A DNA stretch of 64,000 nt from Isoetes taiwanensis (lineage: Eukaryota > Streptophyta > Lycopodiopsida > Isoetales > Isoetaceae): the NCBI GenBank assembly GCA_021234155.1, contig JAJEKV010000182.1:310605-374604 (forward strand), written 5' to 3'. Shown piece by piece: positions 1 through 64,000 of the stretch. The notes under the pieces were generated by a model. It worked only from the letters and a program-made list of their open reading frames with translations. It searched no databases and was not told where the DNA came from. Both the position numbers and the translations under genes were made by a program. The stretch's first letter is position 1, and each line of letters opens with the position of its first letter.

Positions 1-985
1 CTGCCACCACTTGGAACGATCTAGAGCAGGTACAGAAGGCTCTTTGCCCTGCACTGGGAGTGAAATCCACTTCAACCTACACGATCTTGCCTGTGAGACA
101 AAGCCTTCCATTACAAGAGGGTCATACTGAACGTCACATTATTACCTTAAGGTGGTACAGGATGAAGCCCTACGCCTAACCTTGTTTTTCGCTAAAGTGA
201 TGATAAATCTGGGCACACTCAAAGCTCCCGGGCTGAAAGACAAGCAAGCCTGCTGTTCGCCATGGAATGTGCAGGTGCACAATGATGTGGACCAGTGCAT
301 TAATTCCAAGGAACGCTACCGCCTTGAAGCAAGATTGATGCTTGCTTCATGGCCAAGCTTTGGGATGCGTGAGGTCCTCACATGTCAAGGTGGCAATTAT
401 CGAATACAGTTAATCCCATGCTCACGTAGGGGCCTACACCACTACCCCGTGGCAACTCCATCTACCCATGAAAAAGCCGCCAGGTGATTGCTTCCATTCG
501 CATCGTGCACACCCACCTCCCGCATTGAGACGTGGAGATGGATTCGGAGCCGCTGAGGACAGAGTCTCCCGCCAATGCCGGGCTAACAGCCATTGAGGAT
601 GAGTCACGCCTCCGTGCCTCGCTCGGCTGCATTTGGCACATCCCTCGCCTCAGATGCTCTAAGAAGCAGCTCCATCAGCCTTGCATGAGCTAATGAAAGC
701 AACGGCCTCTCAGAGGGCTTCAGCTGGGACTGCATCTGTGAGGTAATGGATACCGCTGACTCGCCATGTGCCCCCGTCCCATACATTAACTCAGTCAGAC
801 TTGTGATTATGTATATAATCGCAGCAGGCCGATCCTATTGCTACTAAGGTTTTTCTCTCCTAAACCCTCTTTCTGCATGGGTTTTAATCCCTCGGCTCTA
901 ATATACCGCCGCTCTCTTTGTACTTGGGTCCCATAGCCAGTTGGTCTCCTCGCGGACGACAAAATCATTCTATTCTATTCTATTT
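1..985 (+). mobile_element. LINE-like 3' end, copy A
   Basis: This is the 3' part of a non-LTR retrotransposon, cut by the window edge. It shares a degenerate backbone with 14050-15425 and 50500-52150: a matching block around 'GAATGTGCA', a later 'CTTTGGGATG', then 'CCATGAAAAA'. The end is diagnostic. 'GGTCCCATAG' is followed by 'TGGTCTCCTCGCGGACGA', then AAAATC and (ATTCT)n at about 961-985. The same end signature recurs at 15365-15420 and 50138-50195. No RT motif survives here. The 111-codon frame at 152-487 lies inside the repeat and matches no family I know, so I treat it as a chance remnant. Confidence 0.55.
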
Positions 986-1430
986 TTGACGATTAACTTG
1001 TTATATTATTCCTTTAAACCAACAAGATGTCATTATATTTATATGATTACGTGAGAAAGCAGTGCTTTTTATTAAAAATAGCATAGTACTAGCATGATTT
1101 GTTTTAAGGCAAATAAATCTGACAAAATGCTTGTGCTCCTGCAGAACAACATATGCTATGATACCTTTTTAAGTGCTTGGTCTGTAAACTGAGGAAAAGG
1201 CAGCACAAAATTATGAAGATGTGGCCTGCGCAGTTGTAGGGGGGCTGGGATGACAAATGAAATAAAGAATAGAATTATGGAATTGTGACATGAGCAGTGA
1301 AGGGGGGAGAGAGAAAAGAAGCATAACGATTCCACTGTTTTAGAATACTTCATTTCTAAACTATGCTTTTGGCATATTTCAATAGTTATGTGCTTAATTT
1401 TTGAACCGGCTTACAATATTTACCTAAATA
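986..1430. other. AT-rich intergenic stretch, no gene seen
   Basis: AT-rich DNA between two transposon ends. I see no coding signal, RNA gene or repeat in it. Confidence 0.5.
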
Positions 1431-2480
1431 TTTTTTTTTTCTTTTTGATGGACGACAAACTTTATTGAAACTCCAAGCCAAAAGCCAGATACAAATGCAC
1501 AGGCGGGAATAATAATCATGATCCAACGTAGTAGAACCAATTCACCATGCATAAGACAAACACACTCAAATGGAACTCAAATATCAACTCAAGGTTTGAC
1601 AGAGCAAGCGAAGAGCAAATGGTAGGTCTTTAGCAATTTAGCTTGTGCATCCCGGAGGACAACTCAGTAGGAGGGAATATCCAAACCGTATTACAGATGT
1701 GGACTACAACAACCATCCCTCGGGAGCAATGAAATACTCGCTCAGAACGCATTCCAAGTATTCTGATAACAGCCGTGAGCACTTCGATGATTTGTCAATG
1801 TCACAAGAAAAAAAGAGAAATGTACCAAGACCAAACAGTGCTGGAGATGATCACATAAAAAGAAAAACAATGCCTAATAGTCTTGGCCCCTCGGCTGGTA
1901 ATTCCAAGGGCGTAATGCGACACTCCAGGATCAAATTTGTGGACAAGTTGATTCACACGAGGGCATCTGGTGAAGAATCACACCAAAGCACAAACAATCT
2001 TATGGGATGAAATAGTTTATCCTAGCTCAAGTCCACATAATGCCTCAACTAGAGGTGGGAGTCAAGGACCACTTCTTACTTCAGATGGCTTTTAAAGGAT
2101 ATCACTATTGACACAAGCAAATTTATACATAGAGTTCACAAGCCTATGCTCATGAACACCTCGCGGGAAATCCACACAACCTTCAATAGCCTCTAGAGCA
2201 AACTAAATGGCAGAAAGCACCTCAAGTAACCTTTTTCCAATAGGTCCTGACAATAAGAATTTGTTTGAAAGACGGCCATGTCGCTAACCCGCCGCATCAT
2301 ACCATGCCGCAACCGGCCAAGATTCCCTCGCTAACCTCCAACGCCGAAGTTAATGGATGAACCGAGGTGCAAAGTGGGAAGATTATTTTCATAGGTATAG
2401 TAATTCAGGGAGTACCTCCACTGATGACATGCAACAAGATCGATAAGAAATAAGGTCCGTACTGTCTCCCAAGACTCGAG
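1431..2480 (-). mobile_element. Reverse-oriented retroposon 3' fragment with oligo-T end
   Basis: The left end (about 1431-1485) reads in reverse as AATAAAGTTTGTCGTCCATC, then AAAAAG and oligo-A. That is the usual 3' end of a plant LINE or SINE on the minus strand. Inward, the minus strand of 2040-2300 gives broken frames that faintly resemble the RNase H-like tail of plant LINEs, including an 'FALEAIEG' stretch and a later 'VRSGP' stretch. The longest plus-strand frame (1645-2010, 121 codons) is antisense to this and is probably fortuitous. The orientation is supported by the tail; the protein assignment is weak. Confidence 0.4.
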
Positions 2481-2534
2481 TAAGCCTTTCAAAAAAGGGG
2501 CGGCATTAGGAAAATGGCATAGCTGATAAAAGAG

Positions 2535-2620
2535 ACTCCAAGAATAAGAATAGAATAAGAATAAGAATAAGAATAAATAAGAATAAGAATGGTTTTTTTA
2601 TCGTCCACTGAGAAGGAAGA
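2535..2620 (-). mobile_element. LINE 3' tail with AAGAAT repeats, reverse orientation
   Basis: A run of AATAAG/GAATAA units at about 2540-2590 is followed by 'TTTTTTTATCGTCCACTGAG'. Reversed, this reads CAGTGGACGATAAAA then (ATTCTT)n, the same tail logic as the copies ending at 985 and 15420 but with a six-base unit. The body of the element would extend to the right. I cannot place its far end. Confidence 0.5.
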
Positions 2621-2899
2621 AGAGGTTTTAACGAAGCCTTCATAGATGCTGTCTCCTCCTCCTTCTTGCATTCAACCTCTCTTTTATTTCCTTCCCTTCC
2701 CCAAGCCTACCTTACTGCTAGTTGATGCATTGAGCTCATACCATTTTCAAACGACAAAGGTTTTGACGCTTTCATCGATGGTATCTCCACCAAAATGCCT
2801 TTTGAGTAATTACTTCATCGTTAAAATGGCAAGTGGTTATCAAAATTTTTACTCTTCCCATTGATCTTCAATCCCTATTGTATTACGTGCAACCACCTC

Positions 2900-4350
2900 G
2901 TTCCTAATGAGGTATGCATTTTTCCCCCCTCCTTCTAATTTTCATATTTCTTGAAGTGCTACTTCTTTCCTTTCTCTTTGTTAATGGATTGTTAAGTCCT
3001 TGTTTAGCCAAATTTGATGCCCTTTCAAATGGCTACAATGCTTCTTTATTTTGTCTCTTGCTCTAAGCTGTGGAATTATAAAGGATCAATTTATTCTTAT
3101 CATCAATCCTTTTACCAATCCATCTACTATAAGAATGTACCTCAAAAAAACTAGCATCTGGTTTATAATGTGTAAAAACTAGAACAATCCACAAAAGATA
3201 CAAGCTTATGCATCCATAAAGAATAAAAAATACGCAGGTTTAGCAAAAATAGATAAACTAAATTACAGAATCCCATTACCTCTCATAACCCTTCTTTCTC
3301 GTTTCCAGATAGTTAGTCTTTTCTAAACTGTCCTTTTGCTTCCCAGATGGTCTGGATGTTGAATCATCTCCTTCACTTTTTTTTTTAATCCTTCTCCCCA
3401 ATTCGCTCATTAAAGCAACCAAAACGTCTTCAGGCACACTACCAAGAAACTGGACTCTTCATCTTTTTCCTTTTCAGAACCGCTTGGAGACATTGGAGCG
3501 CAAAACAAAAAAATTGAATGAGAAAATGCTGAATGTGAGAAACTGCTACATCAACTGTGAATTGAATGCAAAATCCTAAAATAGAAAGTTTTGAACAACC
3601 ATTTCGAAATACTTACTGATGGCGATTGTGGGGGTGGGGAATGAAATGCAAATGGAGATGAGCAGGTTTTTAACTTCGTCATTCAAGCTTCAAGAATCAA
3701 CAATCTAGGCTGTAAGGTCGCTCTTTTTTCCATATCATTTCCTCTCAAGCCTATAATTCTCCTTTGTTCTCCCCATGCTTCCTTTTCTTGCCTTTCAAAT
3801 TCATAGAATATTTGTGTAGCCCTTCCCCCCCGGTTGTTTTTTACAACTACAATACTATTTCTTACAATTTCATAACTCTTCTTTGTTTGGGGATGTAAGG
3901 CAATTATAACTTATTATATTATTTTTTAGCCCTTCATATGGTAAGAAATGACATTTTGTTTTATGTGATAAGGCCATTGCCTTAAATGTAAATTTTCTTT
4001 TCATCGTCATTTAGTATCTTTCTCAAAAGTCATCATTGTCGCCGCTTTCATCTCAATAACTAAATAAAACGAGCTAGAAGAGACTAAAGTAAAGCTTTCT
4101 ATCTCCATCGAGGCAGTTGTTGATGGAACAAATGTAAAGGCAAGTCTAGCCGTTCCTACCGCATTCGTCAAGAAATTTTTACGCTTCCTTTTTTGCTCTA
4201 CCTTTTCCTCCACTTCATAATGTCTATTTTAAAATATATTTTTCAAGCTACAACTATTTCTTTTGCAATTGTACAATATATTACTACGGCTCAAGAAGAA
4301 TACATTATGTAAAGGTATTATAAGATGTTATTATTGTATGGCATAGCCTA
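2900..4350. other. AT-rich DNA without a recognisable gene
   Basis: Reads as AT-rich, pyrimidine-tract-rich DNA. Short frames exist, for example 4007-4213 on the minus strand, but none shows a domain. No repeat partner was found elsewhere in the window. Confidence 0.45.
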
Positions 4351-6285
4351 GACGCCCCCGGTCCATAATGATGCCCCATCATATAAATACGGGAAATCTC
4401 CATGGCGAATCCATCACCACGGAAAGGTCTCCTCCTGTTCGACTCTAATTCACTTTGTGATGGCTAAGGTTCCGGTGAAGGACACCCGGAGGTGTCATTC
4501 GTCCCATGCCTTCTATGGAATCCCATACCGGAAGTGTACATACATGTTAGCACCTTCCAGCAACAATATTTCAATAAGTAATATACCACCATCTATGGTG
4601 GCCCATCCATCATCACGCGAAAGATATCACATCCATAACAACATGAAATGACACCATAACCGTGCATCACCCCTCGCTCGCATCTAAGGTTGAGATCAAC
4701 TAATCCGCTGTGGCCTCAAGATAACAGCCATTTAAGTATAACATGGCGCTATCGGCATAAGACAATGGCTAGGTTGTTCACTCCATCCGGGCCTCATGTG
4801 CAATACACTTTGCAGATAGGGTCAGACCATGCTATGATCGTCGAGTCTCCCAGACGAATCCCAAGGAATCACCCTTCGACTACCCGTTACATCTCCCCTG
4901 GTCCGATGGGGCGTATCGAGGCGCCTCCTTCCGAAAGCATGACGATCCCCTGGTAAGTAGAGAACACGCGTGTCGCGACGTCGGGAATCTCGCGATCCCC
5001 CGCATTCCTCACTCTTACTCCCTAACCTAAAGGTCAGCTCACTCAACCCGCTCGAGCCCAAGATCTACCATCTATGACTCACGCCCGCCCAGAGAGTGTC
5101 GTGACCCATACCCGCCCACACACAATGACGGCAGGTCTAGGGCACACCATAGGAGTCCCCGCAGGCCGCCGCTTAGGCGTGTGACCCCACCCCCCATTCA
5201 CCTTCATACTGCTTGTCCGGGTGGGGTCAACCACATCATGCATCCACAACCAGTTGGCTCTTGTGCAATGTGCCGCATTTACCGGGTTTTAAGGGTTCTA
5301 TCTAGGAGCATCTCTACTTCTAGATGGCTCTAGGTCTCTACCCCCTTTTACCCATACATCACGAGGAACAGAAAGAAAGCTATCCTTATACATCCATCCA
5401 TCCATAGCTTCAATAGAACATAAAATAGAGATTAACCATACATCTATTCATACAAGGGGTTAACCTAGCTACCTTTTAGAGCATACAAGGGTTAGTCCTA
5501 TGACTATCTAGGGAATCCAAGCTATCTTAATGTACTCAACCGGATCATAGCTAGGCCCACTATCTAAGCCCTGCTCATCCTTCCTATTGGAACATGGTGG
5601 AACAAAGAAATTCTCCTCCACCACCCCTCCCCTAATTCAATTAAATGGGGGTACAAAACCCAATTTGGGTTCCAAGTTAGTAACTCTCCCTTGCCCACCG
5701 ACGGGGCTGTGGCACTGCCAGTATTAACTACACTTCCTGATATTTAGCCCTTTTAATATTAGGGTTTCCTCAATTAGGGGTTTAACGCTAGGTTTCCACT
5801 TTAATAATTACACTATTAACATAGCTAACCTTAGTTTATGAATAATTAATGTGCCATTAATTATTCATAGTGATCGTCATGTATTTTATACTTAAAAATG
5901 CTAAGATACCGCCCGAAATATCACAGCTCGGATCACGATAATGACCCGGGCCTCGTAGGATTTTTTGTGGCACCCTTTTTTTGGGATCCTGATCAGTGTA
6001 GTCTGCCATATCAAGGCTTATGGTACTACAAGAAACAAATCCATAGGATTAGAAGCATAATATTTATGATTGAATGTTAGGAATCTTGTGTCTGGGATAA
6101 CACTACAAGAGGATGGGGATATATTGTCAACCCTTGTGTCAAGACATATGGATAGTGGCAGCTTTGCGACTAAGGCTACTTTCTTGACAAAGTAATTCCA
6201 TTGGATCAAACTTGTGTCATGGAGTGTCAAATATTTTATCAAAGCAATGACATTTTCTTGACAACTTTATGTGCATTTTTACAAC
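4351..6285. repeat. 1.9 kb direct repeat, copy 1 (putative LTR)
   Basis: Aligns with 11400-13319 in the same orientation. Shared landmarks include 'TGAAGGACACC' near 4480/11510, 'CTAGGAGCATCTCTACTTCT' near 5302/12338, 'AACATAAAATAGAGATTAAC' near 5416/12451, and 'GGAATCTTGTGT' near 6080/13103. The copies differ by many small indels and by larger lost blocks. Two co-oriented copies flanking about 5.1 kb suggest LTRs of an old Ty3-type element. However, I do not see clean TG..CA ends, a primer-binding site at 6286, or target-site duplications, so a segmental duplication is also possible. Confidence 0.6.
5838..5868. repeat. Perfect 13-bp hairpin
   Basis: ATGAATAATTAAT and its exact reverse complement ATTAATTATTCAT flank a 5-base loop GTGCC. 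The left arm is disrupted in the second copy of the large repeat near 12870, so the hairpin is not conserved between copies. Confidence 0.6.
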
Positions 6286-9200
6286 GAGTAAGAAGAGCAC
6301 GTAGCCACGTGGATACGCTTAATGACCTTGGTCAAATGCATGACCATTATGCATGGTATAAATTAGGGAAATGGACACACCGGATAAATCAAGCCGAGCA
6401 TCGAGATGTCAATAGAAGACTAGGACAACAGTGTGTGGAACGAAGCCCATACAAGGTCAAGAGAGTCGCAGGGTCGAACTAACGCATAGGAATAAGACTT
6501 CAGAAGACTGCCGGAATGGAAGATGCAATTGGTAGCGTATGCGCAACCGCCCCAAAGCTACAAAGTATGTTGAGCTTTGTCAAAGCTAGACTATGAAGGA
6601 AGTTGACCAACTAATAATACACTAAGGAGGCAGTAATGCAACCACAAAGGCCAAGGTTCGACAAGAGTGGGTACTTGAAAGTTGCTGTGCTCAACGCCTC
6701 AAATATAGGGACTTGGGACTGACACTTTGGAATAGACCAAAGCCTACAAGGTAGGTGCCCAATGAACATCTCACCAGGAGAATGTGCTTTGGACTTGGTA
6801 TCGTGTGTGTATCCCGAGGAGTAGCTCCGCTGGTATACGCGCATTATGGTTACTGTAATGGTAAAACATAACCAGAAAAGGATAGGATGTATACTAGAAC
6901 TTTTAGTTCACATTCCATATGAATACCTTAAGTAATGAAGATAAGAGTTCTTAAACTAGACGCTAAAGATGTCCACTAGGAACTTAGGGTGCAGACCGCC
7001 TCATGGAATTTGCTGGTGGACTAGAGCTGAGGATCATAGCAAATCCAAGGCTGAGCCTAGAAGGTGTGGTGTGTCAAACCACAACATATGTATAGTACAA
7101 GCAAACCAAGTTGAGGAAATACAATTATGGGAAGTATAAACATAGCTATAGGGTGGCTATGTCAACGAAGTTACATATGAGGGTAGACGTAGGGTTGCGC
7201 ACATACCATATCACATAATTACACGACAGGAAATGGTGGATGTTGGAAGGACTTAGTAGTATCAAATACTACACCAGTGAGGATATCAAGGATCGAACAG
7301 GACATTCGTGATGTATGTCAGTATCAGAAGATGGTAGAATATCTCAGACAAGGCGAAAGTGAACATTACCTAACAAGGTTTAAAGAATCAGCATAACGAC
7401 ATGCCTATATACAAAGATATTGGGATTAAGTATACTCTTACTGTAGATAAGCATCTCACGCTTTCTATCCCAATGGTTGGAGTTGACTATCTAGATACGC
7501 CGCATTGGCGATATGGAAAGAGTTTAAATCGCTGAAGTAGCGCTAGAGTAAGTCTAGCATATACCATGATGTTACATTCAAAAGCATGCCGAGGATGATT
7601 GAATCCGTTGAATAAATCCGCAAGAATGAGAGCTTAACTACTAAAGGTTCTAAATACCAATGAATCATTTCAGCGCTATAAGTCATGGTGCATGTATTCT
7701 GGGCTTTAACAAAAAGATGTATCAACATCGCATCCCCATGGAAGAAAAGAAGGAGTATAATGAAGGACTTTGGCGATTATACCCTTAGGATAAAATGCAG
7801 AAGAGGGCAACATAGGAATTCCAAGTCCCGACAAAAATCAAGACGGTAGGGTATAGATTTGAAGGTGAGATTATATGCACTGCAAGAGTCCATAGATCCT
7901 AAGATACCCTACCTAGGAACAATTCTAGATACCTAAGTAGAAGCCGGAGGACTCACCTTAAGGCATATACCCCTTATAGATTATGCAAAATTTTAAGACT
8001 AGGCTGAACATAGGTTTTCCCACTATGAGATCAAGATTTTAATGCCTCCATCTCATTATGAGGGAGTCAAAGACTACAACATTTGAAGTTAATCGTAACT
8101 GAAGTTCACAATATAACTCAGAGAAATCGGTTAATTGTGACTAAGCATGGTTGATATTGAGGGACACAAAGGGTCCTTAGCTTAAAGAAGCCTCAGAAAA
8201 GCCGCCGTGCGGGATAGTGCACGCCTCGAATTATGGCATAATCCCCGGGGATTATACTTTATGTATCGCGGGTTAAAAGCACCTTGGCACCAAAATAACG
8301 TAAGTTAAAATAAATTTTAGAGACCCTCTATCAAAATATAGGTAGTATATGGCCAAGTCCAACATAGAGTTGGCCCCCGTCCGTTTCAGGTGCAGGGTAT
8401 GCAGCCACATCATAAAGTACATAGACAATGGGTTCCGCTTGAAAGAACTACCAAGGTTACACCTTAGCTAAGCTAGAACAGGTGAGCTCTTAGCATTGTG
8501 GGATGAGGATATATGTTGATTATGTACATACTGCGTACACATACCGATAAACCCTTGGAGAGGTAATCTAAGGGCTTTGGCTAATAAGAGAAAGACGAAA
8601 GTGTACCCAAAGTTACCAAATGCTGGTCCGGAGATATGTTCCCGAAATGCCAGTTGACCGCCAACTGCTGCATGCTAGGGTATGATGCCAAGGCTGGCAC
8701 GCGGAAATAAAATGTTAACGGCCCATAGAATGAAACTTAAGATTATTGAGTGGAAGTAATACAATAGCTAATAGCGCTACTTTTGCTAGAAGTCCAAATG
8801 TGTCGTAGCATCGACATCAGCAAGACTAGCTTTCCCACATGATCCATACCCAATCAAAGTAGGTGAATGCCATGGGTTACATGGAGGTGTAAATTAGAAC
8901 ATACGTGGTTCGAACATGGCTACAAGCCCTAAGTTATATCAAATACCTGGTGGTGATTGTTGAAGACTCACAAAAATACCGTGCACCTTGGTGACTCCGT
9001 GTAACTTCACGATTTATAATGGCTAGTTCAATCGCTGGACTTAGGGTCCATAACTCGATTAGATGAGGACTGAATCATTTGAATGCCACAACAATGGCAT
9101 AACGTCATGACAAGGAAACGTAATGACTAACATTTCTAGGATGTAGATAATATTGAATCATAACCCCAATGATAGGTGGGTTAACATCATAGGGACCTCA

Positions 9201-10410
9201 TAATAGCCAGCTTAGAAGCCACAAGACTAAGCAACTAAGACGAAGGGAGTAAAATGGACTGGTGAGTTCCTAAAGATTTGGTACATGGCTTAGGAAGAAG
9301 GGCTTCCATGTCCTAGAACAACAAGGTGAATTGAATTCACCAAGAACCCTTGTTTTTTTTATAGATAGATAGATAGTTAAATAGTATCTATAATGCCTGC
9401 CACATCGGGTAGCCCATGAGGACATATGATCTGACCCCGCAGACTCTGGAACACAAGAGCTCTTAGTAGAGGAGGCTCATCTTGAGAGGTCTTTTGGGTG
9501 GCACTGCCCTTTGGGACATTCACATAATCCCTTGGAATATGTAAGTTCATTTGCTAATCCTATGACTCCATTAGGCATCTAAAATAATGGTTGAAATACT
9601 TCGGCCCAACCATATCTAGATATCTTAGAAGGAGGTGATTAGTTAACAATCTGTGAAGAACCCCAAAAGAGGGTAGGTCAATAATTTTGGACAGGCCAAG
9701 TGGCGCAGATAATTAATCACTTACCCATATGCATGCGTGAAGTTTGAACAAATACCAAAGTTTGTACCCTGGGATTAATTAAAATAACGCGTCACATTGT
9801 TGTGGGGGTTCTAACACAAGCACTTCACTACGTGTTACGCAGTATGTGTGCATCATGATCTCGGGGAAGTGATCCATAAAAGGAACACACGAAGGAATGA
9901 GAAGAAATATCGAAGGCGAGGATAAAGAAATCCAAACCCATGGTCTAGAAGGTGCTGTCAGATGGCAGCCCTAATTGGTTGGACAAAAAGAGATTCTTTT
10001 CCGAAAATGAGACCAGTCAAGGCTGAGACACTAGAGAGAGAAACAACGCACTATAAATCATATCTATAAATATTACTTAACCCTTAATATATAACGGCCA
10101 AGTAAGGTCTATTATGAAGCATATGAATGTAGTATAGATCACTATGGCAAGGCCCGGCGACTTTGTCAGCCAAGGCATCTACCAAAGGAAAAAAAATATT
10201 AAAGCTATAGGCCGAGGAATGTCGATAATCGACATTATTATCGCCGCCTAAAAAAATAATATCCAAGGTGAATGGTGGATTAACCAACTTGAAGTTTCTA
10301 TCTTACCCGGCGAATTTCTTTCCATCGCCGGCCGCGGAACGCTTGTTCCATGGTTATGTAAACATTCCGCCAGTTGATAATAATAACCCTAAGTTATCTT
10401 TAGCTCAATC

Positions 10411-10725
10411 GCGGTTGCAATGTCCGGGCGGGCTGTTGCCACCGCGAGCGCTATTTAGGGAAGAGTAATGGTAGACAGAAGTCCTCCTAGAGAAACACAG
10501 ATACTATTGGTTAAGTATGACACGAGACTATTGTAACCACTAAAAGGAGGTTTACCGTGTTGGTAAAGTGGTTGCACAAGTCCGGCGGGGTTGTTGCCAC
10601 CGCAGCGTTGGTTTAGGGAAGAGTAATGGTAGACATGAGTCCTTCTAGAGAAACAGAGATATTATTGGTTAAGTATGACACGAGACTATTGTAACCACAA
10701 AAGGAGGTTTATCGTGTTGGTAAAG
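10411..10725. repeat. Two-copy tandem repeat, period about 157 bp
   Basis: Unit 1 (10411-10567) and unit 2 (10568-10725) share 'TTGTTGCCACCGC', 'TTTAGGGAAGAGTAATGGTA' and 'TTAAGTATGACACGAGACTA', and each ends in AAAGGAGGTTTA(C/T)CGTGTTGGTAAAG. Divergence is low compared with the surrounding sequence. The last 30 bases of each unit look like a tRNA A-box region, so the repeat probably grew from a SINE-like sequence. Confidence 0.75.
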
Positions 10726-10766
10726 CGTTTGGCTGGGTGCTGGGGGGTCAAGGGTTCAAGACGCCA
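10714..10766 (+). ncRNA. tRNA-like SINE head 1 (A and B box)
   Basis: 'GTGTTGGTAAAGC' resembles a Pol III A box, and 'GGGTTCAAGACGCC' fits the B-box consensus GGTTCRANNCC. They are spaced about 38 bases apart, as in tRNA genes. The sequence does not fold into a full tRNA by eye, so I call it a SINE-type promoter head and not a tRNA gene. Confidence 0.4.
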
Positions 10767-10838
10767 TAGTACCTTTTTATATGAAAGTTGCTATGCAGAG
10801 AAACAGGGTACTACATATATAGATGTAACATATATAGA

Positions 10839-10945
10839 GGGTTTGGTGTGGTGGTAAGCACCTAGGCTTGGATTTGAGAGGTCATGGTTTCAAATCTGGG
10901 TCAAGGCGTTGAAAAATAGGTATACGAAAAAAATATAAAACTTTT
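10839..10945 (+). ncRNA. tRNA-like SINE head 2 (A and B box)
   Basis: 'TTTGGTGTGGTGGTAAGC' matches an A box and 'GGTTTCAAATCTGG' a degenerate B box about 35 bases later. An A-rich stretch with AAAAAAATATAAAAC follows near 10925. It lies about 120 bases after SINE head 1, in the same orientation. Likely a SINE or a tRNA-derived remnant. Confidence 0.4.
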
Positions 10946-11399
10946 ATACCTGGGCTGGAATACATGGCGAGTATGGAGCGGCACAAGCCCCAAGAGACGC
11001 GTTTATCTCGCATCCGAGCTTAATTAAACACGGTTTGCCCTTGCTCGACCTTCGATGTCATTGACGACTTCTAGGGTATTTGGAGTATGCCCGACTCATT
11101 GAGCGCAATCTCGGCCGGATCCGAAATATGTGAAGAAAAGTTATAACGACTACAAAACTCTCGTGACTTTTGCCCACATCCCGAATCTTAGCCACCCGGC
11201 ACTATGGAACACATCGCCATTAACTAGGGTCATTCTCCGTAACTATGTCAACTAAGATGCTAATTACGAGTTGGGAGTTCCAAGTATCCTAGAAGAATTC
11301 ACCGTCAACTAACGAGTTAGGTTATGGCCGTTGCAACAATTCTTAGTCCACCAAAATCATCGCCCGATACCACCGCGGACGCTTCCTCCCAATCCATAC

Positions 11400-13319
11400 G
11401 ACGCCCCTATCAGAGCAAATACCTTTAAATTCCTCCCATGTATGAATCCATCACTACCTTAAAGGTCTGTCCGACTCTCGGACCACTTGTGATGGCCAAG
11501 GCCCCAGTGAAGGACACCTGAGGTGTCATTCGGCCCCACTTCTCTCTATGGGAATCCCTATATAGCTGAAGGCACATACATGTTAGCACCTAGCAACAAT
11601 ACTAATAAGTAATATACCACCACAAAGGGGTACCCATCCATCATCATCAACACAAAGATAATACATCCATAATAAAGATGAAATGACACCATAAGCGTGC
11701 ACTACCCCGTGCTCGACTCTAAGGGGATCAACCGACGTATTCCCCAAGATAACAGCAAGTACGTAAGTATAACATGGCTAATGCACATAAGACAATGGCT
11801 AGGGTTGTCCACTCCATCCTACCTCCCCGCGGCACACCCCTGCGATAGGTCGTAATCATTATGATCGCTTGTAGCCTCCCGAGACGCTAATCCCAAGGAA
11901 TCACCCTCGGGGTTACTCCTAAGTTATATCTCCCTGGGCCCGATGGGGCAGGCCGTGAGAGGCGCTCTCCTTCCCGAAAAGGACGGATCCGGTGTTAGAG
12001 AACACGTGTGTCGTGACGGGCCACCCCCGTGATCCTGCACTGACTTACTCTAAATCACCCAAAGGTCAGCTCACCAACCCGTTTCCCAGCCTGTGATCGG
12101 CCATCTATGACTCCACACGCCTCTCCCACGTAGCATGTCAAACCCATTCTACTTCCCACACACATTGACCTAGCTATAAGTCTAGCACACTATAGGGAGT
12201 CCCGTAGCTGGCCAGGCAGGACCCCACCCCTCATTCACCACTATGACCCTGGTAGCCGAACTTCATTATCATAGCATCCACACAAATGTGCTGGCTCTGT
12301 GCACAGCCGCGACGCATCGGGGTTTAAGGGTTCTATCTAGGAGCATCTCTACTTCTAGATGGCCTTTAGGTCTCCTACCCCTACCCATGGCCATCACGAG
12401 GAACGTGAAAGAAAGCTATCCTTATACATCCATCCATCCATAGCTTCAATAGAACATAAAATAGAGATTAACCATACATCTATTCATACAAGGGTTAACC
12501 TAGCTACCTTTAGAGCATACAAGGGAGCAGTCCTATGACTATCTAGGAATCCAAGCTATCTAATGTACTAACCGATCATAGCTAGGCCCACTATCGCTGC
12601 TCCCCATCCTTCCTGCCAACATGGTGGAACAGCCAGCCCTCCCTCCACCACCCTCCCTAATTCAAATTGGGGCAATGGGGGTACAAAACCCCAATTTGAT
12701 CCCAAGTTAGTAACTCTCCCTTGCCCAATCGGGATTTGGGGCCAGGCAGCCTGGGTTGGCTACTATTAACTAATTTGATATTTTAGCCCTTTTTAATATT
12801 AGGTTAAGCCCTAAATTCGAATTAGGGTTTAAGGTTAGGTTTCCACTTTAATAATTAATTATTAACATAGCTAATGTGCCATTAATTATTCATAGTGACG
12901 TGCATGTATTTATATTTAAAAAGGCGTATAAATACCTGGAACGTCACAGTTCTGGACTGCTGATATGAATTCAGTTCAGAGCGATTTTTTGTGGCACCCT
13001 TTTTTTGGGATCCTGATCAGCGTAGTCTGCCATATCAAGGCTTATGGTACTGCAAGAAACAAATCCATAGGACTAGAAGTATAGTATTTATGATTGAATG
13101 TTAGGAATCTTGTGTGTGGGATAACACTACAAGAGGATGGGGATATATTGTCAACCCTTGTGTCAAGACATATGGATAGTGATAAATGGCGACCAATGCC
13201 ACTTTCGACAAAAGCAATTCCATTGGATCAAACTTGTGTCATGGAGTGTCAAATATTTTATCAAAGCAATGACATTTTCTTGACAAGTTTATATTCCACT
13301 TTATGTGCATTTTTACAAC
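11400..13319. repeat. 1.9 kb direct repeat, copy 2 (putative LTR)
   Basis: Partner of 4351-6285. Homology ends abruptly at 'TTTTTACAAC' near 13319, matching the end of copy 1 at 6285. A 12-base block, ATTCCACTTTAT-like, near 13292 is absent from copy 1. The start contains 'CTATCAGAGC' at about 11407, which resembles the core of a tRNA-Met primer-binding site but sits at the wrong end for this repeat to be a 3' LTR. Its significance is unclear. Confidence 0.6.
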
Positions 13320-14049
13320 AACTTCTAAACAATGGTGTACTCAAGTTGTGACAATGTTTTCTTAAGGCTTAAAACATCATTCAATATTATAACTAATACC
13401 TCAATCGAATTGTGTTGAACATTCATACATTGTTATCATACAGCTTTTATCTAATTTGAGATAGTTTTAAATCAATTTTGAATCGATCCCATAGGAATAA
13501 TGAGGAATATTAATAATTATAGATATCAAATAACTTATGTCATAGGAATAAGAGCAATAGCGTTAACAATACTAACTAATGCTATGTAAATGCATCAATT
13601 TGTCGACACGGATCATGTTGAATGCCTTCCTTTCATCTCTTCAATGTAATCCTTGTATCTACATTTAACGCCGACATGAATCGCATGGAGACGGAAAGTA
13701 ACATAATTTTCCTTATCAATCTCTACACTTCTGTGAACTAATCAATGGTGGTGGATTCTAGAGGAACTCGTATGTCGATATCATCTTCAAAGAGCAAACC
13801 ACCTTCAAGATAACCACCTCCTATATGCACAATCTTGCCCTTCACTATCGAGAAGCAACTTCCACATATATTCTCGCATCATGCACAATGGCTCACCATC
13901 ACTCCCTCACCTCACCATCACCATCCTCTATATTAGTTTCAGACACAGACAACCAATTACATCGCTTCGCCCTTGGTTGACAATGTACAACAATCCACCA
14001 TTTTCGTGGTCATTAGGATTTTCATGACAAATATCTCCTCAAGGATTAT
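13320..14049. other. Unassigned intergenic sequence
   Basis: Follows the right-hand large repeat. I see no long frame, RNA gene or repeat partner. Confidence 0.4.
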
Positions 14050-15425
14050 GATGTGGACTCCTAGCTTACACACCGCCAGACATGTAACGACATCTCGATG
14101 CTCGACATATTCTCGCTAAGCGACCGATAGCGCGCCAACCCTCGCCAAGACTAAGGTGGTTTTCTATATCATCTTCACGTACCGAGGGTTCCTCCTTCAG
14201 CTACTAAGGCCGTAATGTGGAAGTTGCATCCACATACAAGTATTTGGGAGGAGTTTCTTCACTATGACCGGGACACATCCATACGACTACGCAGTGACTA
14301 CAGGTTGAAGGCACTATATGCAATGCAAAACAATAGTCATAGAGCTGAGTCAGTATGATTGGGCCCATCACCACACTGCTCAAGGTCTTGTGAGAGCCCC
14401 CATTCCTTTTATACCTGGTGGAAGCATAGCCCTCCGTGAGGTATCACTTGCTACTTGGAATGACTCTTGGAGTAGGTCCGCAAAGCTCTCTTAGCACGAG
14501 CACCCGTGGGTAGCTTCCATGTACCCATATCAAATTCTCTACCAAGTAGGAGACGATTCTTGCCCTTCTCGTGAGGGCTGCCCGGTTCACTCTTTCGCAT
14601 GGGTAATCACTATGGACTTATGCCTGCCTCCCTAAACTAGCTTATATCATCATGGTAATGGGCCGCAGTCACCAAGGCCTCATTGAGGGGAAAAGAGAGC
14701 TCAATGGTTGGATAGATGGAATGTGCAGAGCACAGTGCATAAATGTGCAAACAGAGGCAGATCGCCATAGCTTGAGGTAATATCTTGACGCTTGCTTCTC
14801 AAAGAAGCTTTGGGATGCCAATCTGAACATGTCAAGACAGCACACTATCACCGCCACATAAATCCCACATTGAACGCAGGCCCGCAATGCTACCGCTGCA
14901 TCTTACTCTGCCCATGAAAAGGCAGACTCATTGCCTCCATTCCCGCATCAGGGGCGCATCATCTTCGAATTGAGATCTGCGATGGATTGGTGAGCCACGC
15001 CAGACAAAGCTCGGCTATCGCCGCTTAAATGGAAGTCATTGAGGGATGAATTCATACCCTTCCAAAGTTGCTCAAAGATATGATCAAATTCGGACGCCGC
15101 TTGGCGCCGAAGCTGGTCGTGCCCGCTAGCCGCTACATGTGACATCGGGCAATGCGATCCGTACGTGCTGGATCATACTCTTCGAGGGTTATGGACATGC
15201 GAGACGCCTATGTCCCTGCACACACTTCGACATGTATATATACATTGATGTATACTTGTATAGCTTTGACAAAGATTCTTACATCGCCACGTGTTTTTCC
15301 TCAAAACCCTTTCAAGTGTGGGTTTTTAACCCGACAAGAATAAGTTTGTCGGGCATTCTTTGTGGTCCCATAGCCCATTGGCTCAGTGGACGCATAAAAA
15401 ATCATTCTCATTCTCATCTTCAACT
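14050..15425 (+). mobile_element. LINE-like 3' end, copy B
   Basis: Parallel to 51000-52050, for example 'CGACATCTCGATGCTC' at 14090 against 'TGCCATCTCGATGCTC' at 51034, and the 'AAGAGAGCTC' blocks at 14693 and 51532. It is also parallel to copy A at 200-985. The 3' end has 'GGTTTTTAACCCG', then 'GGTCCCATAGCCCATTGGCT', 'CAGTGGACGCATAAAAAATC' and ATTCTCATTCTCATC. Frames are broken throughout. It is a decayed non-LTR element with no surviving domain I can name. Confidence 0.55.
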
Positions 15426-18400
15426 TGACTTGGAATAACAAATGATTCTTTCATCTCAAGCAATACCTTTGAAGAATTCCACTGAAATCCCCGATGGATG
15501 TCTCTAAGTGTCACAACCTTTGTATATAACTTGAACCAACAAGTGCTCTCAAGACATTCACATAGCTATGATAGTCCAATTCAATGATATACGCAGGTTC
15601 CAACATAGTCAAGATTACTTTCCAAAAAGGGCCTCGCTGCTAGATTGACTTTTTGTTCAAGTTGTAGATAATGCCGACCTAATATAACACTATGTTTGTC
15701 AATACCGCTAATGCGTATGGTGTCCTATATGCCCACATTGAAGTATAAAATTGCTTCTAATATGAATAAAACCTTATTATATATAAAATGTCAGGAAATA
15801 AACTTTAGCATCAAGATTTCATAATTACTGCATCTTCCTATTGCAGCCATGGTAATCTCCTAATCATCATCTAATATCACTTCGTCTATTCCATCTTTAG
15901 CTTCATCCATACAAGCCAACAACCATGTGTGTTATCAATAACATCCGGCAAAAATAGACTGTCCTAATGGCCTATCTTCTTTAGCAGCATCATATAAGTC
16001 CCTCCACATGGTTGTGTTTGCGTTGTTATTAATGACAAATGTGCTTATAAAGATGAAGCATGTCATCACTAAGGTTTCGCTCTCTAACATTGCCTTGTAA
16101 TACTCTCGGGCGGATTCCCTTGTTCTCCCTTTTCCTCCCATAATTTAGACCATCAGGATGGCATGCAGTGGCATCATTTAGATAAAAGCGCTCTCTCACA
16201 AGATGTCCTTCAGCCATGCAGCCCTCCTCGATTTTGCTATATTTACGCACTAAATCCTTTTGAGCACCTTCATATAACACTCTAGAAAACATCCATCCGC
16301 TAGAGCGGTGTCAAACCAACCTTATCCCATTTGGGATGTGTATTAACGATGTACATGTAGATGTAAATAGATTATTAATTGCACTTTAGAATAGCTACAA
16401 ATACACGTGCTTGCATAGAATATATTTAGATTCACCAAGTAGGGTCAAAAAAATTGTGAAAATTATTTTTCAATGTCACAGCAAAGAGGAACTATTTCCT
16501 CCTCCACATTTGATATCTCACCCACTTCAATTCTCTCTTTAAAACCACCCATCTTGCAAATTTACCAATCGAGATGTTCACTTGGCTCAAAGTCCCCTAT
16601 CACACCTGTAGTATATACGAACGTCTAAGAAGTATAATTAAATATGTTGTAATATAAATTTATCAAAAGAAATGAGAGTATAAGAATCAAAAAGTATACT
16701 TGAAGAAACTTCACAACGCGCGACTTAATCCCACAGCTACCTTGTTTTGTAATGCCTTTCGCGAAAGAGGCTCCACATCCAGCTTAAAGCGACCTTTGCT
16801 ATTCCTTCTGTTCACTTCAACAAGTTGCTTCTTCCCTAAAACCCATGAACCATGTTTCCATGTTAAGGTTTTCCCCTCGCTTCTTCTCTCGAGTAGGCCA
16901 ATATTTGTTTTTTAATTTTATGCTCTTTTCGTGATCCATTCTAGCAGCCAAAGTTTTCCCATTCTCTTTGTTAAATGACGCCAAAGGGAATTTCGACTGA
17001 AATTTTGAAGATGTGCATTGGATCAAGTGAATGAACCAACTCCAAGTCAATCCAATATCCCAACCTATAAAATATAGATAATCTCTCTTCATTCCAAGAG
17101 GAAGTTCACATTTTGTCATAACTTGTGAGGTAATTCACATGGGATTCATCTCCTACCAAGCATCCAACCAATCTCTGGTAGTCCATCGCTTATTTTGGTG
17201 TCTCAATCGCACCCACATGCATGATGACCACAAATATTCTTATGTCCAATATATATTTGTTTCTTTCTCGCATGTTTTGACTTATAAGATCTAATGGGTC
17301 TCGACAAGTTGGGCATCCACATGCACTACTCTGTTTGTAGTCCCAAGAAAAGGAGAATACAAAGCAAACTTCAACATTACCCATAATTTTATTAACACAA
17401 GTACATTCATACCGTAAGCTTTAGAAAGATTCGATTGGTACGTGAAGAGGAACTAATAATATTCCATAAAATATAAAGTCATGTGGACTTTAGATATGTC
17501 ATATGGTCCACCATAAAATCTCAAGTTCCTCCACTAAAAGTTCTAGGTGAAGGCCCATATTCTTTCAATTTTATATTTCTAAATATTCCATTTCATGCTT
17601 CAATCCAAAGGTATCCTAATCCATGCTCAATACATATAGTATATTCCAAACCCTTCCCAAAACCACTTATAATTGTCACAAAGCCAAGATGATCTAGAAA
17701 AAGCACATTGGGAAACCTTTTCTAACAAAGGCCAGCAAAAAGCATATACCAAGTTCTCAAGACGTGATACTACTTGCACTATACTCATGTATGTATTACG
17801 TGTGTAAATATGTATAATCGGACCGTAAGGGGCCGGGACCAATACATTACTTGTTGAATTTTGCACCTTTTTTAGATCATGGACGCACCACCGCCATCAT
17901 TAATAGCTCAAGCATAACATTTGCACATAAAAGGAAGTAAAAAAAAAGCGCTTAGTTGGAGATTTGATCGATTTAGGCATGAACAATAATAATTTAATAG
18001 TTTCTATTGCTCAAGTTCATTTTATATGGCTTTTTTGCTGAAACCTAAAACCTAAGTGGTCATTGGGCGAGGATGGTCTCTAATTGTTGCCCTCCAAAAA
18101 AATCTACACCATCTATGGCCGCTAAAACAATTTCTGAACCAAACCAATGGCCCAATGACTAACAAATAGATCAAGGCGATGAGGAAGCCTACGTCCCGGC
18201 CATCCAAGACAAGGAAACAAAAAGCAAAAAAATAAGAAGAATTAAATCAAACATTATTCTCTTGTTCGCGATGAATATAATGTTGTCCCACATCCCAAAC
18301 AAATCTACCTTCATCTCTAGCCATACTGGGGTCTAGCAACAAAAACAAAGGAACAACTAAACCATCTTAACAACGCACACCAAGAAACAATAAGAGCCAT

Positions 18401-18839
18401 GTTTCATTCTGGGGATTTACCTGCTAATTAAGCATCAACCATAAGACACCGCGACTTTTTATAATTATTTTGCTCTATCATTCCATCGAACTTTTGGCAA
18501 TTAGCAAAACGATTCTCTAAAACGCTAATGTTCCTCAAGAGCAAAGTACTCAGTTTAAATGGTGTCTGGTCTAAAGGTGATACACTAGGCTTAGAAATCA
18601 ACTGTATCTCACCTCAAGTAATTTTTTTAGTAAGATAACTAGCAACCTAATTACCTGGCCATATCCCCAAGATGTCCATTCCAAATTGTAAGACCGCATT
18701 CTCGAGACAATGCCAATTCAACCCCACGCACTTACCTCTGCAGACAACCCTTATTCTCCTCGGACAATAGCTCAAATGCCTGCAGCCTTTGGTAACCCAA
18801 TGCCACATTATCATCTAATAATTCATATATACGTCGCGA
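15426..18839. mobile_element. Transposon debris, possibly CACTA-like on the minus strand
   Basis: The minus-strand frame at 16029-16292 contains 'KYSKIEEGCMAEGHLVRERF'. This loosely recalls the 'PEGSIAEGYLVEE' stretch of the DUF4218 region of plant CACTA (En/Spm) transposases. Farther along the same strand, near 15570, a short piece reads 'YIIELDYHSYVNV', recalling the 'IIELDYxGNRRVVLF' motif of the DUF4216 region. Order and strand fit a CACTA TNP2-type gene, but both matches are short and interrupted. No CACTA terminal repeat was located. Confidence 0.25.
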
Positions 18840-19190
18840 TCCCCGGCCAAGGCTAAAACCAAGAAAGGGAGAGAAGGGGATGCACACCAATATCCGAGCG
18901 CAGTTCCAAACAAAGGCAAAATGAAATTGTATTCAATGATATCAATACATGAAGTACAATGATATAAACAAAACGGTTATACTAAGAATAGTATTAGCCG
19001 CTCACCCACCGCCCAATAATAACCGCTACTTAAGCAGATCCGCGTTCGTCGATAAGGTGCCGATCGTTCGCTTCAAAGACTTCAACACTATTGTGCCGGG
19101 AAAATGAAATAATGCTTCGCGACGCCTAGCAAGATGGTGGCCCTGATATCACATATATCTGGACACTCCTCCTTACGAGATCGCCATCTC
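18840..19190 (-). repeat. Direct repeat, left copy (putative 3' LTR of a Copia-like element)
   Basis: Matches 20555-20910 over roughly 320 bp, including 'GGGGATGCACACCAATATCC', 'AATACATGAAGTACAATGAT', 'ACGGTTATACTAAGAATAGT' and 'GACGCCTAGCAAGATGGTGG'. Divergence is moderate and rises toward the right edge. Confidence 0.6.
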
Positions 19191-19858
19191 CATGCCTGTA
19201 AAATTTCCTCCTCCCGAGATAAGAGATCTCAATCTTGTCAAGGCTCACTTAATTAGGGTTCATCCGAAAGGCTCAAGAAACCAGTTTTCATGAAGAGACT
19301 GGGGCTCTATTCTCTCTGGTAGGTAAATAGACCCTGTTGATCAACCACTATAGGAATCATGATCATATATGATGCATATTCAACCTCTCACACCAAGTGA
19401 ATTGCTCTCCTCCTGATCCTGAAATAGAATTGAGTTGAGTGCCATAACAAAGGCCGAAGTGTTGAAATGCTGTAAGTGCTGGAAGTTTCTGTAATCCTAA
19501 CAGAAAAATCAGCGATCGTGTGTGAGAACCTCAATGCGCCCCCTGCATAAATGCTACCAAAGTATCAAAATGAATGCCACTTGATGAAGTGTTGCCACAT
19601 TGCCCGAAATGGGAGACGGGCCACATCAAGATATTCTCCCAGCTCAATGGCTGAGGTATCTATTAATCCTTGCTTGGAAGGTGCTGGAATATCGTAAATT
19701 GGCATCCATTTATTGGGTGCTACTACATCGCTCGATATCCGTAAAGTAGAAGGATCTAACCACTACTCATGCTTAATAGAAAGAGATAATCTCAATGTGC
19801 TTCTCCTCCTCATTGTGCTCATATCCCCATTTAGGTAGATTGAGTCTTTGAATGCCCG

Positions 19859-20191
19859 CTACAAAGAGAGTGGTGCATGATCATCTTTACCGTGATCTTG
19901 CCTCTTCATCATGACTTCCTCCTTAATAGAAGTGATTGCTTGATGGAAGCTTCCATATCTTTGTCTTGCATGAAGCCGCGACAAAGAATCAAATGCATTA
20001 GGTAATGATCCGAGGAAGAAAAAATAGTTGCATCTATTGTGAGATCTGATGCTCTTCCTCCAAAAAGCTTCAATTTGCTGGAAGGTGTGCTCCATGTGAT
20101 CCGAGAACTCGCCAAGACTTTCAGCGCCTCGCCCCAAAGACATATCCATCACTGCATACAAGTGCCCAATCTTATGGGTCTTTTTGATCAT
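19859..20191 (-). pseudogene. Copia-type gag (UBN2-like) remnant
   Basis: A 110-codon minus-strand frame. It has the order typical of plant Ty1/Copia gag (UBN2/gag_pre-integrase upstream region): 'LGEFSDHMEHTFQQIEAFWR', then 'FFLGSLPNAFDSL', then a stretch ending in 'IKEEVMMKR'. This corresponds to the family pattern 'L..H...F......L...G......D....LL.SLP..YD.....L' followed by 'L...E....' . In an intact element gag feeds into protease, integrase and RT, and none of these is present before the left repeat at 19190. The frame is bracketed by two co-oriented 0.35 kb repeats, so this is a deleted, non-autonomous copy. Confidence 0.5.
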
Positions 20192-20554
20192 GCTTCACGA
20201 GAGCATGTTATTCAAATCGCATATTCTCTTGCCGGAACTCACTGTGATAGAGTCGTACTTAAGGAAAGCCCGATATATGCCGCTGCCTTGTCATTTTCCC
20301 GACACCGCCAAGCATGCAACCGCCAATATTCTTGGCATCCTGCAGTTCTCCACATTGATAATTCCCCAACTCCTCTTCATCCTTGAGAATGTAGATCATT
20401 CCGCTTTTTCCATTCGTCGGAAACCCAGGCTATCAAAGATTTGAATCGCATGACCGCTGTGGAAGGTAATCGATTGTAGCTTGCATCCTTCCATTGTCGT
20501 GTTGATCTTGAATCAATCTCACAGCGACACCTGCTCGATAATTTCGTCAAGGTT

Positions 20555-20910
20555 GCACCAAGAAAGGGACGAGAAGGGGATGCACACCAATATCCGAGAG
20601 CGCAGCTCCCAAAACAAAGGCAAAATGAAATTGTGGTCTAATGATATCAATACATGAAGTACAATGATATAAACAAAACGGTTATACTAAGAATAGTATT
20701 AGCTGCTTCACCTAATCACTTCCACCAATAACCGCTGCTACTTAGTTGTGGCTCTGCGTCATACGATAAGGTGTTGACCGTGTTCGGGCCAAAGACTTTC
20801 TCAAAGACTATCATAAGCCGAAGTGCCGAGTCACCGTCAAAGACGCCTAGCAAGATGGTGGTCTCGAGCATCGCCATAAGAATCTTGACACATCCTTATC
20901 CTTACAACCC
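20555..20910 (-). repeat. Direct repeat, right copy (putative 5' LTR of a Copia-like element)
   Basis: Partner of 18840-19190; the gag remnant lies between them and reads away from this copy. This fits a 5' LTR on the minus strand. The LTR boundaries are not clean. Confidence 0.55.
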
Positions 20911-20974
20911 TCACTGCATCTACTTGTGCTTGACACTAGTTTAAATTCCATCGACCTTAGTGAGCATATCTACT

Positions 20975-20987
20975 GGCTTTGATACCA
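20975..20987 (-). other. Primer-binding-site-like sequence
   Basis: The minus strand reads TGGTATCAAAGCC, close to the TGGTATCAGAGC complement of plant initiator tRNA-Met used by Copia elements. It lies outside the right repeat rather than between repeat and gag. It may belong to a second, nested Copia fragment, or the repeat boundaries may be wrong. Confidence 0.4.
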
Positions 20988-20989
20988 CC

Positions 20990-23900
20990 TAGTTCTCAGA
21001 AATGTTCTAATCAATACCATATCCCTAAGAAATCACACAAGATCTCCGTGGACATTAAAATATCTATCTATCCGTACCTCTAACCTTTAGCTCTCCAAAA
21101 TGACTCAACATAACGCTAGTTTCACGGCCAATAATGGGTTTGGAGCAGCTTATTGCATATTTCGAGCATACCAAAGTAATTATAATGGCTAAGAGATAGC
21201 CATGAAGTAACCACCATCCATGAGTATTCATGTTCACAATGAGTATCCAAGAGGTCCATAATCTATATAAGGTACACTAATTATTAGCTAGGATAACTTA
21301 TTTATACTACTCCATATATCATTTTCTTTGCCAAGGTTTGTACCATGAGTCTATGTTTTGTTCCTAGTATTTCTTCAAGCCAATGTGGTTGTTTTCTAGG
21401 AACTTGGGCGTATATCAAACGTGATGACAAAGAAATCAGAATCACTTTGTCGTTACCTTAACAACCTTAAGAGTCACAACACAAACCCCTCAGGCATGTA
21501 AAATAGTTAGTTACAACAACATCGTGATCAGAAGAACAAGAATTTAAGGCATTTAGATTGTTCTCGGCCAATATTTTAATTTGTTCAACAAAAATATTTT
21601 AATTTGTCGCTAATGTAAGGATATCATAAGTTGCTTACAAAGGGAGCTAAAGCCACGTATGAGAATAAACAGATCCCTAAGTTGACAAACGCCGTAAAAC
21701 ACATATACCAAACGAGGACAACACTTAATACAATTTGCCAAATTGGTGTCTTGTTTGCATCTCGCTATGATATCTTATGGTGATCTCGCAGAACCAACAA
21801 TGATATGATATTAGGTTGTACATTTTTCTTTGATAAATGCCTTCTTTCCCTCGTTTCGGCTTTGTGCGTGAACAATCACGATTAAACTTGTATTTAGGTA
21901 TGGCTAATGTTCCGCTACCCATAAGTTGAACTCAAGCTGCGTGTCTCCATATCCTTTCACCTTTTAAACCTTATTTTCCGCCGCTGACGCAGAAATAATC
22001 AAGTTTATGGATCAAACGGCTTTCAAATTGCTTCTATCGCTCTCCACTTAACTACTAAGATTTGTACTTAAGAGATTGTTGATGTAAGACTTCCCATGTG
22101 GTGGTTATGATGGAAGTTATTTCCAAATTCATCTTATAAAGACCTATCCAAGTATGTGCTAACGCATATTAAAAAGTAATAATTATTACGAAGATAAGGA
22201 CAAGTTTACTCCACTTTTACCTTGTGGGATAGTTTGTATCGATGAATCAAATTCCACCCCTAGTGCACTTAGAATAGGATCAGACAATCCAAACCACGTA
22301 GTACATCATGGTTTATTTTGGTGTGGTGCATGATGAACCTGCCATAAACAAGAAAAAACCTTCAGCTGTTTCTATATATGCAATTTTAAGTCGCTTTAAA
22401 CCGCATTGAGTCAGTTTTTACCATGTTCTCATAACGTCAACACATGGATAGAAAGCCCCTTTGCATAAACAACCTCATTGCAGCCTTATTGGTATTTGAT
22501 GACTTTAAGTGTGGGCAACTATGAATATCCAACTTATATGACATATCATATGTGAAAAGGAATGGCAATGTTTGAATTGAAGGTAGGCGGTGGGGAATTA
22601 TCAAAGCCGGCAATGGTTGGTAGCTTTCTGTGTTCTCGTGTTACTCCCACTCTTTGGGATGCATTAGTCATAATGCTTCATCAATGCATGGTCTTTGTAG
22701 ATGACATAAACATTACATCTCGATCTAAGCAAATGTAACAAATTCAAGTGCATGTTCGTGACACCCATGGATTTGCCTGGATTTGGATCTTCAGATCAGT
22801 CTTATCTTAAGTACCGGGCTTCATTGATGTGGTTTGCTAACTGGAAAAGCACAAAAAAGAGCGGATATAATAAACGCCAAAATGTAGCACAAATAAGCAC
22901 TTGGTTGTTTGTCATATCTGGCATATGATTTCCTCCATCTATATCCCCTGTGTATAAAAAAAGTTGGTGCTGTTTTAACACCATCAACAAGTCAGCCATT
23001 GATTATAGAAACCCATTATTAAATATGCTTCAACCATAGAATCTTATGATGCCATTACATAGAAGAGCGTAAAAACCTGCTATTATCAAGATCATTTCAG
23101 CAATGACTACCAAACTTATAGCAATCAGCAGAGTAGAAGTTTATCGTCATTAAAGATGAGCTAAGAATATCATTCTTACTAATAAAATACCAAACCTATA
23201 GTCGCTTTTATAATTACTTTCAATTCCAAACGACCGCCATTCCATCATATATTTATCATGGTCAATTACTTAATTTCCTGGGGACTACCTCATTGATGAT
23301 AGATGTCAAGAATTTCCGAAAATGTCGCTAAATTGCTCCCCGACTTCCTCTACATCACTCACCAGCAAAGTGTATATCCACCGTGTATATTTGGACCAAT
23401 CAGCACTCGATATATGTAAGTTTGCCCATAGAAGCATTCAATGGTTACCGCGATGTTGTTTTTGTCAACGCTACTTAACAAAAAGTATTATAACTTGATA
23501 AATCTATCACATTAATGCTATTATATGGGATGTGGCCGATGCAAATGTAAAGTATTAATTCAATCCAGTGCTTCATCCGAGATCTAGAACTAAAGTAATG
23601 CGAAGCTAGAAAAATACTCTGTGGTTCTGAAGCCATAGATAAAGATCGGGCAATAATATGTTCTTTCAATAAGAGATGTTCAAGCAACAGATTACTCACC
23701 AAAATGAAGGAGGTCTCCAAACATGTACTTTTTGGCCTTACCGCTTTCAAGGAGAGTGGCAGGGCAATGTCCAAGGTGGTCCTTGTGGGAATGTTTTAGC
23801 AAGAGATTGACTTCTCTTGTAATCACCAATCACAACATCGGGCACATCCATTTTGATCTACTCAAGCTTGTATCTACCATTAAAAATTCACGCTCCACTC

Positions 23901-25165
23901 CGCACGATGAAGGATAATTGAAGTCACTCCTTAAAACAGTTGGGGGATACCGAATGCATGGTAACCATTCTCATTCCCCCTGCTTCATTTGGTAACAAGC
24001 ATTGTCCTAATCGCAGAAGGTTACCGTAGAGGAAGTTCTTGCAGCCGCCAATTCACAAGCTTTTGTATAACCCTGCCACATAGCGCGATGCTTCGTGGGT
24101 TTGCACTGTGCCTGGAGATTGTCGTGAACCAAATGGCTCACGTAAGTCCACCTATCCACCGATATACAGAATAAGGGAAGTGAAATGGTAGAAAGTGCAT
24201 TATCCAACCTCGTAATCTCGTGATGTCTTGTTATTCAACACTTTCTTTAGCCCCACATGCTCATATAAAGGACCTGACCGCGTACTTTTAGCGTGATCCA
24301 TTGCATGTTTACTGTCCAACTTATCATCCGCAGAGTTCTTTGTAGAATTACGTGATGTTATATAACCGCTTCCAAACGTGGTATTCTCCAAACTCCAAAA
24401 AATGTACAACCTACACTTCAAATGTGCAACCTTTTGCAAAATTGGTTGTGATAATCTATGAGGGAAAGAATTGAGCTTACTGTTATCGGGCGCATTTTTT
24501 CCTCGGCAACACTCCAGTTTTGCTCCTACCCACGCTTTTCGAGGTCCGGCTCTTTTTCACACAAAGAGTCCAAAGCATAAACTCCCGCCAGGATGAAGCC
24601 CAAATTTAGAATTAAGGTGAATCTAATAATATCAAGTATTACTAAATAAACAGAAGAAAAGTAGTTTAGGAGTACTAACAAAAGAATGGAATGAGGGATC
24701 TATTAAGCAAATCTAATAATGATCCGCATCGCCAAATAACGTGACCGACAGAGCCATGGTAAGACTTACCATTATTATGGCCGCACTTTTTTCTCAAAGA
24801 TGCAAAACAGAACTATCGAGGTTTGGGAGCAAGAGCAAAGAAGAATTTCTCGCGGAACGTAGGAAAACGCTTTGAGCACCGGCTTTCCCCGCTTCACAAG
24901 CCTTCCGGAAGAACAAGTAACCGAAAGCATTTACAAAATTCTGCGATGGGTTTTGAAAGGGCCATTGGCATATTCTGGGTATATATTGGCATATACCTAG
25001 CATATGCCACAAACCCACCTCAACAAGGGCTTTCCCCCCTTAGGGGCAACCCAAAAAGAAGACATACTTGAAAAGCTCGGTTTAGATACACCATCAAGAA
25101 GAAGCTCAATATATCAATGCCTACCATAACGTTATTGGAAAATCTAAGCTTCCGTTTACGATTTT
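20990..25165. other. Long stretch without a recognisable gene
   Basis: Contains only short frames, for example 23475-23774 on the minus strand and 24823-25071 on the plus strand, none with a domain I recognise. The base composition and scattered stops suggest old transposon DNA. No repeat partner was seen inside the window. Confidence 0.4.
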
Positions 25166-25172
25166 AATTGAA

Positions 25173-25245
25173 TGGATTCCACGTCCGCCAAAAAAATTGC
25201 CACGTCCGCCAAAGGTATTGCCACATCCGCCAATGGTTCCGTTGC
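25173..25245 (+). repeat. 21-bp triplicated unit, possible coding start
   Basis: The unit 'CACGTCCGCCAAAAAAATTG' and two variants follow one another at 25180, 25201 and 25222. In one plus frame beginning ATG at 25173 they would encode a Ser-Ala-Lys/Ile-Ala-Thr repeat. Whether this is translated is not known. Confidence 0.45.
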
Positions 25246-25294
25246 CCCTCAATGGCGACCCTCCCCTACAGTACCAGACGGTCCTTCAAAATTC

Positions 25295-25675
25295 CATGGC
25301 CGTTCTGGATGCTCCACAAAGGTATGGATCGACGCCTTATGATGCTCCACAAAGGTAAATCAGGGTTTTGTTAGCTCCTATTTATCGTAGCTCTATTTCA
25401 TCATTAATTAAGATCATATTCAAGATCATAGTTCCCGGCATCAGGATGATTTGGTTCGATCATGATCTAGAATAGACTGTTTTCAAGTTCAATGGCCGTT
25501 TTGGACCGTCGCCTAGGTTAGATCAGAAGATGCTCTACAAAGGTATGGATCGTCGCCTATGGTTAGGTCAGAAGATGCTCCACAAAGGTAAATCAGGGTT
25601 TTTCTAGCTCCTATTTATCGTAGATTTACCCAGCTTTAATTAAGATCGTATTCAAGATTATAGTTACCGGCATCA
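25295..25675 (+). repeat. Tandem duplication, about 200 bp, at a possible gene start
   Basis: Copies at about 25295-25450 and 25495-25675 share 'ATGCTCCACAAAGGTAAATC', 'AGCTCCTATTTATCGTAG' and 'CCGGCATCA'. Each contains ATGGCCGTT followed by one or two 'CACAAAG|GTA' donor-like sites. In copy 1 the frame ATGGCC reads MAVLDAPQRYGSTPYDAPQ up to a donor. In copy 2 the same ATG meets a stop after nine codons. This could be a duplicated first exon and intron start. Confidence 0.4.
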
Positions 25676-25681
25676 CAGAAT

Positions 25682-25771
25682 AATGACGTCCTGGAGTTAC
25701 CTTGCCATGCCATTTGCATTCCGGGTTCTCACTTTGTTATGGACCAACATGTTTATTTGCCAGAGTTTGCT
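25682..25771 (+). CDS. Exon-like segment of an unidentified gene
   Basis: A candidate exon between an acceptor 'GGCATCACAG' and a donor-like 'CTCT|GTAATC'. In one frame it reads 'NNDVLELPCHAICIPGSHF' followed by 'VMDQHVYLPEFAL', which looks more protein-like than the other frames. I do not recognise the family. It follows the duplicated start region and precedes the exon-like segment at 25912-26126, so the three may belong to one plus-strand gene. Splice phases between them are not proven. Confidence 0.3.
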
Positions 25772-25896
25772 CTGTAATCTGTGCAAGTTGATGTTTAGAT
25801 GTGGTGGCGTCAGTTCTAGCTGCAAAGGCATGTGCAATGCATTTTTTAGTGAAAACCTCTGCATGACATGATTAAAAGCTTTATCTGATGAACAGG

Positions 25897-26126
25897 GCCT
25901 GAGTGATAATCTCTCTGGTGCTAGCCTTTATATGGCAATTATACAGTCTATGGCTTTTAATTCGTCAACACAAAGGTATGCCAGTCTGTATGTCTCTAAG
26001 TTGCCGGCTGCCTTCAATGTGTCAAATAAGAAGGGACGATTTGAACTCATTGCGTCAGCATATGGCTATGACTCTTTTACATTAATTATTGAATTTGAAG
26101 AACCAAAACGTTACCCTTTGCTGTGA
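25897..26126 (+). CDS. Exon-like open frame of an unidentified gene
   Basis: An acceptor 'GATGAACAG' is followed by an open plus-strand frame that starts 'GLSDNLSGASLYMAIIQS', continues through 'SLYVSKLPAAFNVSNKKGRF' and 'ELIASAYGYDSFTLIIEFEE', and stops at 26126. Residue mix and alternation of polar and hydrophobic positions are typical of a folded domain, unlike surrounding frames. I cannot name the family. An internal 'CACAAAG|GTATG' offers an alternative donor at about 25973. Expression is unknown; it could be a live exon, a retained fragment or a pseudogene. Confidence 0.35.
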
Positions 26127-26991
26127 TGTAGGACAACCATGGTAGTCAATCCACATTTTGATCTACGTACCTTGCTGCTGATGTACATACTCATCAAGCC
26201 CTTCCAGCCCGCCATTTCCTTCCAGGGTTTATCTTAATCAATTATTATCAGAACATAATGTTGCAAACTGCAAGAGCGTATATGTGCTGGCACAAGATCA
26301 ATTCTTGGTTTGTTTTGAGGTTATGACTGCATATTGCTTGTAAGCCTCCTATCTTTTCTTGGATTATAGGTCTGTGATTATACTCAGTATAATAGGCACC
26401 TCTGCATAGGCATCCCTCTAAACTAGTGGCTAGACATAGGCATCCTCTAAAACTAGCTGCTAGATGGAGTATTATAGTTTGGCAGCTCCCCCACCGAGTA
26501 AGTAAATTGCATCAGAATATATATTTGTCATGTTTAGGGCTGTGCATATGCTCAGTATAGATACTTCTGCATAGGATCCTTTAAACCGTTGATTAAGCTT
26601 CCCAAGCAGTATGGATGCACAGATTTTGACGATTCTTCCTTTGGAACAGTTCACCATCCATTTGGCAATATTTAATTTGTTTGTTTGAAATTACTGGTTT
26701 AGGCTTAGTGTAATTTAGTTGAATGATGTTGGAAAATTAGTTGCTTGAGTCCTTTTCAAGAAAAGCTTTGTCGCTTCCAACTTCAAAAGTTGCATGAGTC
26801 CTGTAGGACCCTCAGCCTGCCGTAACCTGCTGTGTCTTGTCCGCTAACTTTCTTCGCATTTTGTTTGGTGGGTATTGCTAATCCATTCAAGTTCTTCTTA
26901 TTGTAACTTCTATTTCTAAGATACTTGTTTGAGGATTTTATTCACGCTTTATAGATCTATATCATCGCCACGCATATGTAGGTTTTTGCAG

Positions 26992-27069
26992 GCAGCTCAA
27001 TTGGGTGGAAGGATTATCTCTTAAGGGTCTTTATTCTGGTTTAAATGGAAACCTTGCTGGAGTTCTACC
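26992..27069 (+). CDS. Short exon-like segment
   Basis: Lies between 'TTTTTGCAG' and 'CTACC|GTAAGT', both good splice signals. One frame reads 'QLNWVEGLSLKGLYSGLNGN' then 'LAGVL' into the donor. It is in the same orientation as the exon-like segments upstream. No family recognised. Confidence 0.25.
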
Positions 27070-27914
27070 GTAAGTTCTTTCTTGTTTATTTACAGGTTAT
27101 AAATTTCCATAAAAAACTCTATTTTACTTTGTATCAAAGGCATGACTGTATGAAGAATCATAATATTTTAGACAACTTATGAAACAAAGCAAACAATTGT
27201 TAGTACTGCTAAGAACATCCACATCTGCATGAATTTTTGGTGCTTATGACAAGCAGGTTTGCTAATGCACCATATTTTGCTCAAATGTTTAAGCATGAAT
27301 GCAAGGGAAGGGGGCACAGAGAAGGAGGACCCTAAGTGAAGTTATTTATGCCCTTTAGAACTTGGTAGGAAGTAAAGGATCATAGATGGCACCGGGGAGT
27401 GCTATTCCATCAGGGGTTCAGAGGGGCCTTATCTCCTATGCCTGGAGGCAATTGAACTTGACTACCTAATTGAGTGTGTACGAACCTGTCAAGCAGAAGC
27501 TACTCAATATTTCCTGAGAATTTTAGTTCTATTGCTGGTTCGAGGCTCTTGTGTTTTCCTGTCATTACATAGTTTAGCACATTGGTTGTTCTTACTTGGT
27601 AAAACTGGCCATTGAAACCAATACATGATTTAAGTTGAAATTCTAGTAAGAAAAGAAACCACATCTACTAGCAGCTTTGGTACAGAGTTATGTAGATAAA
27701 ACTGAGATGCTGATTTCTAGTGGGCAGAGAGGATAAGCTGCTACTCAATAGTACAGAAACGGTCGAGAGAAACAACCTCTTGGCCATACAGTCCAACAAT
27801 GCAATGAGAACATCAATGCTTTATGAGGGAGATGTCTAAAGATTATTTAGCTTGTCTCGTTCGGAGTTATGATGACATTCGGAATTATGACGATGCATAT
27901 TGCTTTTTTTGCAG

Positions 27915-27977
27915 AACTTGAGCATGGAGCGACCTGCCATTGCTGAAAATTTACGAAAACTTAAGAGTAAGAAGTAA
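27915..27977 (+). CDS. Possible terminal exon, duplicated at 30060
   Basis: Follows a strong acceptor, T-tract then GCAG. It reads 'NLSMERPAIAENLRKLKSKK' and stops. A diverged copy of the same intron end and exon start occurs at 29996-30116, where the frame reads 'ILSRPRPAITESLQGIIV'. The basic C-terminus fits a last exon. The gene identity is unknown. Confidence 0.3.
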   Translation, partial: NLSMERPAIAENLRKLKSKK

Positions 27978-27986
27978 GAATCCATT

Positions 27987-28216
27987 GTTGTAGGGGTTTA
28001 ATTGATGAAGGTTATCATTGTTTTGATTCTATGTTACAAGATTATCTCTTTAGACCACTAGCAGATCATTGCAGATGCATGCTTTCACTTTTAAGCAGAG
28101 CATGGCAAATAGATGAAGTCGAGGCTTTTTTTAATAAAATACCAATAGAGCCTGATTTGGTGAGTTGGGCTGAATTTTTGGGGTGTTCTGAGTGCCATGA
28201 GAAGAATGCACCTTAG
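27987..28216 (+). pseudogene. PPR protein fragment (C-terminal PPR/E region)
   Basis: The frame reads 'RGLIDEGYHCFDSMLQDY', then 'RPLADHCRCMLSLLSRAWQI', then 'DEVEAFFNKIPIEPDLVSWA' and 'EFLGCSECHE', and stops. This is the C-terminal block of plant PLS-class pentatricopeptide proteins: 'GLVDEG..YFDSM..DYG..P...HY.CMVDLL.RAG.IDEAE.FI..MPIEPD...W..LLG.C..H'. Full-length members have 500-900 residues and act in organelle RNA editing or processing. Here only about 75 codons remain, with no start and an early stop, and no PPR repeats upstream. It is a dead fragment inside or beside the unidentified exon cluster. Confidence 0.75.
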
Positions 28217-29995
28217 ATCATATGTTTGATGAATTCTGGGCAGATAAGAAACAATTCTCATGAATTAGTTGTTCTATGATAGACAAATAAGAAAAAGGAT
28301 TCAGTCTGTAAATGATCATCTTCAGGAAGGCAAGATGCTTGCTGCTTATGGAAGTCAGGCTTGTTTCAATAAATTAAGATCATGAATGATATTAGGCTGT
28401 GATATTGGTTTAGTGTGTTTCCAGCTCAAGGAATATCCAGAAATAAGATTGCATACTCTTGTGTCTCCAACTGCCAACTGTGGCAAATAAGAACCTCCTT
28501 CCTTTCTAGAATTCTTTGTCAAGTATTCTGTTTGATATCTCATAACCTGGGCATTACAGTTTGATATTTAAATTTTGGGGTGTCAAATCATTTCATGAAA
28601 TCATTACAAGAATCTTATTGGAGACTTTAATGCTTGTATAGGTCGATCTAGAACTTGAAAGGTCTATTTTAAACAAGCCAAGCTCTCTTTTTGAAGGGAG
28701 ATTTATTGACTTTCTAAACTGAGGAAATTATGTCTTCTGGGGCCTGGGGTTCAATTCTCCAATCTCTTTTTTTACGTGCCTTACTGCAGCTGTTTAATCT
28801 AACTTTCACGAAGAGCGTACATATGTCACTTCTTCAGAGCTTTCCTAATATGCACTTTCAAATGCCAAGTATAATGATTTCAGACCAGCTTTTCATATTT
28901 GGTGATCGTACTCAATTATAGGTTGTAGAACTCTTGTATTTCATCAGGGAAGTAGAGATCTTTTACCTTTGGAGTAATTGGCAGATTAAGAAAATCAAGG
29001 AATTGCGTACCTCCTATGTGGTGTAAGAGAATCATCTTCCCCACATGATGGTCTGATGCACTTTGTTTACAGATGGGATGCAACGACATCCCATATTTTG
29101 ATATGTCACCATATCAGACAGTCTACTAGTCAGCGATTCGTACATGGTTCTCCATGCTGGAAACTTATCTAACTTATATCCTAAGAAACCATATTGAACT
29201 GCAAGAGAATAAATAAAAAGTATTGAGTCAACCCACCAGTAGAACTTGACTTGAAAGCTCTAATATTGCAGCATTCTTAACAATCACCTCAGCAAACAAT
29301 GCTCTGCCATCATTACTGCCATCTTGGATCATAACATAAGCATGTGCTTATTAACATAAGCTCGCATGTACCATTAATAGGTTTGAAACAAGAGACTTGT
29401 TTAAATGCTAAAATTTGCATATCAGTTGATGTCATTGTCTGTTGCTTAGTGCTAATTTGAAGTTAAAAGTTTGCATGTCAATTGACACCATATGTAGGTG
29501 GTTGTGGATATAAGTTGTCACTTTATATTATCTTGCAATTATTGGCCTCGTTTGGTTATCTTGCAATATTGACCTTAGTTGGTCTTGTTCAACAAGATAT
29601 GCTTGTGTGTTTTTATCTTGAGCAAATGTAACACCCCCAACCCCACCAAAGAGAGAACCAGCTAAAAGAAGAGAGAACCAACAAAAGTGCAATGTATATT
29701 CCGACAATTTTAAGCTTGAATTCACACAGAAGGCTTGGGCAATTTTAAGTCCATGAAATAAGGCCAAATTGCATTGCAAATGACAAATGTTTACTGGCCC
29801 CATACTCATAAATCTAGGGTATTCTCTCACTATGGTCAACAGATTTATCTATGCTCATGGGTTTGAACATGACAACTATATTGGTCGTTTCCAACCAAAT
29901 AAACATTTTTTAAACTCGGGTTTTCCAAGAAATGCTTGTAAACTAGTGTGTTTCTTAAGGCCTATGACGTATCATATCTGGACCATAAATTATTG

Positions 29996-30116
29996 GTGTT
30001 CCTTAGCTTGTCTCATTTAGACCAAGCATGGAGTTATGATGGTGCATCTTCTTTCTTACAGATATTGAGCCGGCCACGACCTGCTATTACTGAAAGCTTA
30101 CAAGGAATAATTGTCT
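29996..30116 (+). repeat. Diverged copy of the 27845-27972 intron-exon segment
   Basis: Shares 'GCTTGTCTC', 'GGAGTTATGATG' and the exon-like 'GACCTGC(C/T)ATT(G/A)CTGAAA' with 27845-27972, and has its own acceptor 'CTTACAG'. The copies are about 2.15 kb apart in direct orientation. Confidence 0.5.
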
Positions 30117-30638
30117 TTAGCCTTTTATCTTACTGAAATAAATGTTTTTCAACTGCAAACTTTAAACACAGATTATCTATGATTTTTTCCTCAGTTGTAT
30201 GCGTTGGCTTCGAGACGCAAACCTCTGCCCTTGTGCATGAATCCCATTGCACTACAATAGCTCAAGCTACAATTAAATGTGGCAACACTATGGAATATAT
30301 TGCAGTATTCTTGTGCAGAACTTGCTTAATCTGCCCTGCAAAACTGAGCCACATTTGCGATACATATCAATTAAACTCCTGTGGATACTCCTTTCTTTTG
30401 GTCTCGATATGTATTTCCTTCCTCTTTGCATATTTTTTAGCAGAATTCATAATTCAACTAGTATTCTTTCCAGGAAGAAACAAATATTGACAAGAGAAAG
30501 GTAGCTTTATAGTAATCCTGCATCTAGGTAAAACTGGAGAGGAAAATGCTCAAGCCTGCTACTGTACCTCTTAGACAAGTAAATGTACTTCCAGTCACAG
30601 GCTTAGGATTTAGCATGAATATGATTCTGGCATGACTT

Positions 30639-31103
30639 TGTCAATACCAGCTCCGTATTGCTTGTTACTGAATAGAAGTTTTGGTGCTCGATAAGATGAT
30701 GCAAAAACTTGCCCAATGCAGCTTTTCCATTAGTTGCATATTGAAGTATTGTTGTCGAAGATTTCCAATTGCAAGCTAGAATTTTAGGAATATATTATCC
30801 TCTTGTATTTCATGGTCTGAAATTGACTTGGTAATGTAAGTATGTCAAGGTAATGTGCCACTAAATGTGCCAAGGTGTAGTAGAACATTGCTTCTCAAAG
30901 CAATATTCCAAAAGTCATACGTTGTCCAACATCAATAGTCATGCTGTAATACAGAACTGTCAATACCAACTCCATATTGCTTGTTATTACCAAATAGAAG
31001 TTTTTGTGCTCGATTCCCAATGCTGCTGCTTCTCCATTAGTGTGATATTAAAGTATTGTCAGAGCTTTCCAATTGCAAGTGAGCATTTCGGAAATACTAC
31101 GTA
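30639..31103. repeat. Direct repeat, two 150-160 bp copies 320 bp apart
   Basis: Copies at 30639-30800 and 30959-31103 share 'TCAATACCA', 'TATTGCTTGTTA', 'AATAGAAGTTTT', 'TGTGCTCGAT', 'CTCCATTAG' and 'TTTCCAATTGCAAG'. No coding potential. Confidence 0.65.
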
Positions 31104-34100
31104 GTTTGTCAAGAACAGTCCCGAGCTTTACGCATTTGCACTGAATTTCATTCTGATACATCAAAGTCAGTGGTTCAAAATGAGATTGAAAGAATAAAAA
31201 CCTTGCATAGTTTATCGAGTTGCCGATAACATTGTAGTTAGTAAGTGGATGTCTAGGTAATGACATCCTTACATCAACTTGACAAGAGTGACTACAGACA
31301 CATAAAACAGAAATGCATCTAACCTTGTTATATAACCTTGTGACAGACTTATTCTCCATCTAAATCTTTCTGCAAAATCTTCCTTGTAGAATCTTTATCT
31401 TGTATTTGCTCCAATTTGATATATGCATTTCTGAGGAATGTCCATATGATTGTGATTTCTAAAAGCAGGAAATTTCCAGACTGTGAAGAACTCTGACTGG
31501 CATTTGACTTTAGAGAATGATTCATTTGCATAATACAATAGCATGAATTATCACAACGCCATTATAGAGTTCCCTTGCTTATTTGGATGCACACAAGTAT
31601 ATGCTAGCATGCTTGGCTTAAAAGACTTGCCCACATGGAAATTCAAATGCTACATATGATTTACCAAATGATGTATTGGCTTGCCATGAGTGCCTGTCCC
31701 CCAAACCCAAGAATGGACATGACTGATTGCCTTTAGCCTACTTTCTCGGCCTATAAATTCTTACTACAGAGGAAGCTTTACATTGCTTCTATAAAACATG
31801 GCAAAGTTGCTATTTACCATGAATTGGGCAAGTAGTAATACGAGTACAAGTAAATGGAATTTTTATAATGTCAATTCATATTTATCTGAACAAAGTGTAT
31901 TTTGAATCCTCTGTATTGAATTTTGTTTATCAATTTACAGCTTATCAACTGCACCAAACAAACAACCATAGCTTTTTTACTTGTTTCAAGCTATTGCCCT
32001 TTTGCCCTTTCTGAATATAAAATCCTATTTCAACAAAGAAAGATCAGCATCACCAACCACTGCCCTATATCATGTTGTTATTTTGTGTCATATTAACATC
32101 AATGGCGATTGTTCTTGATTTTTGACATTGCCTCATGCACATGGTGTCTTTATAACAGGTTCTAAATCTGCAAAACATCTATCTTATGAGACTATATTCA
32201 CAAATCCTTCATTTATTGAAGGTTGTATTACCTTGTTATGGGCTCTCTATAGTGTGTCTAGCTTTTGAAGGTTGAGTGATTAAATGATATCCCTTATTTC
32301 ATATTCCTTACAACAAAGGATAGAAAGGTCTGTATTTGAATCTAAAAGATGTCCTTAGATCGTTGTGGGATATTTAGTATTTGAATATATTTATTGAGAT
32401 TGAATAGCGATATTCCTTCTATTATACTTGTTATATTCTTGTCATAATTGCTGTCCTTACCTACTGCAAAGAATTAGAGCCAGTGAGATACGATGCTTGT
32501 ACTAAATAATCTTAAGCTTATGAAGATAAGCAAATGCTAGCAATTATGTTCTTGAAAGTTCTCGTTCCAATGTCATTGCTCATTTGAACTGTATAGTTGA
32601 GTGATAATACTTCACAAGGCTGTGTTGCTACTATTGCGCCTGCCAATGAAAAGTGTGACAAGGAGCTTTTGATTCATTTATATCAATCAAGCCTTTGTTT
32701 TTCTAATCTATAGCAAGAAAAGCTTTTGATGCATTTATCTCCTCTTTTTTGCCTTGTCCTATGCATCTTTCCAAACAAGGCAACCTATTATTATAAGAGG
32801 CCTTAAGTGAAAGGATTAACATTAAATATTCAAGAAATTAGGGTTGTTGGGTGGGATAAAAAAATTGGTTGAATCTAGAATCCAAAAGTGGTGAAAGAGA
32901 TATCAATATATTTGTCCTTTATTTGCATTATGTGTATTGATTAGACTCTACTTGGGATGATCCTTTGAGGAGTAAAAGTGGTGAAAGAGATATCATTATA
33001 TTGGTTCTTTGTTTGCATTATGTGTTTTGATTGGACAAGGAAATTTGTAAGGTTGAGAGTATCTTACCATCCTCTACTTGGGATCCTTCGAGGAGTAAAG
33101 CACATGTGCATATTTGCGCTTGAATTATGTTGACTTAAGGCCTTACTGGATGCACTCAATTCAAAAATATGTTATGATGTTATGAATGCAATTGCTGATG
33201 TTGTGTATGATTGTTATCCCTTTCTTTCTGCATTGAGCTTGTCTTGCACACATATCTCTTTGCATTTGGATCTTACAGCCAACTTTACTGCATGAAATGA
33301 GCATGGTCTCTCTAGCATGCATTTGCCCCTACATAGTTTTGTTTTAAATTGTCAAGGCAAAACAAGAGCTGATCAAATTGTATTTAGACCATGTGTCGAA
33401 TAATAGGTGCTCGTATTGAAATTGTTTCAATTGCTGGACATGGAAATTTAACACATTGATCAAGATCTACTTTGAAAGGTATGTACAATGATTGATGAAT
33501 TATCATAAAGTTAGTGGCAATATTGCCTTGAAAACCAATTCTAAAAGAATAAAAGACAATAGAAGAAAGTTCACGTTGGAAGTAGCGCCCAATCTAGAAT
33601 TTTGGATTAGACTAATTTTATAACTAAAACATTATGGAATCTATACGACATTAAAAAACTATATATATAGTAATTCCTCCTTTGATTCAAAAGTTTGGAG
33701 CCTATGAGAGAATTTTTCCAATCCATTTCTATGCTAATGTTAAGTGATAAATTCTTGTTATATGGGGCAAGAAATACAAGATTTCTAGTCATAATTCTTC
33801 ATGCTAATGCAATCCATCCTTTATATTCTATCACATATAGTCGATCCACTAGTGGTAGCAACATCTTTAAGCTATATTTTTATGCTAATAGGTGTTCTAT
33901 ATGTATGCAATAGTTGATTTTAAGGTTTGCATGCAGTCATATACACAAGACACAAATGCAAGTTTATCTTAAAATTGATATCGACAAACCCAACTTTAGC
34001 CATAGAAGCAAGTCTAACATGCGTTTAAATCTCCTTTGCCTCCTTTACTAGGCACCGCGAATAAAATATACATAGGGTTACTTGATCCATTGTAAATATG

Positions 34101-35080
34101 TTATTAAGATAATGTACGTAGGGCAGACAACAAATGCAAAGGGTCATAACATCAAAGAAAAAGATGTTACACGACTTGTGATGCTCACTTTGCAATCTAA
34201 ATTATACATAGAGCACACATATATTAAACAATCACTACAAAAGGATACTACAATCTTAAAACCATCCTTCCAATATACTTATAATGTGAAACCCTCAAGT
34301 ATATTTCCTTGGACTCTTTATCCATTTCCATTTCATGGCAAGCTTTAAAATGGTCAAGTTCATGGTCCATTCTACTTGAATAACTAAGCATCATGTAGCT
34401 TCAAAGTGTAAAAAGAGAAATGATCGTGAACAATAAGAAAACATACTCTTTTTTATTTAGGACCATAATGCCAAAGCAGCTCAACCTTTCTGAAAGGTAT
34501 ACACATGAGGTCATGGCAAAATGCAAGACACCAAGATGCCATATGATACTTCACACACAACAATAGCTAAACAAGATATGACACAAGATGCAAAGATATA
34601 AAAGTCACACTTAGCTAAATAATATACAAGTTAACTTACAATAGCTAAGATGTGACACAACATGCAAGAATATACAAGACACTTGTTGCCTTACATTGAA
34701 TATAGTAGTAAGGCCTAGTTGTGCCTCGATTTTAAGATGGCAAAAACTATAAGTCGTGCCTTTGTATTGTTATTCACAACATATTGAAGGTGCTCATTGT
34801 TTTGGTAGGCGTAAATATGAAAGGATATCCGATCTATCAGCTAGTACTAATCATGTGAGTTAGGTGTTGTGTTTAGGCTATGGATTCTTTAGATTGGTGG
34901 AGAGGTATTATATTTCCAAGAAGGCAAATACACTGAGCTATAACTCCTATTTTTGCATATTATCGAGTTCCTCAGTTCTATTAGTTTGTTTGTAAACTAT
35001 GTTTGGAATTGTAGTCTGCTGCATGCATGCACTATTATCCACAGCAAGGTTCATGTACCTTCATTCTTATAGCTAGAGAA
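31104..35080. other. AT-rich DNA without a recognisable gene
   Basis: Contains one small tandem repeat (32884-33102). Any first exon and promoter of the SSNA1-like gene should lie in or before this stretch, but I could not find it. Confidence 0.45.
32884..33102. repeat. Imperfect tandem repeat, period about 90 bp
   Basis: Units starting at 32884 and 32974 share 'AAAGTGGTGAAAGAGATATC', 'TTTGCATTATGTGT' and later 'CTCTACTTGGGAT' with 'GAGGAGTAAA'. The second unit carries an extra 35-40 bases before the last block. Confidence 0.65.
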
Positions 35081-35109
35081 ACTAATGCTATCAAGGTCTT
35101 TGAATATAG

Positions 35110-35478
35110 GAATCGAAGAACTAAGAGAGAAGAGAGATGATATGAAAAGGGTAATGCAAGCGGAAGAAGAAGAAAAGAATACGATACAGAAGGAGTTGTC
35201 AGCAATGACTAAAAGGTTGACCGAACTTGATGATAGTCTTCAACGAAAATATACATATTGCTCTGAGTATGATAGAACACTTCATGAAGTTGAAACAGCA
35301 TATTCCAAGGTAATATTCCAAAGTATATTATTGTTATGGACTTCAAGTTGATGCATGCTTTTAACTTTCCATTTTCTCGTTTTGCCAGATATTGGAAAGT
35401 TCAAAAGCCCTTCTCCAAGTGCTTAAAACGGAACCTTTAGCACCCAATGGACCAACAAAGAAAATGAGCATGATGTGA
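35110..35478 (+). CDS. SSNA1: SSNA1/DIP13-like microtubule-associated coiled-coil protein, 3' exons
   Basis: Two exons are clear: 35110-35309 and 35389-35478, joined by a 79-base intron (CCAAG|GTAATA, TTGCCAG|ATATTG). Together they encode about 97 residues. Key stretches are 'IEELREKRDDMKR', 'EEEEKNTIQKEL', 'YDRTLHEVETAYSK', then 'ILESSKALLQVLK' and a short tail ending MSMM. Order and spacing match human SSNA1/NA14 and Chlamydomonas DIP13, roughly 110-120-residue coiled-coil proteins that self-assemble into fibrils on microtubules, basal bodies and centrosomes. The exon starts in phase 1 after 'AATATAG', so at least one upstream exon carrying the N-terminal 15-25 residues is missing from my reading. 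AATAAA at 35791-35796 is a plausible polyadenylation signal. The gene converges on the TMN gene. Confidence 0.75.
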
Positions 35479-36125
35479 CAGATTGTTGATGTATATCTTC
35501 CAAATTTTCAGATTTTTCCTTTTCTGCCTGCCAGAGGCAAATACTTGTATAGATCCTTTTTAGATGCTTAAGTTTAAGTGTAAAAAGCACACCACGGATT
35601 CAGTTTCAGAAATCACTAGAATGAGACTTGGTAGTTGCCATAATATCTGAGGTGTGTCAAAGCATACAGTTCAACAGATGAAGAACCTTGAATTTGTGCA
35701 TGTGCTCTGCTAAAGACAGTCTTACAAGTTCACAGAGAAATGCTATAAAAAATACCTGATGCTAAGGCATCTTCAATTGTTTATAGTGGAAATAAAATTC
35801 CATCTTGTAATGACGCACTTATATATGATCAAGAGAAATGAGTACATTAGAGTAGAACAGGCTGAGAACTCTTTGTATCAACACGATATGCAGAGCATGT
35901 TTTAAAATGTAATCAAGTACAAATACATGTTGCCCATTCTGCTGGGATTCTTTCAAAAATACTAGCTCAAATTGTACTAACGTATTCTCCATGTTAGTAC
36001 CTCTCCAATTCCTGAGCGTGTGTACTCCTAATCAGGTTCCACAAAACTCAGACCAGGCACTACTTGCTCCATATGTAAACGCAAATGCCCACAGAGAGGG
36101 TGCAACTAAAAGCTCTGAGGTAATC

Positions 36126-38866
36126 TTAATCAATTTTGACAGAGGCATAGATTGTTCTTACAAACCAATAGCATGCATAGAAGCCGACTGTGCCTGTCAG
36201 AATGAAGAAACAATACGAGATAATAATCATGTATCCGAAGTACAGTATTCCTGACACCAACTTCGTTATCTCCAGCTTTGTGAAGAAATAGAATGTTGCA
36301 TATAGGAACAGATACAATGCCGAAGAACCTGATGTCAGATAAGCCCTCCACCACCAGTGGTAATCCTCGCTACACAACTGGAAATAGCAAAGAACAATGG
36401 TGATCTCTGCACATGTTACTGCTAGAATGAGGAAGACTATAAAAAGGAAGCCAAAGATGTAATAGAACTGGTGCAACCATATTGATGTCAGAATAAAGAA
36501 CAGTTCGATAAAGACAGCACCAAATGGCAATATCCCTCCAATAAGGACAGAGAAAATGGGCTGCATGTACCAGGCCTGCTCATAGGAATTTCGTTCGTAC
36601 TTGCTGGCAATGAACAGATCTTCAATGGCTGGCTTTTTGTAACCAAAGTAGCTTCCAATGAAGACCAATGGCACAGAGATGCCAAACCACAGGCAGAAAA
36701 GGGCAAGCATGGTTCCAAATGGCACAGCACCTGATGACTTCTCTCCCCAGATGAGGCAATTGAGGATAAAAAAAATGATGAACATAGTTCCAGGGAACAT
36801 AAATGCAGTCTTCAGTGTGTTGATCTTCCAGTCTGGCCCTTTAAATGCTTTATACAGCCTTGAAGAGTGTACAAACCATACAGCCCATACTGGCAACAAG
36901 AGCATTGCAGTCATCAGACCACCACGATTTGATGGTGAAAGAAACCCTAACAATGCAAATATCATGGTAACCACTGTCATGCCAAAGAACTGGACCCCTG
37001 TACCGACATATACACAAAGCAACCCTGCATTTGTTGGTGGTCTAAACACATCCCCATGGACAAGTTTCCAGCCTGTTTCTTCTTGAGCCTCATCTTGTGT
37101 ATCCAACTGATTATATTTTGATATGTCACGATGGAGTGTCCTCATCATTATCATGGCCACCATACCAGAAAGGAACAGCACAATCATCAAGGAATTGATT
37201 ATAGAGAACCAATGAATTTGGTCATCTGACATTAGAAGATACATATCCCATCGTGATGCCCACTTTATAGGGCTTTCCTGCATGCCCAACATGAATAAGA
37301 TATCTCACCAAATAAAAACATCTTGCAAAAGCAACAAACTTATGAATTTGGTACCAACCATGAATTTCACATCATATGTAAAAATAATCTCTTCACCCAC
37401 ATTAACCTCCTGACCGGGGCGTGAGGAATCTACATATTGCTTAGAATCAGGATTACACGTTGATAATCTAGGTTTTTCATTGTCCCAGCTTTCATATGTG
37501 TGCTTGACACTGATAGTCATCAAGAGAACACCTCAAATTAAGTAATAAGCAAAAGATCGATCTTGATGCAATACCATACCTATAGGTCTAACCCCTCAAA
37601 CCAACAATTGCGGATGTTGTTGATCTAACATCTCAGGATAGTAGACAGTAAAGCTGAGGTGATTATTAAGATAGTACTTTTCATCACCTCCCTACACCGG
37701 CCAGATCGAGTCAAGATCCAGTAACTTGTGAAAGCGTTTGAAAATCCCTATGTAAGTAAAAAGCTGCACCTGTTCTGAAGGCCGTTGCTTTATACCAACA
37801 AGAAATCCTCGTTCATATGTCTTTATTATCTGGTTCTCTAACTTTCCCCTTGCAATAGCTACTGGCAAATTGTCCAAGATCCTATATGCCAAAAGCATCC
37901 CCTTATCACTAATTATAACAAGAAGCAAAAAAAACAAATACTTGAACAAAAAAGCTGTTCTTACATATTGACACGGTATTCCTCATCAATCTTTTCCTCA
38001 GCCAGCACTTTTCAGACAGCTTATCAATCTTGCAGACGAAGTTACACAACTTGTCTTCTTTCATGCGGAACTGACAAAAAGTGAGGAGTAAAGTCACCAT
38101 ATAATTTATACAAGAAATTTTTAGTCTTTGAAAAGCTTCCATATTATCGAAAGCTGAGCCCACTTACAACATATGGAGAATTTTCAATTCTGTCTCCTCT
38201 CAAAACTTCGCCTAAGTTCTCTGCACTGTTAAGAATTTTGGTTGGCTTACAGTAGTCCAGAGAGTAGTACTCATATGGAAGTTGAGTCTTTATGGAATTC
38301 AATTTGTTTACTTTGACCTGCAGTTCAGCACCCTGTATGAAACCAAATGTCCAAGTCAGATACATAATTCAGTGGATTCCAGAAAAAGCTCCGCCTTTCC
38401 CTAATTGCAAAACCGATTAGCTGCAGAATGTCTAGGCAGTGACGTATAAGATGTTAGCTTTGGTTAGTTGAGCACGCTTGCATTGATTGTTAAGGACGCA
38501 AAAGATTGATGATCCAGTAAAAAGGGTCTGATGCACATAAATTGCGCATCAATAGATACGGTCGGCTTACAACCTTAAGCTGAAGGAAAGCTCAAACAAA
38601 GAACAACTTTCGGTTCACATACTCATTAGGTTGGTAAAAAAATGCGAAGCATAAGCTTATACGCATAGTTCCAGATCTATGTTCAGAAAAAATAGATCGA
38701 GCTAGATCTAAACGAAGAAATCCAGAATCTCTAACAGAAACGGGGATCAACTCACCGGGGCAAAGTCTTGAGGCGCCACACCAGGGAGGTAAAAGGCAGT
38801 AGAAATAGGAAGGCTAATAAAGAGCAGAAACAGCGCCCAAAGGCCGATGTCGACCGCCATAGCCAT
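36126..38866 (-). CDS. TMN: Transmembrane 9 superfamily (TMN/nonaspanin) protein, 7 exons with two frameshifts
   Basis: Seven minus-strand exons: 38866-38756, 38332-38168, 38070-37965, 37881-37770, 37691-37580, 37509-37359, 37277-36126. All junctions are GT-AG. The start ATG at 38866 gives a signal peptide (residues 1 to about 24) before '[11 protein letters not shown]'. The luminal domain has '[16 protein letters not shown]' and '[20 protein letters not shown]'. The last exon holds the nine-helix region, with '[15 protein letters not shown]', '[15 protein letters not shown]', '[12 protein letters not shown]' and '[19 protein letters not shown]', ending in KID, the KxD/E-type Golgi-retention tail. 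Expected length is about 636 residues, normal for the family, which works in endosome/Golgi trafficking. Exons 3 (106 nt) and 5 (112 nt) are each one base short for the required phase. In exon 3 the frame shifts from 'KLSEK' to '[14 protein letters not shown]'. In exon 5 'HLSFTVYY' runs into a stop. Either a recent pseudogene or an assembly error. Confidence 0.9.
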
Positions 38867-38951
38867 GCTTCTGCTCTCGACTCTGCTACGACCACTACGA
38901 GGCACAAAAGAGAAGTCGGAAGGACTAATAAAAATGGTGGCCACTATGAAC

Positions 38952-38962
38952 CTGACACGTCA
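38952..38962 (-). promoter_or_regulatory. TGACGTG-type bZIP site upstream of the TMN start
   Basis: The minus strand reads ATGACGTGTCA, about 86-96 bases before the TMN ATG. TGACGTG(T/G) is a known plant bZIP core, used among others by ER-stress factors. The position fits a core promoter or 5' UTR. Function is inferred. Confidence 0.25.
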
Positions 38963-39267
38963 TGGCATGGAAGGCTGACATGGCACCTTGTTTTGACAGC
39001 ATAGCTTTCTTTTGATTGGGGTACAAAAGCAACGTAACACCCAAGAAGGCGCTGCTTTTACTTTGTCCCTGTTTCCACATGTATATTACTCATGGTCAAT
39101 CTTATTCACATGACAATCATCCTCGAAAGAGCTCCTAAATGGCCAAAGTGTTGAAGAAAACGGAACTAGATCCTAAGTTTAAAAAATAATATTAAGAATA
39201 GTCAATCCTTCTAAGATAACAAGACGACGATGCATCATAGGGTGCCTCTCTTTGTCTGATGGAAAGC

Positions 39268-39449
39268 TGAAGTTGCTTATGATGCTTTAATGTGTCTAAG
39301 CACATCGCTTTGGGGTACATATATCATATCTTATATTTTCAGATGGACGGAATCATTCATGTATGATGCTTTGATATTGTATGAGGTGTAAGCACATCAC
39401 TTTGTTGTACATATGTCATACCTTATGTTGAGATATCAGAATGTTTCAT
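39268..39449. repeat. Two-copy tandem repeat, about 90 bp
   Basis: 'TGATGCTTTAAT' at 39278 and 'TGATGCTTTGAT' at 39363 begin two units that share 'TAAGCACATC(G/A)CTTTG', 'GTACATAT(A/G)TCATA' and 'TTCATG'. They sit directly beside the GATA microsatellite. Confidence 0.6.
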
Positions 39450-39526
<77 letters not shown>

Positions 39527-39527
39527 T
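39450..39527. repeat. (GATA)n microsatellite, about 19 units
   Basis: An uninterrupted GATA tract of about 78 bases. A four-unit tract of the same motif occurs at about 9361-9375. Confidence 0.95.
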
Positions 39528-39619
39528 TGTTTTAACGTCACGCCACTAGGCAACATCTAACTGGACATGTGACCACATACCACACTACATTGCTCGGTTG
39601 GGGAATTTGATGCCCAACA

Positions 39620-39705
39620 AACAAACAGACAGACATTATTTTAATGTTCACTAAGATCACACAGGGTCATGGGACGGAATTATCTTTCTATATATATTAC
39701 TATCA
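39620..39705 (+). repeat. Dispersed repeat, copy near 39.65 kb
   Basis: 'GACATTATTTTAATGTTCA', 'CACACAGGGTCATGGGACGG' and 'AATTATCTTTCTATATATAT' recur in diverged form at 49262-49335. Probably the end of an unidentified retroelement. Confidence 0.5.
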
Positions 39706-40395
39706 AAATAAAAGGACTTTTCAGACCAAAAAAATTCCAAAAAAAAATGTTTTCAGGCCAAAAAATTACATTTGAAATCAGAGAATATTTCTTTTTTTTG
39801 AGGGCAGGGTTTTTTATATTTCATTTAAAGAAAAACATATTACAAAAATAGGTATTCTCACTCAAATCGATGAACTCCCCGGATTTAGACTGGTAAACCC
39901 GTAATCTACTGCATCGATAAAAAGCATACGTACCATAAGGGTTATCCGACTGAAGGGCGATTACCATAGTTTTGGTCCACAAAATTGATGACCATGATAT
40001 ATGTATGAAGCCAGATATCGGCGAAAGCAATCTAGAGACATCAACTAGATCCCTAATCGTGAGGTCCTCACCCCTCAGGTGCGCTACCAAAGATCCTCAA
40101 GATCTTTAATATCCAACCTCCGAAAGACCGAATTTGGTGTAGTCCATGAGGAGTATAACATGGGCTTCCCATTGCTAAGCATTTGTGGAATAGATTGTTT
40201 GTCCATTGTGTCTCCATACCTCATGCTTGTTTAACATTTTCCGATAGCTCGCATGGATGACCGCTTCACCAATCATCGTATCGCCTACCAACACCGACAT
40301 CCTTTGATTCATCATCGCATTCTTCTTCATCTTCAAACAACACCGTGCTCCCATCCCGAAGTTCTTCTCGTGAGTCAGTGGAGAATACCATCAAC

Positions 40396-40904
40396 CTAAG
40401 TAGTACGCTGGAAAAAATTGAAAAGCACCATTAAACCTTCCAACTTTATCCCAATCCCCTGGCCATATTTTTCCCTTTTGTATTTTGTGAGCCATGGCAA
40501 GATTGCCGTATCGTCCAGAAGGCATTTTAAGGGATATGAGATTCGGATTTTGCCATTAATGGCCACCTCATTTCTATGTTTCCAAATCACCCAAATCGAA
40601 GGTTTCTTTTGTAGTTTGTATCATCGGTTATCGTGATAAAAATCCAACATATTTCCTCGGGCTTCCATGATTTAATCAGGAAGTCCAAACCTGTATCTCT
40701 CCAACCATGACACCGAAGATGGTTGAACTTTCTTTCTTCGTGCCACATCCCAGCGACATGACTCACTAACTCGATTCTGTCATATTTACTGATTGCATTT
40801 GTATGCGGTGCTTTGATGAAGAACCAACCAAGGAAATTTTGACTTTCTTGGCAAGGTAACTTTTCCAGCTTGTTTTGACATACTTTGGCTAAAGTTTTCC
40901 TCAT
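40396..40904 (-). pseudogene. LINE C-terminal region remnant
   Basis: Two minus-strand frames (40587-40904 and 40396-40590). The second begins 'MIWKHRNEVAINGKI', the 'W.IWK.RN...F.G' motif downstream of RT in plant LINEs, after the zf-RVT region. The first contains 'LGWFFIKAPHTNAISKYDRI', consistent with the segment before it. A break in frame separates them. Confidence 0.55.
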
Positions 40905-41739
40905 TATCCCATAGCCTCACCGGGCCTCGAATCCTCGTGGTCCAAGAATGCCCTCAGATATGTCAATCGGACCGAAAGTAGCCTTCTTTGTTTCTAAGGT
41001 CCATCTCCATAGAGTTGTTTGGTTAATCCACCAATGACAATGCCTATCACTCTATATATATCTTCTCATCCAAAGCTGACCCCTTAGTTTTTAGTTTCAA
41101 TATATCCCATGAGGTCCAAAATTCTCCCATCAATCGATTCCTATTGTTTGCAAAACCAAAGATAAACCACCGCATGCTATTTCGGGGTGATAAGAGCTAG
41201 ACAATCATTTTGTTTTTGATTGAAGCCAAAAGGTGTGGTGCCAAAAGAAATTATCTCTCTCAAGATTCGCATCAATTTAGGTTCAACATAGTAGTAAGCT
41301 TGGTTCCATGCCCTAATTATCCTTCTCATAAGAGGAGAGGTTTCAAAGATCGTGGGTCATTTGAAGAAAGCAGACCGGGTAAGAGGTGTTTTAATGCAGG
41401 ACTCTAACCTGATGTGATTTTTTCCAATTCACAGGTATTAGTTTAAGTGCGTGAAGGATTATGGTCGTGGAATTGCTCTCCAAACCATTTTCCCACGCAA
41501 CGTTGGATAAACGTATCCTTGCATCCCACCACCTTCCTCGCTTTTGGTTTTGTCGATCACCCAAGCCACTTTGCGTAACTCAAACAAAATCCTTATAGCA
41601 CTCTCTATGCTATAAGAGGCTTCTATTCCGCTACTATTGCGTATGAGAAATAGACGGAGAACCGGCTATGACAGAGTTGGCAATTTCCACCGCCAAATAG
41701 CTTAGAGAGAAGTTGGCATGAGCTTTTCACTCTCATGGA

Positions 41740-41985
41740 CTAATGGTTCCTAAAGGCCATGAAGTGTGTCAAGTTGGCGTCGTAGGTAGTCCAAGCAATT
41801 TGTTGCCATCTTCTTCCTACAACCTTTATTCCCATAACTTCGCTTTTGATTGGTCTCACCGATAATGAGCATTTATCCTTACATAACCCCACACCTCCCC
41901 AAAATGATCTAAAGCCTGTGAAATTTTCTTTTTTAAGACCGTGGATCATCTTCAAGAAAATAAAGGTGCTCACGCGATATTGCAT
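41740..41985 (-). pseudogene. LINE reverse transcriptase remnant, post-catalytic part
   Basis: The frame 'VSTFIFLKMIHGLKKENFTG' followed by 'FRSFWGGVGLCKDKCSLS' corresponds to the 'YADDT..F......L..L..F...SGL..N..KS' region of L1-type RT. The catalytic FADD/YADD itself is not readable in this frame, so the enzyme is dead here. Confidence 0.5.
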
Positions 41986-42550
41986 GATGATAAAGGGTCA
42001 CTTGAGTTTGGACAGCAGAGCATGAATTTTCCAATCCTTTGCAAATGCCGGGCTAGCTTTGTAACCATCTCTCTGCACTATTTGGCACAGATAGGGTGCC
42101 GGGGAGGACATCCTCGCCGACACTCCCTTCAAGACTCAAACATCTTTTGTGGGGTACCATTAATAATCAAAACTCAAGATGCAAGTGGCATCTATTTTCC
42201 ACACAAAGTTGTATATATCATCAGATAGTCCCAAGTGGTTCATAGCCCTTTAAACTCCCAATTTATTGTGTCATAGCCTTTGAAATCTAGCTTCAACATC
42301 ATACAATTTTGACCGAGAGTCTATTCCAATGCAACCCTTCACTAGCTCCAATGAAGTTGTCCAAGATATTCCTAGTAGGAAGAAAATACGACACGGCGAA
42401 TTGTATCTTGGAGAATAGGTTTGAGTCCGTTGGCAAGGATCTGGCCAATAGCCTTATAGGTGGTATTTGTCATCGTGATTGGTCTCCAACTCAAGCACAG
42501 CCAGATTATCAATCTGAAATGAGGTAACTGCCTCGTGATTTATAGTCGGT

Positions 42551-42893
42551 TCATGAAGCTTGCCCCTTCCAAACCCCAAGGAAAAGTTTATCGTCATCTT
42601 TCATCGCTTTCCCGTAACTCCACATGTACCGGGTTGAAACCATCCGGGTCAGGCTTTTTCCAGCCTCCATGATTTCCAAAAGTGTCTTGGATTTCCCTTC
42701 CTCGCGGCATTTCAAGAATCTCTTTTCCATTAACTGGATTCTTCCCTCGAATGGCATCAAAGAATTGATCCAAATTCCACCATCTATCTTCTTCAAAGAA
42801 AAAGATCTTCATATGCATCTCTAAAGAAATTCTCCAAATCTTTTCTCGATTATCCAAGATTTTCCCATTGTGATTAATCTTTGACAATTCCAT
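42551..42893 (-). pseudogene. LINE linker and RT start remnant
   Basis: 'FFFEEDRWWNLDQFFDAIRG' matches the linker before RT, where an imperfect repeat in L1 elements reads 'E.ED...L..F..A'. It leads to 'GGWKKPDPDGFNPVHVEL', equivalent to the conserved 'K.PGPDGF...F' that opens the RT domain. Overlapping frames at 42551-42796 and 42594-42893 show local indels. Confidence 0.6.
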
Positions 42894-43393
42894 TGTTAAG
42901 CACCGTTTTTGGTCAGTTCCGAAAAGAATGCGTGAGCTACTCTTGTCTGCATTCCCATTATATATTTACACATGCTTTTGATTGCCAAAGATCTGCCCTC
43001 ATTTTCTGGCACTTAACCTTTCTCCAAGTCTCCGGCTTGAAGTTCCCCGCTACCCTTTATCTTTGAACAACATCTCCCTTCTTAATCCCTCGCTATAGAC
43101 TTCTTTGTTTTCTCTTTTTTCTTTCTCTCTCGTCATACCCGTGTTTTTCCCCATTTCTTCAATTCAACCTTTTAATCGTTTTCATCTTTCCGCGTAAAAG
43201 TTGTATAGATGATGTTCTTCCACTTATTCGTGGTGGAATAGAATTCTAAATTCCTTACAAAAAGGCCTTGTTCTCAGGGAGCTCAAGATTGAATTTGAAA
43301 GGCACATTTGTTCCCCCTTTTCTACCCCGTGATAGGTGTGGACATGATCTGTGGGAAATGGTCAAATGGAATTCCCCACATCATTACAAATGG

Positions 43394-43834
43394 TCACATT
43401 ATCCACTCATGAATGGTCCGAGTCTTCACATAAAATCGGCTAAGAAGGCAAAAGATCCCTGGCCATTCCCCTTCCCTCTTGTTTGACCATGAGTATAAAG
43501 TGGAAGATGAGGGAGGGATATAGCAGACTGTGGTCAATGCTTCCCAAATATATTTCTCCTTCCTAGACATATTTATCTTCTCTACCATATTTCTCGCCCC
43601 ATGTTGTGTGGGTATTGTTAAAGTCCCCCGGCCATTAAGATATGTTGTCATATTTTTCCGGGATCCAGCCATTTTACCATATCTTCCCATTGTTTTTCTC
43701 TTCCGAGGGCTCAAGAAGCATACATTATTGATTATGGCTGTGGGTTCCTTCCACTTAAAACAAACATCGACCACCTTCCACTCTGGATGACAAAAGGAGT
43801 CCAAATTTTTATATCCTTGCCACATGGTGTACAT
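43394..43834 (-). pseudogene. LINE endonuclease (exo-endo-phosphatase) remnant
   Basis: A 146-codon frame with 'HPEWKVVDVCFKWKEPTAII' (central strand region), 'EKYIWEALTTVCYIP', 'LYSWSNKREGEW' and 'LLSRFYVKTRTIHEWIM'. These match the C-terminal part of the L1 APE-type endonuclease ('F.W.N.R.....SRLDRFLVS..W'). The catalytic GDFN block should lie before 'EALTTV' but is scrambled by indels. The enzyme would nick target DNA for target-primed reverse transcription. Confidence 0.65.
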
Positions 43835-44570
43835 ATGCTAACGAAAGCATCGCCAGCTAATCCAAACCGCATCTCCACTGAAAACCCAAATTTCCCCAAT
43901 CCAAGTGTTTCATGCCTTGGACCAAAAATAGTGTTTTGTTTAGATCCTTAAGAGCCACAATAGCTCTTTTCCTTTAAGGCCTTTTGATGCCCCTCATATC
44001 TTCCATGTTACACACTTCATTAAGTGCAGTGGTAAATTTTCCTTGGTAGTACCCTCAAGTTTTGTGTCATTGCCGCCTCGAGAAATAGACTTTCTTATTG
44101 TTAAAGTCCCCTCATTAAGATATTGTTGCTATTTTTCCTCGATCCAAACATTTTACCATATCTTCCCATTGTTTTCTCGAGGGCTCACTGAAGACATTGA
44201 TTATGGCCAGGTTCCCTTCCACTTCTAAAACAGCCACTCACCACCTTCCACTCCTGATGAAAGGAGTCTAGCTTTTATATCCTTGCCACATGGTATATGC
44301 CACCTTGGTGCCATCGCCAGCTAATCCAAACCGTGATCTCCAATTGAAAACCCAGCCTTCCCAATCCGGGTAGCTTCAAAGGGGGCGTTTCATGCTCTTG
44401 GACCAAAATACGTTTGCTTTTAGATCCCAAGAGCCAATAGCCTTTTTCCTTTAAGGGCCTTTATTCTCATATTCCATGTTACACACCCCATTATGCATGG
44501 TAACTCTTTCTCCTGGTAGTACCCTGCTTTGTGTCATCATTGCCCGGGAGAAATAGACTTTCTCTTATTT
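43617..44570. repeat. Tandem duplication, period about 483 bp, within the LINE
   Basis: Units 43617-44099 and 44100-44570 both begin GTTAAAGTCCCC and share 'TTTTACCATATCTTCCCATT', 'TATATCCTTGCCACATGGT', 'ATCGCCAGCTAATCCAAACC' and 'GAAATAGACTTTCT'. The unit covers the LINE endonuclease. Divergence is dominated by small indels. Confidence 0.8.
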
Positions 44571-44572
44571 CT

Positions 44573-46420
44573 CTTTTAGTGGTTATGTGGGTGTAGAAGA
44601 TCTCTTTCCACTTCAGCAATGACAGTGGATATTTTCCTCTTCAATATTGAGTTCATCGCCTCCAAATAGCAGGCCATCAACACCCTCCGAGCATAACTCC
44701 TCCAGGGGAGATTTTGTAAAAAATTTTGACTCATATTTTCCTTGCTCAGGGTCGACTTTGACCAGGTCAGTGTTACCAGGTTCAACTGTGCAAGGCACAA
44801 AGAATATTTCCAGCAATTACAAGAGGCTTTCTTTAAGACGTCCTAATTGCCATGTTTGCAAAGAGAAATTTGGCATTGGATTGCGATCGGATATGGCTTC
44901 ACTTGAAAGTTTTGCAAGAACGGCGAAGTCTCCAGCGTCTATGAGCTCAGGCCTGTGCTTAGAAGCCAAATGGGTAGGTTATGCTCCACCAGGGAAGTTC
45001 TTGGAGGTCGGGGCTCTAACTTATCTTGCGGCTTAAGCCTCTATCCTTTGGATGAATCAACATGGCGCAGGCTTCATTTCTCGAAAGGAAGACTTGATTC
45101 TGTCCATAGATCAGGTATGGGTCAGATTCCTTTAAGGTTTTCAGTCTCTAGATCATGGAAGCAGGTTCGAAGACAGAGGAATGGAGTGTCGGTTCAATCT
45201 GCGTCTATTAGTTGCTTCTATTACTTGTCATGATGTAATTATCTGAACAAGATCATCATAAGCATGCGCTGCTAATTTTTTCAACAAATCTAAGCAGTAT
45301 TACGTCGTATTCTGGTTCCGAGCAAAAAATAAGCACAGAAATGGATATTTCGGCAATCTTAGACCTGGGTATGGCGATCTGGGAGCTTTGGAACAAGAGG
45401 CAAAGATGCACTGGCGGCGGATGAAGACCTACAAGTGCATATGGCCAGAGATAATGAGTTCAGATAACAAGTGTATAAGGATGGGGAAGAGGGTTGAGTG
45501 AGAGTTTGGACCCTGGGAAATGCATGAAGAGACTCGTAGGTTAAGTAATGAAATATTGCATCCTAATAATGATGACTTCAGGATTTTGCAGTTCGCTAAT
45601 GGACATCTAGGTTGGGTGCAGCTGGCTTTGAAGCCAAGATGACCATAAATATGTCGTATTTCATTTCGTGTTGCCTGGTAAGCTCTCTAAAAGTAGTACT
45701 TCTTTCATAATGTTTGTTCATGAAATGCCATAGCTCTTTAACATGTTTTTGAGTTCACATTCAGGGGTAAGTTTTAAGCAAGTAAAGTTGATACTTCATT
45801 TGGTTATTTTCGCATTTTGCAGAACAAAATGCCAGGATTCTAGTGGTGGTAGGATATGACCATGAGGGCAAACTTAGATAAAAGGCCGGATTCGTCTTGG
45901 AAAGGGACAATATTTAAGCACCACAGGTCTCCAATATAAAAGAGCAGGGAAGAGCCAAAGGGCCCTTAATCTGTTATCAATTGGGGCTTGTTCTACTGTT
46001 CTTAAACAAGATCATCATGGCCGGATGCTTTATTATTCGATTGATAATAGCATCTCTAGGATCGAAGCCAAAGTAAAGATAGAACTGTCAAGGCATTCGG
46101 TAGGTAAAAGGCTTCTATTAAATTTGATAGATGATAAACATGATATTCATTGATTTCAATTCACTCCCAATTTGATTTATTATCTTATTGTTAGCAAAAG
46201 CCTTGGTTCAGCAAAAAAGTCACAATGGCTGAAGCAAATTGCAGCCTATTAGGCATATGCATTTCCCATTTTACAATACTGTTTTTTGTTTGTTTTATAG
46301 GCGGCCACAAACAATATCACTGTGACTGTTCGAACCGACCTTTCATTCTGAGTTTCTATCTATATTTTCCTCCTTGAGTTTAATCAAAAATTTTAGTTGG
46401 CATCTTGGCTGCAATTGCTC
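44573..46420. other. Unassigned sequence with unidentified open frames
   Basis: The plus frame at 44647-45036 (129 codons) starts 'MSSSPPNSRPSTPSEHNSS' and has a CxxC-like 'CHVCKEKF', but I know no family for it. It may be antisense to LINE ORF1 or a fragment of another element. The overlapping frame at 44955-45233 adds no domain. The rest is AT-rich. Confidence 0.3.
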
Positions 46421-46789
46421 CAAACCATATATTATGCACAAAACTTATAATCCCCCTGAAATCCCCTTTAGTTTGGGTGCATATTACATGGGGGGTGACT
46501 CCAGTCATCGAGAGTTGTCGGGTGGGCATATTTGCCCTTTATTCCTTGATCTGGACCGTAAATAGCGATCCGTTTGTGGGGTATGTTTGTAAAAGGTTTG
46601 GTATACTATATAATAAGATTTGCAAAATACTATAAAGTTTTGGGCAATGTACTGAATGGTGTTGATTTTGTACATGTGTCATACAATTTCAGGGGCTCTC
46701 GCTGCCCTACGTCACCCCCCATGTGAATATGCACCCAAACCAAAAGGTGTTTAGGGGAATTTTAAGTTTTGTGCATAATATATGGTTTG
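46421..46789. mobile_element. MITE with terminal inverted repeats of about 80 bp or more
   Basis: The left end 46421-46500 begins CAAACCATATATTATGCACA. The right end 46711-46789 is its reverse complement with a few mismatches, and the match continues weakly inward past 'CATGGGGGGTGAC' to 'GAGAG'. The 369 bp element has no coding capacity. Terminal sequence fits neither Stowaway nor Tourist consensus as I know them, and I could not define a target-site duplication. Confidence 0.75.
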
Positions 46790-47737
46790 TATTAATGTAA
46801 TAAAAAAAATTGGGCCCCTTTGGTACCAAGGAAAAAGAAGAGATAACTTGCTATATGATATGCACAAGGGGAAGGCCATAAAAAAAAACTAGACATTATA
46901 GAAAAAACTATGAAGATTTATGAGAATGAAGACGTTATAGATCTTTTGGAACTAACATGTTAAAAGATGCATCTTATGCATATAGTAGTGGACACAATAG
47001 CATATATTATTGGGACTTGAACCCATCTTATCCTTCAAATCATTGCAACCATATCTTTGCCAACATACCAGGTGAATCAATACTGTAGGTTATAGAGCTT
47101 TGATTTGAAGTAACATCATTAGTTTTAAATGTCATTAGTCTCATATTTAAGATCCAAAGAGTTTCTTGTGTAAGAGCTTGGCATTGTAAAGTTTGACCAA
47201 TCTATACACAGAGAATCATTTAGTGTTGATGAAAATAAAATTGCAAATGAATATCTATTGCAGAATGAGGCTATATTTAGAACAAACAGAGTAATAGTAA
47301 TAGATGAATACTTTGTTCACATCGCAAAATAGGATAAGAGTGATATGCATAAGGAAAATATATGTTAGCTGCCACGAGACTATATTGATGCACCTCTTTC
47401 ATGTGTAGACATCCATTATACAAAGATACACATCCATTATACAAACAAAGATAGAGAGAGGTCGCATGAGAAAACCTACAATATTATTCCACCACATCAA
47501 AACATCATCCACTTTGCAGCAGAACCCCTTAACGACAGCTAATAAATGGGATAGTTAGCATGTTTGATGCAGTCTATCTTCATCAATAACCTTTCACTGC
47601 TTATCAATTTGACCCTCGCAAATGATGCATATATTATGCGTTCTTTAGATAAGAATAAAAGCAGGGAAAATGACACTCTCCTCCAAATGCTACAGCCAAC
47701 AGAAAGTCCAAAAAAATTATGGATATTTGAAGCAATG
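46790..47737. other. AT-rich stretch, no gene seen
   Basis: Short frames only. Nothing recognisable on either strand. Confidence 0.45.
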
Positions 47738-47800
47738 GAAGAATAGAATAGAATAGAATAGAATAGTTTTTTTAACTATCCTTCATGGTGGCTATCAGGA
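47738..47800 (-). mobile_element. LINE 3' tail with AGAAT repeats, reverse orientation
   Basis: (AGAAT)n at about 47742-47766 is followed by TAGTTTTTTTAACTATCCTTC. Reversed, this is GGATAGTTAAAAAAACTATTCT then (ATTCT)n, the tail type of the copy ending at 985. The body would extend right toward 48.2 kb, where only broken minus frames are seen. Confidence 0.45.
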
Positions 47801-48099
47801 TGCTTATGCTCAATGAAACCATAACTGATATGATATATCTCACAAAATTGCAAGTAAGTGCAAGAGCTCCAACGTTCAAGAGTTATCCAGTCAATGGATT
47901 ATGAGCATTTTGTAAAAACTATGACTTAGGCAGTTAAACATGAAGCAAATAGGTAGTACTATACCTTGATGCAATTCCCCGTACACCTGACTTTGCATCT
48001 TTGTAAAGCTCAAACATGGACTTAAAATTGATATTATGGAAAATCCAAATTAAGCAAACCGCATAAAGGAGATGCAACCGTAAGATTTGAACAGTAAAA

Positions 48100-48690
48100 G
48101 TTGCGTAACGATTTTGATGATTGCTCAAATTCCCACACGTTAAAAGGCGCTCCTTCTGCTCTCGCATTTTTAGCACTACCACCCATTTTCGTGATTTTCA
48201 ACTGCTTCATGCCAATGAGCACCTCTTCGGGTGTGGAGCGCAAGACCGATCATCCGCCATCTTTGTCTGGGCCAAGACACTCTTAGTCGCTACATGTTCT
48301 TTCACAAGATGGAAACCATCTCGAGGGACCGCCAAGACAGGAGGATCTCTCCCTCTTCAATTGTGTAACCGTAAGGGAGGAGCTCATGGCAGGAGGCAGT
48401 TCACCCGCAAAAGAAATGGGCAAAGGTGCTGTGGGAGGCGAAGAATTATTCTAGACCAATGGCCTTCCAATCCTTGGACTGGCTATGTCTAGATAATTTT
48501 AGAAGCAGAAAATTACCACTAGCATTACATTATCTTCTTCGTAGTAGTCTTTTAATATTTGATTATTGTGTTTGGTGATGGGGCCTAGTCCCCAGGTTTT
48601 AGATGGGTTATGTTCTGCATGTAAGCCGCCCCATAACCCGCTAATCTCTGGATCTAAAAATTCATCTTATCTTATCTTTCTATTTCTTGC
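48100..48690 (+). mobile_element. LINE-like 3' end with TTATC tail
   Basis: Ends with 'CCGCCCCATAACCCGCTAAT', then TCTCTGGATCTAAAAATTC and ATCTTATCTTATCTTTC, a non-LTR 3' tail with a five-base unit unlike the ATTCT unit of the other family. Upstream, the 123-codon frame at 48121-48492 shows no domain but lies in the expected place for the element's last coding part. Confidence 0.4.
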
Positions 48691-49257
48691 TAAACTCTCT
48701 CTGACTAAAGGCTAAGGAGAAGCATTGAATTTGAATTTGCACAATGCTACATCATACCGCAAAGATTTAAATTGTTTGCATGCTAATAGACACATACAAA
48801 TTCCTCTCCACTCCATGGAAGATATTTTAGGCATTGTTAAGTGGCACAATTATTGCCTTCGTCTCTTTGCTTTAAATTTTCGTAATTCTACGTTGAGACT
48901 TATCATCTCTAATATAACCATTGACGAAATTATTGGCAAACATGCATATTTTCTAGGGGAGTTCGTAGCAACATCTTTACGTTGCCAACCTAGAACACTA
49001 GCCCAATCAACATATCGAATGGAGATACAAGGCTCAATTAGAACTTACTTGGCAATTTGACTTGACCATTCATGGAGGGTATCACAAGCGAGGGGATCTA
49101 GCAAAGGAAAAACCAAGCAAGTCACATTAGGTCAATGTTTTCACCCCGTATATGTCTTGATGTATGTGGATCTATGCTCCCCACACACCCACCCACTTGA
49201 GCTCGACTCTATAGTGCATAGGCTACTTCATTACTAAATTTTGCCATATATATTGAT

Positions 49258-49340
49258 ATATAGATGTTATTTTAACGTTCATGGAGACCACACAGGGCCA
49301 CGGGACGGAATTATATATAGACAGACGAAATGTTTTATAA
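49258..49340 (+). repeat. Dispersed repeat, copy near 49.3 kb
   Basis: 'GTTATTTTAACGTTCATGG', 'CACACAGGGCCACGGGACGG' and 'AATTATATATAGACAG' match 39620-39705. A second 'TATTATTTTAACGTC' follows at about 49348. Confidence 0.5.
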
Positions 49341-49569
49341 AAGATAAATATTATTTTAACGTCGAGCAAAGGTCATGGTTGGCTATTATAATGCACAAAA
49401 GTATTGATAACCACACAATAAGCTTCTTGATTTATTCCTTTGTTTGGAACAAAAGTAGTGCTATAGGCACCCTTTAACTAAGCACTTGAAAGAAGCATTA
49501 TGAACATACATGGCGGTCAAGGAAATAATTTCTTTCAACCTCGAAATCAACCATGAGAGTTGAAGCTAG

Positions 49570-50205
49570 TTGTCTGCTAAATTTCATTTACATAGTTTTT
49601 ATGTGTTTTTTACTTGCATTCACTCATTTTACTCATCTCTACATTGGAACGAGGTCTGCAATGCTACATGCATATACATCTGCCTGAAGGATCAAACTCA
49701 TTGCCTCAATTTGCACAGGTGCACACAACCCTTGAATCGAGACATGCAGATCGAATGAGGAGCCACGTCAGGACATGGTTTGTCAGTGCTGCCAAGGGGG
49801 AGATGTTGAAGATGAGTGTCACACTCTGCAAATTGTCTAGCATATGAACAAATCCGAACACGTTACGCTGAGTTCATCATGCCCGACCGGCCAAGTGCTG
49901 CATGTGCTATTGATCACGACTTTAGCACGAATGCTGGAATCATACCTTCAAGAGGTCATGGAAATGTGGGCTCAGCTATGGTCTCAAACACTCAGCTAAC
50001 ATGTATATGTATTTCATGATGTATATTTGTACAGTTTGCCATCATTCTTATTATTGCCATGGTTTTTCCTTCGAAAACCCTTCTCGGGAGGGGTTAACCG
50101 AGCAAAAGAATAGTTCCACAGGCCCCTTTATTGGGTCCCATAAGCCGATAGTCTCTGTGGACAATAAAATCCATTCAATACAATTCAATTTCTTCTCGAT
50201 GATCG
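49570..50205 (+). mobile_element. LINE-like 3' end, copy D
   Basis: Carries the family end: 'GGTTTTTCCTTCGAAAACCC', 'GGGTCCCATAAGCCGATAGT', 'CTCTGTGGACAATAAAATCC' and ATTCAATACAATTC. Closest to copies A and B. Frames are short, and no RT or endonuclease motif is left. Confidence 0.55.
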
Positions 50206-50499
50206 CTCTCTCGACGCCATCCTAGGACCTTCTAGCAAAGACCGCCGAGGCTGCGTCAGCCATTGGGAAACATCATCCCCGAAAGGTAAGTAATACTACA
50301 AATATCTCTTACACCTTCATGGCATGTGCTGGAGTTACTAAGTAAGGGGTGGACCATCCATGAATTTGCATTTCAATCGCCATGTTCACTAAGCAGACAG
50401 TGAAGGTTCTCCCCTCTTTCCCTCCCCAAGAATAATGGACCACTAGTAGGATTATTGTTCCACTAAGTGTGAGACCCACACTATCGTGCCAATTACCTG

Positions 50500-52150
50500 A
50501 CCATCATGATTTAGTATTTGCAAAGCTCTCATCGAGATCCTCGAAAATAGCTTGACAAGATAAGGTGGGCGCTATACGAAAGCACTCATGCAGGCGGTGA
50601 TCCTGCGCCGTATAAGACTCAACCATTGGATCATATCTTCACGCCAAGGATCGCAGCCTAAGAACGCCAGAACCGCCGACAAGATTCAGATATCGCTTCA
50701 GAGATTCTCGGCTGTTTTTGACACTTGCTCGAGGAAAGTTAAGCGACAAGATTGCAACAACCGAGATCCCCTCGCGGAATTGCGTTAACGCAAGGTACAT
50801 GTTATATGAGACATGCTTAGACTTTGCCAGACCTCGCACAACCATATTCTAAAGATCTGGTCCGCTAGGGATGCCTCTCTCCCACATTGTTTGGCCCGGC
50901 ATATCGATCGCCTGGAGAGATGGATTATTTGACAATGGAGGCAATGAGCTTAACTTACACCATAACACTAGGTACTCGGATCTAGTGCTAATGATGGACC
51001 TCTCCGGCTCACACTCGTGCGCATTACGCAATGCCATCTCGATGCTCCGACACATTTTGGCGAGGCGACTTACATGTACGCCAACTTGCCGCGAGACTAT
51101 GTAAGTCCTTATATTGTTCCAGACGCCAATCAAGATCCCCTAACCCTCACTTATCGCGGGCGTGATCCACTTTGCTGGGGTCATTTGGGGTTGAGTTCCG
51201 TCGCCATGAACTCGATAATTCCATCCAAGCACAGTCATAAAGAAAGAACGCGACTCTGGCGCAATGCACACGTACCACAGTATGAGGCCGTATGATTGGG
51301 CTCCCACCGCCGCGACTCTATTCAAGGTACCGAGGAACCCGTTTCTTTTCTCGGAGGTAAAGTCCACGCTTCCATACCGCATAATCGCTAAGGTGGAGAT
51401 AGGCTTTACCTCTTCGGGGAGTCCCTTTGACGTATTAATATCATCTACTCGTGGTTGGTCGCAAGATGGATGATACCGGCCTCAACCCTCAAGACCGTGA
51501 TTACTGGGGCCTCAAAGGCCCTACTGTAAGAAAAGAGAGCTCTGGTTTGCCGATTGAATGTGCAAGAGCACAGTTCATCGGAGTGCAAACTGAGGTGATC
51601 GCTATAGCCTCGATAGTACATTGATACATGCTTCTCGCCGAAGTTATATAGGATGCCAAAGACTCCCTTTGAATAGGTCAAGATTGCACATTACCAATGC
51701 CACATAGCTGGGCCCGCGACGTTACCCGCGCACCCATTCCCCATGAAAAAATGTGCGCATCCATTGTCTCTATCCGCAGAGATGCACACCGCTCTCAAGA
51801 CTGGAGGTGGGAGATGGATTGGGAGCTGCCGAGAGGCTTTCGGTCAATGCCGCCAAGTTGAGCCGTGGGAATATAGTACCCTTTGGACATATGATGACAT
51901 TCGACATGTTATTGAGCTGGTCCAACCGCCAACCCTTGATGAGATATTGAGTATGGCTCTACGCGGATGCGCCGGAACAGCATCTTCAAGTGGTCATGGA
52001 TTCGTGATTAACTCACCCCTGCACTCACCGAGCATATGTGTACATATTTCTTTTCCCTCGGGCGATAGATGCCCGTATTAATTTCACATCACTTTTATTC
52101 CCTCACAATGTTTTTCCCAAAACCCCAAGGGGCCCCTAGGGTGGGTAATC
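50500..52150 (+). mobile_element. LINE-like fragment, copy C
   Basis: Aligns with copy B, for example 'GCCATCTCGATGCTC', 'GTATGATTGGGC' at 14356/51290 and 'AAGAGAGCTC', and with copy A. It extends farther upstream than either. The end near 52120 has 'TGTTTTTCCCAAAACCCC' but lacks the clear GTGGACGA tail. Copies D and C lie almost end to end, suggesting repeated insertion or duplication at one site. Confidence 0.45.
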
Positions 52151-55100
52151 CGCACTTTATTGCCTTTAAGGTCTTTCTTTAATCGCAAACGTTTAGGCTT
52201 AAAACCCTAATTGCCGTGGCAATTTAAGGTCTTACTACTTGAGCAACAAAATAACCGGGATCTCAAGCTATGAAACGAAAATCATTTTATAATGTCAATT
52301 TCCTAGCCTACTTTATCTTTTTTAGGCAACCACGCTAATAACCATACCATGTCCACCCACATCCGGGATATCTTGGGGATATAAACCACTTCATATATAA
52401 ATAATAGTTTACTACTGCAAAGCAGGAACTCCTGTGACAAACTTAAAGAGCGCCGTGAGGCGCACCACCAGGATTGATTCCATGTCACCCGCCCGCCCGT
52501 TCACGCACGCACGTCCCCGACCCAATACAAAGATGGGGCGAGGCCCGGCGACAAGAATAAAAATATCAACATAACAAAAACGCAACAAAATAATACAGAA
52601 GGCACTGCATATGAGCTTGCGTACCCAAACCATAAGCCCTGGCGGGCTGTCGTCTCAATGATCGGGCCAGACTTCCCCTCGACATCGCCCACTTTGTCGC
52701 AGCTCTACCTCTCGTGACTTTACACAATTCCTGCCGCCGCCCTGGCTACCGAGCAGAAAGATCCTCTTTGAACCGAAGTGGGGTGCCTTTCGATGACTTC
52801 CGTGTTGAAGGGACATATAAAATGGCCCCGTGGGCTATTGAATCAAGACGACGATATGGTTGACGGCTTTAGCTCGAGCCCCAACCGTCAGAATACTGCT
52901 CGCCTTCAATGTTCATAACATTCAAAGAAATTACGTCAGTTTCTACGCTCATGGATTTGCTCTCTCACACCCACAATGCGCAAATTCAAGCTTCGGCCCA
53001 TCAAGCATTCAACGTATTCCTCACGTCAAGGTACCCCATGACTTATCCGCATGCCACTATGACCCCCGTGCTTGGCGAGCCACCTTGATCTTTATCATCA
53101 TCTCCTATATCGTATCCATATGAGCCTGCTTGCACCCCCGCCGCTAATGCACGCGGTTTCAAGGGTCCGGGTTTCAAAGATCCTATAGAATTTTGGGCAA
53201 GAGGAGGGAGGTGATTATGGGTTCCTGCCTAAGATGGCAGAGTAAAGCAAATTTAGTAGTTTGGAAGAAAAGCTTAATTCTTCAGAAATCGCTTGCCTCT
53301 AAGAGATGCATTCCGCAAGGTGTCCTAAGAAGATGTCGGGTCCGATGAGGGCAAGAGTTTTAAGGATCCCAGGTCAAGTGAGGCGTACATGTATGAGATC
53401 AAACTCGGGAAGCGGGAAATGTTCAAGCCATGAGAAAGGATGAATTCATAAGTAAATTCTCTACAAGAAGATACATTAAATTAGAAGTTCCCTAAAAAAA
53501 GGGATTAACCACTTTTTGTATGGTCTGCCAAACATTAGAGAAATGCATTCTATACTCCATTCCTGGACTATCTCTGTTACATCTTGAATAAGGAATCATG
53601 AAGAGCCTTCATTGATTTCCAGCACATTGCTTCTAATATAAAGCTACGTTACTTCTGACCTCAAGGGACCAGCAATCAAAATCTCTAGTTAGAATATAAA
53701 AGATAGTTAATTAAAGTTTTTGAAGCAACGAGACTAAATGTGATTACGTTGGCAAATGCTTTTTACCAAAATTTTGATTGGAAAAATGGTTTTAGTAAAA
53801 AATAGGTGTGTTTAAACCATTGTAGAAAATATGAAAAAAAAAGTAAAAATAATTTTTTATTTATTTTTTTTATCATATCTCCTAGAAGAAAAAAAAATAA
53901 AATAAAAATAAAAATATCAGAGAAAATGTTCTAAAGACCGGTGATGGCTTAGGTCTCACAAATTGCTTCATTTACACATAACTTTTAATTCCCATGTCGA
54001 CCGAAAGATTCTCGACTCATTGAAAAGCTCTCACAGGTCCTTTCTCAAGGATGTTTTGTTTTGCAAGATGATTAGATCAAGCTTTGGCAAAGAAAATCAC
54101 TTTCCCCGACATCTCCAACCCTTTAACATGTGTTAGGGTTTGGCTGCAATCTTCTTTTGTCAGAATTCCCGCTAGTGGCGCTTTCAGTTTATTTGGGCTC
54201 TTGGAAAGCTCGTGGAGTGCTAGTTTTAGTGTTGCTTAAATTTATCAAAAGTTACTCCTTTGTGGGAGACCTGAGCTCAACCGGACTCTTCAAGGAGATG
54301 GCAAAAAGCAACTCGTAGTTCTTCCAAGCTTCCACCAGTAATCCCAATGGGGTATAGGCACCGCAGAAAGGGAATATGCCTAGATTCTCCAAAGATTAGT
54401 GTTCAAGATACCCACAAACCTGCTCGTGAAGGTGCCCCTTTTTCCAAGAGTTTGGGTACTACTAGTGGCTGCTAGATCCGAGGGGCGTGAGAGGTATTTT
54501 GTGCATCTCAATCACCGGGTATTGCCTCATGCCTCTGCTTTCTTCCAGCATATGTATAATCTAGTTCAATTGAGGTAGCAACTGTACTCTTTTCCCCTCT
54601 TCCCGCCTGCTATTCCAGCTCGACCCTATGTCTCATGATTCTGAGGCATAGACAGTACCCGGAAAGCTCTTTCAGAAAGTTAGTACCTCCAAAGGCACCT
54701 CTAATACATGTTGGAAGTTCTTCTAACAAATGAGATTAGTAGCTTCGCCATAAGAATGTGATATAATGCATTCCAACACATGTTGTATCTCTACATGAAG
54801 GCCTTTGATCTAACAAACATCCAATGGACGCTTGGAGATTCCTCAAGGCGAGGACTTTCCTCCTCAAGCAAGCCCTCGGGATACCTTTTTCTTCAACTGC
54901 ATGGCCCCAACCTCTATGCCTTTGGAGGTCTTCCGGGATACAAGGGCAAGGTTTACATGTGTTCGCTCGGTGGCTATGCAAACATGTCATCTCCAAATTT
55001 CACTTCGTGTCTCAGATCGCGGGCCATTACAGGACACAATAAAAGAAGTTGCATCCTATCTTCGCCAGCTGCAAGCCAAGCATGACCTGTTGGATATTTT

Positions 55101-55389
55101 GTTGCCACCAGCCTAAAATTTTTATGAGATTCAGAGTGGTCAGTGTGGAGCAATCAGCCAGCATGCTCAGTTGTTTATTACTTCACCGTCTCCTTCTTGA
55201 TATGAAGCTGTAGGGACTTTGCTATCCGGGATCCACACAAATTAGGCTTCTTGCATATCAATCCATCAAGCTCGCTTTCTCCCCGATGTTTGAGTTCTCA
55301 TTTGGCTCAACTCATAGAACGAGGTGTTGATCCTCTGCGGGAAACATTTCTTCTTGTATCAATAGTATGCTCCCCTCGGCTCTTTCTAG
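52151..55389. other. Unassigned decayed DNA
   Basis: Includes an A/T-rich tract at 53820-53935 and overlapping plus frames at 54780-55116 in three registers. Their overlap suggests a once-coding, indel-ridden stretch, but no domain is recognisable. Confidence 0.35.
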
Positions 55390-55701
55390 GTAAGCCGATG
55401 TCTTTTACGTATTCTATTCTCGATTGTTATTGAAGATTTTCATCCAGAGTTTCAGGATTTCGAGTTCATTTCAAGTATTGCTAGTAAGATTGAACTTGAA
55501 CTGGCTCAGCAACATGCTATAACCAATGGCATTACTAAGATTTGTGTAGCATGCCCCATTCATGGTGATATGCTTCGCATAATTGTTGTTCGTGAGCTGC
55601 CTATGTTCTTTCGTCTGCTACCATTGTTAAATAGCCCAGAGTTGGCAACTATGTTCCCCGAGGCCCCTCTTTGCTCAATATCTGTGAAGTCCTACAAGTA
55701 G
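55390..55701 (+). pseudogene. Unidentified open frame without a start codon
   Basis: Open between stops at 55387 and 55699. Reads 'IVIEDFHPEFQDFEFISSIA', 'SKIELELAQQHAITNGITKI', 'CVACPIHGDMLRIIVVREL' and 'PMFFRLLPLLNSPELATMF'. The composition looks like a folded domain, but I recognise no family. The nearest upstream 'TTTCTAGGTAAG' offers no clear exon structure. Probably a transposon coding remnant. Confidence 0.3.
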
Positions 55702-56299
55702 GCTCTCCAGCTTGCCTCTCTCACAGAAATTTCACTCTTAGATCTGCTCCTTCTTCAATGGCTATCTCGCTTCCTTGTGACTTCCTCTACATCTATATTC
55801 CAAATCCGACCGATCCCACGTCCTACTACATCGGATCAACGGGTGAGGCAAAGTTTGGATGAGATTCGTATGTCGCAAAGCAAGTTGAAGAGGCTAAGGT
55901 TGGATGAGATTCAGAGGTCGAAAGCAAATTGAAGGGGCTTGTAAGACATGGACATTGATCGTGAATTGTGTCCACCCTCCATCTAAATATCCACCGCTTC
56001 ATCGCCGACCTCAAAGCCGCTAGTTCTAACACTCCGTGATCTCGGGCCTCTCCTCAAAGACTTGCTATAATGTGTAATTCTCGCTTCCTCCCCGTTGCAT
56101 ATGGTCACTTTGCTCCACTTTAGTGGACTGGATTTGGTCAAGATAATATTGTCTTATCGCATACCCATGATACATCTTTCAAACTTCCCGATTCCAATAG
56201 TCATGTGGGATTTGATTACGCTACAAGTTCAATGCAATTAGACTCTTAAGCAGAGCCTTTATCTCATTTTCCTTATTTAGTATGGAGTAAGCATATAAT

Positions 56300-56955
56300 G
56301 CTCCAGGCTCGCGGTTCCAGCAAAGTATCTCTTATGCTTACAATAACCAGATGAGAAATATCATTTCGATACGGTTCTTGCTAATTAAATAAACTTTTTT
56401 GTTCGCCCCAAAAAAAAAAAAAAAAAGGGGCAACTTATAAAGTTATAAAATATATAAGGCCTATAAAACAACAAGCATGCACTCTATTTAGGAATGGATG
56501 GGGAAGTTGGGATGGCGATAGAGGGGTGGACGCATGCATCAAGTAATTAGATCTACCATAAGAGCTCTAAACTGGAAGCTTCATCCCACTTTCTTCAAAT
56601 GGAAACAGAGCTCAAACATATTTAGTATGGAGGCATTGTTAATGTCGTGTTGTGCTCTGTTCCAAAGAAGACTCTCTTATGCTTACACAACTAGATGAGA
56701 ATATCTATTTTATACTTATTCTTGCTAATTAATAAACTTTTGTTCAAGTCTCTAAAAAAAGGGGGGGGCAACTATAAAGTTATAAAAATAGATAAGGCCT
56801 ATAAAACAACAAGCATGCACTAAGTAATGGATGTAGTTGGGATGGTGGATAGAGGGGTGACCTAATGCACCAAGTACTAGAGCTAATAATAAGAGTCAGA
56901 ACCAAAGCTTCATCCCAGCTTCTTCAAATGGAAACAAAGCTCAAACAATTAGGTT
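56300..56955. repeat. Two-copy tandem repeat, period about 343 bp, with internal oligo-A/oligo-G
   Basis: Units at about 56300-56645 and 56646-56955 share 'TCTCTTATGCTTACA', 'TTCTTGCTAATT', 'ATAAGGCCTATAAAACAACA' and 'CTTCATCCCA'. Unit 1 has a long A tract between CCCC and GGGG near 56406-56427. Unit 2 has a short A tract then eight G. Confidence 0.75.
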
Positions 56956-58490
56956 CTTAAATCCCTATCAAAATTGTGAATGTCTGAATCATCTCTCTAG
57001 CCGCTCCAGGATGGTATGCTTCAAAATAGATTTTGCCAGATAATAGAGTTGTAATTATTGAAGGGAAAGGGCAGTTCAACTATGAATTTGCATCTAAACA
57101 ATTTGACAAATCCTTGCGCTTCGTTTCAGAAAGAAGTGACACATGGCCAAACAACTTGTATCCCTCCTTGCATCCTTCTTCGGATGGAAATCTTTTCATC
57201 TCCAGTCGAATTCTACTTCTTCACAGCCTACGATGGCAATCCCTAAACCCAACAAGAGAAGGGGCTGGAGAATGCAGCTCCCTACGGTGCCAATTTTAGC
57301 AAATGGAAAGAATGCATGAAGGCAGCAGGAAAGTATCACGAGGACGCGATTTCTCGTTGCTAGCTTGTGATCTAGACACTTGAGAAATACATAGGCAAGT
57401 AGTGATTATTATGGCATTATTTTGTGAGCCGATCTGCTATGGATCAACAAGCTCAAAAAGCGGTTGTTGCTGCTGCTAGTTCTGGTGCTAATTCTGAGTC
57501 CGCACGGCAAAAAGCCTCTAAATTGTTCCAAAAGGAAGAGGACTCAATTCAAGCAGATGGAAATGCTGATGAGAAATTATAGCAAGCAGAGGAGAGCACC
57601 ACCTCTTGAGAGCACCCTACGGTGATGTAAAATTACGCTAAGATTTTTATCAATTGCACATGCTCTGAAGTTTGCAACGTAGTTCTGGGTATGTCTTTTC
57701 TCTTCCTTCTGAAGAGTAGTTTTGGTTGAGTAAGAATTTTTGTAGGTAGCTTATTCATCATGAAAATAGTAAAACCAATGCATTTTATACTTTTGAACTT
57801 CAAAATTGAATACATTTATAATTATACCCGAAATGGGCCTCATGAAAAAATCTAGAAACTTTTGGTTGAGAAAAATTTTATTGAAAAAAATAAGATATCT
57901 TTATGCGTTTTAACTATGGTATGAAATATATATAAATATAAAACCTTAAAATAGAGACAGCCTTTTTAATTTTTAGCGTAGAACTTTTGAAGATGGGGCA
58001 GATGAGGCAGCCAGATGGGGCATCCAGTGGAGAAACAACAGGGGTAGATGGGGCAGGATCTTAAAGGGTTGAAAACGGAATTAGTGAGAAAGAGAACTGT
58101 CCAATTTCGAAAGTATCCTTTTTCATCTTCAATTGTGGAGCCTCTAAGGTTGAATTCCTCAAATGTGATGTTTCGCAGCCAGAACCCCTTCCAAATTGGC
58201 TATACTCCTACTCTCAAAGTCTAGCGAACATGATTAGACATGGAGGCTGGAAAGAGGACATTGAAGATATGATCTTTGCCTCAATAACCAATACTGGTGC
58301 TAGTATCTTTGAGGCTCAAACTGAGACAGGCTTTAAATTGCATTTATAGGTTGAGACCTATAAATTTCCCCGCGTCTCTACCTCTGCCTAGGCTACAGAC
58401 CTTGTGCTCATTGGCTTCACTATCGCCTCAAGATGTTGTTGCCGAATCCTATCACTACAGGACTATTGGTGCTTCAGCTGGACCCGTTTC

Positions 58491-58569
58491 AAGCACCGTT
58501 TGTTGTAGCATAGCATGGATCAGTAGTTCCAAGACCATTTGTTGCAGTATAGCACAGATCAGCAGCCCC
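58491..58569 (+). repeat. Two-copy 39-40 bp minisatellite
   Basis: 58491-58530 and 58531-58569 share 'TTTGTTG(T/C)AG(C/T)ATAGCA' and 'GATCAG(T/C)AG'. They lie inside a 122-codon plus frame (58297-58665) that has no recognisable domain. Confidence 0.65.
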
Positions 58570-59658
58570 AAGGTCGTGATTACATTAGAAGGAGTGAGAG
58601 CTACTCCGAATCCATGGAGACCCCAAGAGCACGTGGAAGTTCCTTCGAGCAGGTATTTGGAGTAGCTTTCTAGGTAGATCATCTGGAAGTTACGATTCCA
58701 GATGAGCTAGTACCTTGTATTTCTAGTAGAGACCTCTTAGAACCCTCAGTTCAGATCTTGAACTCTAATCAATGAACCCTAACTGTAAGTTCGATGCATG
58801 TGACTAGGATTAGATGTTATTCTCATTATTTATCATGTTATGTGGATATATGATGTTGGTTGATCATGTTTGCACCCCTTGTGTTGGGAAAGGGGATAGA
58901 GACTTAGTAGCCTTGTGAAGATGATGCTTCTAGTTTAAATCCTTTAGTCCTTATTATATTGCGGCATGTGCATAGAGCCCACGAGGCTATGAAGGTTGGC
59001 GGAGGACAGAGACCATGCCAACGGGACAAAAGTAAGATTAGAGGAGTCCCCGGCCGAAAATTTACCGGGACTTCGAGCTATTGTGTGGGCTGGGTATGGG
59101 TCTGACACTTCCTGGGTCGATGCTATCGCCCTAACCCTCAGGAGTTGCAGATGTTGGCCTGGCTCTTGTTTAGGGGAGTTCAGTCGGGTAAGGATGTGTG
59201 TCGCCATGTTCCTCTAGCCGCCTATCGAGTCATTATCTCCCCAGAGGAAGATGCAACCCTTCCTACCTCATCGGACCGGGCAGATGCAACCTAGAGTAGC
59301 CTTGTTGGGTGATACTAAGGCATTACATCTCCGGCAGGTTATAGTCATGACATAGCCTGTTTTAGCCCATCTGCAAAGTATACATAAGAGGGCTTTTTGA
59401 TGGAGTATTCGCTAACCCTAGTTGGTTCATAGCGAAGCCCCGCTTATTGTTATAGTATTCCGGTTCCAAGCTCTATCTTGAGACTCGTGACGCCGCCTAC
59501 TTTCCTTATGAGTCTGAGCCTGGGTAGGAGCTTATATATTTTATGATACTTTCAAACACCATTTTAGCCCCTTTTCCCCTAATTTTGCCCTAAACTCTCT
59601 CTTTCTAGGCCTAAGGTGATCTCCAGCTTAAGTTAATTAGTTTCCCTGACTGTAAGAC

Positions 59659-60728
59659 ATGGCATGCACCAAATGTATTGCGAGGAAAGTTAGGAGCCCC
59701 GGGAAGAGGCCCAAAGATGGCGTGAGCTAGCCACTCGAGCTGCAAGAAGATCCCTGAGCACCTAAAGCGAAGCTGTATGCAGGGCAAAGGTCGACTCACG
59801 ATGAGACCTACCACACCACGAACAAGCGAGTCCCAAGCAGCTCGTCTCGGCGGGGCTCACACTCGGGAAATGGGGGCCCCAAGAGCAGCAAAGCAGCAGA
59901 AGAAACCAGCAAGAGTAGCAGTAAGGAAGGGCCTCAAGGAAGGGGAAGGAGAAGGTGGGAGAATGGGAGGAAGAAAGAAAGAGAGAAAAAGAAGAGAGAG
60001 GCAACGGGAGAGAAGGACAGGTCGCCAGGAACTGCCATGTTGAATATCCTCGCCCAACATCACCCGACTCGGCGGAGGAGGAGGAGGAGGAGGACCAAGA
60101 TAAAGAGGAGGCCGAAAAAGGAGCCAAAGAAGAGGAGCAAGAAGGAGAAGTGGAGGAGACCTCATACCCTAATGCCAGACTGCCTTACCCAAAGTGGTCC
60201 AAGTCACCGAAGGTGACAAAGACGCAGAAGGTGGGGGAGAGACCTTTCAAGCTCAAGCAAGATCTTGAGTTTGAAAGAAAGAAGGTGGCCTTTAAGGTCT
60301 ACTTCAAGCGATGCACGAGGTACAACAACTGGTATTACAAGCAAAACGTCCAGAAGTCCGTCAAGGGTAGCAGACTAAGGAATCAATCAAAGCCCCCTCC
60401 ACCTCGGCCAAAGGAACCAAAGAGGGTCCACCACGAACCCAACTCGAAGCACGCAAGGGTCTTCCAGGAGATCAAGCATTTTTAGCAATGCACTAACCTC
60501 CTGATCCGGAAGGCACCCTTTGAACGACTGCTCTGAGAAATCATGCAAGACTTCAGGATGGACTACCAGGTGATACCCTTGACAGTCTGGTCCTTGCCGG
60601 AGGCAGCCAAAGCAGTGCTAGTGCAACTCTTCGAGGAGGGCAACCTATGCGCAATACATGTCAAAAGAGTTACAGTGATTTCCAAGGATTTGCACCTACC
60701 ACGCAGGGTCAGAAAGGATAAGATCTAG
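59659..60728 (+). pseudogene. Histone H3-like gene with a long insert between tail and fold, broken
   Basis: ATG at 59659 opens 'MACTKCIARKVRS', then GKRPK, matching the H3 start MARTKQTARKS..GKAPRK. A one-base shift then gives 'ELATRAARRSLST', matching QLATKAARKSAPAT. About 630 bases follow with charged low-complexity sequence, including a (GGA)n/Glu run at 60073-60093. From about 60410 the frame rejoins H3: 'RVHHEPNSKHARVFQEIKHF', stop, 'QCTNLLIRKAPFERLL', stop, '[10 protein letters not shown]', '[20 protein letters not shown]', '[20 protein letters not shown]'. This covers alpha-N to alpha-3 of the histone fold. Loop 1 has canonical H3 length, but 'TNLLI..APF' resembles CENH3. There are no introns. 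In-frame stops fall at 60483 (TAG) and 60534 (TGA) plus several in the insert. A captured or retro-copied H3 variant, now dead. Confidence 0.75.
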
Positions 60729-60804
60729 GAACCCTTGTATAAAAAATTTGAATCTCAATGTACAAAAACCCTTTGTTTAATGTATTGTGTTAAACATTTT
60801 CCTT

Positions 60805-61109
60805 CAAAAAAGTCAAAATTTAGGTCAAATCCTGTTTCCCGTCAAACCGCACCAAATGCATTTCCAAGAGTTTCGGAAACGCCATTCGCGCGATGTGACC
60901 GGATTTGCCTATAAAGTTGCTTTGGATGAACATATTTTTAGGAAGTAAAGTGCTAAATAGACTAATTTTGATTAAATAACTTAATTTAGCAACTTACATT
61001 CGTCAAATCGACTATCTTTTGGCCAAAAGAAGTCAATTTCCAGTCACACCATGCCAAACATGTTTTCAAGGGTCTCAAAAAGGCCATTCGCGTGACATGA
61101 CCGGATTTG
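60805..61109 (+). repeat. Diverged direct repeat between the two pseudogenes
   Basis: 60805-60907 and 61025-61109 share 'AAGTCAA', 'GCCATTCGCG', '(T)GTGACCGGATTTG' against 'CATGACCGGATTTG' and a common 'CAA(A/C)(C/A)(C/G)..ACC...CAAA' middle. The spacing is about 220 bp. They may be subrepeats of an LTR or promoter region. Confidence 0.55.
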
Positions 61110-61283
61110 TATAATTAGACCCAGATTTGTCCCAAAATTTGCAAACAAACTTCTCCAATGTATTTCTTGCCTTGTTTTTGCTAGATTAGCACTCTAAATT
61201 AGTCAGATTGTCCCAGTATAGTCTCAGAACATAGAATTTTTCAAGCATGCAGTTCCATCATAGAAACCTAGGCAATCTTGGCC

Positions 61284-61291
61284 TATAAAAG
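61284..61291 (+). promoter_or_regulatory. TATA box
   Basis: TATAAAAG in 'GGCCTATAAAAGGGG', 112 bases before the ATG at 61403. This is an excellent TATA match at a suitable distance for a short 5' leader. Confidence 0.5.
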
Positions 61292-61402
61292 GGGACCAAA
61301 TTTGACTGTTTTTCTTCACCAAGTTTGCTCTTCCCCTGCTTAGGCGATTTTATAATCCTTTTACCATCTTCCCAAACCATTTGCTACCCCAGTCTCTGCT
61401 CT

Positions 61403-62376
61403 ATGGCACCTACCAACTTCATCGAATGGTACAACAACACCGACTACATCAGTGAGGTGCCAATCGAAGAGGGATTCCAGGTGTTCGATCATATCTTCGA
61501 ATCTTCAATGCTAAACATTGACGAACAATTTACTACAATCGACATCATATGCCATGATGATCTTACATCTTTTACCATGGTCCTACCCATGGAAGGGAAA
61601 TGGGTTTCCTTGGACGGGCTCACTCAGATGTTGGGCTAGACCTCTAAAATCAAGAAGCAGATCTTGGACAGGATAATAAATATGCTAGATTACATGAACT
61701 GCAAGGTCCACAGGCACAGGTACATCTCGTCTCAAGCGGCTCTCGCCATATTCATGCACTTCAAACCCATCAATAAGGTGGGAGAACCCTCCATACAACC
61801 ATTAGATCTAGCACCCTTGAACACGAGGGTGAATCAGAGCTTCATCCAAGAGCTCAATGCCACCGAATACATCTATAGGGTACGTCGTCCGACACATCTC
61901 AACTTGAAGGAGACTATGAAGAAGTAGAAGAGCAAGATGAAGAAGAGGAGAGCAGACTAGCAGAGAGGATGAAAAGGCAGCTTGAGAGGCACAATGAGGA
62001 CGTAAGAAGGGCCATAGACCCCCTAATAGGCATTATTGCCTTATCCCCAGTAGTCATCGAAGGGGAGGAGTACCTCTTCGCCTATATGATATCCTCCAGC
62101 TACTATACTGCTTGAAGGAAGAATTGAGAATTGACGAGCTCTTAGGGTTGATTGCAGAAAGAACAAAGAGACCAGGAGATTCCATGAGAGCCAACAGAAT
62201 GGCACTCATATGCCAAAGAGAAGATGTCGAATATGGCAGCATATGAGTGCATAAGGCAGATCTATCAGCAGCAACAACCAATCATTCAAGAAGAGGAATT
62301 CCAAGCAATCCAGAGCACCCTATACAAGTCAAGCAGAGTCCCACGCAGAGTCGCCCCGTCCGATCAAGTAGCATAA
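61403..62376 (+). pseudogene. Unidentified protein of about 325 residues, one stop and three frameshifts
   Basis: ATG at 61403 opens 'MAPTNFIEWYNNTDYISEVP'. The frame meets TAG at 61637, then continues with 'KIKKQILDRIINMLDYMNC' and 'SSQAALAIFMHFKPINKVGE'. Shifts near 61905, 62079 and 62218 keep a coding-like protein going: 'EGDYEEVEEQDEEEESRLAE', 'RAIDPLIGIIALSPVVIEGE', 'LKEELRIDELLGLIAERTKR', 'MAAYECIRQIYQQQQPIIQE', ending at TAA 62374-62376. Likely layout: an alpha/beta N-half, an acidic linker and a helical C-half. I know no matching family; a retroelement gag-like protein is possible. It is co-oriented with the H3-like frame, 675 bases downstream, behind its own TATA box. Confidence 0.55.
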
Positions 62377-62544
62377 AGGAGAGGACCCATGTCAACCTGG
62401 AGAGTGCACCATGCCGAGGATCCGTGGGATAGGTTCAATATCGCCGCATTATTTTATACCACACGATGAATTGTGGCGATAATGCACACAAATGCCGCGA
62501 TAAAACGCAGAAAAATACCTGCTAAAAATAATTCTATTGCCGAA

Positions 62545-62790
62545 GATTTCGCATCGCCAAAAACAACTAAACCACAGACGCTGAAAATTTTCGACAAAGG
62601 TTCAGAATCACAGACGCCAAACTGGGGCTTTTTCACAGACAAAATACTATAGCGGTGACGCTAACATTTTTCGCTGCGACGCGCTTAGTTGTTTTCGCAT
62701 CGCGAAAAAATTGAACTTCTCGCACGCTGCTCGATGATTTCGCATCTAACGGCATATCTTTCGCGACGCATTTAGTTGTTTTCGCACGCC
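62545..62790. repeat. CpG-rich cluster of TTTCGC motifs with inverted and direct repeats
   Basis: TTTCGC occurs at least six times. 'TTAGTTGTTTTCGCA' appears at about 62685 and 62771 as direct repeats, and 'CAAAAACAACTAA' at 62558-62570 is their inverted partner. This CpG density is unusual for a silenced plant region. It may be the terminal region of a foldback or Mutator-like element. Confidence 0.45.
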
Positions 62791-62914
62791 GTAAAATTTT
62801 CGAAATGCTTTGCCCAATTTACTAAGCAAAAATCTTTGGCGCCTAATCGCTTGGCCCGCTTTGTGGCACCGTTAATAGTATATATAAGAAAACGGATTAG
62901 TTCTAGAATTCACC

Positions 62915-63247
62915 TCAACGCTGGACCGCCAAAGTTGAGTCAAAATAATTTTGGGAAACGGCTGTCTTGAGGTCGTTGCGGTCAATGAAGCCGATTGCTG
63001 GATAATCGAACGCGGAGTTTACCTCATTCCAGTTGGTTTTCAAAATTTCGTTCGCATCTACTTCCATAGAATATCCTATAGGGTCCTTTTCCAACCCCTT
63101 GATTCTCGCACTTAACGCCGACGCATTATATGCATCAGGAGTCAGTTTCCTTTGCATACATATAATGCGCCTTCCTTTAGTCTGCAGGTAATCAAGGAGT
63201 CGATTAAGAGACATTGTCACCGGTCCGGAAAGCAATGTAGGGAGCAT
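62915..63247 (-). CDS. Unidentified open frame
   Basis: 110 codons on the minus strand. A probable inner start gives 'MSLNRLLDYLQTKGRRIICM', followed by 'ARIKGLEKDPIGYSMEVDAN' and 'NEVNSAFDYPAIGFIDRND'. The composition looks coding, but I recognise no family. Another minus frame (63292-63570, 92 codons) lies just upstream and could be an earlier exon or an unrelated frame. Possibly a transposon gene. Confidence 0.3.
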   Translation of the reverse strand: MLPTLLSGPVTMSLNRLLDYLQTKGRRIICMQRKLTPDAYNASALSARIKGLEKDPIGYSMEVDANEILKTNWNEVNSAFDYPAIGFIDRNDLKTAVSQNYFDSTLAVQR

Positions 63248-63570
63248 CGGTCACGATCTACCCTCTCGGAGGTGCAGCGCTGGCCATGCATCTACCTCGA
63301 GTGAGCCAGGATCGCGTAGGCCCGTGCGGTTGACGGGACTCCAACTCGCATGCGGTCGCAGATCGAGTTGGGCGGGTCTAAAAGAGGCCCGAATGGGAGT
63401 TTAGAAAGAGTTTGGCTTAAATGAGTGGGAATGTGTGTTTGTGGATAATACCTACCTGGTGAAATGGTTCTCAACAAGAATTCGAGCTCACATCTTACGC
63501 GGAACTTAGACGCTCTGTCGCGAACTTGTATCGTGATCCGCCGACTTATGAAGGATGCCATCGAATCCAT

Positions 63571-64000
63571 TGTCTCGACCGATGGGATAATGAAAACGAA
63601 GAATAATATGAGAAAGATTGAAGTTACTTAATACCAAGAGCAATGCCGAAAGCAGAGCAGACGAAGATAACTATACCACCTTCAGTTGGGACAAAGATAC
63701 CAATCGTAGGGGTGGACTAGGTCAATAGGCATAAGCACGGAGAACGGTAGAATGATAGAGACAAATTGAAATAGTGGAAAGACGTATCTAAGCAACAGAG
63801 GGTTGATCATTGCTTAACACGAGAACCTAAAAAGACGAATTGAAGGTTATAGAGGCATTTTTATATGTCAAGTTGTTCCACATATTTTGAGCACAAAGCA
63901 ATGAAAGAAGCCTTCCAGAAGTTGCCAAAGCAGATCCGCTTTAGATTGCCTCTATACAAGAATGCCAACAATAAAATGGTTGATGAAATACATGGAAAAA
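63571..64000. other. Unassigned right edge
   Basis: No gene or repeat recognised. The region runs out of the window. Confidence 0.4.

What the first reader, a model, noticed from the sequence alone, without database searches (positions are those of the whole stretch)
59659..60728. Histone H3-like frame with a 0.6 kb charged insert between tail and histone fold
Seen: an H3-type N-terminus (MACTKCIARK), then ELATRAARRS, then after a long Glu/Lys-rich stretch a nearly complete H3 fold from RVFQEIKHF to LHLPRRV. Known: plant H3 and CENH3 tails are at most about 70 residues. Inference: either a captured H3 gene inside a mobile element, or a divergent H3 variant with an exceptionally long tail. TNLLI and APF resemble CENH3, while loop 1 length is canonical. 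I know of no described element of this kind.
Basis: partly seen in the sequence, partly recalled or inferred. Interest (0 to 1): 0.85.

Follow-up and report, generated by a model that had tools for sequence, protein, structure and literature searches.

The report
Retrotransposon family carrying histone H3
The odd histone-like frame is a decayed copy of an abundant plant jumping gene whose first protein ends in a histone H3 that selection has kept nearly unchanged, so a mobile element appears to make its own version of a protein that packages DNA.

Summary
The H3-like frame is real (Pfam Histone, E 8e-18) but broken: two stops in the fold and frameshifts before it. The genome (1,658,258,908 bases, matching the published Isoetes taiwanensis assembly) holds a large family: 150 of 150 scored candidates matched linker plus fold, nearly all end to end (9,462 first-look candidates, a rough count), many with open frames of 360-436 aa. 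Two copies read in full are LTR retrotransposons of the chromovirus kind: LTR, primer site, ORF1 (H3 fusion), ORF2 (unknown), gag, protease, RT/RNase H, integrase, chromodomain, polypurine tract, LTR. At least two lineages exist: T1 has an ARTK start, a long charged insert and a diverged fold; T2 carries about 300 aa of other sequence before H3 37-136, with 86-88% fold identity to host H3. The fold is under strong purifying selection (pooled dN/dS 0.03-0.05; 0.16 among DNA-retrieved relics), and 0 of 18 key contact residues changed in the majority sequences. Most likely ORF1 enters nucleosomes as an H3 with an element-made tail; its benefit (anti-silencing or tethering) is inferred. My paper searches listed no such element.

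The parts
58484..59546 (+). Remnant of the 5' LTR: pieces match positions 316-1361 of the 1,639-base LTR of a full copy; both LTR ends, the primer site and part of the leader are missing here
   Evidence: blastn; L013 holds a whole LTR (2855-4393) and about 640 more bases between the sites that match window 59548 and 59550
59659..60728 (+). Decayed ORF1, the H3-fusion gene of the retrotransposon (T1 lineage), with frameshifts and stops
   Evidence: tblastn of intact ORF1 residues 184-369 to 60168-60722, 66% identity
59659..59730 (+). H3-tail-like start MACTKCIARK..., closed by a stop after 23 residues
   Evidence: intact copies begin MARTKQTARK, MARTKQTYRK or MARTKSTARV
59731..60455 (+). Charged insert; its last part, from about 60168, is a conserved basic/aromatic linker domain in intact copies
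60456..60725 (+). H3 histone fold (alpha N to C-terminus), with TAG at 60483 and TGA at 60534; natural stop TAG 60726-60728
   Evidence: Pfam PF00125 E 8.1e-18; stops
60835..61109 (+). Pair of 73-base direct repeats 202 bases apart in the ORF1-ORF2 spacer; a repeat pair of about that size lies in the same spacer of other copies
   Evidence: pairs in Y908 and Y1060 and in L015 and L016
61284..61290 (+). TATAAAA, 119 bases before the ORF2 start; a TATA motif sits at -118 or -119 in the two other T1 copies whose ORF2 start was found
   Evidence: promoter role is inference
61403..62448 (+). Decayed ORF2 (unknown protein, 504-511 aa in the intact copies read); first stop at 61637. No gag or pol match follows
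   Evidence: tblastn hits at 61403-61876 (50%) and 61798-62448 (41%); no hit for gag, PR-RT or RH-IN-chromodomain in the window plus the next 7,996 bases; intact ORF2

Best explanation
The window holds an old, truncated copy of a Ty3/gypsy chromovirus family that captured a host canonical histone H3 gene and uses it as the C-terminal part of its first protein. Shown: family, element anatomy, nearness of the fold to canonical H3, long-lasting purifying selection. Inferred: ORF1 pairs with host H4, enters (H3-H4)2 tetramers and nucleosomes, and so puts an element-made tail into chromatin. In the copies read that tail lacks the H3 K27 and K36 contexts, has no K9 in T1 copies that read V, N or G there, and in T2 is about 300 aa of unrelated sequence. 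The most likely benefit is that chromatin on the element's DNA, or around its insertions, cannot take the silencing marks placed on the H3 tail. Tethering of the element's particle or integrase to chromatin is the second use to consider. Confidence by step: captured H3 in a retrotransposon, above 0.95; works as a nucleosomal H3, about 0.65; anti-silencing as the main benefit, about 0.3.
For: Capture and mobility: full copies with LTRs (TGTGACG...CGTCACA; K2P 0.022 and 0.038; 5-base target duplication TCTTG in one of two), TGGTATCAGAGC after the LTR, polypurine tract, and in Y1060 Pfam gag, protease, RNase H, integrase and chromodomain. Linkage: of 150 ORF1 places, 47 have a listed ORF2 within 3 kb downstream on the same strand (0 upstream), and 24 a listed chromodomain 4-12 kb downstream, 22 of them at 6.6-7.5 kb (2 upstream), although the lists are cut at 139-150. 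Selection: pooled dN/dS 0.047 for the T1 fold (117 of 231 pairs usable) and 0.029 for the T2 H3 part (44 of 45), against 0.226 for the T1 acidic region and 0.279 for the T2 linker; 0.16 among the DNA-retrieved copies L001-L012 (58 of 65 pairs). Histone function: the T1 majority residue differs from host H3 at 26 of 84 fold positions, but at 0 of 18 DNA side-chain and H3-H3' interface positions (Fisher 0.0005; residue list recalled). Tail: K4 in 15 of 15 T1 copies with an MA start, K9 in 7 of 15; AARKSA and GGVKKPHR in 0 of 36 element proteins read, of which 15 T1 and 9 T2 have their start.
Against: No transcript, protein or chromatin data. T1 changes F84, Q85 and S86 in loop 1 and S87-L90, a region recalled as read by H3 chaperones, so it may not be handled like H3. 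On the wider contact set the test is weak (4 of 24 against 22 of 60, p 0.06; T2 p 0.12 and 0.06), and single copies do change key residues (C110Y in L041, R83M in L040, R72H in L031). K9 is kept in 7 of 15 T1 starts, and an ARKS string occurs in 1 T1 and 2 T2 copies, which does not suit a simple escape-from-K9 idea. The structure models are poor (mean pLDDT 55 and 39).
Confidence: 0.55

Rival explanations
1. ORF1 is a chromatin tether: its histone fold is built into host nucleosomes while its insert or N-terminal part holds the element's Gag or integrase, steering import and integration; it may work together with the integrase chromodomain.
For: Conserved linker domain in T1 (dN/dS 0.117) and N-terminal part in T2 (0.095) besides the fold; ORF1 lies 5' of gag; the integrase end matches chromodomain proteins (E 1.1e-6).
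Against: T1 and T2 parts before the fold are not detectably related; hhalign aligns only the fold. No interaction data.
Confidence: 0.2
2. ORF1 packages the element's own cDNA or RNA in the particle, as a histone-like condensing protein.
For: Charged linkers, kept DNA-contact residues; Marseilleviridae histone doublets form nucleosomes in vitro (PMC9145170, passages).
Against: H3 without H4 is a poor packager (recalled); the Pfam scans of ORF2, gag, protease and RH-IN-chromodomain frames of Y1060 showed no second histone.
Confidence: 0.12
3. The captured gene was CENH3 and directs the element to centromeres.
For: TNLLI and APF in T1; T-P in loop 1 resembles CENH3 (recalled).
Against: T2 and T3 folds are 0.85-0.89 identical to host H3; no copy in the tree set is nearer to Arabidopsis CENH3 or human CENP-A than to host H3; loop 1 has H3 length. 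Host CENH3 was not sought, and tree support is weak.
Confidence: 0.03
4. A dispersed host H3-variant gene family that happens to lie beside retrotransposons.
For: Open frames, purifying selection.
Against: Constant order and spacing with ORF2 and chromodomain on one strand, LTRs on both sides in two copies, ORF2 related between T1 and T2 (hhalign E 6.4e-9).
Confidence: 0.01
5. A passenger gene with no use to the element, conserved only because the search picked protein-like copies.
For: ORF1 copies were picked by protein similarity.
Against: DNA-retrieved copies also show pooled dN/dS 0.16; two diverged lineages both keep it.
Confidence: 0.03

Closest known systems
Plant chromoviruses (Ty3/gypsy, chromodomain at the integrase C-terminus)
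   Same: LTRs, primer site, gag-protease-RT-RNase H-integrase-chromodomain order
   Different: Two extra forward genes between 5' LTR and gag, one ending in histone H3. The survey of 8,453 Ty3/gypsy elements from 80 species (PMC6317226, abstract and passages) describes extra ORFs as heterogeneous; 'histone' occurs once in its text. Its supplement was not read.
Bracovirus histone H4 (CpBV/CvBV-H4)
   Same: A mobile genetic agent with one captured core histone, an extended tail and a conserved fold; joins host nucleosomes (PMC5423620, start of abstract in a listing; PMC9145170, passages)
   Different: H4, not H3; polydnavirus of wasps, not a retrotransposon; there the histone acts on a foreign host
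Single viral H3 genes of large DNA viruses
   Same: Captured H3-like singlets judged likely to enter host chromatin (PMC9145170, passages)
   Different: DNA viruses, not retroelements; 'retrotransposon' occurs 0 times in that review. A narrow viral-contig scan (two T1-specific peptide patterns) confirmed no relative
Orchid Ty3/gypsy elements with an m6A demethylase domain
   Same: Recent capture of a host regulatory domain by a Ty3/gypsy element (PMC9289625, search listing and start of abstract only)
   Different: RNA demethylase, not a histone

Membership tests
Plant chromovirus (Ty3/gypsy) | Direct LTRs TG...CA, primer site, polypurine tract, target duplication | tested here: met
   Y1060 and Y908: TGTGACG...CGTCACA, TGGTATCAGAGC just after the LTR (Met type by recall), GGGGGGGAGAA before the 3' LTR; duplication clear in Y908 (TCTTG), not in Y1060 (TCATG against TATGT)
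Plant chromovirus (Ty3/gypsy) | gag, protease, RNase H, integrase and chromodomain in gypsy order | tested here: met
   Pfam hits in that order in Y1060; RT core seen by eye, its frame not scanned with Pfam; Y908 not scanned (91-93% DNA identity to Y1060)
Plant chromovirus (Ty3/gypsy) | Same features in the window copy itself | tested here: not met
   LTR remnant, ORF1 and ORF2 only; no gag or pol hit in the window plus 7,996 bases downstream: a truncated relic
Plant chromovirus (Ty3/gypsy) | Placement in a named clade (Tekay, Galadriel, Reina, CRM, Tcn1) | not tested
   No reference RT set was at hand
Histone H3 | H3 histone fold | tested here: met
   PF00125 and PDB H3 hits by sequence; tree. 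The predicted model itself is of low confidence in the fold
Histone H3 | DNA side-chain and H3-H3' contact residues | tested here: met
   Majority residue unchanged at 18 of 18 positions in T1 and T2; single copies vary (list recalled)
Histone H3 | Canonical tail with K4, K9, K27, K36 contexts | tested here: not met
   K4 kept 15 of 15, K9 7 of 15 in T1; AARKSA and GGVKKPHR in 0 of 36 element proteins (15 T1 and 9 T2 with their start). Beyond residue 10, of 15 T1 copies with an MA start only L042 matches the H3 tail better than most shuffles
Histone H3 | Incorporation into nucleosomes | not testable with these tools
   Needs reconstitution or ChIP
CENH3 | Closer to CENH3 than to H3; longer loop 1 | tested here: not met

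The most novel reading that the evidence does not exclude
A retrotransposon that supplies its own chromatin: a very large number of insertions in a lycophyte encode H3 proteins whose tails have been rebuilt or swapped for other sequence, so that nucleosomes on the element, or wherever the protein is loaded, cannot carry the usual H3 silencing marks. Two lineages have changed the part before the fold while the nucleosome core stayed nearly fixed.
Probability: 0.3. Interest if true: 0.97.

Novelty: new variant of a known kind. Interest (0 to 1): 0.88.

Why it matters
Retrotransposons are silenced largely through marks on H3, and chromoviruses are thought to read chromatin through their chromodomain. 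An element that writes part of the nucleosome itself would be a new weapon in that conflict and a natural experiment in what an H3 tail can be replaced with. It also means that H3-like gene models in such a genome can be element proteins rather than histone variants.

Tried and rejected
CENH3 origin: rejected on identity, tree and loop length. Host gene family: rejected by LTRs and linkage. Homology between the T1 insert and the T2 part before the fold: none detected by hhalign. ELATRAARRS as a piece of H3 tail: out of the family's frame and alone among 18 sequences tested; left open as chance (the one other low shuffle count, 4 of 300, was an in-frame match in L042). Structure of T2 ORF1 (mean pLDDT 55) and ORF2 (39) gave no usable new fold; the PDB search of the T2 model returned only four nucleosome entries at E <= 0.001, with low TM-scores, so the match rests on sequence. 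Pfam finds nothing above its cut-offs for ORF2 or for the T2 part before the fold. Viral contigs: 37 pattern stretches, none confirmed, with two T1-specific patterns only. Plasmids: no match. Repeat search in the window showed no LTR pair, as this copy is truncated at both ends.

Limits: copy numbers are rough first-look candidate counts (9,462, 9,022 and 11,509 for three H3-type queries; 7,771 for ORF2; 17,945 for the chromodomain); only 139-150 were scored in each. Of the 135 non-host rows I read 14. ORF1 proteins read: 22 T1, 12 T2 and 2 T3, several without their start. dN/dS is NG86; saturated pairs and pairs with dS of 0.02 or less were dropped. In a two-copy comparison (Y1060, Y908) ORF1 from the linker on gave dN 0.010, dS 0.160; the integrase-chromodomain piece dN 0.025, dS 0.085; the RT-RNase H piece dN 0.187, dS 0.276, which I think is inflated by broken frames in Y908. 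No other plant genome could be searched. Literature: ten searches of an open-licence library without preprints; seven were aimed at this question (the last returned 0 papers), the rest at the genome or at viral histones. I saw listings of at most 20 papers each; none of those listed showed a histone-carrying retrotransposon. Most subscription papers are not held.

Full report
What is in the window. With stops as X the last 94 codons match Pfam Histone at E 8.1e-18 and nucleosomal H3 chains at E 1.3e-24. The copy is dead: the ATG frame stops after 23 residues, the parts lie in three frames, and the fold carries TAG at 60483 and TGA at 60534.

It is a family. A DNA search of the same genome gave 54 matching pieces (40 of 574 candidates scored). 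A protein search with linker plus fold from another copy (L004) matched 150 of 150 scored candidates, nearly all over query 1-157, at 68-76% identity besides that copy itself (99%), many with open frames of 360-436 aa and some with stops (9,462 candidates). A canonical H3 query gave 15 host H3 genes at 96-98% identity and then 135 places at 71-86%, many with open frames above 400 aa. The four host loci read encode ordinary 136-residue H3 proteins. The genome has 1,658,258,908 bases in 1,110 contigs; the Isoetes taiwanensis assembly is 1,658.30 Mb in 204 scaffolds plus 909 contigs (PMC8566536, passages), so the host is very probably that lycophyte (inference). 'Histone' occurs 0 times in that paper's main text.

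What the family is. Two copies with their flanks (Y1060 = L024+L025, Y908 = L022+L023) are LTR retrotransposons of about 13.2 kb. In Y1060: LTR 4462-6100, TGGTATCAGAGC just after it (Met-type primer site by recall), ORF1 6673-7782 (370 aa, MARTKQTARK... ending in the H3 fold, Pfam E 5.3e-29), ORF2 from 8591 (open for 509 aa), gag (PF03732), protease, RNase H, integrase and chromodomain, polypurine AAGGGGGGGAGAA, LTR 15964-17609. LTR pairs differ by K2P 0.022 and 0.038; Y908 has a TCTTG duplication, Y1060 no clear one. The integrase end matches chromodomains, best Chromo domain protein 1 (E 1.1e-6); by eye it has the W but not the other two cage aromatics of HP1 (recalled). In Y908 the MARTKQTYRK start at 6565 is in another frame than its fold, so that copy is damaged.

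Linkage across the genome. From the cut lists, 47 of 150 ORF1 places have ORF2 within 3 kb downstream on the same strand and 0 upstream; 24 of 150 have a chromodomain 4-12 kb downstream (22 at 6.6-7.5 kb), 2 upstream; opposite-strand controls are 0 and 1; 9 are full triples. Because the lists hold only 150, 139 and 150 places these fractions are lower bounds.

Two lineages. T1 (22 copies read) has an ARTK start in most copies that have their start, an acidic and serine-rich stretch, a conserved linker with W..YN.WY, and a fold 0.63-0.70 identical to host H3. T2 (12 read) starts with MA[I/N]TK in 7 of 9 copies with a start, then has about 300 aa without Pfam match, then KPHRFRPGTVALREIRKFQ..., 0.86-0.88 identical to host H3 over the fold. 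Two further types, L052 and L057, were read once each. T2 also sits in such an element: LTR sequence upstream in C1044, and gag, protease, integrase (RT missing there) and LTR sequence downstream in C1018. T1 and T2 ORF2 are related over their C-terminal half (BLASTP E 1e-11, hhalign E 6.4e-9), whereas T1 and T2 ORF1 align only in the fold. The fold tree groups the element copies weakly together (60) beside host H3 and away from CENH3, so one capture is possible but not proved.

Selection. Pooled dN/dS (NG86): T1 acidic region 0.226 (102 pairs), linker 0.117 (149), fold 0.047 (117), of 231 pairs each; T2 part before the linker 0.095 (45), linker 0.279 (45), H3 part 0.029 (44), of 45 each; ORF2 0.125 (28 of 28). 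These copies were chosen by protein similarity, which favours low dN. The twelve DNA-retrieved loci, of which eight carry stops in the fold, still give 0.16 (58 usable of the 65 pairs with at least 50 shared codons, of 66). The fold has therefore been under constraint while the element spread.

Does it still look like a working H3? Host and T1 majority residues differ at 26 of 84 fold positions, at none of 18 DNA side-chain or H3-H3' positions (p 0.0005); with a wider contact set it is 4 of 24 against 22 of 60 (p 0.06). T2 differs at 11 of 84, none in the 18 (p 0.06), 1 of 24 in the wider set (p 0.12) (contact list recalled). T1 reads Q (12) or M (10) at residue 56 in all 22 copies and rewrites 84-90; T2 changes S87F and V89I but keeps K56. 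In T1, K4 is kept in 15 of 15 MA starts, K9 in 7 of 15; AARKSA and GGVKKPHR occur in none of the 36 element proteins read, several of which lack their start.

Expression hints. A TATA motif lies at -118 or -119 before ORF2 in all three T1 copies whose ORF2 start was found (window, Y1060, L013; the Y908 start was not found), and TTTAAATA at -95 to -102 before ORF1 in 3 of 5 T1 copies whose ATG the script took (Y1060, Y908, L017; not in L014 or the window, whose TATATA at -126 is LTR sequence). T2 in C1044 has only TTTAAAA at -102 before ORF2 and none before ORF1. Separate messages for ORF1 and ORF2 are therefore possible, not shown.

Verdict. A captured canonical H3, rebuilt as the C-terminal part of a chromovirus protein, abundant and long conserved, of which the window shows a truncated relic. 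Working as a nucleosomal H3 with an element-made tail is the best reading; what the element gains is open. Seven paper searches aimed at this listed no histone-encoding retrotransposon; the gene-capture review PMC13317346 has 0 uses of 'histone' in its main text, the accessory-domain paper PMC6338049 also 0.

Noticed in passing
L064+L065 (C1044), 8166-17327 of the joined stretch: An insertion of about 9.2 kb inside a T2 element with 284-base terminal direct repeats 99.6% identical and large minus-strand frames that by eye look like a reverse transcriptase of a non-gypsy kind; not classified.
   Followed up: no
window 60835-60907 and 61037-61109: A direct repeat pair in the ORF1-ORF2 spacer; pairs of similar size and spacing lie in the spacer of Y908, Y1060, L015 and L016; possibly a regulatory element.
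   Followed up: partly
window 57009-57203 (+): Glyoxal oxidase N-terminus match (E 3.4e-15) about 1.3 kb before the LTR remnant; gene or fragment not examined.
   Followed up: no
window 4754-4912, 5290-5370 and 11786-11952, reverse strand: Short fragments of the same LTR family elsewhere in the window.
   Followed up: no
L013 1291-2534 and 2855-4393: Two LTR copies in a row before ORF1 in an old element, as if one element inserted beside or recombined with another.
   Followed up: no
L024 and L022 flanks: Long minus-strand frames that look LINE-like by eye next to both full copies.
   Followed up: no
L047 and L055 linker: T2 linkers read VARKSGSQYKEKL in two copies, an ARKS motif inside the linker that resembles the H3 K9/K27 context.
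   Followed up: no
window 59724-59753: ELATRAARRS reads 7 of 10 like the H3 tail QLATKAARKS but out of the family's frame (0 of 300 shuffles reach its score; not seen in relatives): chance or a trace of the original tail.
   Followed up: partly
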